NCBI GenBank assembly: GCA_023511455.1
Contig: JAIMBJ010000027.1
Coordinates: 1-51,474 of the forward strand
DNA: 51,474 bases
Direction: 5' to 3'
Origin: Bacillota bacterium
GTDB lineage: Bacteria; Armatimonadota; HRBIN16
A program made the translations under genes and the position numbers. The notes beneath the pieces are model-generated. The model worked only from the letters and a program-made list of their open reading frames with translations. It was not told where the DNA came from and ran no database searches. The first letter of the stretch is position 1, and every line of letters begins with the position of its first letter. This document shows, one piece after another, positions 1 through 51,474 of this stretch.

Positions 1-165
1 GACTGCACGAAGCGCACAGACTGGCACGGCGGGGGTATCAACATGGTGTTTGCGGATGGTCATGCCCGCTGGGCGCCTTTGGGTGGCATCTACTACCGCA
101 ACTGGAAGCGGGATATGCCCGAGTGGCATCCGAACTGGAACAAGCCCATCACCCAGGACTGGTAG
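1..165 (+). CDS. DUF1559-type prepilin-like protein, C-terminal end (5' cut by window)
   Basis: The first 54 codons are open in frame 1 and end at TAG (163-165). The sequence HGGGINMVFADGHARW is the C-terminal H-x9-DG signature of DUF1559 (SBP_bac_10-like) proteins. These begin with a type IV prepilin-like methylation helix and are exported by type II or type IV pilus-like machinery. The tail is rich in Trp and Tyr (GGIYYRNWKRDMPEWHP). The N-terminal prepilin helix must lie upstream of the window. A second gene of this family, broken by a stop codon, lies at 43101-43910. The exact role of such proteins (pseudopilin, surface or matrix protein) is not known. Identification as the family tail is firm; the rest of the gene cannot be seen. 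Confidence 0.8.
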   Translation, partial: DCTKRTDWHGGGINMVFADGHARWAPLGGIYYRNWKRDMPEWHPNWNKPITQDW

Positions 166-171
166 ACACAC

Positions 172-834
172 TTAGTCGGGAGTGTCGGGTTCGGCTACCG
201 CCTGTTTCTGGTAGTTTTCCAGCTGTTCCAGCAGCAGGCGCATTTTGCGGGCGTGCGTCTCGGCGAGGAAGGGGTATCTTTCTACCAGCCGTACCGCCAG
301 CGCGTAGAACCGCTCGCCGTTCGATTTGAACTCCTGCGCCACGCGCTGCAGCAACGGCATCAGCTGCTCAGGGGCAATGCAGGGCTTCTCCGACTCCTCC
401 AGCTCCTGAAACAGGCGCAACATGCGCAGGGTCAGCGTGTTGAGGGTGAGTTCGTGGTAGACGCCGGTAATGGCAACGTATAACTCCTGTTCCTTCTCAT
501 CGCGGATGGGCAGGGTGATGTACTGCTGCAGGGCGTCGCGCTGGCTGCGCAGAGAGTAGGGCTCGGCAACCCAGCGGTAAAGGGCATCCTGCACCTCCTG
601 CGGAGTGAGTATCTTCGCCTCGTGCGCCTTCAGCCAGCCGTCGATGATGGACTCGATGTAGGCGTTCCACGCGGCGTTGTCCAGTGCCTCCACCACGAGA
701 CGGTGCAGGATGTCGCGGCGACGCGATTCCTCGCGCGTGCGCTCGCGGAACACCTCCCAGCGCTTGAACAGAAAGTAAGTGCCTGCCGCACTTCCTGCCC
801 CGATGATTGCCCCAACAATCAGCGAACTATCCAT
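172..834 (-). CDS. Hypothetical membrane-anchored protein
   Basis: A 220-residue protein that I do not recognise. Residues about 4-23 (LIVGAIIGAGSAAGTYFLFK) form a single N-terminal membrane segment, followed by a strongly basic and acidic stretch with many Arg and Glu (REESRRRD), then a long helical region of about 170 residues with no obvious motif. The topology suggests an inner-membrane anchor with a cytoplasmic helical body. Its start has an AAGGA-type ribosome site (AGAAGGACAGG before ATG). It lies 23 bases downstream of the 114-residue gene at 858-1202 and reads the same way, so it may be the last gene of the NAD-synthesis operon. Function unknown. Confidence 0.7.
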   Translation of the reverse strand: MDSSLIVGAIIGAGSAAGTYFLFKRWEVFRERTREESRRRDILHRLVVEALDNAAWNAYIESIIDGWLKAHEAKILTPQEVQDALYRWVAEPYSLRSQRDALQQYITLPIRDEKEQELYVAITGVYHELTLNTLTLRMLRLFQELEESEKPCIAPEQLMPLLQRVAQEFKSNGERFYALAVRLVERYPFLAETHARKMRLLLEQLENYQKQAVAEPDTPD

Positions 835-857
835 CCTGTCCTTCTGTTCGTGACTTC

Positions 858-1202
858 CTACCGCAAAAACTCTGCTTCAATCCATTCGCGGTTTTCGGGC
901 AGTACGCGACCACCCAGCTGCATATCTATCACCACGCCACCCAGCCGTTGCGCAAGGTAGAAGGCGATGTCCATCGCCTGCCGGATGATCTCGACTCGCC
1001 GGTCCTCGCGTGCCCGCACCGCAATCAGTATAATCCCCGGACTTTCTGGCGAGCCAACGTCTACCCATACGGTTCCCTCTGCATTGGCGGCGATACAGCC
1101 TCCCTCGCTGGCGTTCAGCCCGATGGCTTGCAGAGCACCCTCTACCTCTTCCCAGCACCACTCGGTGTCTTCGTCTTCGGGTTCGATCATCAGGTCATAC
1201 AT
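858..1202 (-). CDS. Hypothetical small acidic protein coupled to nadE
   Basis: A 114-residue soluble protein with an acidic start (EPEDEDTEWCWEEVE) and an alternating strand and helix pattern (GTVWVDV, GIILIAVRA, then a helix around AMDIAFYLAQRLG). The size and pattern recall the YbjN / type III secretion chaperone-like fold, but this is only an impression. Its ATG shares one base with the TGA of nadE (TGATG at 1200-1204), the classic arrangement for translational coupling, so it is almost certainly expressed with nadE. No catalytic motif is seen. Function unknown. Confidence 0.7.
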   Translation of the reverse strand: MYDLMIEPEDEDTEWCWEEVEGALQAIGLNASEGGCIAANAEGTVWVDVGSPESPGIILIAVRAREDRRVEIIRQAMDIAFYLAQRLGGVVIDMQLGGRVLPENREWIEAEFLR

Positions 1203-2065
1203 CAGTAGTCCACCGGACGCAAATAGTAGTCATTGATCGACGTGGTGGAGAGCATGGCGGTGGTCGGCAGGTGACGTTTCCAGTGTGTGCTCTCCAGCCG
1301 TGCTTTGACCAGAAGTATCTTCTCGCGCGGATAGCCCATCTCCTCAATCTGCTCCACGCGATACCCGCGCAACAGGAAGTACAGTATCTGGTCAGCAAGG
1401 TGGTAGGAGATACCCAGGTCGTCCTCGTCTGTCTGCCCGACAATCAGGTCGGCAGAGGCGGGCTTGGACACAATCACCTCTGGCACACCCAGATACCGCG
1501 CCAGCTGCCACACCTGCGTCTTGAACAGGTCGCCCAGCGGGTTAATGGGGGGCGAGTCGTCGGCGTGCCACGTGAAGTAGCCAAACAGCCGCTCCGTCTT
1601 ATTGCCGGTACCCACAGGCAGGGCGTTCAGCTTCGCGGAGAGGTCAAACAGCACAATCATGCGCATTCGCGCCATCACGTTGCCGCGTCGTCTACCGTCG
1701 GCATCGGGTTCGTACTGCAGATAACCGTCCACGGCAGGCGTGATGTCTATCGTGCGCGAGTGGATGCCCAGCTGGTCTATCACCAGCTGCGCGTGTTCCA
1801 GGCTCTCCGTGCTGCTGGTGCGGTAAGGCATACGGATGCCCCACACATTCTCTGCACCCAGAGCACGAGCGCACAAGAACGCCGTCACTGATGAGTCGAC
1901 CCCACCGGACAGTCCCACCACGGCGCGGTAGAACCCCCGTCGGCGTATCATCTCGTCGCGCAGGAACTCTACCAGCCACTCGGTGACCAGCGGTGCATTG
2001 ATGCGCAGCAGCTCCTCGGCGTCGTGTGTGCGCTCAGGGGCTTGGATGACTTCCAGTTTGCTCAT
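1202..2065 (-). CDS. nadE: NAD+ synthetase, synthetase domain only
   Basis: 287 residues. The protein carries the PP-loop ATP pyrophosphatase signature SGGVDSS (residues 53-59), followed by the NadE pattern GTGNKTERLFGYFTWHADD and NPLGDLFKTQVWQLARYLGVP. The enzyme adenylates nicotinic acid adenine dinucleotide and amidates it to NAD+. Only the synthetase domain is present here, with no N-terminal nitrilase-type glutaminase domain. That function is supplied by the gene just upstream, whose stop overlaps this ATG by four bases (ATGA, 2062-2065). The two together correspond to the domains of a glutamine-dependent NAD synthetase split over two genes. NadE is confident; that the pair works as one complex is inference. 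Confidence 0.95.
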   Translation of the reverse strand: MSKLEVIQAPERTHDAEELLRINAPLVTEWLVEFLRDEMIRRRGFYRAVVGLSGGVDSSVTAFLCARALGAENVWGIRMPYRTSSTESLEHAQLVIDQLGIHSRTIDITPAVDGYLQYEPDADGRRRGNVMARMRMIVLFDLSAKLNALPVGTGNKTERLFGYFTWHADDSPPINPLGDLFKTQVWQLARYLGVPEVIVSKPASADLIVGQTDEDDLGISYHLADQILYFLLRGYRVEQIEEMGYPREKILLVKARLESTHWKRHLPTTAMLSTTSINDYYLRPVDY

Positions 2066-2964
2066 TGTCGGTGCCTCGCATGTTGCTCTGCGGCGATTTC
2101 CTGCATCTCTATCAACAGGTCTGCCAGTCCCGCCTCCAGGTCAGCGAGCAGGGGAGCGTTCGCCCGTGCGATCGCTATCTCTTCGGTGTCGATAGTAGCG
2201 GTAATCATTGCTTCCCTCATCAGGGGAGCAGACACCACCACCTGCCCGAAGGGGTTCACCACCATCGAGTTCCCGACGAAGCCCTTGCCTCCCTCAAAGC
2301 CCACCAGGCTGGCGTTCACCACCCACACTCCATGCTCTTCCGCCATGTTACACAGCAGCTGCTGCCACTTCATGGCGTTGCCCACGCTCTCACCGTGAAA
2401 GCCCCTGCCGGGTGAGGCGGCAATCACGTAAAACACCTCGGCTCCCTTCAAGGCGGCGATGGCTCCCGTAATCGAGTGCCACACATCTTCACAGATTAAT
2501 ACGGTGGCGGGACCGAATCGCGTGGGGAATACCTCAATGTTACGCCCTCGCGCCACAAAACGCTTCTCCTGAAACACGCCGTAGGTGGGCAGGAAGAACT
2601 TGCGATGTGTGTGCACAGTGCGGCACGATTCGGACTGTGCGCTGAGGGTGAGGTAGAGGGCGGAGTTATAATACTTACCGTGCCACACCTCATAGAAACC
2701 CAGCACCACATCCAGCGGCTCTGGTCGCGCAAAGGGCAGATAGCGTTTCACCAGCGCCTCCAGTATCTGCTCGCGTGTTCGCGCCGCTTCGCGCACACCG
2801 CCCTCCAGAAAATATCCCGAAGTGATGGTTTCGGGAAACACCACGACATCAGCGGGCACGCCGTCTTCCACAATCTGACGCAATATCTCGGCGACCCTGT
2901 CCAGATTGTGCTCCACATCGCCCTTGCGTGGCTTGAATTGTACGGCGACGACACGGATTTTCAT
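2062..2964 (-). CDS. Nitrilase-superfamily amidohydrolase, probable glutaminase partner of NadE
   Basis: 300 residues of the carbon-nitrogen hydrolase fold. The catalytic Glu-Lys-Cys triad is visible: E45 in VVFPETITSGYF, K122 in HRKFFLPTYGVFQEKRF and C158 in VLICEDVW. The sequence around K122 and C158 closely resembles the glutaminase domain of glutamine-dependent NAD synthetases more than general nitrilases. The gene overlaps nadE by four bases and precedes it, so it most likely supplies ammonia from glutamine to NadE. An alternative is a free-standing omega-amidase or beta-ureidopropionase-like enzyme, which the nadE coupling makes less likely. The operon promoter is probably at 3198-3227. 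Confidence 0.88.
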   Translation of the reverse strand: MKIRVVAVQFKPRKGDVEHNLDRVAEILRQIVEDGVPADVVVFPETITSGYFLEGGVREAARTREQILEALVKRYLPFARPEPLDVVLGFYEVWHGKYYNSALYLTLSAQSESCRTVHTHRKFFLPTYGVFQEKRFVARGRNIEVFPTRFGPATVLICEDVWHSITGAIAALKGAEVFYVIAASPGRGFHGESVGNAMKWQQLLCNMAEEHGVWVVNASLVGFEGGKGFVGNSMVVNPFGQVVVSAPLMREAMITATIDTEEIAIARANAPLLADLEAGLADLLIEMQEIAAEQHARHRQ

Positions 2965-2973
2965 CTGCAGACC

Positions 2974-3102
2974 TCAGTCCTGCATTTTCAGCCCTGAAAG
3001 AAGTCTGAGCCAATGCTCTACCTGCTCCGTCGTTTCCGGTGTTACCCTGCCCCAAAGTTCCACAAATCGTTCCCGAGACAGGCAACGAGTGCCCTCGCAC
3101 AT
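2974..3102 (-). CDS. Possible small protein of 42 residues ahead of the NAD operon
   Basis: A short frame starting at ATG 3102, with GGAG placed seven bases before it, and ending nine bases before the amidohydrolase gene. The predicted peptide starts MCEGTRCLSRERFVELWG and ends LRLLSGLKMQD; it contains two cysteines early on and an amphipathic helix. The frame continues open upstream towards murB, but that part lies across the leader and lacks a ribosome site. Position, ribosome site and spacing support a real small gene or a leader peptide. No family is recognised and the evidence is only positional. Confidence 0.4.
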   Translation of the reverse strand: MCEGTRCLSRERFVELWGRVTPETTEQVEHWLRLLSGLKMQD

Positions 3103-3130
3103 GATGAAGCTCCGCTTGACCACGCCACCT

Positions 3131-3176
3131 AGTCCGTGCGAAGACGGGCATACGCCTCGTGAAGCTGACACGGACT
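3131..3176 (-). promoter_or_regulatory. Inverted repeat in the 5' leader of the NAD-synthesis operon
   Basis: The transcript from the promoter at 3198-3227 would carry about 90 leader bases before the first possible start (3102). Within it, AGTCCGTG and CACGGACT form an 8-base perfect inverted repeat (arms 3169-3176 and 3131-3138) enclosing 30 bases. The enclosed stretch holds a nested GGC-GTAT-GCC hairpin. The structure ends some 20 bases before the GGAG ribosome site. This could be a regulatory RNA element or a binding site, but I do not recognise a known riboswitch class. Chance pairing is possible. Confidence 0.3.
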
Positions 3177-3197
3177 GTCGTCGTCTGCTACGCAAAA

Positions 3198-3227
3198 AGT
3201 ATCCCATATTGTCTGCGGGCTTGTCAA
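3198..3227 (-). promoter_or_regulatory. Sigma-70 type promoter for the NAD-synthesis operon
   Basis: On the minus strand a perfect TTGACA (3227-3222) is followed after 18 bases by GATACT (3203-3198), preceded by TGG as an extended -10. It lies just beyond the murB stop (3233) and points towards the small frame, amidohydrolase and nadE genes. The position in the only non-coding gap here makes it credible. Confidence 0.6.
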
Positions 3228-3232
3228 CGTTT

Positions 3233-4225
3233 TTACGACCAGTCCCCGACAGTGAGTACCTCCTCTTCGAGCAGAACCCCAAACCTCTCGAAAACCACCT
3301 GCTTGACCAAATCTGCCAGTTTACGGATATCGGTCGCGGTAGCACCTCCGGCATTGATGAGAAAGTTCGCGTGTTTCACAGACACCATTGCCCCTCCAAC
3401 GCGCGTGCCCTTCAGCCCCGCCTCCGCAATCAGGTAACCCGCAGGTACGACGCCCGCCTCTTTCAGTCCGGTAGGCAAACTGTATAGCTTCTGAGCCAGT
3501 TCCACATCATATACGTTCTTGAAGAAGCTGCCCGCCGAGGGGTTGGGGGGCTGTCGTTCGATGCGCCAGCGTTGCAGCTCGCGCGCTTTGGCGAAAATCT
3601 GGCGGCGGTCGCCACGGCGCAGACGCAGGGTTACTGCCAGTATAGCCGCGCGCGGGGGGTCCGGACGGCGCAGGATGCTGTCGCGGTAGGAGAACTGCAT
3701 CCACTCTTGCGTCACCCGCTGGCGTTCGCCCTCTACCACCACGTCTATCGTCTCCACGAGGTCGCCGATGTTTTCGCGGAACGCCCCCGCGTTGGAGATG
3801 AGCGCACCACCCACCGTGCCCGGAATACCCACCGCGAACTCCAGCCCGGACAGCCCCGCCTGCGCGGTTTTGAGGAACAGCAACTGAAAGGGTGCGCCCG
3901 ACTCCGAAAAGGTGATTTCTCCCACCTCGATGCGGCGACAGCAGTTGTATACCACCAGTCCACGGATGCCTTTATCGCTGACCAGCAGGTTGCTACCCAG
4001 TCCCAGGATGAAGGTGGGTACGCAAAGCTGATGCGCAGTGATGACCACCTGTGCGAACTCTTCGATGTCGGTCACCCTGTAGAAAAGGTCGGCGGGACCG
4101 CCCACGCGCAAGGTAGTATAGTTCTTTAGAGGTTCATTCAATCGCAGGTGAGAGGGAACGGGAACCGCCTGCATCAGGCGATGCAGAGCCTCAGACAGCG
4201 GCGTTTGCTGGCGCGGTGTGGTCAC
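3233..4225 (-). CDS. murB: UDP-N-acetylenolpyruvoylglucosamine reductase
   Basis: 330 residues. The enzyme reduces UDP-N-acetylenolpyruvylglucosamine to UDP-MurNAc with NADPH and FAD in cytoplasmic peptidoglycan precursor synthesis. Seen in order: FAD-binding YTTLRVGGPADL (about 37-48), GLGSNLLVSDKGIRG (75-89), GIPGTVGGALISNAGAF (133-149), YRDSIL, and the catalytic serine in PSAGSFFKN (S233), which with its context indicates the shorter type II MurB. AGYLIAEAGLKG and the closing Glu-rich end are also typical. The open frame begins at GTG (4225) with no clear ribosome site. The protein is slightly long for the family, so a start at Met18 is possible. Confidence 0.95.
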   Translation of the reverse strand: MTTPRQQTPLSEALHRLMQAVPVPSHLRLNEPLKNYTTLRVGGPADLFYRVTDIEEFAQVVITAHQLCVPTFILGLGSNLLVSDKGIRGLVVYNCCRRIEVGEITFSESGAPFQLLFLKTAQAGLSGLEFAVGIPGTVGGALISNAGAFRENIGDLVETIDVVVEGERQRVTQEWMQFSYRDSILRRPDPPRAAILAVTLRLRRGDRRQIFAKARELQRWRIERQPPNPSAGSFFKNVYDVELAQKLYSLPTGLKEAGVVPAGYLIAEAGLKGTRVGGAMVSVKHANFLINAGGATATDIRKLADLVKQVVFERFGVLLEEEVLTVGDWS

Positions 4226-4254
4226 AAGTTTCGTCTGCCACCGAAGGAATAAAA

Positions 4255-4347
4255 TGGCGGAGAGGGCGGGATTCGAACCCGCGACCCAGCTCTTCGCCGG
4301 GTACCCGCTTTCGAGGCGGGCGCACTAGGCCACTATGCGACCTCTCC
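4255..4347 (-). tRNA. tRNA-Ser (anticodon CGA)
   Basis: The minus strand reads GGAGAGG...CCTCTCC as a 7-bp acceptor stem, then discriminator G and an encoded CCA (4257-4255). The anticodon stem CCCGC/GCGGG encloses loop CTCGAAA, giving anticodon CGA, which reads UCG. A long variable arm and the TTCGAAT T-loop sequence between CGGG-type stems fit a class II serine tRNA. It lies between the nuclease gene and murB, all on the minus strand. Confidence 0.95.
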
Positions 4348-4448
4348 GCCGTTAAATATACAGCATTTTGGGCGAGGAATCAAGGCGATCGGGGACGCGA
4401 CCTGTGCTATTGTCGCCGCAGGCTTTAGAGTGCGCTACGCGGCAGGGA

Positions 4449-5225
4449 TTAGAGCCGTTCCCAGATGCGCTGGCACAACGGCAGGAAATCGCACTCCTCG
4501 CAGTGCGGGATACGTTTGGGTTCCAGGTACTCGAAGTCGCGGGAGACGATTTCTTCTCCCAGAAGGCGGATGTCTTCGCGAAACTCCGCGAGTTCCTCGT
4601 CGGTGAGGCTGGCACTGGCAAACGCGCCCGTCTGCAGCGCGACGATGGTGGCTATAATGCGACGGTCGGGGTAGAGCTGCTTCAACAGCAGCTGGTAACA
4701 GCACATCGCGAGGTCATCATGCACCTCTTCGGGGGCGACGTCGGTGCGCCAGCTCTTGTAGTCGATAATCTCCAGTGTGCCGTCGGGGTGTTCGTCCACG
4801 CGGTCTACACGCCCTACCAGTGCGAACCTGCCCATGTCCATGCGCAACAACCGTTCCTGCATCAGCAGACGCGGGCGCTGTTCAGGGGGTGTTTGCTGCA
4901 GGCTCTCCTGTGTGCGTGCGTGATACTGCTCCAGCAACGCCGCCGCTACCTGCTGGAACTGCTGCTCTTCGTGCGGCGACTCGTAACCTGCCGCTACCCA
5001 CTGTTGCTGCATCACCTGTTGCAGCTGCTCGACCGTTACGGCTTCCACTCCGCCCGAGGCGTGCAGGTGTTGCAACACCGCGTGCATGGTGGTGCCGAAG
5101 GAGTACTCGCGCTTGGCTCGCATATAGAACTTGCCGCGCGGGTTGAGGTAGGTGTGGTAATACTTCACCTCGCACAGCAGGTAGGTTCGGATACGACTGG
5201 GACTGAGTACCGGCTTGCGTGCCAT
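4449..5225 (-). CDS. PD-(D/E)XK nuclease with Cas4/AddB-like Fe-S cysteines
   Basis: 258 residues of the RecB-family nuclease fold (PDDEXK_1). Motifs: a conserved His in FGTTMHAVLQHL (H48), GRVDRVD (D141) and EIIDYKS (D155 and K157), which are the metal and catalytic residues, then a downstream CCYQLLL helix. Four cysteines have the spacing of an iron-sulphur cluster: C18 in YLLCEVKYY and C242, C245, C251 in HCEECDFLPLC, as in Cas4 and the AddB C-terminal domain. It lies two bases after the ACT-protein gene in the same operon. There is no cas gene, helicase or repeat array nearby, so a CRISPR role is unsupported. A stand-alone DNA repair or processing exonuclease is most likely. Confidence 0.85.
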   Translation of the reverse strand: MARKPVLSPSRIRTYLLCEVKYYHTYLNPRGKFYMRAKREYSFGTTMHAVLQHLHASGGVEAVTVEQLQQVMQQQWVAAGYESPHEEQQFQQVAAALLEQYHARTQESLQQTPPEQRPRLLMQERLLRMDMGRFALVGRVDRVDEHPDGTLEIIDYKSWRTDVAPEEVHDDLAMCCYQLLLKQLYPDRRIIATIVALQTGAFASASLTDEELAEFREDIRLLGEEIVSRDFEYLEPKRIPHCEECDFLPLCQRIWERL

Positions 5226-5227
5226 CG

Positions 5228-5695
5228 TTACACCGCCATCACAGCCGAGACCACATCTTTGAGCGTGCCTCGTTCCTGCAGGGAATGCACAGCCCTGTCG
5301 ACAGCCCGCGTGGCTCCCGTGAGCAAGACCGTTTTGCTGTCTCCGCTTTCCGAGATAATCTCTGTATGCACCTCTCTGGGAAGGTCGGCCATCTTTTCGT
5401 CTGGGCTTACGCGGACGATGGCGATACTGCGGAGTTCGCGCGCGGTGTACGGATACGCTTCTACCTGCACCACCTGCTGCAGGCGGGCAAGGGTGCGCAG
5501 GAGTGTCTCCTTTTTGCGCTCGGTGGCGTGGAAGCTGAGCACAATCGTGCTGGGCGCCTCCAGCAATCCCGCTGCGCTGCTGCCCAGCGTGGTATCCACC
5601 GAGACGCCGCGGCTGGAAAACACCGAGGCGATTGCCGTGAGCGCGCCCGGCTTGTCGTGTACCTTGATCACAAACACCCAGCGCTCATCCACCAT
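5228..5695 (-). CDS. ACT-domain protein, acetolactate synthase small-subunit-like
   Basis: 155 residues. The N-terminal part (VFVIKVHDKPGALTAIASVF with the SSRGVSVDT continuation) is a clear ACT domain of the kind that binds amino acids. The C-terminal half has a second beta-alpha-beta region (LRSIAIVRV, then TEIISESGDSKTVLLTG), resembling the two-domain layout of IlvH/IlvN regulatory subunits. No acetolactate synthase large subunit is in the window. It overlaps the upstream dehydrogenase-like gene by 11 bases and precedes the nuclease by two, so it is co-transcribed with both. It may be a free regulatory ACT protein rather than true IlvH. Confidence 0.75.
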   Translation of the reverse strand: MVDERWVFVIKVHDKPGALTAIASVFSSRGVSVDTTLGSSAAGLLEAPSTIVLSFHATERKKETLLRTLARLQQVVQVEAYPYTARELRSIAIVRVSPDEKMADLPREVHTEIISESGDSKTVLLTGATRAVDRAVHSLQERGTLKDVVSAVMAV

Positions 5696-6752
5696 GTTTC
5701 ATCCACTCCCGCAGCTTACGCTGTACCTGGCTGGCTGCCTGCGTCAGCAATCGCGCCTCATCTTCCCACAGCTGCAACGGAACCACCTGCGACCAGCCGT
5801 TAGTGCCCACCACGATAGGAGCGCCGATGGTGGTGTGGATGCCATAAAACTCGCCATCCAGCCGCACCTGTCCCGCCACCACAATCTCGCGCCCGTCCAT
5901 CAGCGTGCGCACCAGGTCTACCGTGACGTTGGCGGTCGCAACGGCTGTTTTCGCCCCCGACAAATGGGTGAGATAGGGCTTCAACACCACTCGCAGGTCA
6001 GGTGGGAGGCGGTCGACATGCTCAAACGCCTCGCGAATCAGCCCCTGCTGCAGGTAAGCCAGCGTCTGGATTTTTGCCTGCTGCACTTCGGAGGGGAAAT
6101 CGGTCAGCTGACGCTTGCCCCGAAGCCGCGCCGTAATAGACAGCATCTCCTCCATATCCATGCCGTAAATACGCAGGCTACTCCACAGGGGAACCATCTG
6201 TTCGCCGTGTTCGCCCACCACGAAAGCGTGTACCATCTGGCGACGCACACCCACATCGGCAGCGATTTCGCGACGGAATCGCAGCGAGTCCGAGTATGCC
6301 CCGATGCCAATCACCCGATGCCTGCCCAAATAACGGCTGAATATCTCCACGCCCAGCTCCACCGGGTTGGTCACCACGATGACGACCTCGTTGCCGTGTC
6401 CATGCTTCTCGATAGCGCCGGCATAGGCATGAAACACGGGCAGGTTTGCCATCGCCAGTGTATCGCGCGATGGTGCGCTGGCGGCGTCCGTGGGAACCGC
6501 TTGCCCAGCTGCCATCACGATGATGTCACCGACTACCTCATCGGGGTGCAGGGCTACATCTATTTCGGGGGCGATTTCGGCGTAGGCGTCGGACAGGTCG
6601 CTGCGCAAACCGTGTAGCACCCGCTCACTCCTGCCGCCATGCCTGCCCACCAGTTGCAATCGCTCGTTTGGCGACAGCACTCGTTCCGCTACCAGCTGAA
6701 TGGCGATCTCGCGCCCACAGTCGCCGCTTGCTCCGATAATCGATACGTCCAT
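5685..6752 (-). CDS. Malate/lactate dehydrogenase family protein with altered substrate loop
   Basis: 355 residues. N-terminal Rossmann segment SIIGASGDCGREIA (3-16), then VTNPVE (128-132), the catalytic Asp and substrate Arg in YSDSLRFR (D155, R158) and the catalytic His in GEHGEQMVP (H182). These establish the LDH/MDH fold and an intact His-Asp relay. The mobile loop that normally follows the AAG motif with a substrate-binding Arg (PR-K in malate dehydrogenases) reads QAVPTDAASAPSRDTL instead; only the second Arg (R96) is kept. The true substrate may therefore not be malate or lactate. It follows the cobalamin adenosyltransferase by two bases. Confidence 0.85.
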   Translation of the reverse strand: MDVSIIGASGDCGREIAIQLVAERVLSPNERLQLVGRHGGRSERVLHGLRSDLSDAYAEIAPEIDVALHPDEVVGDIIVMAAGQAVPTDAASAPSRDTLAMANLPVFHAYAGAIEKHGHGNEVVIVVTNPVELGVEIFSRYLGRHRVIGIGAYSDSLRFRREIAADVGVRRQMVHAFVVGEHGEQMVPLWSSLRIYGMDMEEMLSITARLRGKRQLTDFPSEVQQAKIQTLAYLQQGLIREAFEHVDRLPPDLRVVLKPYLTHLSGAKTAVATANVTVDLVRTLMDGREIVVAGQVRLDGEFYGIHTTIGAPIVVGTNGWSQVVPLQLWEDEARLLTQAASQVQRKLREWMKHGG

Positions 6753-6754
6753 GT

Positions 6755-7297
6755 CTACAGTTCCCAGATAATGTCCTGTACGCCTTCGGCGGTGTTGACC
6801 GCTCGCGCCATCACAAACAGCAGGTCACCCAGTCGATTCAGATAGGTGAGAATATGCGGATTGCCGGGCTCCACATGGAACAGGCTGACTACGCGCCGCT
6901 CTGCGCGACGGCACACGGTGCGCGCCACGTGCAAAGCCGCTGAGGCAACCGTGCCCCCAGGCAGGATGAAATGATGCAGGGGTTCCAGAGTGTCCTCGAT
7001 CTCGTCAATGTAGTGTTCCAGTTGCTTGACCTGTTGCTCCGAAATGGGCTTGATCACCGGCTTCTTGCCTACCGGAACCGCCAGCTCCGCGCCGATGACG
7101 AACAGCTCGCTCTGCACCTGTTGCAGTATCTGCCGGAATCGCTCATGCAACTGGAGATGCGCGATAGCCAGCCCCAGGTGTGCGTTCAGCTCGTCGACGC
7201 TGCCGTACGCCTCCACGCGGGGCGAGTCCTTACTCACCCGCTGTGCGCCCAGCAAGCCAGTGGTACCGTCGTCGCCTGTTCTGGTGTAGATACGCAT
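6755..7297 (-). CDS. PduO-type ATP:cob(I)alamin adenosyltransferase
   Basis: 180 residues. It transfers adenosyl from ATP to cob(I)alamin to make coenzyme B12. The N-terminal ATP site MRIYTRTGDDGTTGLLG, then VEAYGSVDELNAHLG, and the C-terminal helix CRRAERRVVSL with LNRLGDLLFVMAR are the classic PduO signatures. The open frame extends far upstream (to 8080) but without family similarity. The start at ATG 7297 has the ribosome site GAGGGGAG just before it and matches the family N-terminus exactly. It is first in the operon with the dehydrogenase-like, ACT and nuclease genes; no B12-dependent enzyme is seen nearby. Confidence 0.95.
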   Translation of the reverse strand: MRIYTRTGDDGTTGLLGAQRVSKDSPRVEAYGSVDELNAHLGLAIAHLQLHERFRQILQQVQSELFVIGAELAVPVGKKPVIKPISEQQVKQLEHYIDEIEDTLEPLHHFILPGGTVASAALHVARTVCRRAERRVVSLFHVEPGNPHILTYLNRLGDLLFVMARAVNTAEGVQDIIWEL

Positions 7298-7318
7298 GTC
7301 TCCCCTCGCCGGTACTTG

Positions 7319-7327
7319 ATGATACCA
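7319..7327 (-). promoter_or_regulatory. Candidate extended -10 promoter for the adenosyltransferase operon
   Basis: The minus strand reads TGGTATCAT, an extended -10 (TGn plus TATCAT), about 22 bases before the ATG at 7297. No good -35 sits 17 bases upstream; a TTGACA at 7356-7351 is 26 bases away, too far for normal spacing. Confidence 0.4.
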
Positions 7328-7420
7328 TTTTGCACCGTCGGGTAGCCGAATGTCAAGCGCAGGCGGGGCAGGGAACAGGGCAAAACCAACAACCTTCGTG
7401 GCAGGAATCAGCGTCCTTCC

Positions 7421-7960
7421 ATGTCCAACTATCTCTTCGTGGCGAAAAGGAACCGAAGAACACGAAATGCTACCGTCTCCCTGGCGGCGGTCGTACTCGT
7501 TCTGGTGGTGTCCGCGCTGTGGCAGCGATGGATGCCGGCGCGAGGGGACTTCGTCGGCAGGGTGGTGGGCGTCTCTGACGGCGACACCATCGAGGTGATG
7601 CGTGCGGGTAGGGCGGTTCGCGTGCGCCTGCAGGGCGTTGATAGCCCGGAAAGCCATCAGGCGTATGGCACGCGGGCGAAACAGTTCACCTCCGATTTGG
7701 TGTTCGGCAAGACGGTGGCGGTGCAGGTACGCGGAACCGACCAGTACGGGCGCATCCTGGGCGAGGTCATCCTGCCAGATGGGCGCAGCCTCAACCGCGA
7801 ACTGGTACGCAACGGCTATGCCTGGTGGTACCGCCGCTATTCGGATGACCCGGTGCTGCAACGTCTGGAGGAGGAGGCGCGGCGCGAAAGGCGTGGCTTG
7901 TGGCGCGACAAGAATCCGATACCTCCCTGGGAGTTTCGGAGGGAACGTCGTCAGCGTTAG
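7421..7960 (+). CDS. Thermonuclease-like (SNase) protein, membrane anchored
   Basis: 179 residues. After a basic N-terminus, residues about 19-35 (TVSLAAVVLVLVVSALW) form a membrane anchor or uncleaved signal. The rest is a staphylococcal nuclease domain: GRVVGVSDGDTIEV, VRVRLQGVDSPES (catalytic Arg and metal Asp), TRAKQFTSDLVFGK, DQYGRILGEV (second Arg) and the terminal ARRERRGLWRDKNPIPPWEF. It is a calcium-dependent nuclease probably acting outside the inner membrane. It stands alone, divergent from the adenosyltransferase operon and convergent with the next gene. Its ribosome site is weak. Confidence 0.92.
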   Translation: MSNYLFVAKRNRRTRNATVSLAAVVLVLVVSALWQRWMPARGDFVGRVVGVSDGDTIEVMRAGRAVRVRLQGVDSPESHQAYGTRAKQFTSDLVFGKTVAVQVRGTDQYGRILGEVILPDGRSLNRELVRNGYAWWYRRYSDDPVLQRLEEEARRERRGLWRDKNPIPPWEFRRERRQR

Positions 7961-8049
7961 GAGGTGGCTACACGACCTTCTGTCTGCATTTCCGTGAAAG
8001 CGTGGCGTCGGCGTGACCGTGCCTGACCCTCTCATGCCGGGTGCATCCC

Positions 8050-11000
8050 TCAACTCCCGCTGACAACCACAAATATCCACCTGCCCGATAGTTCCGGGCT
8101 GACCTCGATAATCACCCTGTTGCCCTCACGGCGGAAGGGAACCTCCCGCCCTTTGCTGCCCGGGGTCGCTCCCTCGAGGAACAGCTGAAACTGCAGAGGG
8201 AACAGGTTTTCGGAGAGCATCAGTCGGGCAGCGCCGTGCACCTGTATTTCCATCACCGCTCCGCCTGGAACTCGCCGTTCTGAGGCGACAGGCGCCCATG
8301 CCACCAGCGCCAGCGGGTTTTCACCGAGTCGCTCGGCGAAGTGATAGCGCTGGCCGTCAATCTCTATCTGTGTGCAGTCTGAGCCGCAGAATGCAGCCAG
8401 TTCTCCGCGCTCGTCGACGCGGAAGCTCACCGTGCCTGAAGCGTTGACGGTCACGCGGTGACCGTTCACGGCGAAGTCTTTCACTTCCACGCGCTCCGAC
8501 GGCAGTTTCAGCCGCTGCAGAACCCGTTCATCCTCCTGCCGGTTTCGAGCGAAGCCGCCGCTCCAATCTTCGACGATATCCCGTGTATGAGGAGCGATGG
8601 CAATCGCGCCGTTCGGGAAGCGGGTAACCAGATACTGCCCTGTGCGCGAAAGGCATTCGGTGTTGTCGTTCACGCCGGGCAATTTGCCGGTGGGCGAGTA
8701 AGCCCCCAGTGCGCTCAATATCTCAAACCAGTTGCGGGCGTCATGCCCCAGGCTGCGGGATTGGTCGTCACGAGGGCGATAGCCGAGGAAGGCAGCGATC
8801 CCCCCTCGGGCAGTTCGCCTGAGCGTGCCCACCACCCGCTCACCGACGTGAGCCACTTCCTCAGTGCCTGGCTCAGCCTGCACAGGGTAGATGCGGTCTA
8901 CCAGAAAGTCGGTCAGGATGGTTTGCGGAGCGACTTCTTTCAGGGTTCCGCTGAAAGTCACCACCCGCCCGGGTGCGGCGATGCCCTCGTTTTGTGCGGG
9001 GGTGTAGCGCACACCGAATATCTGTTGCCACAGCGGGAGCGCGGGTTCGCCCTCAGCAGTGAGTACCGGTGGAGGTCCCGACCATATCACCCGACCGCCT
9101 GCCTCCACCATCTTCTGCATCAGCTCCAGCGTCTTGCGCGAGGGGAAAGGCTCGAACAACGCCACGAGCGTGGTAAAGCGGTAGTCCCCAATACGGATGG
9201 CTCCGCCTTCCAGCTTGCCCTGTTCCAGCAGTTTCCACTGCGTGATGTAGTTGGCGTAGCCGTATTGCGTCATCCAGCTGCCGAACCGCTCTTCCACCGC
9301 CACGAGGTCCAGAGGGTAGAGCATCAGCACCTCTACTGCGCGGTGTTGCATACCCTGCACACGCCCATGATACCCCCCGGCGGTTCCATAGGCGCACTGC
9401 AACCACCAGTGCCTCTGGCTGATTTCCTGGGGAGACCCCCAGTGCGCCGCGTAAGAGTAGGGCACCTCGTTGAGGATACCGGTGGAACATCCGAGAGCGA
9501 GTCCGTAGTAGTTTCTGTCCAGCCAGCCTCCTTCCGAGTGGTCATTCCCGTTGCCGGTTAAGAAATCGCCCCAACGGAAGTAGTCGTAGCACGCCGAAGC
9601 CGCCTGATGCACCGTCACCGACCACACAAAGTTCGGGGTGTACTCGTACTTATGGCGGTTCATGTTCTCCTGCCCTACCTGCCAGTAGTCTACGGTGGGA
9701 CTTTCCGCCCAGGTGGCATGCGCCCGTGCCTCGAGCTTGTGCCCCATGCGCTGCTCGGCATACCGCTTGGCGGCGACGAACAGGTCTACCACTCCATCCT
9801 GCAGCAGGCGGTAATAGCGCGCACGGAAAAGAGCGGTCTCGCGGATGGCTTCCGGCGTCGCACCGAAGACGTGCATCACTGGCTGCCGTGCGCTCAGGTC
9901 GTTGGCGAAGTCCTCCTGTGCGTACACGAAGTAAATCAGGTATCTGGCAAAGTCGCGGTACTGGTCACCGTACATCTGGGCGTAGCGACGCGCCAGGCTG
10001 TCGGTCACGTAGCGCATGGCGAACTCGCCATGTTCATGGTGGTTGAAGTATGCCCAGTCCTGCTGGATGTGCATTTCATCTGAATAGAGGGCATTGAGTT
10101 TCACCCCTGCATCCGCATACATATCTACCAGCGACTTCAAAAATGGCAATGCCTTCTCACTGAAATAGTCCATCTCCGGCGAGCGGTATACCTGTATCAC
10201 CAGCACGCGGTTGAGGTCGCCGATGTCGGTGCGCCCTTCACCGTAGACGCGGATACGTTCAGCGGTAAAGTCTCCTGCCCGCGCCTGAACGTTCGAAAAG
10301 ACCTCTACCTTTGCAGTCTCGCTAATCTCTACGATGTCGCTGGGGTCTACCACGCGGTACGGTGTGCCGGGGATGGATCGCTCGCGAAAAGCAAACACCC
10401 TCACGCCGGCGTCTTCCAGCTCCACCACCCCTTTGTTATTTGCCCAGCGCTTGTGTCGCCAGACCTGCACGCTGAATGCCCCTGTTTTCGGGTCGCGCAA
10501 GCCCTTGCGATACTGCATCCACACACCACATTCGCCCGTGCGGGCGCGGTAGGCAGGTCCCACCTCCAGCGGCGAGAGCAGACTGAGCTCCAGCCCCAGT
10601 CCATAACCCTGTGCGAACCGGGCGATACCTGCGATACGCTGCACGTACTCGTCCATGTCGGGGGTGTAGCGGCGCGGTCCCGCCTGTCCAGGACGATACT
10701 GGCTGAAGAAGTGGTCAAAGGCGATGATGAGAGTACGATGCCCTGCCGCTTTTGCCTGTTCACATACCTGGCGTAAGCTTGCCTCATCTTTTTCAAACGT
10801 CAGACTGAGGTTCAGCACCCTGTCGGGGTCGGAAAGCATTTCTAGTTCCTGATCGCTGACCAGAATGATAGCAGACTTGCCGATTTCGAAGCCGTACGCG
10901 CCCGGATAGCTGACCAGCTCGGCACGGTAGGTGTTTTCAGGGGCTTCGTTGTTCATGATGGTATCCTCCATATTGGCGAGTGCGGGTATCAGTATCCACA

Positions 11001-11058
11001 GTGTTACTAATGCCAGATACACCAGTTGCACCAGATGTTCGGCAACGCCTCTTCTCAC
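8050..11058 (-). CDS. Very large secreted protein, probable glycoside hydrolase-like
   Basis: 1002 residues, starting at GTG with GAGGAGG five bases before it. Residues about 8-28 (HLVQLVYLALVTLWILIPALA) are a signal peptide. The middle has a TIM-barrel-like succession (HRTLIIAFDHFFSQY, LGLELSLLSPLEVG, LNALYSDEMHIQQDW) followed, after a long stretch with YYGLALGCSTG, by VEVLMLYPLDLVAVEERFG and VEAGGRVIWSGPPP, which recall the beta-galactosidase trimerisation (class I glutamine amidotransferase-like) domain found in GH42-type enzymes. The C-terminus is all-beta. The acidic pair in YSDEMH could be catalytic. I cannot name a CAZy family, so substrate unknown. Confidence 0.75.
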   Translation of the reverse strand: MRRGVAEHLVQLVYLALVTLWILIPALANMEDTIMNNEAPENTYRAELVSYPGAYGFEIGKSAIILVSDQELEMLSDPDRVLNLSLTFEKDEASLRQVCEQAKAAGHRTLIIAFDHFFSQYRPGQAGPRRYTPDMDEYVQRIAGIARFAQGYGLGLELSLLSPLEVGPAYRARTGECGVWMQYRKGLRDPKTGAFSVQVWRHKRWANNKGVVELEDAGVRVFAFRERSIPGTPYRVVDPSDIVEISETAKVEVFSNVQARAGDFTAERIRVYGEGRTDIGDLNRVLVIQVYRSPEMDYFSEKALPFLKSLVDMYADAGVKLNALYSDEMHIQQDWAYFNHHEHGEFAMRYVTDSLARRYAQMYGDQYRDFARYLIYFVYAQEDFANDLSARQPVMHVFGATPEAIRETALFRARYYRLLQDGVVDLFVAAKRYAEQRMGHKLEARAHATWAESPTVDYWQVGQENMNRHKYEYTPNFVWSVTVHQAASACYDYFRWGDFLTGNGNDHSEGGWLDRNYYGLALGCSTGILNEVPYSYAAHWGSPQEISQRHWWLQCAYGTAGGYHGRVQGMQHRAVEVLMLYPLDLVAVEERFGSWMTQYGYANYITQWKLLEQGKLEGGAIRIGDYRFTTLVALFEPFPSRKTLELMQKMVEAGGRVIWSGPPPVLTAEGEPALPLWQQIFGVRYTPAQNEGIAAPGRVVTFSGTLKEVAPQTILTDFLVDRIYPVQAEPGTEEVAHVGERVVGTLRRTARGGIAAFLGYRPRDDQSRSLGHDARNWFEILSALGAYSPTGKLPGVNDNTECLSRTGQYLVTRFPNGAIAIAPHTRDIVEDWSGGFARNRQEDERVLQRLKLPSERVEVKDFAVNGHRVTVNASGTVSFRVDERGELAAFCGSDCTQIEIDGQRYHFAERLGENPLALVAWAPVASERRVPGGAVMEIQVHGAARLMLSENLFPLQFQLFLEGATPGSKGREVPFRREGNRVIIEVSPELSGRWIFVVVSGS

Positions 11059-11116
11059 TGGAGCCTCCTCGTCTGCTGGCGGACCATGCTTTTCAGCGCT
11101 TACAAAGACACTTTTC

Positions 11117-11209
11117 TGTCATGCTGAGTGCAAACGAAGCGTCTCATATCCTGTCACCCTGAGCGCCAGCGAAGGGTGTATGAGATTCTTCGCTTCGCTC
11201 AGAATGACA
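11117..11209. repeat. Interspersed repeat cluster (HSERSEES type)
   Basis: Two direct, diverged units start near 11118 (GTCATGCTGAGTGCAAACGA) and 11153 (GTCACCCTGAGCGCCAGCGA), each leading to a CTCAT or ATGAGA end. A third, inverted unit spans about 11181-11208 (TTCTTCGCTTCGCTCAGAAT). Read as protein on the minus strand, this repeat gives the well-known spurious string HSERSEES. Such units occur in many environmental bacterial genomes. The arrangement can fold into long hairpins. Confidence 0.75.
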
Positions 11210-11294
11210 ATACTTCAGAATGACGGATGATGTCGGTTTACGTCGCAAGCTTCCTGACAGTCTTCCAGCCACGTAACTCCTATAGTTCATGCCC

Positions 11295-11366
11295 TGGAGG
11301 GCGAACCTCGTGGTGAGCGGTAAAAACACACGCAACACCTCAGCAGGAGCCTTGCCCTCCAACGGG
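11295..11366. repeat. Second inverted-repeat element in the same gap
   Basis: TGGAGGGC (11295-11302) and its complement GCCCTCCA (11354-11361) bracket about 50 bases. It has the look of a short mobile or structural repeat. The gap 11059-11403 holds no convincing gene: the 72-codon frame across it is a translation of these two repeats. No promoter or RNA gene was recognised in the remainder. Confidence 0.45.
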
Positions 11367-11403
11367 CAATCGGTTCATTAAGAGGTTCCTTACGCCACAG
11401 CAC

Positions 11404-11799
11404 CTATCGCATTGGCTTGACGTTTACCTGTGGAAGCACTTCCCGCAGGTGTTTTGCCCATATTTCGCCCAGCTTCAACGGCGTGGTCTTGTTGCGAGCC
11501 GCGTGTTTCTTATCGACAGTGACCAGCAAGTTGTCTTTGACATATATCGCCGCCTCGCCACCGGCAATCGGCTTGACCACGATGTCCGAAGGCTGGATAT
11601 CCGGGTCCTGCAAAATCTTGACCAGCCGCTGCGTAATCGCGTCTGCCCTCTGCTGCGGCGTCATACCGCCTGCGCTGAAGCGGATGCGCAGGATGAGTTC
11701 GCCTCCAACCGTGACTTCACCAGGAGGCTCTTCCTGCGCAAAGGTGAGGGGGACCATCGTGAACAGCAACGCCAGTGTCACAACCAGTGTCTTCTTCAT
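11404..11799 (-). CDS. Small exported protein resembling the MscS-associated N-terminal domain
   Basis: 131 residues from ATG 11799, chosen because GGAGG lies eight bases upstream and the signal peptide MKKTLVVTLALLFTMVPLTFA begins there. The mature part, GGMTPQQRADAITQRL with IYVKDNLLVTVDKKHA, resembles the periplasmic domain that precedes the channel in some large MscS-family mechanosensitive channels, where it reads RA-x-AI-x-RL and a later I-x-V-x-D-x-x-L-x-V. Here it stands alone without membrane channel segments. It lies 27 bases downstream of fabI and may be co-transcribed. A periplasmic partner or sensor protein is possible; function unproven. Confidence 0.65.
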   Translation of the reverse strand: MKKTLVVTLALLFTMVPLTFAQEEPPGEVTVGGELILRIRFSAGGMTPQQRADAITQRLVKILQDPDIQPSDIVVKPIAGGEAAIYVKDNLLVTVDKKHAARNKTTPLKLGEIWAKHLREVLPQVNVKPMR

Positions 11800-11826
11800 C
11801 GCAGCAACCTCCATTCCACCTGACTT

Positions 11827-12600
11827 TTAGACCATGCCCATGACGTGGTAACCGCTATCCACGTAAAGCACCTCGCCCGTGACGCCCCGTGCGAGGTCGC
11901 TCAGCAGAAAGAGGGCAGCATCCGCCACCTCTTCGGCTTCCGTGTTGCGTCGCAGGGGAGCGACTTCGCGCACCCTTTGCAGCATGGTGGTAAACCCCGC
12001 AATCGCCCGAGCCGCCAGCGTGTTGATAGGTCCCGCCGAAATCGCATTCACCCGAATGCCCTTCGGACCGAGGTCGGAGGCGAGGTAACGCACGCTGGCT
12101 TCCAGCGCGGCTTTGGCGACGCCCATGACGTTGTAGTTCGGCACCACGCGCTCGCTGCCGAGGTAAGTCAGCGTCACCACGCTGCTTCCTTCTCCCATCA
12201 GAGGCTCCAGCGACCGACACAGCGCGACCAGCGAGAAGACGCTCACGTCCATCGCGATACGGAACCCCTCACGCGAGGTATCCACATAGCGCCCCGATAG
12301 CTCCTCTTTCTTCGCAAACGCGACACTGTGTACCAGAATATCCAGTTTGCCCCAGCGCGTCTGTAACTCCTGCGCCAGATTCGCTACCTGCACATCGTCG
12401 GATACATCGCACGGCAGGAGCAGCGTTCCCGGTAGACTTTCCGCCAGCGGACGCACGTTTTTCTCCAGACGCTCGTTCTGATATGTTAACGCCAGGTTTG
12501 CCCCTTCCTGCGCTAACCGCCGGGCAATCGCCCAGGCGATGCTGCGCTCACTGGCAACACCCAGCACCAGAGCGTTCTTCCCTTCCACCAAACCCGACAT
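11827..12600 (-). CDS. fabI: Enoyl-[acyl-carrier-protein] reductase (NADH)
   Basis: 257 residues from ATG 12600. The enzyme performs the final reduction of each fatty acid elongation cycle. Evidence: GLVEGKNALVLGVASERSIA (nucleotide-binding start), LLPCDVSDD, LDILVHSVAFA, the catalytic Tyr-x6-Lys in NYNVMGVAKAALE, and GPINTLAARAI as the substrate loop. An upstream GTG at 12624 is also in frame. The ATG is preferred because family members begin right there and GGAGG lies 11 bases ahead of it. The gene is between the flagellar fliT-like gene and the small exported protein. Confidence 0.95.
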   Translation of the reverse strand: MSGLVEGKNALVLGVASERSIAWAIARRLAQEGANLALTYQNERLEKNVRPLAESLPGTLLLPCDVSDDVQVANLAQELQTRWGKLDILVHSVAFAKKEELSGRYVDTSREGFRIAMDVSVFSLVALCRSLEPLMGEGSSVVTLTYLGSERVVPNYNVMGVAKAALEASVRYLASDLGPKGIRVNAISAGPINTLAARAIAGFTTMLQRVREVAPLRRNTEAEEVADAALFLLSDLARGVTGEVLYVDSGYHVMGMV

Positions 12601-12684
12601 GCAATCACAGACCTCCACTTTCACGAATCAACGTCTCCCCTTTGTTCGATGAAAGTGGAACTTATCCCTGCATGAAGGGGAATT

Positions 12685-13050
12685 TTACGCTGCGCGGTCT
12701 TCCAGACCGCCCGTGGAGGCGCCGAAGTGATAGCGTTGCGCGTTTTCGCGGATACGATGGAGAGAAGCCATGTCTGCCCGCAGTGCGGTCATACGTTCTT
12801 CCATCATCTGCTGCAGATGCTGGTTCATCTGCCAGAGGTGCTGGGCAAATGCAAGAACTTCAGAGGGTAGTTGAGAGGGAGGTGTCTGCCGCAGTACCTC
12901 CAGAATTTGCTCCTGTTCCTGAAGCAGCTGTTGCAATGCAGGCCAGTCCTGACGGCGGATGGCGTCCTCTTGCAGGGCGCAGAGAAGCTTCACCCGCTCG
13001 GCATACTTCGCCAGCCACTTCTGCCAGGATGCATCGTCCTCAGGCGGCAT
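12685..13050 (-). CDS. FliT/FlgN-like flagellar helical protein
   Basis: 121 residues from ATG 13050, with GGAGG six bases before it inside the end of fliS; the reading frames overlap by 11 bases, suggesting coupling. The sequence is almost wholly helical and charged, with Gln- and Leu-rich helices (QQLLQEQEQILEVL, HLWQMNQHLQQMMEERM). The place right after fliD and fliS is where the FliT chaperone of the filament cap is usually found, and the length fits. Sequence similarity in this family is low, so the name rests mainly on position. Confidence 0.65.
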   Translation of the reverse strand: MPPEDDASWQKWLAKYAERVKLLCALQEDAIRRQDWPALQQLLQEQEQILEVLRQTPPSQLPSEVLAFAQHLWQMNQHLQQMMEERMTALRADMASLHRIRENAQRYHFGASTGGLEDRAA

Positions 13051-13468
13051 GAGACACCTCCATTTTTTCACCGGCTGTTTGGGATGAAGCCTCGCGGACT
13101 GCGACTTCCACCTGCGCCCAGGCTTCTCGCAGGCTTTGCAACATCTCGCACACCTTTTGCACCTTTGCTACATCGTCTTGCAGGTTCGCCATCACCAACT
13201 GTTCATGCATGAACTGGTACAGCGCCATCAGGTTTTGGGCGATTTCTCCACCTGCTTCCATATCCAGCGAGCTTGCCAGCTCGGTGATAATCCGCTGGGC
13301 GCGCACCAGATAATGGTTCTGTTTCTCGCGGTCTCCCTGCTGCATGGCAGCCTGTCCCTGTCTCAAAAAACGGATCGCTCCGTCATACAACATCACCACC
13401 AGTTTGGCAGGTGATGCGGTGTCTACCTGCGTACGCTGGTAAACATCGTAGGGGCTTGTCAACGCCAT
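13040..13468 (-). CDS. fliS: Flagellin export chaperone FliS
   Basis: 142 residues. It begins SPYDVYQRTQVDTASPAKLV followed by VMLYDGAIRFLRQGQAAM, the typical FliS N-terminus and first helix. A four-helix bundle follows, with LVRAQRIITELASSLDMEAGGEIAQ and LMALYQFMHEQLVMAN. FliS holds flagellin unfolded in the cytoplasm before export. It lies 28 bases downstream of fliD and overlaps the fliT-like gene. Confident. Confidence 0.95.
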   Translation of the reverse strand: MALTSPYDVYQRTQVDTASPAKLVVMLYDGAIRFLRQGQAAMQQGDREKQNHYLVRAQRIITELASSLDMEAGGEIAQNLMALYQFMHEQLVMANLQDDVAKVQKVCEMLQSLREAWAQVEVAVREASSQTAGEKMEVSHAA

Positions 13469-13496
13469 CTTCCGCTTCCCTCTTTGTGAAGGTGTA

Positions 13497-15776
13497 TTAT
13501 CTTATGTTGAGACTGCTCAGCAGACTGGCTTGTCCGAACAGAGCAGTGAGATACTGCGCCTGAGAGCGCATCTTGTTCAGGGCGTTCTCCATCGACGTGA
13601 ACTGTGCCCGCAGGTCGTTCGCCCGGCGCTGCATCGCCTCGTCAAACGCCGAGATGCGCTGCTTGATTTCATCGATCTGCTGCTGGATGGTCTTGGTTTC
13701 TTCGGTCAGCGCACCGCTGATGGAATCGGTAAACTGCTGAATCAGCTGGAACACCCGGTCTGCGATGCCGCGCGTGACCGTGACAGTGCCGATGATGCCC
13801 GGTGTGGTGGCGGTCACCCTTATCTGTAAACCGTCGGTGGTGGCGTTGCCTCTGTTGCCGGTCAGGAACTGACCATCACCTGTGGCGGCTTCGCCGTTAA
13901 TGGTACCTGCCACATCCTGCCCACGCACTTCGAGCCGGGTGGTGCCGATGCCGCTGTTGTTATCTGCGGCTTCCTGGTCGCTGACTACGGTGAAAGCCGC
14001 TTTCGAACCATACTGCTTGGAGGTAAGCACCAGTCGTCCGCTCTCGTCCTTCGAAGCAACCAGATAGCGCGACAGCGTGGCGTCCGCGTTAATCTGCGCG
14101 ATGGTGTCGTCGATGGTGTTGCCTGCGTTCAGCGTGATGGAGTACTCGGTGTTGTTGAACAGCGCGCCGCCAAAAGTCAATCGTTCGGTGGTGGTGCTTG
14201 CCTGTGTCTGCGCCAGCGAAGCCGTTGCCTGCGCTTGCGTGGCAACCTGGGTAATGTTGACCGTAAGAGGCTCGCCGGTGGCTTTGGTCTTGCTGGTAGC
14301 GATGACAAAGGTCAGACGCGGATCGCTGGTGCTACCCATCACCCGGAATAGCCGCTCCACATCGCTGAGACGGCTGTTCAGCGCGGCTTCCAGCTGCGAC
14401 TCTTTCAGCACCAGCTTGCCGGAGCCGGTGGGGTCCAGGGTGATCCCCACCTGTGCCAGCATGCTCAGGTCGGAGGGCGCGCCTGCTACCACATCCGACA
14501 CGGTTGCCATCAGCTCGGCGGTCAGCGCGTTGATGGTCGCGTTGCCGAACAGGGGTCCTGTGTCGTAGGTCTCTTTGTCGAAGTAGTCATACTTTTTGAT
14601 GAGGTCTATCGTGGAGTTGTAAGCGTCCACGAATCCCTTAATGGCGTCCTTAATGCTTTTTATATCGCGGCTGACGGTGATCGTCGTTCTCTTCGGGTTG
14701 GTGGCGTCGGCATCCATCAGGGTGATAGTCACACCGGAGATGATGTTGGTCAGCACGTTACTGCTGCTGGTCAGGCTCATGTTGTCTATCTTAAACTGGG
14801 CGTCTCTCGCCTGAATCAGTTCGTTGCCGTAGCCTGCCTTCAGGATACCCAGCGTTTCCAGAACATGCTGGTCGTCGGTGAAAGTGGGCGTGCTGGCTCC
14901 AGTGATTTGCAGACGATAACGAGCAGTACCTTTTTCAGTAACCGTTACCACCGAAGCGGTAACGCCTGCCCCGGCATCGTTGATTTTCTGGGCGATACTG
15001 TTGAGTGAGTCCGTGCTGAGGTCAATGGCGATATCCACACCGTTGATTTTGACGGTTCCCGAAGGCGCACCGCTCAGGTTCAGCAAGGTGCCCACGGCTG
15101 TGCTGGTGTCTGCAAATTTATCGGATTGCGCCCCGTTGGTGACCGCGTTCTTGATGCTGACCGAGCTGGTTACCAGCCCCAAGGATTGCAGTACATTACC
15201 GCTGCCCAGATCGTTCAGGCTAATGGCGTTCGCTGCGCCGGACTCGTGAGCGGTCAGTACCAGATAGTGCTCGCTGCTGCTGACGCTGAGCACAGAGGCG
15301 GTGACCCCCGCTTTGGCGTTGTTGATTCGCGCCGCGATGTCGCGCAGGTTGTCGCTGGCTACTACAGTGACCTGTTTGCCATTGACCATAAAACAGCCGC
15401 TCAAGCCGAGGGCGTTCTCTGCAGTCGTCTGCGCGGTGGTACCGATTTTGTGGTTGGTCGCCAGCTGAGATACCTCCAGCAGGTATGTGCCCGGCAGGGC
15501 ATCAGCGGTAGCGGTAACCCGTGCGACGCTTTCTGCGCTGCTGGTGGCGCTCGCCGCTTTGAAAGCGGTTTGCACGGTAACCTGAGAAATGGCGGATTGG
15601 AAGCCGAGCAGCTGCGTCTGTACAGCCTGTAACCCGCTCAGCCTCTGCGTCAACTGAGACTGTTGAGTCGACCATATCTTCTTGCGACGACTCTCTATCT
15701 GAATGATTTGTTGAATCAGGGTCTCCGTGTCCATTCCGGAGACAAGCCCTGAGAAGTTAATCCCGCTGGTGCTCAA
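13497..15776 (-). CDS. fliD: Flagellar hook-associated protein 2 (filament cap)
   Basis: 759 residues. The N-terminus INFSGLVSGMDTETLIQQII and the following coiled segment are diagnostic of FliD. Middle repeats of the flagellin hook IN type and the C-terminal coiled coil (EETKTIQQQIDEIKQRI, ending LTALFGQASLLSSLNIR) complete the cap protein. It is larger than the common FliD of about 450-550 residues because of inserted D2-D3 type domains between about 130 and 600. The start is TTG (15776), supported by the family N-terminus and an AGGTG ahead. It heads fliD-fliS-fliT-like; no other flagellar genes are in the window. Confidence 0.95.
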   Translation of the reverse strand: MSTSGINFSGLVSGMDTETLIQQIIQIESRRKKIWSTQQSQLTQRLSGLQAVQTQLLGFQSAISQVTVQTAFKAASATSSAESVARVTATADALPGTYLLEVSQLATNHKIGTTAQTTAENALGLSGCFMVNGKQVTVVASDNLRDIAARINNAKAGVTASVLSVSSSEHYLVLTAHESGAANAISLNDLGSGNVLQSLGLVTSSVSIKNAVTNGAQSDKFADTSTAVGTLLNLSGAPSGTVKINGVDIAIDLSTDSLNSIAQKINDAGAGVTASVVTVTEKGTARYRLQITGASTPTFTDDQHVLETLGILKAGYGNELIQARDAQFKIDNMSLTSSSNVLTNIISGVTITLMDADATNPKRTTITVSRDIKSIKDAIKGFVDAYNSTIDLIKKYDYFDKETYDTGPLFGNATINALTAELMATVSDVVAGAPSDLSMLAQVGITLDPTGSGKLVLKESQLEAALNSRLSDVERLFRVMGSTSDPRLTFVIATSKTKATGEPLTVNITQVATQAQATASLAQTQASTTTERLTFGGALFNNTEYSITLNAGNTIDDTIAQINADATLSRYLVASKDESGRLVLTSKQYGSKAAFTVVSDQEAADNNSGIGTTRLEVRGQDVAGTINGEAATGDGQFLTGNRGNATTDGLQIRVTATTPGIIGTVTVTRGIADRVFQLIQQFTDSISGALTEETKTIQQQIDEIKQRISAFDEAMQRRANDLRAQFTSMENALNKMRSQAQYLTALFGQASLLSSLNIR

Positions 15777-15819
15777 ATTGCCGACACCTGCCTTTCAACC
15801 GTCCGGTTCTGACTGACCG

Positions 15820-16245
15820 TTATGCCGCCTGCTGTTGCTCTAATTCCTCAGCCAGTGCTTGGAGCCGTGCCCGGATTTGAGCGATGCGTTCTTCCACTTC
15901 ACGCTGGTAAGCCTGTTCGCGGCGCTCGCGCTCCTCCAATTGCGCACAATAGTATGGCACTCGCTGATTGATACGTTCCACGAATTCAGCAGCGAACTGA
16001 ACGACCCTGCGCAGGTCGTCTCCCTCGGAAACGATGCAGCGCAGGCGGTCGCCCACTACATCCAGCTGCAGCTTGCGCGCGGCGATGATTGCCTTCCATT
16101 CCTCGCTGAACGCCAGCGTCCACGCCTCATTGGGCGTTTCGGATAGTTGCATGTAGAAGGCGTACGCGGTCGCAAATGAAGGGTCTTTCTCCACGCTGTT
16201 CACGTCGATGCCTGTGATCTCGATACGCTGCGCCGGATATGCCAT
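15820..16245 (-). CDS. Hypothetical coiled-coil protein upstream of fliD
   Basis: 141 residues with ribosome site GAGGAGG eight bases before ATG. The N-terminal half is compact (AYPAQRIEITGIDVN, then AWTLAFSEEWKAIIAARKLQ), and the last 45 residues form a charged coiled coil (EERERREQAYQREVEERIAQ). It lies 43 bases ahead of fliD on the same strand, so it may belong to the flagellar operon, but no flagellar family is recognised. Function unknown. Confidence 0.7.
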   Translation of the reverse strand: MAYPAQRIEITGIDVNSVEKDPSFATAYAFYMQLSETPNEAWTLAFSEEWKAIIAARKLQLDVVGDRLRCIVSEGDDLRRVVQFAAEFVERINQRVPYYCAQLEERERREQAYQREVEERIAQIRARLQALAEELEQQQAA

Positions 16246-16337
16246 ACGACCAACCTCCTCTGCCCATATTATCGGCAGGACTCTCTGGCACTCACAGCGA
16301 ATCCGTTCGGAAAAAGTACGGGGATTTGAATCGGGAA

Positions 16338-18407
16338 ATGGCAGAGCATCGGTACTACCTTGTTAGCCAGCATGATTGGGCCAAGCGCATAGGCTTTTAT
16401 CTCGCTTTCGAGAACCGTAACCCTTCCGGCCCATGTCGGGTCGAGACGCTCGGGCTGTTCTTCGGCGTTGCGGACGGCCAGAATTGGTACGTATCCTCTA
16501 TCCCTGCTGGACAGTGGCGACTGGACACTCGCTACCACATCCGCGCAGAAATCACGGCAGAACGCGCGGTACTCTGGCAGAACGGCAAACAGGTCGGCGA
16601 GCAGGCAGTACGTCCACATCTGGTATCAGGCAAGTTGAACATCGGCGAAGTACCTTCGTGGGCGTTTGGGGATACTGATTATCATCTAGTGCCTGCGGAG
16701 CTGCGTCTCCTGCAGGGCGGTAGGGAACAACGGTTCAAAATCGGAGGCCCGCCTGCCGACCTGCCTGAACCGCTGCGCTTTTTCAACCCCCATGTCTTTT
16801 GGGGACTGGCTACTAACTTCTCCACTCATCAGATAGAGTTCGTCCCCAGTCTGCCAATTGCTGTAGAAGTAACTATCCAGCTGGCGCGGATACCAGACTG
16901 GCGGCGGTATATCCCTTATGTGGACCGATACGGGCAGTGTCGCTACGCAGACTACCCAACCAAGGTGCGTCGTGATGCTGATTTGCGCCGCGATTACGAG
17001 CAGGAACAGCGCATCCTTCAACAGTGGGGTATCCCTAACATCTTCGACGCGTACGGGGGCTACCTGCGCGCAGGGTGGCGTGAGAGACCGACTGGTTTTT
17101 ACCGTGTCGTGCGCCGTGACGGATACTGGTGGCTGATTACGCCCGAAGGCTACCCCTGCTTCTATACTGGCGTTTGCAGCGCGCCGATGGAGGTGTGGGA
17201 ACTGACCCCCGTTTCCGACCGCGAGGAGATATTCGAGTGGCTGCCGCCGCGCGAAGGAGAGTATGCTGGCATCTGGGCAACCAACGCCTGGGGTGAGAAC
17301 ACGGGGGCGGAGTACGTTAGCCTGTATGCCGTGAACCTGATGCGACGCCTCGGCACGAACTGGAGGCAGGCCTGCCGCGAGCTGGCTAAAAAGCGGCTGC
17401 GCACCTGGGGCTTCTCGGGGGTCGGCAAATGGGGTTACCTCGAGGAGATGCCGTTCGCGTCTGTGCTGTCACGGGGGAATGTGCCCAACCTCGTTAGCCA
17501 TCCCGACATCTTTGACAGCAGCGTTCAATCGCGGTTCCGCGCCGAGCTGGTTCGGCAGATAACGCCGTACCGACGTAGCCCGTGGGTGCTGGGCTGGTCG
17601 GTGGGCAACGAGGATCAAGAAATCATCCGGCGCGATGAGATTCGCAAAATCCTCGAGCTGCCGTACGCCCCACCCGCGAAGGTGGCAATCGTGGAGCATC
17701 TGCTGCGCACACGTTACGACGGAAACCTGAGCAGGCTGGCGCAAACATGGGGTGTGTCTGCAGGCAGTCTGGAGACCCTCTGTCGGGCGTCCATCACGAG
17801 GGCTTCTGACGAGGAGCTCGAAGCCATGCGCCGTTTCTATGCCGACCGCTACTATGACTGGATATACCGTACAATCAAAGAGATTGACCCCGACCACCTC
17901 TATCTCGGCTTCTGGATTTATCCGTACGGCTGGGAAAACGACGAGGATTGGAACCTGATTGCGAAACACTGCGACGTGTTGGGTTATGACTACTACAGCC
18001 TCACCTTCTCGCCACCGCAGTTGGCACGCCTGTTCGACAGGGTCGATAAGCCAATCCTGTGTGGCGAGTTTGCGTTTGCAACTTATCACGGCGGGAAGCG
18101 CGGTTGGGGGGCGTTTATGGGGTCGTCAGCAAGCGATGACCGCGAGGCAGGCGAACTCTACGTTCAGTGGATTACCGATGCCGCCCAGCACCCCTTGTGC
18201 GCCGGGGCAATGTGGTTTCAGTACCGCGACCAGCCGATTACTGGGCGAGGGCCAGGACGGGGGAAGCAGCTGTTTATCGGCGAGCACACGGCGCACGGAT
18301 TAATCGAGTTTACAGACCATCCGAAGTGGGACATGCTGCGACGGATGCGCGAGGTTAATCTCAAAGCGGTGCCCGTACGGCTGCGAGCGGCAGAGCAACG
18401 TCGTTGA
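16338..18407 (+). CDS. Agarase-like glycoside hydrolase (GH50-type), copy 1
   Basis: 689 residues from ATG 16338. The frame is open from 16239, but alignment with the tandem copy (AEHRYYLVSQHDWAKRIGFY against PSHRYHFAAQFDWARRTGFY) fixes the start here. The N-terminal beta domain (about 1-150) is followed by a TIM barrel with agarase-family landmarks: RDGYWWLITPEGYPCFYTGV, WGFSGVGKW, PWVLGWSVGNED (candidate acid/base Glu), HCDVLGYDYYS, KPILCGEFAFA (candidate nucleophile Glu), then QYRDQPITGRGPGRG. No signal peptide is seen, so it may act in the cytoplasm on imported oligosaccharides. Agar itself need not be the substrate. Confidence 0.8.
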   Translation: MAEHRYYLVSQHDWAKRIGFYLAFENRNPSGPCRVETLGLFFGVADGQNWYVSSIPAGQWRLDTRYHIRAEITAERAVLWQNGKQVGEQAVRPHLVSGKLNIGEVPSWAFGDTDYHLVPAELRLLQGGREQRFKIGGPPADLPEPLRFFNPHVFWGLATNFSTHQIEFVPSLPIAVEVTIQLARIPDWRRYIPYVDRYGQCRYADYPTKVRRDADLRRDYEQEQRILQQWGIPNIFDAYGGYLRAGWRERPTGFYRVVRRDGYWWLITPEGYPCFYTGVCSAPMEVWELTPVSDREEIFEWLPPREGEYAGIWATNAWGENTGAEYVSLYAVNLMRRLGTNWRQACRELAKKRLRTWGFSGVGKWGYLEEMPFASVLSRGNVPNLVSHPDIFDSSVQSRFRAELVRQITPYRRSPWVLGWSVGNEDQEIIRRDEIRKILELPYAPPAKVAIVEHLLRTRYDGNLSRLAQTWGVSAGSLETLCRASITRASDEELEAMRRFYADRYYDWIYRTIKEIDPDHLYLGFWIYPYGWENDEDWNLIAKHCDVLGYDYYSLTFSPPQLARLFDRVDKPILCGEFAFATYHGGKRGWGAFMGSSASDDREAGELYVQWITDAAQHPLCAGAMWFQYRDQPITGRGPGRGKQLFIGEHTAHGLIEFTDHPKWDMLRRMREVNLKAVPVRLRAAEQRR

Positions 18408-18423
18408 AAGGGGGAAGGCTATC

Positions 18424-20469
18424 GTGCCAAGCCATCGCTATCACTTCGCTGCCCAATTCGACTGGGCAAGACGCACAGGGTTTTACCTAAGTCTTGAAAA
18501 CGACTCAACTGAGCCGATTTGCAGGCTCGACACGCTTCGTGTTGCGATGGGCATCGGCGACGGCAACGCATGGCGCTTTATTGTCGGCTCAGCCGACTGG
18601 GACTGGGGCAAAACCTTCGCCCTGCGCGCACGGATCACTCAGCAAACGGCGTCCTTATGGATCAACGAAAAACTGGTTGGCGAAAGCGCTGGCGCCGTCG
18701 CTGCTCACCAAGGTGCCCTCGAGGTTGGAGTGACCCCAGTCTGGGCAATGGCACCAACGCAGTACTATGTCACAGCGCACCGGGTCGCCATCCGTGCCGG
18801 CTCTGGCAAACCGCTGGAGTTCGCGTTAGGGGCATTTGCACCCGCCGTGCCCGAACCGGTGCGGATGTTTAACCCCGAAACCTTCTGGGGACTGCCGGTT
18901 TACCGAAGGGGGTTTACCCCTGCCTTTCCAGTCACCATCGAGGTGACGTTTCGCCTCGCGCCGATGCCCGATTGGAAGCAGTTCCAGCCTTATATTGACC
19001 GCTACGGGCAGTGTCGCTATCTGCAGACCCCCGACAAGGTTCGGCGCGATGAGGACTTGCGGCGCAGTCTGGAAGAGGAGCGACGGCTTCTGAAACAGTG
19101 GGGCACGCCGACCGACTACGACCCTTATGGCGGTTACCGCAAGGCAGGCTGGCGCGAAATCGCAACGGGCTTCTATCGCGTGGTGCGCCGGGACGGGTTT
19201 TGGTGGCTGATTACCCCCGAAGGGAATCCCTGTTTTTATTTGGGAGTATGCTCTGTTCCCGCGCTGAACTGGGAGAAGACGCCCGTCTCGGAACGTGAAG
19301 CCATTTTTGAATGGCTCCCTCCGCGCGAAGGAAAGACCGCCGAATTGTGGGGCAGGGATGTCTGGGGCGAGCAGGCGGGCACCGACTACGTCTGCCTGCA
19401 CGCCGCCAACCTGATGCGACGTTTCGGGAGCGACTGGAAAAAGCAAAGTATTCAACTTGCGCGACAAAGGTTACTCACATGGGGCTTTTCTGGCGTTGGT
19501 AAGTGGGACCGTTTGGAGAACTTTCCGCATGCACCTGTTTTGAATCGTTGGGGCATTCCCACCTTGGTGCGCCATCCTGATATCTTCGACCCCGTGATTC
19601 AGGCACAGTTCCGCGAACACCTGCGCCGACAGATAGAACCCTATCGCAACAGTTCGTGGGTGCTGGGCTGGTCGCTGGGGAACGAGTATGACGAGATTGT
19701 CACCCGCGAGGAAACATTACAAATCCTCCGGCTGCCCGGCGCACCTGCGGGTAAGCGAGCTTTGATAGATTTTGCGCTGGAAAACTTATACCGAAATAAT
19801 CTCTCGCGGCTATCTGCAGCGTGGAACCTGAAGGCGCGTGACCGCAGCGCGCTTTACACCTCGCAGTCAACCCCACCCGACGAAGATGTCGAAACACTAC
19901 GCCGTTTTCTTGCAGACCGCTATTACGCATGGATATACCGCACGGTGAAAGAGATAGACCCCAACCATCTCTATTTTGGCTTCTGGGTGGTGCCCGGCTG
20001 GTGGGAAAACGAAGAGGACTGGATGCTGAGTGCGCGGCACTGTGATGTGCTGGGCTACGACCTTTACGCGCCCGAATTCGCCGACAACCGGATGAAACAG
20101 CGGCTCAGCCGCATCGATAAACCTGTCCTGTGCGGCGAGTTCTCCTTCCCACCGTATCACGATGGTGCCCGCGCTTACGGACGCTATCACGTGTGGGCGA
20201 AGGATGAAAGGGAGGCGGGGGAACTTTACGCACGCTGGGTAGGCGATGCGGCGCAGCATCCTGCCTGTGTGGGAGTGATGTGGTTCCAGTATCGGGACCA
20301 GCCGCTCACCGGACGCGGACCCGGCAGAGGCAATGTGCTGGTTATCGGTGAACACTATGCCTTCGGGTTGGTTGATTTCACCGACCGTCCCAAGTGGGAG
20401 ATGCTGCGACGGATGCGCGAAGTCAACCTGAAGGCGGCAGCCATCCGTCTGCAGACGAGGATGAAATAG
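18424..20469 (+). CDS. Agarase-like glycoside hydrolase (GH50-type), copy 2
   Basis: 681 residues, start GTG 18424 with GGGGGAAGG upstream; 16 bases after copy 1. It is co-linear with copy 1 over its full length, with the same landmarks: RDGFWWLITPEGNPCFYLGV, WGFSGVGKW, WVLGWSLGNEYDE, HCDVLGYDLYA, KPVLCGEFSFP and QYRDQPLTGRGPGRG. Both candidate catalytic Glu are kept, so both copies should be active. It is clearly a tandem duplication followed by divergence. No signal peptide is seen here either. The 3' 573 bases are read antisense by the convergent gene ending at 19897. Confidence 0.8.
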   Translation: MPSHRYHFAAQFDWARRTGFYLSLENDSTEPICRLDTLRVAMGIGDGNAWRFIVGSADWDWGKTFALRARITQQTASLWINEKLVGESAGAVAAHQGALEVGVTPVWAMAPTQYYVTAHRVAIRAGSGKPLEFALGAFAPAVPEPVRMFNPETFWGLPVYRRGFTPAFPVTIEVTFRLAPMPDWKQFQPYIDRYGQCRYLQTPDKVRRDEDLRRSLEEERRLLKQWGTPTDYDPYGGYRKAGWREIATGFYRVVRRDGFWWLITPEGNPCFYLGVCSVPALNWEKTPVSEREAIFEWLPPREGKTAELWGRDVWGEQAGTDYVCLHAANLMRRFGSDWKKQSIQLARQRLLTWGFSGVGKWDRLENFPHAPVLNRWGIPTLVRHPDIFDPVIQAQFREHLRRQIEPYRNSSWVLGWSLGNEYDEIVTREETLQILRLPGAPAGKRALIDFALENLYRNNLSRLSAAWNLKARDRSALYTSQSTPPDEDVETLRRFLADRYYAWIYRTVKEIDPNHLYFGFWVVPGWWENEEDWMLSARHCDVLGYDLYAPEFADNRMKQRLSRIDKPVLCGEFSFPPYHDGARAYGRYHVWAKDEREAGELYARWVGDAAQHPACVGVMWFQYRDQPLTGRGPGRGNVLVIGEHYAFGLVDFTDRPKWEMLRRMREVNLKAAAIRLQTRMK

Positions 20470-21261
20470 GGCTCGTCGAACCGGATGTGTTACGGTAGCA
20501 CGAAGGGTGTACTGCCAGAAACGAAGCACCTGCGACGACGCTGCCCAGAAGCCGACGTTGTCGTCGTTGGGGTTGGTGCTGTAGGTTACCCAGCCCGTGA
20601 TGTGCAGTGTTTTCGGCTGCGTGAGCACCACCTCCATGGTGGGCGCATTGGTTTTCCAGCTGGACGTGCCGCCAATCAGTCCGAAACGGCTTGCTGTCCT
20701 CGCGGGGTACACCACCCAGCCGCTGGAAGGCAGATTATAGAGACGTCCCTCCACATGTGCCGCGCGCGTATCCCACTGTGTTGCCGAAATATGCATCGAA
20801 GACAACATGACCGGCTTGAAGGCTTCGCCCGGACGGTTATCCAGAGTGAGGTTACCGGTGACGCTTAGCGTCTTCACCTGTGCCACGAGGCTATTCTTCG
20901 CCGGCGGATAGAGCCGTACCTCCAGCGATACCTGCAGGCTGGCGATGGTTCCCGATAGAGACAGGAGCAGAGCGTGGTCTTCTGTGCGCCAGTTGGCGGT
21001 CACAGGCGCGCCCTGATAGTACCTGCCTCCCGACCAGAAGGCAGGCATGAGGATCACCGAAGTGCCCCATCCCGACTGAGGGGAGTACACCATGCGAAAA
21101 TAGCTGCTGTCCAGATGTAGAGCAGCATATTGCGGGAAACGAGACCCGCTGCCGTATGCAATTTCCAGTATCGTGCCACGCTGCCGAACCAGCCATGTTT
21201 GCGCCAGAACGGATTGCGCAGATAGAATCAGTATCCCTGCCAGCACGTACCATCGGCTCAT
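19897..21261 (-). CDS. Secreted hypothetical protein with abnormal antisense C-terminal extension
   Basis: 454 residues as read. Signal peptide MSRWYVLAGILILSAQSVLA with a likely cut before QTW. The mature part up to about residue 265 is beta-rich (TILEIAYGSGSRFPQYAALH, LYPPAKNSLVAQVKTLSVTG), fitting a secreted binding or carbohydrate-active beta sandwich of unknown family. From about 20469 downward the frame runs inside the sense strand of the second agarase-like gene and changes character (HPRLQTDGCRLQ, many His and Arg). The natural C-terminus is probably near the boundary, so the original stop may have been lost by truncation or point change. The N-terminal 260 residues are well supported; the rest is doubtful. 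Confidence 0.6.
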   Translation of the reverse strand: MSRWYVLAGILILSAQSVLAQTWLVRQRGTILEIAYGSGSRFPQYAALHLDSSYFRMVYSPQSGWGTSVILMPAFWSGGRYYQGAPVTANWRTEDHALLLSLSGTIASLQVSLEVRLYPPAKNSLVAQVKTLSVTGNLTLDNRPGEAFKPVMLSSMHISATQWDTRAAHVEGRLYNLPSSGWVVYPARTASRFGLIGGTSSWKTNAPTMEVVLTQPKTLHITGWVTYSTNPNDDNVGFWAASSQVLRFWQYTLRATVTHPVRRALFHPRLQTDGCRLQVDFAHPSQHLPLGTVGEINQPEGIVFTDNQHIASAGSASGERLVPILEPHHSHTGRMLRRIAYPACVKFPRLPFILRPHVIASVSAGTIVIRWEGELAAQDRFIDAAEPLFHPVVGEFGRVKVVAQHITVPRTQHPVLFVFPPAGHHPEAKIEMVGVYLFHRAVYPCVIAVCKKTA

Positions 21262-21274
21262 CGCGATTTCCCTC

Positions 21275-22483
21275 TCACTCCAGCACCCTGACCTCGTAGT
21301 GGTTCTCCTGCAGCAACCTTCCTATCTGTGCGATATGCTCAGCATCGCGCACTTCCACCAGCAGCTCCACCCCTGTCCAGCCGTGTGGAACGGAAGGGTG
21401 GATGCGATTGTGGTGGACACTCATTATGTTGCCCTGCGCCTGCGCGACCAGCTTCAGCAGAGCCGCCAGTCCGCCCGGACGGTCGGGTACGGCGGTGAAA
21501 AAGTGGAAGTAGCGGTGTGCCAGCAGCATCTCGCGCTCAATCAGGTCGGAGAGCGTTTTCGCGTCAATATTGCCTCCAGAGACCACGATGACGGTTGTTC
21601 CGCGCAGCTGGATATTGCCGCTCTGCACCGCTGCCACTCCCGCCGCACCAGCCCCTTCTGCGACAATCTTCTTCCGCTCCAGCAGCCACAGCACTGCCCG
21701 CGCGATACTGCGGTCGTCCACCGTAACCATCTCGTCAGCGTAGCGCCGGATGTACTCAAAAGTGCGTTCCGACGGCGACTTCACGGCGATGCCGTCCGCG
21801 AGGGTGTAGCGCACCGGCGCCGGTTCTGCCAATCTGCCTTCCCGCCACGAACGAACGGCGGTGTCTGCCCCCTCCGATTGCACGCCAATCAGGGAGACTT
21901 CAGGCTTTTTCGCCTTCACCGCCGCCGCGATGCCCGCGAACAGCCCCCCTCCGCCCACAGGCACGACAATCTGCTCCACTTCGGGCAGGTCTTCCAGAAT
22001 CTCCAGCCCGCAGGTGCCCTGCCCGCAGATGATGTCGTCGTGGTCGTAGGCGGGGACGTAGGTGGCTCCGGTTTCCCGCGCGAATTGCTGCGCCGCCTCC
22101 ACCGCCTCGGCGAAACCTTCCCCCTGCAGGATCACCTGCGCCCCGTACGCCTTCGCCGCCTGCATCTTCGCGATAGAGCCGAAAACGGGCATGAAAATGG
22201 TGGCAGGGACCCCGAAAATCTGTGCCGCCAGCGCGAGTCCCTGTGCGTGATTGCCCGCTGAGCCGGTAACCACCCCTCGCGCACGAATTTCTGGAGGCAA
22301 GCGACGCAGGCACTCATACGCACCGCGAATCTTGAACGAACCGGTGCGCTGGAAGCTTTCCACCTTCAGCCATACTGGCACGCCGGCGATTTCGCTCAGC
22401 ATTCGCGCGGGAAAGAGGGGCGTGTGCTGCACTATCCCCTGCGCTGCCCCGCGTGCTTCCTCAATGCGCTCCAAACTGACCAA
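21275..22483 (-). CDS. ilvA: Threonine ammonia-lyase with C-terminal ACT domain
   Basis: 402 residues. PLP-dependent fold type II: the Schiff-base lysine K51 in RTGSFKIRGAY, SAGNHAQG, and the phosphate loop PVGGGGLFAG. The C-terminal 75 residues (TAVPDRPGGLAALLKLVAQA, then HGWTGVELLVEVRD) form one ACT domain. This is the architecture of the single-ACT threonine deaminases (TdcB/IlvA short type), which convert threonine to 2-oxobutanoate. The start is TTG (22483) with GGGGGTGG before it. It is downstream of the sugar-binding protein by 30 bases. Whether it serves isoleucine synthesis or catabolism cannot be told. Confidence 0.93.
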   Translation of the reverse strand: MVSLERIEEARGAAQGIVQHTPLFPARMLSEIAGVPVWLKVESFQRTGSFKIRGAYECLRRLPPEIRARGVVTGSAGNHAQGLALAAQIFGVPATIFMPVFGSIAKMQAAKAYGAQVILQGEGFAEAVEAAQQFARETGATYVPAYDHDDIICGQGTCGLEILEDLPEVEQIVVPVGGGGLFAGIAAAVKAKKPEVSLIGVQSEGADTAVRSWREGRLAEPAPVRYTLADGIAVKSPSERTFEYIRRYADEMVTVDDRSIARAVLWLLERKKIVAEGAGAAGVAAVQSGNIQLRGTTVIVVSGGNIDAKTLSDLIEREMLLAHRYFHFFTAVPDRPGGLAALLKLVAQAQGNIMSVHHNRIHPSVPHGWTGVELLVEVRDAEHIAQIGRLLQENHYEVRVLE

Positions 22484-22513
22484 CGTTCCACCCCCTGTGG
22501 GGAGCGCAGGCGG

Positions 22514-23500
22514 CTACTTTCTCTCCTTCAACAGCTCCTGCACTTCCGGGGTATCGATGTTCTCCTTCGTCACCACAGTAACACCCGTGTCCACGCGCTT
22601 GGGGATACTGGCGCGGTCGCCCTTAATGGCTTTTACCGCCAGCTTGACGCCCTCGTAGCCCATCTTGAACGGGTTCTGTACGATGAGCGCCTGAATGGTG
22701 CCGCGCCGCAGGGCGTCAATCTCAGGCTGGGCGGCGTCGAAGGCGACCAGTTTCACCTTGCCCGCCAGACCACGCTGTTCCAGAACCGTTGCCGCGCCCA
22801 CCGCGCCCGGCTCGTTCGCCGCGAAGATGCCTACTAAATCGGGATTGGCGGTCAGCATGTCCTCGGTCACCTGCATGGCGCGCTCCACCTGGCTCTGCGA
22901 GTAAAGCACCGGTCCCAGCGTAACGCCGGGGCACTTTTGGATACCCTCGCGAAAGCCCTGTTCGCGCTGTTCGGAGGATGCTGCACCCTTGATGAAGGGG
23001 ATCATGCCTACCTTGCCCTTGCCACCTACCAGCTCGCACAGTACCTCTGCCGCTTTTGCGGCTGCCGCGACGTTATCCGTAGCGACGAAGCTCAGCGGGT
23101 CATCGGAGTTCACTCCCGAATCGATGGTGATGACCGGAATACCCGCCGCCATCGCCTGCTTGACGATGGGAACCATGCCGTCCGCATCGCACGCCGCCAT
23201 CACGATAGCATCTACCTTCTGGTTGATGAAATCTTCCAGAATGCGCTGCTGTCCCTCGACGTCCGTCTCTTCGGCGGGACCTTTCCACAGAATCTGCACG
23301 CCCTCTTCCTGTCCTGCCTGTTCTGCACCAGCTTTCACTGTTAACCAGAACGAGTGCGCAGTACCCTTCGGCACGACAGCAATGCGCAGTTGCCCTTGCG
23401 GTGTAGCGGTGGTTTCCGATGTCGTCTGGCGTTTCGCGCAAGCAGAGAACAATACGGCAACGACTACCAGCAGAATCGGCACATGCACAAACCGTCTCAT
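22514..23500 (-). CDS. Sugar ABC transporter substrate-binding lipoprotein (RbsB-like)
   Basis: 328 residues from ATG 23500, six bases after GGAGG; the longer upstream frame is non-coding. The N-terminus MRRFVHVPILLVVVAVLFSA ends at a lipobox Cys (LFSAC), so it is a lipid-anchored periplasmic protein. The body is a periplasmic binding protein of the ribose/LacI type: LRIAVVPKGTAHSFWLTVKA, AIVMAACDADGMVPIVKQA, GIPVITIDSGVNSDDP, MGYEGVKLAVKAI. No permease or ATPase gene is adjacent, so the partner transporter must be elsewhere. It lies between SAM hydrolase and threonine deaminase genes. Confidence 0.9.
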   Translation of the reverse strand: MRRFVHVPILLVVVAVLFSACAKRQTTSETTATPQGQLRIAVVPKGTAHSFWLTVKAGAEQAGQEEGVQILWKGPAEETDVEGQQRILEDFINQKVDAIVMAACDADGMVPIVKQAMAAGIPVITIDSGVNSDDPLSFVATDNVAAAAKAAEVLCELVGGKGKVGMIPFIKGAASSEQREQGFREGIQKCPGVTLGPVLYSQSQVERAMQVTEDMLTANPDLVGIFAANEPGAVGAATVLEQRGLAGKVKLVAFDAAQPEIDALRRGTIQALIVQNPFKMGYEGVKLAVKAIKGDRASIPKRVDTGVTVVTKENIDTPEVQELLKERK

Positions 23501-23642
23501 GACCATCCTCCGGTGCGATTGTGAAGTGGACATCTTTCTTTTCGCAGTGGATATGTGGCTTCCTGCTTGCTTGTCGGTGCGGATGTGCGCGAAGCTTTTA
23601 CTTCGCCGTGTTCCGGACGGAAACGGCTGCCGTTCCCGCTCG

Positions 23643-24488
23643 TTACTGTAGTCCCAGAGTTCTTTGCACCCGTGGGGGAGGTGTGCTTTCACGGCGCAAC
23701 ACCTTGATCGTATCCCCTCGCCGCAGGGCGAGCTCACGGGCCGCGCTACCGCCGTTGACCGCTATCTCCAGCCGCTCGCTGCTGCCGAACAGCGCCAGCG
23801 CTTTCCCGCGAGCCACGTCGCCGTAGGTACTTGCTATGGGCAATAATGTGTTACTCGCCGCTACCTGCACGGCGGGTTCTTTCACGTCCCAGCGGGTGCG
23901 CCATGCCTCGTAGTTATCGCGCGTCAAGTTCGTGATGGCATTGCCAAAGCGATCGATGTGTACCACTGTAGCACGAATACCCTGCCAATCTACCCGTATG
24001 CGCGGCAGAGGCAGTCGCTGCAGGTGATGAATCGGTGTGCCCAGTTCCTCCATAGGAACCCCACACGCGATGTGGGCGGCGACCGGTGCGAAGATGTCCC
24101 GTCCATGAAAGGTGGAACTTACCGTCGGCAGGTGATAGCGGGGGTTATCGAGGCATATCGCCTGAAGCAGCTTCTGCCGCTGCAGCACGAGCGTAAAGAT
24201 GCCGTTATCAGGACCAACAAAGAACGCCTTCGCGGTGCGAAGAGCAACGGGCTTTCGCGCTGTGCCCACCCCGGGGTCCACCACCGCGACATGTATCGTG
24301 CCTTCGGGGAAGTAATCCACCGAAACGTCCAGCAGGAAAGCACCCGTTGCGATATCCTGAGGCGGCACCTGATGCGTGAGGTCTATCACCTGTGCGCTGG
24401 GGCAGATGGAGGTGATGACCCCTTTCATCACGCCTACGTAAGTGTCTTCCGTGCCGAAATCGGTTAACAGGGTGATGATGGCACTCAT
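23643..24488 (-). CDS. S-adenosyl-L-methionine hydrolase (adenosine-forming), DUF62 family
   Basis: 281 residues. N-terminus ITLLTDFGTEDTYVGVMKGV, then HVAVVDPGVGT, FHGRDIFAPVAAHIA and the C-terminal VHIDRFGNAITNL are the signatures of the SAM hydroxide adenosyltransferase family, which cleaves SAM to adenosine and methionine. Family members are related to fluorinase but hydrolase is the default activity. It has only a weak ribosome site. The gene has its own start region before the sigma factor operon, which diverges from it. Confidence 0.93.
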   Translation of the reverse strand: MSAIITLLTDFGTEDTYVGVMKGVITSICPSAQVIDLTHQVPPQDIATGAFLLDVSVDYFPEGTIHVAVVDPGVGTARKPVALRTAKAFFVGPDNGIFTLVLQRQKLLQAICLDNPRYHLPTVSSTFHGRDIFAPVAAHIACGVPMEELGTPIHHLQRLPLPRIRVDWQGIRATVVHIDRFGNAITNLTRDNYEAWRTRWDVKEPAVQVAASNTLLPIASTYGDVARGKALALFGSSERLEIAVNGGSAARELALRRGDTIKVLRRESTPPPRVQRTLGLQ

Positions 24489-24723
24489 AATCCTATGATA
24501 ACAAAAAGGCTCAGAAGTCGTCTATGTCATTGGAACAAGGGGAGGACGTGCGAGCAAAGGAAGGCGTGTCTCACGCTGGGACAGTCGTCCCGTCGCCGCC
24601 CGGCGGAGCCCGCCCGCCCATGTGTGTCAGAAACGGTGCGGGCACCCGCTGTCTCTCCGCAGTGTGGGTTGGCGCGAGGGGGAGCCTACGGTGCTCGCAC
24701 CGAAATAGATAAGGAGCGACGCA

Positions 24724-25326
24724 ATGGACGCGCAAGTATGGGAGTGGCGAGTGGCAACCGGAGAGCATCCCCGGCAAGAGGGCGAGCAGCAGCTCATTGA
24801 ACGCTGCCGCGCGGGCGATATGGAGGCGTTCGGCACGCTGTGGCAGCAGCACCGCACAGCGGTCTTCCGCAGTATCCTGGGTATCGTGGGCAATCCACAA
24901 GATGCCGAAGACCTCACCCAGGATGCTTTCTTGCGTGCCTATCGCGCTCTGGATAGCTTTCGCGGTGAGGCACAACTGCGAACGTGGCTCATCCGTATCG
25001 GCGTGCACCTGGCGATAGACCATGTGAAGCGCAAAAAAGCGCGTCCGGAGGTGTCTCTGGACTGGGATGTGGGCGGCGGATATGCAGACATAGACCCGCA
25101 TACCGCTGCCGAGCGCAACGAACTGCGCGAAACGGTGCGGAAAGCCATCGAAGCCCTGCCTCCCCATCATCGCGCAGTGATTGTGTTGCGAGATATGGAA
25201 GGAATGGATTACTCGGAGATGGCGCAGGCGCTGGGATGCAGCGTGGGTAGTGTGAAACTACGCCTGTTTCGTGCCCGGCGACTGCTCAAGCAGCGACTGG
25301 AAGTGCTTCTGGGGGGATCACCATGA
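24724..25326 (+). CDS. ECF-type RNA polymerase sigma factor
   Basis: 200 residues, start ATG with AAGGAG ahead. Region 2: QLIERCRAGDMEAFGTLWQQ, then NPQDAEDLTQDAFLRAYRAL and FRGEAQLRTWLIRIGVHLAI. Region 4: ALPPHHRAVIVLRDMEGMDY and ALGCSVGSVKLRLFRARRLL, the DNA-binding helix-turn-helix. There is no region 1 or 3, so it is an ECF (SigW/RpoE-type) factor. Its TGA overlaps the next ATG by four bases. It heads a four-gene operon and is presumably inhibited by the next gene product. Confidence 0.97.
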   Translation: MDAQVWEWRVATGEHPRQEGEQQLIERCRAGDMEAFGTLWQQHRTAVFRSILGIVGNPQDAEDLTQDAFLRAYRALDSFRGEAQLRTWLIRIGVHLAIDHVKRKKARPEVSLDWDVGGGYADIDPHTAAERNELRETVRKAIEALPPHHRAVIVLRDMEGMDYSEMAQALGCSVGSVKLRLFRARRLLKQRLEVLLGGSP

Positions 25327-26060
25327 AACGGCTTCTGTGCCGTTGGGTAGAATACTACCTTGCCCTGTGCGAGGATGACATAGAACCCGGCTTGCCCGGC
25401 TGGGTGCGCCGGCACCTGCAGTCTTGCGCACGCTGTCAGGCGGAGGCAAATGCCTATCGCCGCGCGCGTGAGGCGGTACGCCGATATGCCCGACTGTTGC
25501 CCGATGCACCCGTCGGAGGCTGGCAACCGGTGCAGGTTCATGCAGAGAGGAAGCAAAGGGTCTTCCCGTTGCAGGTGGCGCTGGCTCCTGTCGCAGTGGC
25601 AGTAGTAGCGTTGATTGGGTTTGTCGTGTGGCAGAGGGCTTCGGCACCAGTGGATGACGGAGTTCCCCAAACGCAGATAGCGCAGATCGCCCAGCCATCG
25701 CAGCAGGAAGCGGTGGAGCGGGCTAAAAAGGTTGTTGCTCCCGCGGCAAAAGGCACTCAGCGCAAACAAAACCCACCTGCGCAACGAGTCGGGCCGGAGC
25801 CGAACAGACCTGCTCCATCACTGCGTCAAGCACCCTCGCCACCGGTGCATCGTCCTCCCAAACGCATTCTGGTCGCTGCTCAGCCGCTCGCTCAGACTGC
25901 GCCTGAGACGGAGACCCAGCCTGCTGCTGAATCGTTACCTGAAGTGGAGGTACCCGTGCAGCCAGTGCTGGTGGAGGCATCTCCTCCTGCAACTCGCGAT
26001 ATACCGGAAGCCTATGTGGTACAGCCGGCTTACGCCGCTGCAGCGGGCGGAGTAGAGTAG
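25323..26060 (+). CDS. Membrane-bound anti-sigma factor with zinc finger (zf-HC2 type)
   Basis: 245 residues. The cytoplasmic N-terminal part holds RRHLQSCARCQ, the His-x3-Cys-x2-Cys of zinc-binding anti-sigma domains, with an earlier Cys in LALCEDD. A single membrane segment VALAPVAVAVVALIGFVVWQ (about 81-100) follows. The outer part is low complexity, rich in Pro, Ala and Gln, a flexible spacer through the periplasm. It overlaps the sigma gene by four bases. The usual model is sequestration of the sigma factor until the membrane protein is cut or changed. The outer domain has no sensor fold that I recognise. Confidence 0.92.
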   Translation: MKRLLCRWVEYYLALCEDDIEPGLPGWVRRHLQSCARCQAEANAYRRAREAVRRYARLLPDAPVGGWQPVQVHAERKQRVFPLQVALAPVAVAVVALIGFVVWQRASAPVDDGVPQTQIAQIAQPSQQEAVERAKKVVAPAAKGTQRKQNPPAQRVGPEPNRPAPSLRQAPSPPVHRPPKRILVAAQPLAQTAPETETQPAAESLPEVEVPVQPVLVEASPPATRDIPEAYVVQPAYAAAAGGVE

Positions 26061-26073
26061 GGGGGGAAGTACC

Positions 26074-27210
26074 ATGCGGTTACTCGTATCCTTTCTGCTG
26101 CTTGTGCTTGTCACCGGCGCGGTATGGGCACAGGGGGTGCTGGACTCTCTGGAGCGCGAGGTGACCGCGCTGGCTCGTAAGACACAGAACGCGGTGGTCT
26201 CTGTGGAAGGGGGCGCGCTGGCACCTCCGGGTTCTTCGCCTTCTGCCTTCTGGATGAGACCCGAGAACGAGCCCACACGCCGTATGCTGCAGACCTTCCG
26301 GCTGTTCAACCTGCCCAATCCCATCACCCGCAAGGGCAGTGGTTTCATTGTGGACAGGGAGTGGGTACTGACCAGTGCGGATGTGGTGCGGGGAGCGGAG
26401 CAGTGCGTCGTGCGCCTTGCAGACGGCACCAAGCTGACGGGCCGGGTGGTCAGCCTTGATGATGTGACCAATCTGGCGATGGTGAAAATCCCTGCGGTGT
26501 CTTTGCCTGCCTTGCCTCTGGGCGACTCGGATAGGGTAGAGCAGGGTAGCCTTGTGCTGTGCATGGGCACGCTGGGCGGTTACGAGCGGTCGCTTGCCCT
26601 GTGTGTGGTTGCAGGGAAGGAGCGCACGGGCGTTATTGGTCAGCAGCAGTTTTTGTCCAACCTGATACAGATTTCGGGCGCAATCGGAGTGGGGAGCAGC
26701 GGTGCGCCGGTACTCAACTCGCGGGGCGAGGTGGTGGGTGTGATTGTCGCCAGTATCGCCCCCGGGATGCTCTTTCGCCCGACCGATGCAGGGGATAGCA
26801 GGCAAACCGGCACCCCCGCGCCCACTCTGGGAACTTCGGTAGACATGTCGCTGCTGGGCACGACGGGCGGCGCGCTGGCAGTGCCAATTAACGATGTGAA
26901 AGCGGTGCTGGACGATATGCGGGCAGGGAGATTGCGTCGCCCCTTCCTCGGTATCATGCCCGCTGACCGCGACGGCGCGGAGGGCGCAGAGGTGGTGCGT
27001 GTGGTGCCAGGCAGCCCCGCTGCACGTGCCGGAATCCGCCTGGGAGATGTCATCCTGTCTCTAAATAAGTCGCCCGTACGCCGCGCTGCGGACGTGACGA
27101 GTGTCCTGCGTCGTCTGAAACCCGGAGACGTTGTGGAGATAGAACTTTTGCGTGGTAACCAGAGGCTCCGGGTAAGCGCGCCTCTGGCAGAAAGGGGCAA
27201 CTCGCGATGA
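26074..27210 (+). CDS. HtrA/DegP-like PDZ protein lacking the catalytic His and Asp (probable pseudoprotease)
   Basis: 378 residues. Signal peptide or anchor RLLVSFLLLVLVTGAVWAQG, trypsin-like domain about 35-230, and a PDZ domain about 285-370 (RPFLGIMPAD, PGSPAARAGIRLGDVILSLN). The active-site blocks are recognisable but altered. The His motif LTNNHVV reads LTSADVV with D103. The Asp motif reads DDVTNLAMVKI with N133 where Asp is expected. The Ser motif keeps the serine as GVGSSGAP (S209). A triad D-N-S cannot give the usual charge relay. It lies 13 bases after the anti-sigma gene and overlaps the next gene by four. A scaffold, sensor or chaperone role seems likelier than proteolysis. Confidence 0.9.
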   Translation: MRLLVSFLLLVLVTGAVWAQGVLDSLEREVTALARKTQNAVVSVEGGALAPPGSSPSAFWMRPENEPTRRMLQTFRLFNLPNPITRKGSGFIVDREWVLTSADVVRGAEQCVVRLADGTKLTGRVVSLDDVTNLAMVKIPAVSLPALPLGDSDRVEQGSLVLCMGTLGGYERSLALCVVAGKERTGVIGQQQFLSNLIQISGAIGVGSSGAPVLNSRGEVVGVIVASIAPGMLFRPTDAGDSRQTGTPAPTLGTSVDMSLLGTTGGALAVPINDVKAVLDDMRAGRLRRPFLGIMPADRDGAEGAEVVRVVPGSPAARAGIRLGDVILSLNKSPVRRAADVTSVLRRLKPGDVVEIELLRGNQRLRVSAPLAERGNSR

Positions 27211-27677
27211 TGTGCCGATTGAAAACCGTCGGCGATAACGAAGAGGACATCGCCCCGAACTTTACCCTTCCTGATGTCCGTAACGGGCAGCCCGTGTCTT
27301 CTGCGGCTTTCCGACAGAAAAAGCCGATGGGGCTTTTGCTGGTGCAGGACGTAGAGGTCGCCGACCGCGCTGTGCATTATGCCAGCGAATGGTTAAGTCA
27401 TTTCTGTGAAGCCCACGCCGTCCTCACTGTAGTCGTGCGCCGTCCGGTAACTGTAGATTATCCCGAGCCGTTGCTGGTGTTGATGGATAGCAACGGCAGC
27501 GTTTTCGAACAGTACGAATGCCCCTTGGACGCCGCGGTGTGCGTCTACGGACTGGACCGTTTTGGAGCCGTGGTGTATCTTGCCAGCTGCGGTGCGGAAG
27601 ATTTGCCCGCGGTTCTCCCCCGCCTGCAGGATGCCATCGAACTCTCCGAGATGCAGTGCCCCGAGTGCGGTGTGTAA
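27207..27677 (+). CDS. Redoxin-fold protein without thioredoxin active-site cysteines
   Basis: 156 residues. The opening EEDIAPNFTLPDVRNGQPVS resembles the start of peroxiredoxin/AhpC-TSA domains (x-x-P-x-F-x-L), followed by alternating strands (GLLLVQDVE, AVLTVVVRRP, LLVLMDSNG, CVYGLDRFGAVVYLA). At the place of the catalytic Cys or CxxC of thioredoxins the sequence reads LVQDVEVADRAVHYAS, with no cysteine. A CPEC pair stands alone at the very C-terminus, MQCPECGV, possibly a metal or redox site. Its start overlaps the HtrA-like gene by four bases, so it is the last gene of the sigma operon. Fold is likely, enzyme activity doubtful. Confidence 0.7.
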   Translation: MMCRLKTVGDNEEDIAPNFTLPDVRNGQPVSSAAFRQKKPMGLLLVQDVEVADRAVHYASEWLSHFCEAHAVLTVVVRRPVTVDYPEPLLVLMDSNGSVFEQYECPLDAAVCVYGLDRFGAVVYLASCGAEDLPAVLPRLQDAIELSEMQCPECGV

Positions 27678-27683
27678 CGCGAT

Positions 27684-27698
27684 GCAGGAATCTCCTGC
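27684..27698 (+). terminator. Possible terminator hairpin after the sigma-factor operon
   Basis: GCAGGA-ATC-TCCTGC is a perfect 6-bp stem with a 3-base loop, followed by GTTTGCG. It sits seven bases after the redoxin-like stop. The T tract is poor, so termination is uncertain. Confidence 0.4.
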
Positions 27699-27770
27699 GT
27701 TTGCGTGAAACATCACTAAAACGATTTAGCAAGGGACAAGGCGTTACCAGCATTGTGCAAGGAGTTAGCG

Positions 27771-29084
27771 ATGAACCTGACGATTCACCCATCACGGCGC
27801 TTTCTCATGTGGGAGAACGGAACTCCCTTCTTCTACCTGGGCGACACCGCGTGGGAGCTGTTCCACCGCCTGAACCGGCGTGAGGCGTCACTCTACCTGA
27901 AAGACCGTGCTGCCAAAGGCTTTACCGTCATTCAGGCGGTCGCACTGGCAGAACTGGACGGACTGCACACTCCCAACCCTTACGGGCACAGGCCTTTGAT
28001 CAACGATGACCCCACGCGCCCCAATGAAGAGTACTGGAAGCACGTGGATGACATCGTGGACATGGCGAACCGTCTCGGAATGTTCATCGGATTACTACCC
28101 ACATGGGGTGACAAGTGGAACAAAAAAATGGGGCGTGGGCCCCGAATCTTCACCCCGCAGAATGCTCGTGTTTACGGTGAATGGATTGGCAACCGCTACA
28201 AAGGACGCAAGATTATCTGGATACTGGGGGGCGATCGTCCTCTGGAGAGTGAGCAGCATTATGCCATCCTGCGCAGCATGGCAGAGGGCATCCGTGCAGC
28301 CGTCGGACGCAGCCAGCTGATGTCCTTCCACCCAGTGGGGCAGCAACACTCCTCCCAGTACTTCCACAAGGATGATTGGCTGGACTTTAACATGGTGCAG
28401 TCCGGGCACATCCAGAACAACGAGAACTGGAAGTTCATCGCCAGGGACTATGCACTAAACCCGGTGAAGCCCTGTATGGACGCTGAGCCCGGCTACGAGA
28501 ACATGGCGTCCCATTTCGAACCCAAAAACGGCTTTATGACAGCGTACGACTCGTGCAAATTCGCCTACTGGTCGCTGTTCGCGGGGGCGCATGGACACAC
28601 TTACGGTTGCAACGAGGTCTGGCAGATGTGGCAACCGGGGCGTGAACCGGTTTTGCACGCCCATTTGCCGTGGCGAGAGGCAATCAAGCTGCCCGGTTTC
28701 GGTCAGGTACAGTACGCGAAGCGGCTGCTGCTGTCGCGCCCCTTCTTCGATCGGATGCCCGACCAGAGTATTCTTGCGATGGAGGAGGGGGCAGGGGCAC
28801 TCCACGTACAGGCAACCCGCGCCATCGATGGCAGCTACGCCATGATATACCTGCCCCTGTGCAGACCTGTCCAGGTCAACATGGACAAAATCGCAGGTAA
28901 ACGGGCGGTCGCATGGTGGTACGATCCCCGAACGGGCAAGGTGAAGCACGCGGGTAGCTTCGCAACACGCGGAGTGCAGCAATTCATCCCTCCGCCCGCG
29001 CCTGATGGCGGTGATTGGGTGCTGGTTCTGGATGAAGAGGAACGTAGGTTTGCCGAACCGGGTAAGCAGGTATCGGCTGGCTGA
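27771..29084 (+). CDS. DUF4038 / GH140-type glycoside hydrolase (apiosidase-like)
   Basis: 437 residues from ATG 27771, with AAGGAG before it; the frame open from 27753 includes that site and is not used. DUF4038 landmarks: HPSRRFLMWENGTPFFYLGD, TAWELFHRLNRREASLYL, GFTVIQAVALAE, IWILGGDRP and the acidic pair CMDAEPGYEN, which hold the probable catalytic acids of the TIM barrel. The last 90 residues (YLPLCRPVQVNMDKI, WWYDPRTGKVKHAG, DGGDWVLVLDEE) are the small C-terminal domain once called collagen-binding. No signal peptide is seen. Family members cut apiose or related side chains of pectin; this substrate is inference. An aldo-keto reductase gene follows by 39 bases. Confidence 0.88.
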   Translation: MNLTIHPSRRFLMWENGTPFFYLGDTAWELFHRLNRREASLYLKDRAAKGFTVIQAVALAELDGLHTPNPYGHRPLINDDPTRPNEEYWKHVDDIVDMANRLGMFIGLLPTWGDKWNKKMGRGPRIFTPQNARVYGEWIGNRYKGRKIIWILGGDRPLESEQHYAILRSMAEGIRAAVGRSQLMSFHPVGQQHSSQYFHKDDWLDFNMVQSGHIQNNENWKFIARDYALNPVKPCMDAEPGYENMASHFEPKNGFMTAYDSCKFAYWSLFAGAHGHTYGCNEVWQMWQPGREPVLHAHLPWREAIKLPGFGQVQYAKRLLLSRPFFDRMPDQSILAMEEGAGALHVQATRAIDGSYAMIYLPLCRPVQVNMDKIAGKRAVAWWYDPRTGKVKHAGSFATRGVQQFIPPPAPDGGDWVLVLDEEERRFAEPGKQVSAG

Positions 29085-29123
29085 TGACGAATCCAATAAC
29101 AACTGCGAACGGGAGGCAGTACC

Positions 29124-30074
29124 ATGAACTACAAACGGCTGGGCAAAACGGGACTGTGGGTGTCCGAACTGTGTATGGGCTGCATGACCTTCGGTGGAGA
29201 GGCGGATGAGCCGACCTCAATCGCCATGGTGGAGCGTTGTCTGGAGGCGGGTATCAACTTCTTCGACACCGCCAACGTGTACACGGGCGGACGCTCGGAA
29301 GAGATTCTGGGCAAGGCTCTGCGACCCTATCGCGACAAAGTGGTCATTGCGACCAAAGTGCGCGCTCGCGTGGCGGAGGGTCCCAACGGCGAAGGGCTGT
29401 CAAGATACCACATCATGCAACAAGTGGAAGCCAGCCTGCGCCGCCTGCAAACCGACGTCATCGACCTCTATCAGGTGCACTCGTGGGATGAGAACACGCC
29501 GCTGGAGGAAACCCTTTCCACACTCAACGACCTGGTGCGGCAGGGCAAGGTGCGCTATATCGGCTGTTCCAACTTCGTAGCGTGGCAGCTGTGCAAGGCG
29601 TTGTGGCTCAGCGACAAGCACGATTGGGCGCGCTTCGACAGCATCCAGCCCCGTTACAACCTGATCGACCGCGTCATCGAGATGGAACTGCTGCCTCTGT
29701 GCGAGGCGGAAGGCGTGGGCGTGATGGTGTACAGCCCGCTGGCGGGAGGCATTCTCACGGGAAAGTATCGCCCTGGCGAACCTCCTCCGCCCGGTACTCG
29801 CGCCGCCGAGAACAAATGGTTTTTGGAACGGCGGGCGCAACCCCACAACATCGAACGGGCACAGCGCATCGTAGAGGTGCTGAAACGCTTTGACCGTCCT
29901 CTGGTGCAGACGGCGATTGCGTGGACCATCAGCCATCCCGCGGTGACCTGCGCCATTATCGGCGCGCGCAACATGGAGCAGCTGAACCTCATACTGAACG
30001 GCTGGAGCGGACCGCTACCGCCGGAGGAGAAAGCCGTGCTGGACGAAGCGAGCGCGTTGCCGCCTTTGAATTAG
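29124..30074 (+). CDS. Aldo/keto reductase
   Basis: 316 residues. The catalytic tetrad is present: D48 and Y53 in NFFDTANVYTGG, K78 in VIATKVR and H119 in DLYQVHSWD. The N-terminus YKRLGKTGLWVSELCMGCMT and the C-terminal NADPH pocket AIIGARNMEQLNLIL are of the Tas/YajO type. It is NADPH-linked; substrate is unknown. It is behind the DUF4038 gene and may act on the sugar it releases. The 3' end overlaps the end of proC by four bases, convergently. Ribosome site GGGAGG. Confidence 0.95.
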   Translation: MNYKRLGKTGLWVSELCMGCMTFGGEADEPTSIAMVERCLEAGINFFDTANVYTGGRSEEILGKALRPYRDKVVIATKVRARVAEGPNGEGLSRYHIMQQVEASLRRLQTDVIDLYQVHSWDENTPLEETLSTLNDLVRQGKVRYIGCSNFVAWQLCKALWLSDKHDWARFDSIQPRYNLIDRVIEMELLPLCEAEGVGVMVYSPLAGGILTGKYRPGEPPPPGTRAAENKWFLERRAQPHNIERAQRIVEVLKRFDRPLVQTAIAWTISHPAVTCAIIGARNMEQLNLILNGWSGPLPPEEKAVLDEASALPPLN

Positions 30075-30883
30075 GAGAGTTCGTTTGCCCGCTCGATGGC
30101 GGCGGCGACCGCTTCGATCAGGGCGGAGCGCACGCCGGCGCGCTCCATCACTACCAGCGCGGCGATGGTGGTTCCCGCCGGGGTGGTCACCATGTCTTTC
30201 AGCTGCGCCGGGTGCATCCCTGTTTCCAGCACCATCTTCGCCGCGCCCAGCATGGTCTGCGCCGCCAGAAACGTAGCGATGTCGCGTGGTAGCCCTGCCC
30301 GTACTCCACCATCGGAAAGGGCTTCGATCATCAGGTAGGCGTAGGCAGGACCGCTGCCACTGATGGCGGTGACGGCGTTCAAGAGGTGTTCCTCCACCTC
30401 CACCGCCTCGCCGAAGGAGGTGAAAATCTCATGCGCGGCTGCGGCGTGTTCTTCGGTAGCATAGCGACCGCGTGCGTATGCCGCCGCCCCCGCTCCCACG
30501 ATGGCGCAGGTGTTCGGCATGGCGCGAATCACCGGTGTGCGAGGAGGTAGCAGGTCCTCGATACGCGAAATCGGTACACCTGCGGCAATGGAGATGATGA
30601 GCTTCTGAGGGGTGATGACGCCTGCAATCTCTTCCACCACGTCGTGGATGAGATAGGGTTTCACACACAGCATCACGATGTCCGCCTGTCTCGCTGCCTC
30701 CACGTTCGATGGTGCAGAACGGATACCCAGCTCATGCACCAGAGCGTCTACCTTTTCGCGGTGGATATCCGTGGCGACAATCTGCTCGGGTTCTACCGCT
30801 TTCGCCTTCAGAAGCCCGCGACAGGCTGCGGAACCCATCGCGCCCGTGCCGATAATCGCTATCGTTTTGTCCTTTAAGCTCAC
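30071..30883 (-). CDS. proC: Pyrroline-5-carboxylate reductase
   Basis: 270 residues. Rossmann start TIAIIGTGAMGSAACRGLLK, then DIVMLCVKPYLIHDVVEEIA, VIRAMPNTCAIVGAGAAAYA, the ProC signature around LLNAVTAISGSGPAYAYLMI, DMVTTPAGTTIAALVVMERA and ALIEAVAAAIERANELS. It makes proline from pyrroline-5-carboxylate with NAD(P)H. The ATG overlaps the sepF stop by four bases, so it is the last gene of the phoU-yggS-sepF-proC chain. Confidence 0.97.
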   Translation of the reverse strand: MSLKDKTIAIIGTGAMGSAACRGLLKAKAVEPEQIVATDIHREKVDALVHELGIRSAPSNVEAARQADIVMLCVKPYLIHDVVEEIAGVITPQKLIISIAAGVPISRIEDLLPPRTPVIRAMPNTCAIVGAGAAAYARGRYATEEHAAAAHEIFTSFGEAVEVEEHLLNAVTAISGSGPAYAYLMIEALSDGGVRAGLPRDIATFLAAQTMLGAAKMVLETGMHPAQLKDMVTTPAGTTIAALVVMERAGVRSALIEAVAAAIERANELS

Positions 30884-31287
30884 CGCTCGCGTTCACCCCA
30901 TGACCCGTTATGGAAATCGTCGACAGTGGTCATTTCCACCTGCACATTGGCAGGCGCGAACAGAAACACCTGCTCGTGCACACGCTCTACGGTGCCCTCC
31001 AGTGCATACACCACGCCCATCAGGAAGTCCACCACTCGCTCACGCACGCGGGCATCGGCATACTGGAAGTTGACCAGCTGCTGATGCCCTGCTTTCAAGC
31101 CATCCGCAGCGCGCCGGGCATCCTCGAAGGAACGAGCGTAGAGTACGTTTACCCGCTGCGCCGGGCGCGTGTGAAGGCGGATCACCGTGCCGCCATCCTG
31201 CTCCTCTTCCTCATCTGTGCCGAACAGTCGTTCCTTAATCCGTGACCACCAGGAACGCCCCGCCTCTTCCTCGAAAGGTTCCTGCAC
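30880..31287 (-). CDS. sepF: Cell division protein SepF
   Basis: 135 residues. An N-terminal amphipathic membrane-binding helix (RSWWSRIKERLFG) is followed by an acidic linker and the SepF domain: VNVLYARSFEDARRAADGLK, LVNFQYADARVRERVVDFLM, GVVYALEGTVERVHEQVFLF and APANVQVEM. SepF links FtsZ to the membrane. Start is GTG 31287 with AAAGGAGGG before it. Genes yggS-sepF-proC in this order are common in Gram-positive and cyanobacterial genomes. The outer end lies 14 bases after yggS. Confidence 0.95.
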   Translation of the reverse strand: MQEPFEEEAGRSWWSRIKERLFGTDEEEEQDGGTVIRLHTRPAQRVNVLYARSFEDARRAADGLKAGHQQLVNFQYADARVRERVVDFLMGVVYALEGTVERVHEQVFLFAPANVQVEMTTVDDFHNGSWGERER

Positions 31288-31301
31288 CCCTTCACCCTCC
31301 T

Positions 31302-31979
31302 TTAAGATCGCGCACCGAAAATCGCCGTGCCGATTCGAACCATGGTTGCCCCTTCTTCAATCGCTACCTCGAAGTCCTGTGTCATTCCCATAGACAGGTG
31401 TATACGGTGGGCTTCGGGCAGCTTCTCAAACAGGCGACGCAGCCCGGCGAAATAGGGGCGGGCTTGCTCTGCATCTTCGACGATGGGAGCCATGCCCATA
31501 AACCCCTCCAGCTGCACGTGCGGCAGCTGCGCTATTCGCTCCGCCAACGACAAAGCCTCTTCGGGACGCACCCCATACTTCTGTGGTTCTTGAGAGATAT
31601 TGACCTCTATCAAAACGCGTTGTCGCTTTCCCGCCGCCTGCGCTCGCCGATCGATTTCGTGCGCGAGGGCTTCATCGTCAACAGTGTGTATCCACTCGAA
31701 TAGGGGCACGACACCTCGCGCCTTGTTCTTCTGCAAATGTCCGATGAAGTGCCATTGTACGGACGCGCTAATCAACGGTATCTTCTCGCGCGCCTCTTGA
31801 TAGTAGTTCTCTCCGAAATGCACGATTCCTGCCGCGATAGCTTGCTCGATACGCGCGATGTCCACCGTTTTGGAGACAGCGATTAACGTAACCTCTTCCG
31901 GTTTGCGCCCGGCACGTTCGCACGCCCGGGCGATGCGCTCGCGCACTACCGCCACATTCCGCGCGATATCGACGCTCAT
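31302..31979 (-). CDS. yggS: Pyridoxal phosphate homeostasis protein (YggS family)
   Basis: 225 residues from ATG 31979, which overlaps the phoU stop by four bases; the longer frame upstream is antiparallel shadow of pho[21 protein letters not shown] (PLP lysine in AVSK), [47 protein letters not shown] and [20 protein letters not shown] are all diagnostic of the alanine-racemase-like PLP carrier YggS/YlmE. It maintains PLP levels and has no known catalytic reaction. Confidence 0.97.
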
Positions 31980-32692
31980 ACGCTGTCTGTCCAGTTGGTG
32001 TTTTCTTCTGGGATATATTCGCCGCGGTGACTGACTGCCAGCTGCCGCAGCACACCGGTTTCTACAAAAACCACGCGCTCCGCCACGTTCACCGCGTGGT
32101 CTGCACACCGCTCCAGATAGTAGATGACCAGCAACATAGTGGTTGCTGCTTCGAGATGTTCGGGGTTAATCTGAGTTGCGGCGATGATGGCACGTCGCAT
32201 CCGGCGGTAGAGCTTGTCCACCTCGTTGTCCATTTCACATACGTCGTACGCCATCTCGAGGTTGTGCTGAGTGAAGGACTCGAGCCCGCCGCGGATCATG
32301 CTGCAGACTTTCCGCTTCATCAGAGGAACGTCCACTAAGGAGATGACGTGTGGAAAATCCTTGAGTGCAATTGCCGCCTTGGCAATATCTACCGAGTGGT
32401 CTCCGATGCGCTCGAGGTCGGTAATGGTCTTCAGCACCGTGCCGATGAGGCGCAGGTCGCGTGCCATCGGTTGTTGCAAAGCCAGCAAGCGCAGGCAGTG
32501 CATCTCGATGTTCACGTCCATCTCGTCCACTTCATCATCGCGACGAACAATCTCCTTGGCAAGCTCCTCATCGCGATTACATAGGGACTGTACTGCCTGA
32601 TCCAGCATCTGCTCGACGAAACTGCCCATCTCCAGCAGTTCATTCTGAAGCAGCTGCAACTCCTCATCGAATGCATGGCGTACGACGGTCAT
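31976..32692 (-). CDS. phoU: Phosphate-specific transport accessory protein PhoU
   Basis: 238 residues in two similar three-helix repeats. Metal-binding signatures are TDLERIGDHSVDIAKAAIAL in the first repeat and LERCADHAVNVAERV in the second. PhoU links the Pst transporter with the PhoR/PhoB kinase system. It lies behind the metallophosphoesterase gene with a 93-base gap that may hold its own promoter. It is translationally coupled to yggS by ATGA. No phoR or phoB is in the window. Confidence 0.97.
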   Translation of the reverse strand: MTVVRHAFDEELQLLQNELLEMGSFVEQMLDQAVQSLCNRDEELAKEIVRRDDEVDEMDVNIEMHCLRLLALQQPMARDLRLIGTVLKTITDLERIGDHSVDIAKAAIALKDFPHVISLVDVPLMKRKVCSMIRGGLESFTQHNLEMAYDVCEMDNEVDKLYRRMRRAIIAATQINPEHLEAATTMLLVIYYLERCADHAVNVAERVVFVETGVLRQLAVSHRGEYIPEENTNWTDSV

Positions 32693-32741
32693 GTCTGGAA
32701 TCTTCTCCTTCTTCTGCGTCGTCGGTTGGGCTTATCACTAT

Positions 32742-32747
32742 ATTATA
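32742..32747 (-). promoter_or_regulatory. Candidate -10 element before phoU
   Basis: An AT-rich stretch in the 93-base gap before phoU reads TATAAT exactly on the minus strand, with further TATA-like overlaps. The -35 region at about 32765-32770 is poor. If used, phoU and the genes behind it would be expressed separately from pstSCAB. Confidence 0.35.
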
Positions 32748-32785
32748 TATTATTCCACGCAGAAACAGCAGGAAGGAAGTGCCGC

Positions 32786-34327
32786 TCAGCGCACAGAGAA
32801 GATTCTTCGATCACTCCATGTCCGCCCGAACATATCGGTTGTCCTCACGTGCAAAAGGTAAGTTCCGCGAGGGAGGTTTGCGGGAAGGTTCGCCGCCCAC
32901 AGATGAGGAGAGTTCATTAAACCAGGCAGCCTCCGTCCGGGCAGGGTGTACTGCTCTTCCAGCTTCTTCATCTGAGCATAAGCTGGGTCGGGTTCCTGCA
33001 CGCGCGTCATGGTTATCCATTCACCTGTTTCCCCAACGCGCATTTCCACCTTGCACTTCTCCGAGCCGAAGAAGACGTTCACCAGCACGCGCGTGTTAGC
33101 CAGCTCCCTTACGGGAACGATGTCAGGGAGGTAGATGTGCATCTGGTAGTCTTCTGGACGGCGGGCGGCTTTGTAGCGGATGGTGTATCGAGTGCCGGCG
33201 AAGTCCGCGATCAGATATCCATTGGGCGTGCCATCACGCATGGTGGTGTGCGGGATGCCCAGCGGGTCGGGTACCCCAGTCCACCAGCTACCACACACCG
33301 TCACCGCGTTCACGTGATGATGAGGACGTGAGCCCCTCCATCCCTGCTCCGCGGTGAAAAACATGTGCGTCTGGATATGGGTGTGCGCGGAGAAGGACAG
33401 CGTGTTCGCGAAAGGCGCCAGTGCATCGAAGAGCTGCTTGCGTTCCGACTCTGGAAGCTGCCAGAGGGGAATGTGCATGAGCAGCACAACGAGGTTACTG
33501 CGCGGCACGTATTTGAGGTAGTTGCGCACAAACTCGATCTGCCTGTCTCCCAGTCCCGCTGTGTATCCCTGTCCTTGCCAGTTGACGTCATCCAGCACGA
33601 TAAAGCTCACCCGCCCGTATTCAAAGGCATAGTATGGCGGTCCGTAGACCCGCTCATAGGTCTCATCGGCGAGATGGTCCTGTTGCCCATCGAAGTTCAT
33701 GTCATGATTGCCGATGACGGGATACCAAGGGACACCAATCTGGGCAAGCACCCGATTCAACGGCTCGAAGAGGTTTAAGTCATCGAACACGATGTCGCCC
33801 AGCACGGTCGCGAAGGTGACATCCTTTACCCCAGCCAGCTCCCGCACGACGTCATGGGCGATGTAACCGACCTCCTGCAGGTCACGAGGTTGCGTATCGC
33901 CGAAAACGAGTATTCTGAACTGATCCCGCTCGCGATGCGGCATCAGGGCAAAGTCTACCGACTTGGGCAGATCACCTGTCGGCGGTACGCCTGCATATCG
34001 CAACGCTGGAGAACCTTTCGGTTTATGGATGTAGTAAAATTGCGGCAAATTCTGTTCGCTGAGCGGTACCTGCCATCCTCGGGGCTTGATCACGAACAGA
34101 ATAGTATCGTCGGCGACGGGCAGTTTGTACCGCCCCTGCCTGTCGGTGCGAACGACCTCGCGCTGATTGGATACCAGCACGTTCGCGATGCCGGGCTCTG
34201 CCGCATCGCGGACTCCGTTGCGGTTCACATCGTGGAAAACCACGCCTGTAGCGAACTTCTGTGCTTGCGCCGACAGCGCCAGCAGAAGCCACAAGACTGC
34301 GACAACGTAGCCCAATCTCCGTCTCAT
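32786..34327 (-). CDS. Secreted calcineurin-like metallophosphoesterase with SdrD-B-like N-terminal domain
   Basis: 513 residues. Signal peptide RRRLGYVVAVLWLLLALSAQ, cut near AQA. An SdrD-B-like beta domain follows (VVFHDVNRNGVRDAAEPGIA, about 28-75), with its calcium-type DxNxNGxRD loop. The phosphoesterase core has all metal motifs: VFGDTQPRD, LGDIVFDD, IGNHDMN, LMHIPLW and SAHTHIQ. A C-terminal beta domain ends at residue 513. It stands between pstB (17 bases) and phoU in the Pst operon. It is likely a periplasmic or surface enzyme releasing phosphate from organic esters for the transporter. That last link is inference. Confidence 0.92.
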   Translation of the reverse strand: MRRRLGYVVAVLWLLLALSAQAQKFATGVVFHDVNRNGVRDAAEPGIANVLVSNQREVVRTDRQGRYKLPVADDTILFVIKPRGWQVPLSEQNLPQFYYIHKPKGSPALRYAGVPPTGDLPKSVDFALMPHRERDQFRILVFGDTQPRDLQEVGYIAHDVVRELAGVKDVTFATVLGDIVFDDLNLFEPLNRVLAQIGVPWYPVIGNHDMNFDGQQDHLADETYERVYGPPYYAFEYGRVSFIVLDDVNWQGQGYTAGLGDRQIEFVRNYLKYVPRSNLVVLLMHIPLWQLPESERKQLFDALAPFANTLSFSAHTHIQTHMFFTAEQGWRGSRPHHHVNAVTVCGSWWTGVPDPLGIPHTTMRDGTPNGYLIADFAGTRYTIRYKAARRPEDYQMHIYLPDIVPVRELANTRVLVNVFFGSEKCKVEMRVGETGEWITMTRVQEPDPAYAQMKKLEEQYTLPGRRLPGLMNSPHLWAANLPANLPRGTYLLHVRTTDMFGRTWSDRRIFSVR

Positions 34328-34344
34328 TGTTCTACCTCTTCCCG

Positions 34345-35145
34345 TTATCCAAATCGTCCGCGGATGTAGTCTTCAGTCTCACGCCGTTCTGGGTTCGTGA
34401 ATATCTTGGCTGTTTCGCCAAATTCGTACAGCTCTCCTTTATAGAAGAACCCTGTGTACTGACTGACACGTGCTGCCTGTTGCATGTTGTGGGTGACGAT
34501 GACAATGGTATACCGGCTTTTCAACTCCTGCATCAGCTCCTCGATGCGGAAGGTTGCGGTAGGGTCCAGCGCGGAGGCAGGCTCATCCATCAGTAGCACT
34601 TCCGGTTGCACTGCCAGCACCCGCGCGATGCACAACCTTTGCTGTTGTCCGCCGGACAATGCCAGCGCGGATTGCCGGAGCTTGTCTTTGACCTCATCCC
34701 ACAGCGCTGCCTGTCTGAGGCTTCGCTCGACTATCTCGTTCAGCGCACTGCGGCGACGTATCCCGTGTATGCGTGGACCGTACGCCACGTTATCATAGAT
34801 GGACATGGGGAAGGGGTTCGGTCGCTGGAACACCATACCCACCCGTCGCCGCAGAGCGACCACATCCGTGCGCGGGTCGTTGACATCCTGCCCATCCAGC
34901 AATACCGAGCCTTCCACACGCGCGTTCTCAATCAGGTCATTCATGCGGTTGAGGCACCGCAAGAAGGTCGATTTTCCGCAACCCGATGGTCCGATAAGTG
35001 CCGTGATGTGATTGGGCAGAATGTCCAGATTGACATCCTTTATCGCATGGAAGTTGCCGTAGTAAACGTTCAGGTTGCGCGTGCTGATTTTGGGCTGCGG
35101 CGGTGCGGTTACCTCCTCGCGCCGCGGAAACACAACGGTTGCCAT
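34345..35145 (-). CDS. pstB: Phosphate ABC transporter ATP-binding protein
   Basis: 266 residues from ATG 35145, with GGGAGG eight bases upstream and a length typical for the family. In-frame alternatives are ATG 35208 and GTG 35217, the latter overlapping the pstA stop, with a GAGGTG site, so 21-24 extra residues are possible. Walker [11 protein letters not shown]-loop [10 protein letters not shown], signature [17 protein letters not shown], Walker [13 protein letters not shown] and the H-loop [18 protein letters not shown] are complete. The ...[19 protein letters not shown] ending is specific for PstB. Energises phosphate import. Confidence 0.97.
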
Positions 35146-35213
35146 AGATGCATCCTCCCGCATCAAGAGGTCAGGTTGGACGGTGAGAGCAGGAATACCT
35201 TCTTGCATCGGTG

Positions 35214-36071
35214 TCACCTCAATGCACGGAATCGCTCACGGGTTGAGATACGCGCGATGACATTCAGCACCAGCACCACTGTAATCAATACCAGCGCAGC
35301 CGCCCACGCCTGGCGGTGCCAGTCTACATAAGGTGACTTGGCGTACTCGTATATCTGGGTGGGCAGGTTCGCCATGGGGCGGTCCAGATAGAAGTTCCAG
35401 TAGCGGTTGCCCAGTGCGGTAAACAGCAGAGGAGCAGCCTCCCCAAACGCGCGCGCCAGAGCCAGCATCACGCCAGTGACGATACCCCCTCGTGCGGCAG
35501 GCAATACCACACTCCACATGGTGCGGGCGTAGGTCGCGCCCAAACCCAGCGATGCTTCACGCAGCATGTTAGGAACCGCGCGTACCATCTCCTCGGTCGT
35601 GCGGGCGATCATGGGGATCATGATGAACGATAGCGCCACTCCGCCAGCCAGCGCAGAAAACGAACGCAAAGGCACCACCAGCAAAGCCCATACCGATACG
35701 CCGATGACGATGCTGGGCACCCCGTTCAGCACATCGGCAATGAAACGAATCACCTGCGCATAGCGCGTCCGCCCGAACTCCGCCAGGTACACGCCTGCAC
35801 CCACACCAACGGGTAACGAGAGAATGAGCCCCAACCCTACCATGTAGAAGCTGCCCACAATGGCGTTTGCCACTCCGCCGCCCGGCTCTCCTGGCGATTT
35901 GGGTAGACTAGTGAGGAACTCTACGTTGATGGATCGAATGCCGTTCATGAGCAGGTAGGCGAGGATGATGAACACCGGCGCCATCACGATGGCTGCGCAA
36001 ACGCCGGTAAGTGCCAGCGATACTGCGTTGATAAACCTGCGCCAAAACTCGTGAATCCTTGAGATGCGCAT
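35214..36071 (-). CDS. pstA: Phosphate ABC transporter permease PstA
   Basis: 285 residues. The start is set at ATG 36071, which overlaps the pstC stop by one base (TGATG) and has GGGAGG about nine bases ahead; an upstream in-frame GTG or ATG at 36104 is less likely. About six membrane segments are visible ([57 protein letters not shown]). The inner-membrane-permease EAA loop is [20 protein letters not shown] and the typical [20 protein letters not shown] is present. Couples with PstC and PstB. Confidence 0.97.
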
Positions 36072-37045
36072 CAGTAATGCACCTCCCCTCTGGAAACGCG
36101 CCACACGAGGAACCGAGCCAGCGCGTTAATCAGCAGGGTGATAACGAACAGCAATAAACCTATCTCGGTAAGCGATGACAGATACAGGGGCGAGGTGGCT
36201 TCGGTAAACTCATTGGCGATGACGCTCGCCATGGTGTAGCCGGGGTGCAGCAGGGACAACGAGATTTCGGGACGGTTGCCGATGACCATTGTGACCGCCA
36301 TCGTCTCGCCAACAGCGCGCCCATACCCGAGGATAATTGCGCCGAGTATACCCACCCGTGCGTAGCGTAGCACCACCCGCCGGATGGTTTCCCACTTGGT
36401 AGCACCCAGACCGTACGATGCTTCACGCTGCGACTGTGGCACCGCCAGTATCACCTCGCGCGATACCGCGGTGATGTAGGGGATAATCATGACTGCGAGC
36501 ACCAGGATAGCTGCCATCATGCTGACACCTACGGCAGGACCTTGAAACAGCGGGATATGCCCGAATCGCTGTTCCAGCGGAATCTGCACGTGCTCACGCA
36601 ACCAGGGAACCATCACAAACACTCCCCACAAGCCATACACCACAGAGGGAATGGCTGCCAGCAGCTCCACGACGAAAGAGACCGGCGGTCGCAGCCAGCG
36701 GGGGGCGACCTCAGCGATGAAGATGGCGGTTCCCAGGCTGAGCGGCACGGCGAGAATCAACGCAGCGATGGAGGTGACCAGCGTGCCCCAGATGAAGGGC
36801 AAAGCCCCAAACCGTTCGCGCACCGGGTCCCAATCGCGCGACACCCAGAACCGCCATCCAAAGGTACGGATGCTCAGCGTCGAAGACTGCCACAGCTCGT
36901 ACGCAAAGAACAGTATGAGCAGTCCCAACACTGAGGCTGATGCAATGACAACCGCCCTGAAAAGACGGTCAGACCAGAAAGCGCTGCTTCTCCTGTACCG
37001 ACGTATCCTGAAACTTGCAGCTGCATCCGTTGCCGGTTCGTTCAT
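36071..37045 (-). CDS. pstC: Phosphate ABC transporter permease PstC
   Basis: 324 residues. About six membrane segments: VVIASASVLGLLILFFAYEL, WGTLVTSIAALILAVPLSLG, VSMMAAILVLAVMIIPYITA and the C-terminal TEIGLLLFVITLLINALARF. The motifs FVVELLAAIPSVVYGLWGVF and REASYGLGATKWETIRRVVL (EAA loop) are PstC hallmarks. It begins four bases after the pstS stop and is coupled to pstA. Confidence 0.97.
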   Translation of the reverse strand: MNEPATDAAASFRIRRYRRSSAFWSDRLFRAVVIASASVLGLLILFFAYELWQSSTLSIRTFGWRFWVSRDWDPVRERFGALPFIWGTLVTSIAALILAVPLSLGTAIFIAEVAPRWLRPPVSFVVELLAAIPSVVYGLWGVFVMVPWLREHVQIPLEQRFGHIPLFQGPAVGVSMMAAILVLAVMIIPYITAVSREVILAVPQSQREASYGLGATKWETIRRVVLRYARVGILGAIILGYGRAVGETMAVTMVIGNRPEISLSLLHPGYTMASVIANEFTEATSPLYLSSLTEIGLLLFVITLLINALARFLVWRVSRGEVHY

Positions 37046-37049
37046 TCAG

Positions 37050-38105
37050 TTATGGCACCTCGGCGAGTTTCTGCAAGGACATTTGAACCACTTCTTCTGC
37101 GAGCGGCACGTAGTCCAGCTCCCCTGCTATCTTCTGTCCGTTCTTCAGTACCCACTCGAAGAACTTCTTCATCTCTGCCGACTTTGCCGTATCTTTGGGC
37201 TGTTTGTCCAGCAAGACATATACGAAGCCGGTAATCGGATAGGCGTTTTCCCCAGACATGTTCACCACGCTGCTGCGGATGTCCCGCTGTAGTCGTTCTA
37301 AGGCGGCGCGGGTCGCTGCGGTACCGGTCTCCTGACTGGGCAATACAAACTGGCCAGCCGCGTTCTGGATGGCTGCAAATGCCAGGTTATTCTGACGCGC
37401 GTAGTTCAGCTCTACATATCCGATTGCGCCCGGCAATTGCTTCACCTGACCGGTGACCCCTTCATTGCCCTTCGCCCCAACACCGGTCGGCCAGCTCACC
37501 GACTTCCCACGCCCCACCTTCTGCTCCCACTCGGAGCTGACCGTAGACAGGTAGTCCGTGAAAATGTACGTGGTGCCGCTGCCATCCGACCGATGGACAA
37601 CCACGATGTTCATATCCGGCAACTGCACATCCGGGTTCAGCTGCGCAATGCGCGCATCGTTCCACTTCTTCACCTTGCCGAGAAAGATGTCTACCAGTAC
37701 GTCGGGGGTGAGTTTCAGGTTCTGGGTGATGCCGGGCAGATTGTAGACCACTGCCTCCGTGCCCGCTACCACCGGAAATTGCACAAATGGACGGGTGAAG
37801 GTTTTCTCCTCCTCTTCCGACACTGCTACATCGGTCGCACCGAAGTCAATGGTGCCCTCCTTGAACTGCTGGATGCCTCCCCCGCTACCGATGCTCTGGT
37901 AATTCACCTGTACGCCCGTCAGTTTGGCATACTCCGAAGACCAGCGCGACATCAGGGGATACACAAAAGTGGATCCCGCTCCTGTAATCTGCACTTTGCT
38001 GGCGCTATCGGTTGAAGCCTGTTTTTTAGGCGCACACCCCACTGCCATGACTACAGCCAGAACTACCGGCAAATACGCCGTTGCTGCTAAGGCTTTAAGC
38101 CGCAT
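37050..38105 (-). CDS. pstS: Phosphate-binding lipoprotein PstS
   Basis: 351 residues from ATG 38105, nine bases after GGGAGG; the frame extends 13 codons further without need. Signal peptide LAATAYLPVVLAVVMAVG ends at a lipobox Cys (AVGC). Typical phosphate-binding residues: ITGAGSTFVYPLMSRW, GSGGGIQQFKEGTIDFGATD, VVHRSDGSGTTYIFTDYLS, VTGQVKQLPGAIGYVELNYA. It captures phosphate outside the inner membrane for PstCAB. It is first in the operon, with a candidate Pho box upstream. Confidence 0.97.
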   Translation of the reverse strand: MRLKALAATAYLPVVLAVVMAVGCAPKKQASTDSASKVQITGAGSTFVYPLMSRWSSEYAKLTGVQVNYQSIGSGGGIQQFKEGTIDFGATDVAVSEEEEKTFTRPFVQFPVVAGTEAVVYNLPGITQNLKLTPDVLVDIFLGKVKKWNDARIAQLNPDVQLPDMNIVVVHRSDGSGTTYIFTDYLSTVSSEWEQKVGRGKSVSWPTGVGAKGNEGVTGQVKQLPGAIGYVELNYARQNNLAFAAIQNAAGQFVLPSQETGTAATRAALERLQRDIRSSVVNMSGENAYPITGFVYVLLDKQPKDTAKSAEMKKFFEWVLKNGQKIAGELDYVPLAEEVVQMSLQKLAEVP

Positions 38106-38157
38106 GCCTATCGTCCTCCCTGTTTCTTTCTCTCGTGACATCATTGTTTACGCCACA

Positions 38158-38192
38158 ATTATCGTAACGCACCAATGTTAAAGAAATTTTAA
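38158..38192 (-). promoter_or_regulatory. Candidate Pho box and promoter upstream of pstS
   Basis: The minus strand shows TTAAAA (38192-38187) and TTAACA (38181-38176), two similar hexamers exactly 11 bases apart, the period of PhoB/PhoP direct repeats. Twelve bases on is GATAAT (38163-38158), a fair -10. The -35 place is occupied by the repeats, as in activator-dependent Pho promoters. The gap is AT-rich unlike its surroundings. Confidence 0.4.
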
Positions 38193-38195
38193 GGT

Positions 38196-39191
38196 TTACC
38201 GCTCCCATCGTATGCCAAGATGCAAATGGAAGTCCGGGGCGACTCGTGCCAGCCAGCCGAACTGGTTTTGGGTAAGTGACAGCTCCGCGTGCAGTCCGGA
38301 GCGAATTTCGCGAATCAGTCCGATGGTGAGGGAGCGGCGCGCGCCATCGGCGTAGGGCAATCCCACAACGACAGGAGTACGGTTGTCGTCTATCTGAGCG
38401 ACCAGAGAGACCTGCCTGTCTGCCAGATACTCCACCGCCAATAACCATTGCACCATGTCGCGCGCTGACACGCCGAGGCTGGAAGGGCGTCCTACCCATA
38501 CTTTGCTCAGGTTCATGTGCCACACCAGGCGGCTCCCGCACCAGTAGGTCATTACAACTCCAGCCCCTGCGTCAACCGCTCCACTGCCAAACTGCTGTGA
38601 GGCGCAGCCCGTTGGCAGTTTGAGCATCACCCGCACCGCCCAGAAGCTTCGTCCGAGCCGACCCAGCGACTGGCGCACCTCCAGCGTGGTATCTCCTATC
38701 CCAACGGCGGCACCGTCCAGTGAAACCAGTGTTTTTCCGTCACGCACAATCCACTCGCGTACCCGGTAGCTGCGGTGGCTGGCTCTTCCTCCGCCTTTGA
38801 AGCCAAACCAGCGGTGCCAGGTGTTGATGACCTCATCCATGACGCCGCCGTTGCGTGCGAGCATGGGCAGGTGCACAACAACCTCCGCGTTATTGCCGAC
38901 ACCGCACGCGACCGTTGCGGTGAGCCGCTGTACCTCGAAGTCCTGTTCCAAACGGCTTCCTGAATCCCTATCAAACAGCAGGTGATTCACCACGTCCAAG
39001 TTCAATTGCAGTTGTGTCTCGCCTTCCGTGAGAACCGATGCTGAAGCAGGAGGAGCCTGAAGAAAGAGGATGTTCAGCGGTTCAGCGTTGCGTACTAGCA
39101 CCGGGGCACGCCAGTTACTCTGGCAGTTGCCACGCCCTGCCAATGCCAGTCCACACCCTATACAAAACACGGAAAGCAACCAAACCCTCAT
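38196..39191 (-). CDS. DUF3187 family outer-membrane barrel-like protein
   Basis: 331 residues from ATG 39191, chosen for the signal peptide RVWLLSVFCIGCGLALAGRG though the ribosome site is weak. The mature start, APVLVRNAEPLNILFLQAPP, and the pattern of alternating strands (TQLQLNLDVVNHLL, LTATVACGVGNNAEVVVHLP, HLHLGIRWER at the end) match DUF3187, which covers outer-membrane beta-barrels. The ...RW-ER C-terminus ends with charged residues rather than the usual aromatic residue. It points to a diderm cell. It is transcribed towards pstS but its stop lies before the pstS promoter. Role unknown. Confidence 0.8.
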   Translation of the reverse strand: MRVWLLSVFCIGCGLALAGRGNCQSNWRAPVLVRNAEPLNILFLQAPPASASVLTEGETQLQLNLDVVNHLLFDRDSGSRLEQDFEVQRLTATVACGVGNNAEVVVHLPMLARNGGVMDEVINTWHRWFGFKGGGRASHRSYRVREWIVRDGKTLVSLDGAAVGIGDTTLEVRQSLGRLGRSFWAVRVMLKLPTGCASQQFGSGAVDAGAGVVMTYWCGSRLVWHMNLSKVWVGRPSSLGVSARDMVQWLLAVEYLADRQVSLVAQIDDNRTPVVVGLPYADGARRSLTIGLIREIRSGLHAELSLTQNQFGWLARVAPDFHLHLGIRWER

Positions 39192-39236
39192 TTTCTGCTT
39201 GTATTCGCCACAGCAAACAAAGCTCCTGCGCCGCCG

Positions 39237-39265
39237 TTGCTCACGACCGATTGAAGTGGTATACT
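39237..39265 (+). promoter_or_regulatory. Sigma-70 type promoter for the GlcG-like gene
   Basis: TTGCTC (39237-39242), 17-base spacer and TATACT (39260-39265), about 46 bases before the ATG at 39312. The gap lies between the divergent DUF3187 gene and this one. Confidence 0.55.
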
Positions 39266-39311
39266 GGGTTACAGGACTATCCAAAAAGCGATTTTTCAGG
39301 GAGGCACATCG

Positions 39312-39773
39312 ATGGCGCTGGTACAGCGAAACCGAATCAAACTGACGCTGGAGGGAGCAAAGTTAATCGTTCAGGCGTGTGAAGCCAAGTCTCGGGAATT
39401 GGGACAGGATATGGACATCGCCGTCGTGGACGACGGCGGTAATCTACTCGCCTTTTGCCGCATGGACAATGCCCGCATCACCAGCATCGACATCGCCATC
39501 AACAAAGCATTTACCGCTGCGGGCACAAGGCGAGGCACCCACGAGTACGCCCTGAGTGCTTCACCGCAAGGAGGCCCGGTTTTCGGCATTCACGTCAGCA
39601 ACCAGGGACGGTTCATGATTTTCGGCGGTGGACTGCCTATCATTGTCGACGGACAGGTCATCGGCGCGGTCGGGGTGAGCTCCGGTACGGTGGAGCAAGA
39701 CCGCATCGTGGCTCAGGCGGGCGTGGATGCGTTTCTGGCAGCACTGGCGGAAGAGAAAGAGGCGACGTCATAA
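39312..39773 (+). CDS. GlcG/HbpS family protein
   Basis: 153 residues with GGGAGG ahead of the ATG. LTLEGAKLIVQACEAKSREL and MDIAVVDDGGNLLAFCRMDN, then GGPVFGIHVSNQGRFMIFGG and GLPIIVDGQVIGAVGVSSGT are the signatures of the GlcG/HbpS (PduO C-terminal-like) fold, a Profilin-like haem- or cofactor-binding protein. No signal peptide. No glycolate oxidase genes are adjacent, so the partner is not known. It is a single-gene unit, convergent with UDP-xylose synthase. Confidence 0.92.
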   Translation: MALVQRNRIKLTLEGAKLIVQACEAKSRELGQDMDIAVVDDGGNLLAFCRMDNARITSIDIAINKAFTAAGTRRGTHEYALSASPQGGPVFGIHVSNQGRFMIFGGGLPIIVDGQVIGAVGVSSGTVEQDRIVAQAGVDAFLAALAEEKEATS

Positions 39774-39776
39774 AAG

Positions 39777-40724
39777 TTATCTTCCGGCGAGGCGCGCCCG
39801 AAAGTGTTCGAGGGTGCGCCTCAGTCCTTCTTCCACGCTCACCTGCGGTTCCCAGCCCAGCAGCTGACGTGCACGGGTGATATCGGGTCTGCGTCGGCGC
39901 GGCTCGTCCGGAGAAAATAGCGGGCAGAACACGATGTTGCTGGAACTTTGCGCCAGCTGTTTGACCAACTGAGCAATTTCCAGCACCGTGCGCTCATCCG
40001 GATTGCCGATATTGACCGGCTCGTGATAGTCGGGCAGCTGTGAGAGCCGCCAGACTCCTTCAATCAGGTCGGAAACGTAGCAGAAGCTGCGGGTCTGCTG
40101 TCCATCGCCGTACACGGTGATAGGCTCGCCACGCAATGCCTGCCCGATGAAGTTGGGGATCATCCTGCCGTCATCCAGGCGCATCCGCTCGCCAAAGGTA
40201 TTGAAAATACGCACAATGCGTGTGTCCAGCCCGTGATGGCGATGGTACGCCATCGTCATCGCTTCTGCAAAGCGTTTGCCCTCATCATATGCACCCCGCA
40301 CGCCGACTGGGTTCACATTGCCCGTATAGTCTTCGGTCTGCGGATGCACCAGAGGGTCGCCGTACACTTCGGAGGTGGAAGCCAGCACGTATCGCGCGCC
40401 TTTCGCCTTCGCCAGCCCCAGCGTTTTGTGGGTGCCCAGTGCGTTCACCTTCAGTATCTGAATGGGCCTCGTGGCGAAGTCCACCGGGCTGGCGGGCGAG
40501 GCGAAATGGAACACGATGTCTACCGCACCATCGATGTACAGATACTCGGTAACATCCTGTTTGATGAAGCGGAAACGCTCGTTGCCCGCAAGGTGCGCGA
40601 TGTTCTCGATGCGTCCGGTAATCAGATTATCCAGCGCAATCACTTCGTAGCCTTCCGCCAGCAACCTGTCTACCAGATGCGACCCCAGAAATCCCGCTCC
40701 GCCTGTGACGATCGCACGCGGCAT
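39777..40724 (-). CDS. UDP-glucuronate decarboxylase / UDP-xylose synthase-like epimerase
   Basis: 315 residues. Short-chain dehydrogenase of the extended type: GxxGxxG in [41 protein letters not shown], catalytic Tyr-x3-Lys in [14 protein letters not shown], and ARIFNTFG-like [10 protein letters not shown] with the [20 protein letters not shown] tail. The YDEGKR and NPVGVRG patterns are specific to UXS, which makes UDP-xylose for surface polysaccharide. A UDP-glucose 4-epimerase-like activity is a weaker alternative. Its end lies three bases from the convergent GlcG-like gene. Confidence 0.93.
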
Positions 40725-40740
40725 AACCCGTTTCCTCGCT

Positions 40741-43014
40741 CTACTGAGGCTCTAGCACAGTAACATCCTTCTCCCTGATGGCGGGCGTTACCTTCAGCGT
40801 TTGCAGCTTGCCCGCGCGGAACACGCCTTCCACCACCGTTTTGCCCGGCGCGTGCAGGCGGAAGGAAACGTCCCATCCTTTCGGCCACGCAGGGAACAGC
40901 AGAATCCTGTTGCCATCCGTCTGCATCAGCATCGCCTGCAGTGCAATCATGCCTGCGCAGCCATGGTCCTGGTCGGGTATCCAGTCGTAATTGGGTCCCC
41001 AGAAGGCAGGAAACCGACTGCCGGGGTGTTTGGTGGCGAATCGCTGCGCTACCATATTGCGGGCTTCTTCTGCCATTCCCAGCATCGCCGCCCAGATGGG
41101 ATCCTGTCGCCAGCCTTCGTTGCCTTTGTAAGGACGACGGGCGTAAGTATTGCGTGCTACCTGAATGTCCGGCTTGCCCACGCCGTAAAGTCGGTACGGA
41201 AAGACGGCGTAAAGTTCGGGGTTTTCCGAGTTGATGGGCGGCGCCAGTATCTCCTGCGCAGGCAGCAGGAAGGTTTGCCCGTTCTCGGTCCTTGCTGGCA
41301 AAGGCGGCAACTGCCCAAGCAACCGTTGCCACAGGTGGCGCCGATGTGCGTGTTCTTTACCCAGCGGCAGCCGCAGCAACCCCTCCAGCGTCCAGCGCAG
41401 TCCGGCGATATCCGGCAGAGGGTTGACCACATCGGGGTATGTCTCCAGCGATTGCGCTGGCTTGAACAGCAATTTACCCCCATCATCGCGTGGGAAGTGG
41501 CGGTCGTAGAACGCGATAGAAGCATCCGCAAAAGGCAGAAGCGTGTCATGGAGAAAACGTTTATCGCCTGTGTGGAAGAAGTACTCCAGCGCCAGCGTCA
41601 GCAGTTCCAGATTGCACGAGTAGTAGTAACGGATATAGGGGTTATCGATATGGGAAATCGGCTTGCCTTCGCGGTTCCAGCCGTAGTTGCAGTTGGCGTA
41701 GGTTCCCCAGAAGGTGATGGTTTCGGGGAAATAGGCTCCTTCGTGTCCAAAGTAGAGGCGGGTTCGCTCCTTCGCCAGAGGTAAGGCGTTCGCATACATC
41801 CTGAACAGAGGCTGCATCATCTCGAAATCGCCCGCAGGTATCATGCTCCAGTAGGGCAACCGCGTGTTCTGAAACCAGTACTCCCCGCCCCATCGACGGT
41901 AATCCGCATCGAAGTGCTCGTCCGATTCACGCGAGTCCACCGTAAAAATGGAGCCATTGAACTTGATGGGATACGCCCCTCGCCCGGCGCAGGCGTTGAT
42001 GAACCGCTGCAGCGCATACCCTTGTGTGACAACATCAGCCTGCGGGGTGCTACTCACCACAATCCAGCTCCGTCGCCAGAAGCTGAGCCACCATCGCTGA
42101 TGTGCGGCTCGCGCCTGGTTGCGCGGAACCGATTCCGTTCTCGCCGCCTGGGCTTCCAGTCTTTCAATCCATTGCTTTACCGTGTCGGTCTGCGCAGTCA
42201 GTAAGTGTATCGCGATGGAAAACCGCTTTGCGGGGTTGGCACTGCGCAGGGTGCGCGCATCCTCACGGGTCAATCCTTTGCCGCGCATCATCCCGCCGAA
42301 AGTGCGATAGAGCAGGGGGTCGGGTATCTTCCCAATCAGGCTCTGCAGCCCCTGATGGCGCAGGGTTTGCTCGAAAATAGAGGTGGGGTTGCGGTGGAAC
42401 CAGACCACGCGGTCGCGATGGTCTTCCAGGACGGTGTCGGCATGTTCCACCACGGGGAAAGGGGCGTCCATCAGCCCGTATGCGCTGAACAGCTCGCGTC
42501 CTTCCAGCCTGCGGTTCGAGTTGCGCCAGATTTCCACATGGGCACGAACATGCACGGGCTGCGGGCTGTCGACATCCACCCACACCACAGGACGATAGGC
42601 GTCTACCCATACGCGCAGGCTGGTCGGTTTGTCGGGGTTACCTCCCTGAATCAGCACCTCGCCCTGCAAGAGCCGAAGCTCCTGCCGGAAGAACCTGCCT
42701 CCGTTCAGCAGGGAAGGGGAGAGGGTCACGCGCACCCTGCCCAGCTTCAGCAGGCGGTTTACCTCGCTCCATGCATCGGTCTTGCTGAGGTAGAACACGA
42801 GGTCGCCGTTCGGTTCCACCCACACGTTCACGCCAATGTCGCCGTTGCCCAGCGGCATGGAGCCGGAGCTATCGGCAGAAGGGGTATCCCATATCACGTT
42901 GCATCTCTGCAAATAAGCCAGTGCATCGTCAGAACGGCCAGGCATGTTGCCTCCCTTTGTGTTAGCGGTGAGCAGCAACGCAAACAACGTGAAAAACAGA
43001 ATGCCACATTTCAT
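40741..43014 (-). CDS. DUF5703-domain glycoside hydrolase (alpha/alpha-barrel type)
   Basis: 757 residues. Signal peptide [18 protein letters not shown]. The N-terminal DUF5703 block, [20 protein letters not shown] then [20 protein letters not shown] and [19 protein letters not shown], is clear. The rest has the (alpha/alpha)6 barrel style of GH95/GH65-like enzymes, with [29 protein letters not shown] and [21 protein letters not shown] beta domain ends it. Substrate unknown; fucosidase-like or rhamnosidase-like activity can be suggested only by fold. It is 16 bases upstream of the UXS gene and may share transcript. Confidence 0.85.
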
Positions 43015-43049
43015 TCCGGCGACTTGCGCCTCCGCTTCCTTTATGCAAA

Positions 43050-43080
43050 CAAAGGGCGAGCGCGCCTCGCTCGCCCTTTG
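43050..43080 (-). terminator. Intrinsic terminator of the prepilin-like gene
   Basis: CAAAGGGCGAGCG and its complement form a 13-bp perfect stem with a 5-base loop (CGCCT on the plus strand), directly after the prepilin stop (43101). On the minus strand the stem ends in CCCTTTG followed by TTTGCATAAAG, a modest T tract. Confidence 0.7.
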
Positions 43081-43100
43081 GTCAGACTGTAGACCGCAGA

Positions 43101-43910
43101 TTACAAGCTGCCGGTCGTCATGTTGCCCCAGGTCAGCTGCGTCCAGCGGAAGAACTTGGCGTGTCCGTCCACGAAGCTCACGTTCTCGCCGCCAGCGTGG
43201 CGGGGCAGCTGGTCCAGTTCACCCTGACCGAACTCCTGAATCCAGGATTCGGCGGTGCGGCAGCAGGTCCATATCTTGCAGCAGCCTTCAGTGGCAAATG
43301 CGGTGCGTGCGGCAATCCAGTTGAAGTTGTCCGCATTGGGTCCTTCCCCGACCCAGATGTCTACCAGCTGCGCCGAGCTGTCGAAGAACAGAGCCCAGTT
43401 GGACGGGGTGGGAACACTGGCGAGCGCACGTCCGTTAGCCAGAGACTCGTTTAAGCCATACGAGACGAAACGCGGGTTGCAGGCGTCCCAGAAGTTGCAG
43501 GGCTAACCGTTTGCAGGGTTGATGGGCGCGAAGCGGTCATTCCGCCCTCCGTCGTCACTGCAGCTTGCCCATGCATCGTTCCACTGCAACGGGTCGTCCT
43601 GGCACTGATACACCCCGTCGTTTTTCACGTAGGGGTAGATTGCCATCGTCCAGAACGCGGCGGAGTCGCGGGGAAGACCCTGGTTCCCACCGTTGCAGAA
43701 GAAGCCCCAGTCCCATCCGGGGAACTTCTCATCGTAGTCCTGATTGTACTGCAGCATCCCCAGCGTCAGCTGCTTCATGTTGGACAGACAGGCGGTCCTG
43801 CGGGCAGTTGCTCTAGCCTGTGCAAACACAGGGAACAGAATGGCTGCCAGTATCGCGATAATCGCGATAACAACCAGTAACTCGATGAGCGTAAATGCGT
43901 GGCGTTTCAT
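43101..43910 (-). pseudogene. DUF1559 prepilin-like gene interrupted by an in-frame TAG
   Basis: The N-terminus [20 protein letters not shown] is a perfect type IV prepilin/pseudopilin methylation helix (start ATG 43910 with GAGGAGGG ahead). It continues through a beta-rich part up to [17 protein letters not shown], where TAG occurs at 43505-43503. Translation in the same frame continues without shift: PCNFWDACNPRFVSYGLN, then four paired Cys (GCCKIWTCC), and the family end HAGGENVSFVDGHAKFFRW (H-x9-DG) to TAA at 43103-43101. The total of about 268 residues is the usual family size. One base change has most likely made a nonsense codon, or the assembly has an error. The first part alone would be a 135-residue product without the conserved C-terminal domain. 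Confidence 0.85.
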
Positions 43911-43960
43911 GGATACCCTCCTCAAGTATGTTGTGGTGTGTTTTGGATATCGTGCCAGCC

Positions 43961-44197
43961 TCACCGCGTCGATGGCGCGGTGGGCGCGGGAGCACCCGGC
44001 GACGGTGCTCTGGTGCCGGGACCAGGGGGCTGATTGCCGAACATCTGTTCCATCTGCCTTCGCTGTTCCTCCGTCATGCCCTTGCGCCCCGGGCTACCCG
44101 TGTATCGCCAGATGGTGAACGCCGCGATAGCAACCACCACGATGATAGTTACCCAGGCGACCACCGGCGATATCTGTTGCTGTTTCCAACTGGACAC
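43961..44197 (-). CDS. Small membrane protein paired with the prepilin-like gene
   Basis: 78 residues, GTG start. One membrane segment [20 protein letters not shown] (about 11-30), then [20 protein letters not shown] and a Pro-rich tail ([20 protein letters not shown]). It is 50 bases ahead of the prepilin-like gene and shares its promoter. The layout recalls small companions of DUF1559 genes. It may assist export or anchoring. Function unknown. Confidence 0.65.
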
Positions 44198-44248
44198 CGA
44201 GAGTGTTACCCCCTTTCCGTCCTTTTCGGGTGTGTCTACCCTGTCTAC

Positions 44249-44278
44249 ACGTTAGCACAACTTCCATAAATCTGTCAA
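44249..44278 (-). promoter_or_regulatory. Candidate promoter for the small membrane protein and prepilin-like gene
   Basis: Minus strand TTGACA (44278-44273) followed after 18 bases by TAACGT (44254-44249). The -35 is perfect, the -10 poor. It lies at the end of malQ about 52 bases ahead of the GTG start at 44197. Confidence 0.45.
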
Positions 44279-45777
44279 TACCTTTTGCGCCCGTAAATCA
44301 CACACATTTTCGCTATAGCCTCTGCTAACTCCTCATTCAGGTATTCTGACCGACACCGCCACTGCCAGTTGCCCTCTTCGCGACCGGGCTGGTTCATCCT
44401 CGCCTCGCTTCCCAACCCCAGCCAGTCCTGCAGGGGGATAACCGCTATCCATGCTACTGAAGCATAAGCCAGCCGAATCATCTCCCAGTGGATGCTGATG
44501 TCCTCGCGCCCGATATAATCGAACACGCGCCGTTTTTCCTCGTAGCTCAAGCTTGCAAACCAGCCGACCAGCGTATCGTTATCGTGCGTGCCGGTGTATA
44601 CAACGGTATCCAGCTCGTAGTTAAAAGGAAGGTACGGATTGTCGGGGTCGCCGTCGAAGGCAAATTGCAACACCCGCATCCCCGGGAAGCCCAGTCCCTT
44701 ACGCAAGCGCACCACATCCGGTGTGATGATGCCAAGGTCCTCTGCAACAATGGGCAGTTCGCCCAGCTCCCGCTTTAGCGTCCCAAACAGCTCCCTGCCG
44801 GGCACTCGCACCCACTTTCCGCTGACTGCCGTTGGTTCCGAAGCGGGTACCCGCCAGTATGCCGCGAAACCGCGAAAGTGGTCTACTCGCACCATATCCA
44901 CCAGTTGCAAGATGGCGCGAAACCGCTCAACCCACCAGCGATAGTCTTGCCTCTTGAGCACATCCCATCGGTAGACGGGGTTGCCCCATCGTTGCCCCGT
45001 CGGGCTGAAGTAATCCGGGGGCACACCGGCGACGAACGTGGGGTTGCCGCGGCGGTCTAAATGGAACATTTCCGGGTGCGCCCACACGTCCGCGCTGTCG
45101 TGCGCCACGAAGATGGGCATGTCGCCCATGATGCGGATGCCTCGCTCGTTCGCGTAGCGCTTCACATCCAGCCACTGCTGACGGAACCGGTATTGCAGAA
45201 AAACATGGAACTGTATCGCATCCTGTAGCTCGCTACGCGCCTTCCGCAGCGCATCCGGGCGGCGCAGGGCGAACTCGTTGTCCCATTCCGTCCACGCTCT
45301 GCCCCCGAACACCTCTTTCAACGCCATGAACAGCGCGAAATCCTCCAGCCAGTGCGCCTGCTCCCTGCGAAAGGCGTCCAGCTGATGGTAATCCTCGCTG
45401 GTGGCTCGCGACTTCCATCGCTCATATGCCCGACGCAGCAACGTCATTTTGTGCGGGATGACCAGTCCGTAATCGACCCTGTCCTGCGGAAGCATGGGGT
45501 AATCGGCGAAGTCGCTGTCGGAGAGTAACCCTTCGTCATGTAGCCGCTGCAGGCTAATCAGCAAAGGATTGCCAGCGAAGGCGGAAAAGGCGGCGTACGG
45601 CGAGTCGGCGAATCCCGTTGGCGCGAGAGGCAACACCTGCCAGAGGCTTTGCCCCGCCCGCGCCAGCCAGTCTACAAATCGGTAGGCTGTACTGCCCAGC
45701 TCGCCGATGCCGAACGGACCGGGCAGAGAGGTGGGATGCAGCAGCACCCCCGCCATCCGTGTGTACCGATGCTTCAT
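44275..45777 (-). CDS. malQ: 4-alpha-glucanotransferase (GH77, amylomaltase)
   Basis: 500 residues. GVLLHPTSLPGPFGIGELGS and WQVLPLAPTGFADSPYAAFS at the N-terminus are GH77 signatures. The catalytic blocks are IMGDMPIFVAHDSADVW, MVRVDHFRGFAAYW (nucleophile Asp), PIVAEDLGIITPDV (acid/base Glu) and YTGTHDNDTLVGWF (third Asp). It transfers maltooligosaccharides during starch or glycogen metabolism. The length is typical of bacterial amylomaltase. It is divergent from the MNT/HEPN and GH13 transcript, so the two amylolytic genes flank the pair. Start ATG 45777 with GAGG upstream. Confidence 0.97.
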   Translation of the reverse strand: MKHRYTRMAGVLLHPTSLPGPFGIGELGSTAYRFVDWLARAGQSLWQVLPLAPTGFADSPYAAFSAFAGNPLLISLQRLHDEGLLSDSDFADYPMLPQDRVDYGLVIPHKMTLLRRAYERWKSRATSEDYHQLDAFRREQAHWLEDFALFMALKEVFGGRAWTEWDNEFALRRPDALRKARSELQDAIQFHVFLQYRFRQQWLDVKRYANERGIRIMGDMPIFVAHDSADVWAHPEMFHLDRRGNPTFVAGVPPDYFSPTGQRWGNPVYRWDVLKRQDYRWWVERFRAILQLVDMVRVDHFRGFAAYWRVPASEPTAVSGKWVRVPGRELFGTLKRELGELPIVAEDLGIITPDVVRLRKGLGFPGMRVLQFAFDGDPDNPYLPFNYELDTVVYTGTHDNDTLVGWFASLSYEEKRRVFDYIGREDISIHWEMIRLAYASVAWIAVIPLQDWLGLGSEARMNQPGREEGNWQWRCRSEYLNEELAEAIAKMCVIYGRKRY

Positions 45778-45819
45778 ATTGGGTTACTTCCTCTACTTTC
45801 GGGAGAATCCTGCCCCGTA

Positions 45820-45828
45820 TGCTATAAT
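45820..45828 (+). promoter_or_regulatory. Extended -10 promoter for the MNT/HEPN-GH13 operon
   Basis: TGCTATAAT is a perfect extended -10 (TGn-TATAAT) about 22 bases before the ATG at 45850; no TTGACA-like -35 is seen. The transcript would start close to 45835, giving an unusually short leader of about 6-15 bases depending on whether GTG 45841 or ATG 45850 is used. Confidence 0.6.
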
Positions 45829-45849
45829 AGAGGCAAGGCGGTGGCAGCC

Positions 45850-46212
45850 ATGAGCGAACCGGAGTGGCAGCCATACATCGAAACGTTGCGCCAGCGTCGT
45901 CGCAAAGTCGAGAGGCAGCGGCAGAAACGGTACCAGCGCGCGTGGCAGCTGGCTCGAGAAGCGGCGGAACTGTTGCGTCGCGAGTATGGAGTGACGCGCG
46001 TGGTAGTGTTTGGCTCACTGCTGCGCCCCAGCATGTTCGACGAACGTTCCGATGTGGACATCGCCGCGTGGGGTATCGCACCGCAGGATACCCTTCGGGC
46101 AATGAGTGCTGTTGCTTATCTGGACAGCGAGATAGAGGTCAATCTGGTGGATGTCAGCACGTGTCAGCCGGGCATCCTGCACGTGATTGAGCAGGAGGGT
46201 GTAGACGTATGA
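45850..46212 (+). CDS. MNT-type minimal nucleotidyltransferase (antitoxin-like)
   Basis: 120 residues from ATG 45850; GTG 45841 three codons earlier is also possible. After a basic helix (RRRKVERQRQKRYQRAW) comes the nucleotidyltransferase core VVVFGSLLRPSMFDERSDVD, i.e. GS-x10-D-x-D, the metal-binding motif of the MNT/KNTase family, then LDSEIEVNLVDVSTC with the third acid. In MNT-HEPN pairs this enzyme typically adds AMP to the HEPN partner and so neutralises it. It overlaps the next gene by four bases, as usual for such pairs. Confidence 0.88.
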   Translation: MSEPEWQPYIETLRQRRRKVERQRQKRYQRAWQLAREAAELLRREYGVTRVVVFGSLLRPSMFDERSDVDIAAWGIAPQDTLRAMSAVAYLDSEIEVNLVDVSTCQPGILHVIEQEGVDV

Positions 46213-46706
46213 GCCACGATGACTACCGCGTACTCGCCGCGCGCATCCGCACGGAGCTGCAGGATATCGAACAGGTAGTTCGCAGGGCAGAGCGCGCACG
46301 GCTACTTCTGCATCAACATCCCGGCGAGGACGTTTACCTGGACGCTGCCGCACACAACTTGCACGATTTTTACACCACGCTGGAGCGAATCTTCCTGCAG
46401 ATTGCACGAGTCGTAGACCACTCTGCGCCCGCCGGAGAGCGGTGGCATCGCGACCTGCTGGAGCAAATGAGTTTCTCCGTGCCCACAGTGCGCCCGCCTG
46501 TACTCGACGAAGGCACAGTGACGCAGCTGGATGAGTACATGCGCTTTCGCCACGTGGTGCGCAACGTCTATTCTTTCCGATTGAACCCGCAGCGGGTGAT
46601 GCAACTGGTCGAAGAGATGCGTCCACTCTTCGATCGGGTGCGCACGCAACTGCAACAGTTCGCACAGATGCTGGAGCAATGGAGCCAGGAAGCCCAAGAT
46701 GAGTGA
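46209..46706 (+). CDS. HEPN-domain (HepT-like) protein, toxin-like partner
   Basis: 165 residues, all helical. The HEPN motif region is YMRFRHVVRNVYSFRLNP: an Arg, then His, Arg-Asn and Tyr, fitting the R-x4-6-H/N-x-Y RNase signature of HepT-like proteins although the order is not the classical RX4HXY. A further conserved helix is HNLHDFYTTLERIFLQIARV. Together with the MNT gene it resembles a type VII toxin-antitoxin. Its end overlaps the GH13 gene by eight bases, so the sugar enzyme depends on translation of this gene. Toxicity is an inference. Confidence 0.8.
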   Translation: MSHDDYRVLAARIRTELQDIEQVVRRAERARLLLHQHPGEDVYLDAAAHNLHDFYTTLERIFLQIARVVDHSAPAGERWHRDLLEQMSFSVPTVRPPVLDEGTVTQLDEYMRFRHVVRNVYSFRLNPQRVMQLVEEMRPLFDRVRTQLQQFAQMLEQWSQEAQDE

Positions 46707-48111
46707 GTTCCGCACGCCCAACTGGGTGAAACACGCCGTCTTCTATCAAATTTTCCCCGACCGCTTTGCCAACGGCGACCGTACCAACGATCCCGCCAAC
46801 GTGCATCCGTGGGGCGCCCCGCCCACGCCCTATAACTTCATGGGCGGCGACCTGCAGGGCATCCTGCAGAAGCTGGACTACCTGCAGGAGCTGGGCATCA
46901 CCGCCATCTACCTGAACCCCATCTTTCAAGCCACTTCCAACCATCGCTATAACACCTACGACTACTTCCGCATCGACCCTAAACTGGGCACGATGGAGGA
47001 CTTTCAGAATCTGGTGCAAGAGATGCACCGTCGCGGGATGCGACTGATTCTGGACGGCGTGTTCAATCACTGCGGGCGCGGCTTTTATGCGTTCCATGAT
47101 GTGGTGGAGAACGGCGCACACTCTCCCTACGTGGGGTGGTTCCACATTAAGAAGTTTCCCATCTTCCCCTACGATGGGCGCAAGAAGGCGAATTATGAAA
47201 GCTGGTGGGGCATCCGTTCGCTGCCCAAGTTCAACACCGACAACCCGCAGGTGCGACAGTTCCTGCTGAGCGTGGCGCGTTACTGGATCGAGCAGGGCGC
47301 GGACGGCTGGCGGCTGGACGTGCCGAACGAAATCGATGACGATACCTTCTGGCGCGAGTTCCGACAGGTGGTGAAATCGGCGAACCCCGACGCCTACATC
47401 GTGGGCGAAATCTGGAAAGACGCCAGACGCTGGCTGCAGGGCGACCAGTTCGATGCGGTGATGAACTATCCCTTACGCGACCTGTGCGTGGAGTTCTTCG
47501 CGAAGGGCACCATGGATGCATCCACTTTCGCCACGAAGCTCAGCCGCCTGTTCCGCCGATACCCATCGGAGGCGACCTGCGCCCTGTTGAACCTGCTGGG
47601 CAGTCACGACACCGCACGCTGGCTGACCGTGTGCAGCAACGACACCCGCCGCGCCATGCTGGGCTACACGTTGCTGTTCACTCTGCCGGGGGCGCCCTGC
47701 ATCTACTACGGTGACGAAATCGGCATGACGGACGAAGCTGACCCGCATTGCCGTGCCTGCTTCGAGTGGGACAAACGGAAGTGGAACCGTCGTCTGCATC
47801 AGCACATCCGCGACCTTATCGCCCTGCGTCAATCCAGCACCGCGTGGCGCACCGGCGCGTTTGAAGTACTGACTGCGGAGAACAGCGTATTCGCTTACGC
47901 CCGCTGGGACGCCACCGATGCCTTCGTGGTACTGCTGAACAACAGCCAACGCCGATGGGAGGGTGTCGTGCCGTTGCGCAAGCGCAGTCTGCCGCCAGTT
48001 GCTGCACTAAAAGACGTCCAAAACGGTGAAACTGCAATCCCGCGCGGGAGGGTTGTTCGCATGAGTATATCGCCTTACTCGTACCGTGTTTTGCAGGCAC
48101 GGGCGGACTGA
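46699..48111 (+). CDS. GH13 alpha-amylase-family enzyme (cyclomaltodextrinase/neopullulanase-like)
   Basis: 470 residues. Conserved GH13 regions: GITAIYLNPIFQATSNHRYN, region I LILDGVFNHCGRG, region II GWRLDVPNE (nucleophile Asp), region III YIVGEIWKDA (acid/base Glu), region IV NLLGSHDTAR. It begins KHAVFYQIFPDRFANGDRT, as in cyclomaltodextrinases without the N-terminal beta domain, and ends with a short beta domain C. No signal peptide, so it acts in the cytoplasm on maltooligosaccharides, fitting the divergent malQ. It begins inside the end of the HEPN gene. Confidence 0.95.
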   Translation: MSEFRTPNWVKHAVFYQIFPDRFANGDRTNDPANVHPWGAPPTPYNFMGGDLQGILQKLDYLQELGITAIYLNPIFQATSNHRYNTYDYFRIDPKLGTMEDFQNLVQEMHRRGMRLILDGVFNHCGRGFYAFHDVVENGAHSPYVGWFHIKKFPIFPYDGRKKANYESWWGIRSLPKFNTDNPQVRQFLLSVARYWIEQGADGWRLDVPNEIDDDTFWREFRQVVKSANPDAYIVGEIWKDARRWLQGDQFDAVMNYPLRDLCVEFFAKGTMDASTFATKLSRLFRRYPSEATCALLNLLGSHDTARWLTVCSNDTRRAMLGYTLLFTLPGAPCIYYGDEIGMTDEADPHCRACFEWDKRKWNRRLHQHIRDLIALRQSSTAWRTGAFEVLTAENSVFAYARWDATDAFVVLLNNSQRRWEGVVPLRKRSLPPVAALKDVQNGETAIPRGRVVRMSISPYSYRVLQARAD

Positions 48112-48138
48112 GGCTGGAATAAGCCCTGCGTAGTTAGA

Positions 48139-48162
48139 AACCTGCCACCGGGAGGTTTTTTC
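48139..48162 (+). terminator. Intrinsic terminator after the GH13 gene
   Basis: AAACCTGCC-ACC-GGGAGGTTT forms a 9-bp stem with one G-G mismatch and runs into six T residues (48157-48162). It starts 27 bases after the GH13 stop. Confidence 0.75.
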
Positions 48163-48226
48163 CCGACTCACCAAAGATTAAAATATGCACATGTAGGGTC
48201 ACGGAAACAAACTCTTCGTGTTCCTG

Positions 48227-48334
48227 GTGTCTTGGTGGTTCAATTCAGAGGAAAACCACTAAGGCACGAACACACAAAGGGTCAGCAAGGTGAAATCTTT
48301 GTGTGCTTGGTGTTCTTAGTGTCTTGGTGGTTCA
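48227..48334. repeat. Direct and inverted repeat element between GH13 and DUF4838 genes
   Basis: GTGTCTTGGTGGTTCA occurs twice in direct order (48227-48242 and 48319-48334). Between them is ACCACTAAGGCACGAACACA and, in inverted sense, CTTTGTGTGCTTGGTGTTCT; CACACAAAG (48271-48279) and CTTTGTGTG (48298-48306) are perfect complements. The unit is a known sort of low-complexity-like interspersed repeat in environmental genomes. No frame crosses it convincingly. Confidence 0.65.
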
Positions 48335-48378
48335 TGAGGTAACAAATTGAGCTGTCTACACTTACGGGAGACAAGACC

Positions 48379-51000
48379 ATGAAAGGGCTGGCTATGATGT
48401 GCATATTGACCATTACCGCTACTGCTGTGCAGAGCGAACCGTTCACCATCGCAGAGCGGGGCAAGCCGCGCTGCGTCATCGCAGCTGCCCAGCAACAGGA
48501 ACATGCCGACCTCGCCAAGGAACTCGCCGAGTGGCTTCAGAAGGTAGTGGGTGCGGAGAAGTTTTCCATACAAACTCTCCCCACCACACAACCCGCCATC
48601 ATCCTGGCGACCGCTGAGCAGTTCCCCGATGTCGCGCAACGCGAGCAGTTAGCGGATCTGGGCCCTGAAGGCTATCTCCTCCGCAGCGAGGCGAAACGGC
48701 TATGGCTACTGGCAAACACCACACTGGGTTTGCAGCACGCGGTGTATCGCCTGCTGGAGGAGACGGGCTGTCGCTGGTTCTTTGCCGACCCCGCGTGGTG
48801 GGTCATCCCCCGCAAACCCACGCTTCGCGTGAACGTGAACCTGCGCGAGAAACCTGCCTTCAAAGACCGCGTTATCTGGTATAACTGGGGCGCAAACACC
48901 CCCACGCTTGCCCAGCACTACCGCACGTGGTTCAGAGCCAACCGTCAGGGAGGACACTTCCCCGTGAGGGCTGGACACGCCTACGAGGCGTACGTGCCCC
49001 ATAGCGAGTTTGAGCGGCATCCCGAGTGGTTTGCGCTGGTGGATGGCAAGCGCCAGCCCACGCAGTTGTGTGTGAGCAATCCCGCGGTGCAGCAACGGGT
49101 GATAGAGGGCGTGCTGGCGCGGTTCGCGCAGAACCCACAAGAGGTGATGGCGTCGGTGGAGCCAAACGATGGCGGCGGCTACTGCGAGTGCGACGGCTGT
49201 AAAGCCATCGGCAATGCCAGCGACCAGGCGTTCTATCTGGCGAACCTCGTGGCGAAGGCGGTGCGCGCCCGCTACCCCGACAAATGGGTGGGCTTGTTAT
49301 CCTATGCCTACCACAGTGAACCGCCCCGCTTTCGTATCGAGCCGGGCGTCTACGTGCAGGTGACCACTGGCTTCCGCTACACCAGCCTGACCTTCGAGCA
49401 GCAGGTCAGCCGGCTGCGAGAGCTGGGCGCCGAGTTAGGGGTATACGACTATTTCGGGGTATATCCGTGGGACTGGAGCCTGCCCGGAGCTGCCAAAGGC
49501 GGTCGCTTCTATGAAATCGCCAGCAGCATCAAAGAGTATCATCGGCTGGGATTGAACACCTACAGCGCGGAGTCGTCCATCAACTGGGCATCGAACGGAC
49601 CCGGTTACTGGATAGCGGCGCGGCTGATGTGGAACCCCAACCTGGATGCCACGTCATTGGCGAACGAGTTCTACCAGAAAGCGTTTGGTGCTGCCGCCAG
49701 ACCCATGCGCCGTCTGTATGAACGTTGGGCAAAAGGCGAACGCTTCTCCCCCCGTGGGTTGAAGCTTGCGCTGACCGACCTGCAAGAGGCATACCGTCTC
49801 GCAAAAGACCCGCAGGTGCGCGCCCGTTTAGACCAGATAGCGATGTATCTGCACTGGCAACGCCTGTGGATGGAGTATGACCGCGTCGCGCGCTGGGACG
49901 AGGGCGGTAAGCTGGTGAGCGACCCCGCCGAGGTATTGGCGCGGGCGCGGGAGCTGGTAGTCTACTCGCGGCGCGTCATGGATACCGGCATCGTGCATTC
50001 CTACCCGATGTTGAACGACTGGTTCCGCCCGCGCTTCGCCGCGCTGGAGCGTATCCCCGGCTTCAGCTGGCAGCAGACGGATGCGTGGAAAACCGAGCGC
50101 ACCGACATCCCGACGCCCGAAGAGGTGCAACGCGACTTCGCCGATGACCTGAAGCGATTGGACGAGCTGGTGCCGGTGGCGGTGGAGATACAGGGCAAAC
50201 AGTTTACTGGGAAGCTGGTGCCCGCACAGGAGCGGCTTTCTAAGGCAGTGCAGGCGTGGGGGGAGGTACCCCGTTCCATGCTGTTCGTAGAGAGTGGGCT
50301 GCACTTCTTCACAGGCAAACAGGGGGAGCCGCTGCGCCTGACCTTCACCCCCTTTGACGGCGGGCACACCATAGACTGCCGTTGGAGCCTGCAGACAGCG
50401 GGTGGCAATCCTGTCGCGCAGGGAGAACTGAAGGCGGAAAAGGGACAGCCTGCGACTCTGCAAGCCACCCTGCCCGCCGACGGCGTGTATGTGCTGGACC
50501 CGGGCACCGACTACTGGAAGGCAGCGCAGATAGAGTTTGACCGGCGTCCGCTCTCAGTGTGGGCGGGGCGAGGGAATCGGTGGGAGCAGAAGCCGTTGTG
50601 CCTGTGGATGCCTCGCTTGGACCAGCCGCTCTACTTCTACGTGCCGAAGGGCACGAGGCATTTCGTTATCGGCGTCGTCTCTGGAGGCTGGCCGCACACC
50701 ACAGTGGAGATACGCTTGCCTAACCGCACGGTGATCCGTCGCGAAAAGGTACTGGCGGGTGACCAGGTATCTGTCATCGTGGACCAGGACATCCGCGAGT
50801 ATGGCGACATCTCCGAGATGGGCAGGCAAGCAGTGTTGCCGTCCCAGCAGCTGACCGTCGTGGTTCCAAAGGGGGCAGATGGGCAAATCTGGGCGATTGC
50901 GCTGGACAGCCTGCGGTGCGTGCTGGAGTTATACGACGTGCCGCCATATGTGTCCCGTCACCCGTCGGAGCTGCTCGTGCCTGAGGCGGTATTGAGGTAA
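48379..51000 (+). CDS. DUF4838-domain large glycoside hydrolase-like protein
   Basis: 873 residues. Ribosome site GGGAGA; a short signal-like stretch MKGLAMMCILTITATAVQS. The N-terminal part (about 20-140; AIILATAEQFPDV, ANTTLGLQHAVYRLLEETGC) is the GH20-N/alpha-glucuronidase-N-like domain. The DUF4838 TIM-barrel core is next: GHAYEAYVPHSEF, QLCVSNPAVQQRVIEGVL, ASVEPNDGGGYCECDGCKA (conserved C-x-C-x2-C), YDYFGVYPWDW and GLNTYSAESSINWASNGPGY. A helical and then beta-rich tail of about 370 residues closes it. Family substrate unknown. It is a single gene with no neighbours on the same strand. Confidence 0.85.
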   Translation: MKGLAMMCILTITATAVQSEPFTIAERGKPRCVIAAAQQQEHADLAKELAEWLQKVVGAEKFSIQTLPTTQPAIILATAEQFPDVAQREQLADLGPEGYLLRSEAKRLWLLANTTLGLQHAVYRLLEETGCRWFFADPAWWVIPRKPTLRVNVNLREKPAFKDRVIWYNWGANTPTLAQHYRTWFRANRQGGHFPVRAGHAYEAYVPHSEFERHPEWFALVDGKRQPTQLCVSNPAVQQRVIEGVLARFAQNPQEVMASVEPNDGGGYCECDGCKAIGNASDQAFYLANLVAKAVRARYPDKWVGLLSYAYHSEPPRFRIEPGVYVQVTTGFRYTSLTFEQQVSRLRELGAELGVYDYFGVYPWDWSLPGAAKGGRFYEIASSIKEYHRLGLNTYSAESSINWASNGPGYWIAARLMWNPNLDATSLANEFYQKAFGAAARPMRRLYERWAKGERFSPRGLKLALTDLQEAYRLAKDPQVRARLDQIAMYLHWQRLWMEYDRVARWDEGGKLVSDPAEVLARARELVVYSRRVMDTGIVHSYPMLNDWFRPRFAALERIPGFSWQQTDAWKTERTDIPTPEEVQRDFADDLKRLDELVPVAVEIQGKQFTGKLVPAQERLSKAVQAWGEVPRSMLFVESGLHFFTGKQGEPLRLTFTPFDGGHTIDCRWSLQTAGGNPVAQGELKAEKGQPATLQATLPADGVYVLDPGTDYWKAAQIEFDRRPLSVWAGRGNRWEQKPLCLWMPRLDQPLYFYVPKGTRHFVIGVVSGGWPHTTVEIRLPNRTVIRREKVLAGDQVSVIVDQDIREYGDISEMGRQAVLPSQQLTVVVPKGADGQIWAIALDSLRCVLELYDVPPYVSRHPSELLVPEAVLR

Positions 51001-51362
51001 CTGTACAACCGCAGGGTTCAAGCACCGACTTACCGGCAGAGGGGTGTTTGAAAGTGCACTGCGCGCCTCTGCATGGCAAGGCACCTGCTGATGTGTGACA
51101 TGCCTCCCCGCCCGCCGGAAGGTCGGGTGGGACTACCTACTTTTTGGGGAACTCCCCTCAAAACCCGAGGGTGTTCGAAATTGGTGGTTGAATGGATAGA
51201 TTACCTAACCCCCTTGCCCCCTTCCCTCGCAGTGAAGGGGGAACGCCCCTCTCCTCGTAGGAGAGGCGACGGGGGTCAGGTAAGACAAGGAGTAGCAAGA
51301 ACTCCTCTCTCCTTGCGCTACAACCAACTTCTCAACAATTCTCGAACGCCCTCCCAAAACCG
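51001..51362. other. Gap with hairpins and no recognised gene
   Basis: No convincing coding frame lies here; the 97-codon frame at 51073-51366 is repeat-derived. CCCGCCCG (51107-51114) and CGGGTGGG (51124-51131) pair as an 8-bp stem with one G-T, followed about nine bases later by a T run, a possible distal terminator for the DUF4838 gene. The structured repeat at 51203-51281 is the other content. Confidence 0.5.
51203..51281. repeat. Interspersed repeat with terminal inverted repeats
   Basis: ACCTAACCCCC at one end (51203) and GGGGGTCAGGT at the other (51281) pair over 11 bases with a single mismatch. Inside are two perfect hairpins, CCCCCTT with AAGGGGG and CCTCTCCT with AGGAGAGG. The whole 79 bases can fold into a cloverleaf-like form. 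It resembles short non-autonomous elements (MITE or REP-like) seen in many environmental genomes. Confidence 0.6.
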
Positions 51363-51391
51363 TTGACATTTTGGGAAAATCGCTGTATCAT
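51363..51391 (+). promoter_or_regulatory. Strong sigma-70 promoter
   Basis: Perfect TTGACA (51363-51368), 17-base spacer and TATCAT (51386-51391), 40 bases ahead of the ATG at 51431. It is the best promoter match in the window. Confidence 0.8.
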
Positions 51392-51430
51392 GTAAGCAGA
51401 CTTCTACCCCTCGTGAAAGGAGCAAAAGAG

Positions 51431-51474
51431 ATGAAACGCCTTGCTTTGCTACTCAAACGGGGGGGGGGTACTGA
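51431..51474 (+). CDS. Start of an unidentified gene, cut by the window end
   Basis: ATG 51431 follows AAGGAG by eight bases and the promoter above. The first codons read MKRLALLLKRGGGT. The basic start followed by Leu may be a signal sequence, but codons from 10 on consist of a run of ten G residues, so the frame beyond it is uncertain. The family cannot be told. Confidence 0.5.
   Translation, partial: MKRLALLLKRGGGT

Follow-up and report, generated by a model that had tools for sequence, protein, structure and literature searches.

The analysed window, a stretch of 51,474 nucleotides, contains an operon in which an ECF sigma factor and its anti-sigma factor are followed by an HtrA-family protein with a non-canonical catalytic triad. 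This HtrA has lost its cutting site and yet has long been retained next to a sigma factor and its inhibitor; it is probably a sensor or a shield and not a cutter. One of the chief ways in which bacteria monitor the state of their envelope is through ECF sigma factors, and the HtrA proteins of such pathways are usually regarded as cutters. If our reading is true, the deep conservation of a non-cutting HtrA alongside its anti-sigma factor would mean that the PDZ/protease scaffold can be used purely for sensing or shielding. The conserved tail of the anti-sigma factor offers an immediate binding test. Our search of the open literature found no dead HtrA in an anti-sigma operon.

All features described here lie on the forward strand. 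The sigma factor gene (24724..25326, 200 aa, 89-99% identity across the genus) is preceded by the Shine-Dalgarno sequence AAGGAG (24711..24716) and overlaps the anti-sigma gene (25323..26060) by 4 bases; a 13-base gap then leads to the pseudo-HtrA gene (26074..27210), which overlaps by 4 bases a gene encoding a thioredoxin-fold protein (27207..27677). The first-pass annotation of this DNA had described a four-gene operon, and its coordinates, both overlaps and the gap were all exact when checked against the open reading frames. Its ECF sigma and HtrA/PDZ assignments were likewise confirmed by Pfam (Sigma70_r2 and r4_2; Trypsin_2 and PDZ), and the sigma protein contains only region 2 (PF04542, residues 39-105) and region 4 (PF08281, residues 136-188), as is characteristic of ECF factors.

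What did not hold was the notion of a four-gene unit. The redoxin-like gene occurs only within the genus, where even member G004 lacks it, and it is missing from the loci read in another family, f7; a conserved four-gene unit is therefore excluded, and the conserved core consists of sigma factor, anti-sigma factor and pseudo-HtrA, with the fourth gene outside it. The product of this accessory gene has no signal peptide and no Redoxin or AhpC-TSA Pfam match of its own. Its AlphaFold2 model (pLDDT 86) has a thioredoxin fold and matches ResA, Bcp and peroxiredoxins with query TM-scores of about 0.54-0.71, and neither a CxxC nor a peroxidatic cysteine is found in the active-site loop of any of the eight orthologues. 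The earlier description of a redoxin that has lost its active cysteines is thus borne out.

The pseudo-HtrA has a signal peptide, a trypsin-like domain and then a single PDZ domain, an arrangement supported by Pfam and by Foldseek matches to DegP, DegQ and Deg1, and its structure model also matches AlgW, MucD and M. tuberculosis HtrA; the His-Asp-Ser triad, however, is absent. Triad positions were read from an alignment to solved DegP and DegQ structures. This places Asp103 (codon 26380..26382) at the catalytic His site and Asn133 (26470..26472) at the catalytic Asp site, and Ser209 (26698..26700) is kept, which agrees with the earlier claim that two triad residues had been lost. Across 28 pseudo-HtrAs, the His site carries Asp or Glu in 27, and the Asp site carries Asn in 25 and Gly in three. 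The serine is present in f1 and f7 (with one Asn), and in the genus it lies in a GxSGA motif instead of GNSGGP. Because the triad is absent, the protein would not be expected to act as a site-1 protease of the DegS/AlgW type, and none of the four proteins has a MucB/RseB Pfam match. The PDZ domain (26941..27180, PF13180, residues 290-369) has an intact carboxylate-binding loop (FLGI), with Gly293 invariant in 23 sequences.

The degenerate site is not a peculiarity of this strain. Degeneracy in one strain alone had been named beforehand as one observation that would speak against a system that senses without cutting; both substitutions are identical in all ten genus genomes, which excludes strain-specific decay, and pseudo-HtrA identity within the genus is 63-87%. 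The order sigma, anti-sigma, HtrA recurs in two further Armatimonadota families, f7 and f31, with an acid in place of His and Asn (or Gly) in place of Asp. A sigma gene lies immediately upstream of 26 of the 28 pseudo-HtrA genes, and in the remaining two the contig starts at or just before the HtrA gene. In a tree computed without the triad columns, the pseudo-HtrAs linked to sigma genes make up a single clade apart from 24 intact HtrAs (support 100/99.5), and their sigma factors also cluster, weakly (support 60). With the triad degenerate throughout the genus and the sigma-linked clade spanning the phylum, these results support the idea of sensing without cutting. The same genomes also encode intact HtrAs and M50 proteases. 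The f31 members have lost the serine (Pro or Gln) and usually the Asn as well, and still keep the acid at the His site; this residue would appear to be under a constraint other than catalysis.

The anti-sigma factor had been described as a zf-HC2 protein with a single membrane segment. Its Pfam match falls below the cut-off (E 0.14, and 0.0034 for the best relative), but H31, C35 and C38 of the HxxxCxxC motif and the upstream C6 are invariant in 13 aligned anti-sigma factors, as in ZAS proteins, and one membrane segment spans residues 85-103, so the description stands. From its position in the operon we infer that it binds and inhibits the sigma factor. At its C-terminus is a conserved tail, AYVVQPAYAAAAGGVE (26010..26057), which shares a [YF][VIL] motif with the f7 and f31 anti-sigma factors. 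Outside the genus, 20 of 21 linked anti-sigma factors end in an aromatic residue: Tyr in 9/9 of group f7-a, Trp in 7/8 of f7-b (the other has Leu) and Phe in 4/4 of f31. Where the neighbouring HtrA is intact, the last residue of the anti-sigma factor is Arg or Asp. PDZ domains of the HtrA family take C-terminal hydrophobic ligands such as YxF and WVF (PMC8545111). Given the conserved, aromatic-ended tail, binding of the tail by the PDZ domain is plausible in f7 and f31. In the genus of the window the final residue is Glu, and the C-terminal PDZ contact there may be different or lost.

This tail, and two elements upstream of the sigma gene, were absent from the first-pass annotation and emerged in the follow-up. 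The first of the two is a putative autoregulatory ECF promoter, GATAAC-N16-CGTC (24497..24522), whose boxes stand upstream of the sigma gene in relatives too. Autoregulation of the operon by its sigma factor is likely, because this motif, with a spacer of exactly 16 nt, precedes all ten genus operons and nine of the 17 f7 operons. An exact search for a wider regulon (TGATAAC-N15-17-CGTC) gave counts close to those of the control with the pattern reversed; the operon itself was the sole convincing recurrence.

The second is a structured leader RNA of 71 nt (24634..24704), in which a 13-bp stem P1 (24634-24646/24690-24702) encloses P2 and P3. Between species it is 93-100% identical, whereas four-fold sites in the neighbouring sigma gene are 44-80% identical, and the fold has an MFE z of about -4. 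All stem substitutions preserve pairing, with no two-sided covariation since the sequence hardly varies, and the sigma Shine-Dalgarno sequence is mostly unpaired in the predicted fold. The leader is single-copy, which excludes a repeat or mobile element, and restricted to the genus, with just three weak matches outside it (E 0.02-0.07). A known RNA was rejected, as Rfam gave no credible match at E up to 5, and so was a coding uORF, one frame being stopped by a TAC to TAA change in three genomes and the others disrupted by shifts in G001. Further upstream, where the surrounding 5' UTR has diverged, the upstream alignment revealed a short conserved element, GGAGGAC.TGCG (24541..24553). It is complementary to a portion of P1, but the folding results do not decide for or against a switch. 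An exclusive alternative pairing of GTGCGAGC (24548-24555) with the 3' strand of P1, seen by eye only, was rejected, being neither predicted by folding nor preserved in G001 and G004. We regard the leader as a candidate for a new class of regulatory RNA attached to a sigma factor.

With moderate confidence, we propose that the non-catalytic HtrA is the dedicated periplasmic partner of an autoregulated ECF sigma/ZAS pair, binding the anti-sigma tail and gating its cleavage. The pseudo-HtrA, predicted from its signal peptide to be exported, would bind the tail that its partner anti-sigma factor extends into the periplasm, taking the C-terminus into the PDZ groove and probably the YV(I/M/V) segment into the dead protease cleft. 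Occupancy of the tail would control whether a site-1 protease can reach it; that protease would most likely be an intact HtrA of the same genome, and cleavage would then pass to an M50-family site-2 protease. Envelope stress would shift this occupancy, for instance if misfolded proteins compete with their C-termini for the PDZ domain, and the sigma factor, once freed, would transcribe the operon that encodes it from GATAAC-N16-CGTC. Within the genus only, the leader RNA may add post-transcriptional control of the sigma factor, and the cytoplasmic redox-dead thioredoxin-fold protein may be an accessory. Protection of the tail and its presentation to the protease fit the observations equally well. 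A bolder version, which we offer only tentatively, is that the proteins of the phylum-level clade have become, through their PDZ domains, receptors devoted to the C-terminus of the anti-sigma factor encoded beside them, reading stress by peptide competition for a dead protease, and that in one genus a previously unknown leader RNA, maybe a new riboswitch class, gates the output.

The pseudo-HtrA could instead be a plain effector chaperone induced by the sigma factor, a periplasmic holdase resembling a protease-dead DegP. HtrAs have chaperone as well as protease roles (PMC12826053), and the gene lies downstream in an autoregulated operon; this is a possible but secondary explanation, which leaves unexplained both the strict sigma linkage and a conserved tail that is aromatic-ended only beside a dead partner HtrA. 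It is unlikely that the pseudo-HtrA activates an intact HtrA and so promotes, not blocks, anti-sigma cleavage. The catalytically dead MamO is needed for MamE-dependent cleavage with its own active site unused (PMC4794232), and intact HtrAs do coexist in these genomes; that role, however, uses a C-terminal transporter domain that the pseudo-HtrA lacks. It is very improbable that the protein is still a hydrolase, working with a Ser-Glu/Asp-Asn site of unconventional type that would loosely recall the Ser-Glu-Asp site of sedolisins: acid, Asn and Ser are kept together in f1 and f7, but f31 members of the same clade dispense with the serine and usually the Asn, and the genus has the altered serine motif. 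Plain decay of a duplicated HtrA, suggested by the two lost triad residues, has next to no standing and is already contradicted by the remaining identity within the genus and by identical substitutions maintained across very long divergence in one clade and a fixed operon context.

Among the nearest known systems are RpoE-RseA-RseB/DegS of E. coli and AlgU-MucA-MucB/AlgW of P. aeruginosa, which share an ECF sigma factor, a single-pass anti-sigma factor, a PDZ-bearing HtrA and a genomic M50 protease with the system described here. DegS and AlgW are active site-1 proteases, whereas the HtrA of this operon is not; it would act more like RseB or MucB on an unrelated fold, a likeness of function only, and the conservation of the tail suggests that it may block site-1 cleavage as they do. 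The sigE-rseA-htrA-tatB locus of M. tuberculosis has the same order of sigma, anti-sigma and HtrA genes (PMC10027907), although sigE and rseA are not co-transcribed and its HtrA is reported to be a serine protease that is essential. Its nearer counterpart in this genome is an intact sigma/ZAS/HtrA operon (G000:C42, L176). MamO, the magnetosome pseudo-HtrA, has also lost catalysis and gained a new non-catalytic role, but it has Thr for Ser, binds metal and has no sigma link (PMC4794232). Orphan riboswitch-like leaders are, like the leader here, highly conserved structured RNAs situated in a regulator's 5' UTR; ours differs in having no Rfam family, in its restriction to one genus and in its lack of two-sided covariation. 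In FoxA/FoxR, a periplasmic partner keeps proteases from degrading the anti-sigma factor as long as no signal has come in (PMC11637429), the partner there being a TonB-dependent transducer domain and here an HtrA. Protection of the tail by the pseudo-HtrA would thus have precedent in both RseB/MucB and FoxA/FoxR.

Re-reading the open reading frames returned exactly the coordinates of the first-pass annotation, all on the forward strand: gene 1 (24724-25326) encodes an ECF sigma factor, gene 2 (25323-26060) an anti-sigma, gene 3 (26074-27210) an HtrA-like protein and gene 4 (27207-27677) a redoxin-like protein. The spacings match exactly as well: genes 1 and 2 share 4 bases, as do genes 3 and 4, and 13 bases lie between genes 2 and 3. 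The anti-sigma has the ZAS signature HxxxCxxC with a cysteine upstream of it, a single membrane segment (residues 85-103) and an outer region rich in proline and alanine. Gene 3 starts with a signal peptide, as judged from its sequence, followed by a trypsin-like domain and one PDZ domain. Alignment to solved DegP and DegQ confirmed the claimed loss of two triad residues, with His replaced by Asp103, Asp by Asn133, and Ser209 kept. The 3.85 Mb genome containing this contig was compared with nine other species of the same genus. All ten have an orthologous operon with the same gene order, adjoining the same divergent SAM hydroxide adenosyltransferase gene, and all ten HtrAs carry Asp and Asn at the His and Asp positions and always keep the serine. 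Degeneracy in this strain alone, which the annotation had named as a point against its own proposal, is therefore ruled out. Identity across the genus is 89-99% for the sigma, 63-87% for the HtrA (97% over the cut-off copy of genome G007), 46-77% for the anti-sigma and 40-48% for the redoxin.

The redoxin had also been described as lacking its active cysteines, and the catalytic cysteines are indeed missing in all eight copies seen, while two others, C128 and C151, are retained. The product is modelled as a thioredoxin fold, and neither a signal peptide nor a membrane segment is present. Gene 4 evolves much faster than its neighbours. As for linkage elsewhere, the sigma / anti-sigma / HtrA order recurs in two other Armatimonadota families, f7 and f31, and the redoxin does not follow it, being missing from every fully read f7 locus and lost in G004, a genome of the window's genus. 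Gene 4 is an accessory of this genus and its product is probably cytoplasmic.

These operons were found by a profile search over 291 Armatimonadota genomes followed by individual reading of loci; broken triads occur in 19 HtrAs of f7 (genome G029 among them) and 4 of f31. Since resemblance to the pseudo-HtrA profile decided which loci were chosen, these frequencies are not a census. The triad residues are D/E, N and S in f7, with the single exception of G095 (S, N, N), and D/E, G or N, and P or Q in f31. Because f31 has lost the serine, catalysis by the pseudo-HtrA clade is unlikely, and the acid retained there at the His position suggests a structural or binding role. A rival explanation would make the pseudo-HtrA an effector chaperone. 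In a tree of sampled rows built with the triad columns dropped, a branch with support 100/99.5 separated 24 intact HtrAs from 28 pseudo-HtrAs and one partly degenerate, sigma-linked relative (L184:2586-5577, genome G233; N, D, S), possibly an intermediate stage. Sigmas beside pseudo-HtrAs group weakly (support 60), apart from those beside intact HtrAs.

In pseudo-HtrA operons the anti-sigma tail carries a [YF][VIL] motif about 15-30 residues before the C-terminus. The last residue is Tyr in 9/9 anti-sigmas of group f7-a, Trp in 7/8 and Leu in 1/8 of group f7-b, Phe in 4/4 of f31, and Arg or Asp beside intact HtrAs. Several f7 genomes (G088, G089, G090 and G094) have two paralogous pseudo-HtrAs or operons, one type's anti-sigma ending in Tyr and the other's in Trp. 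The PDZ carboxylate-loop glycine is invariant in 23 sequences, and ligands of AlgW and DegS include WVF and YxF ends (PMC8545111). The aromatic is kept through the change from Tyr to Trp to Phe, which suggests that an HtrA-type PDZ ligand is under selection. The window's genus has the motif (AYVV / GYVI), but its anti-sigma ends in Glu, which makes this genus the weakest case for the PDZ part of the model.

Upstream of the sigma gene, GATAAC-N16-CGTC is present in all 10 genus genomes and in 9 f7 genomes; when spacings of 12-21 were scanned, 19 matches fell at 16, one at 13 and none elsewhere. This conservation is strong evidence for autoregulation of the operon. The f7-b loci mostly have a GATAC variant, and an exact-pattern search for a wider regulon found none. 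A GATAAC-N17-CGTC lies at the end of an anti-sigma gene just 5' of an intact HtrA gene (G000:C42:15007-15034, in the window's genome), with the same placement in G001, G004, G005 and G009 (kept in 5/6 genomes searched); it is possibly a promoter, or possibly only conserved coding sequence.

Between promoter and sigma start codon lies a 71-nt structured leader RNA (24634-24704), near-invariant in 10/10 genus genomes: it is 93-100% identical between species, versus 44-80% at four-fold degenerate sites of the adjoining sigma gene. Its folding z is about -4, and a 13-bp P1 is predicted in the whole-leader fold of all ten. Once P2 and a small P3 are added, pairing holds in every cell, and all four stem substitutions preserve it; because two-sided changes are absent, support from covariation is weak. 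The element is single copy, without a match in Rfam, and was not found in 281 other Armatimonadota genomes save for three weak matches; in f7 the leaders are short and lack it. We infer a cis-regulatory element (riboswitch, protein-binding leader or thermosensor); no ligand or switch is evident. A second short conserved 5' UTR element, GGAGGAC.TGCG (24541-24553), is an SD-like run directly followed by GTG/TTG and shows partial complementarity to the 3' strand of P1.

Genomes with a pseudo-HtrA also carry intact HtrAs, some within their own sigma / ZAS / HtrA operons, and M50 proteases are present in 9/10 genus genomes. The window's genome has such a separate operon with His-Asp-Ser intact (L176:2409-5145, G000:C42), and this operon has a different ECF-like site, GGGAACC-N16-CGTAATA. 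In G203 (f31; L171:1-5888) the pseudo-HtrA operon adjoins an intact sigma / HtrA pair. As a rival to the main reading, the pseudo-HtrA might, like MamO, activate another protease. The main and most economical reading is that it would be a non-catalytic periplasmic partner holding the anti-sigma tail, and that this holding would gate site-1 cleavage by an intact HtrA. Such a role would be comparable to that of RseB/MucB, and to that of FoxA protecting FoxR, although neither fold is alike. Mycobacterial sigE-rseA-htrA is similar in order and content, but its HtrA is described as a protease.
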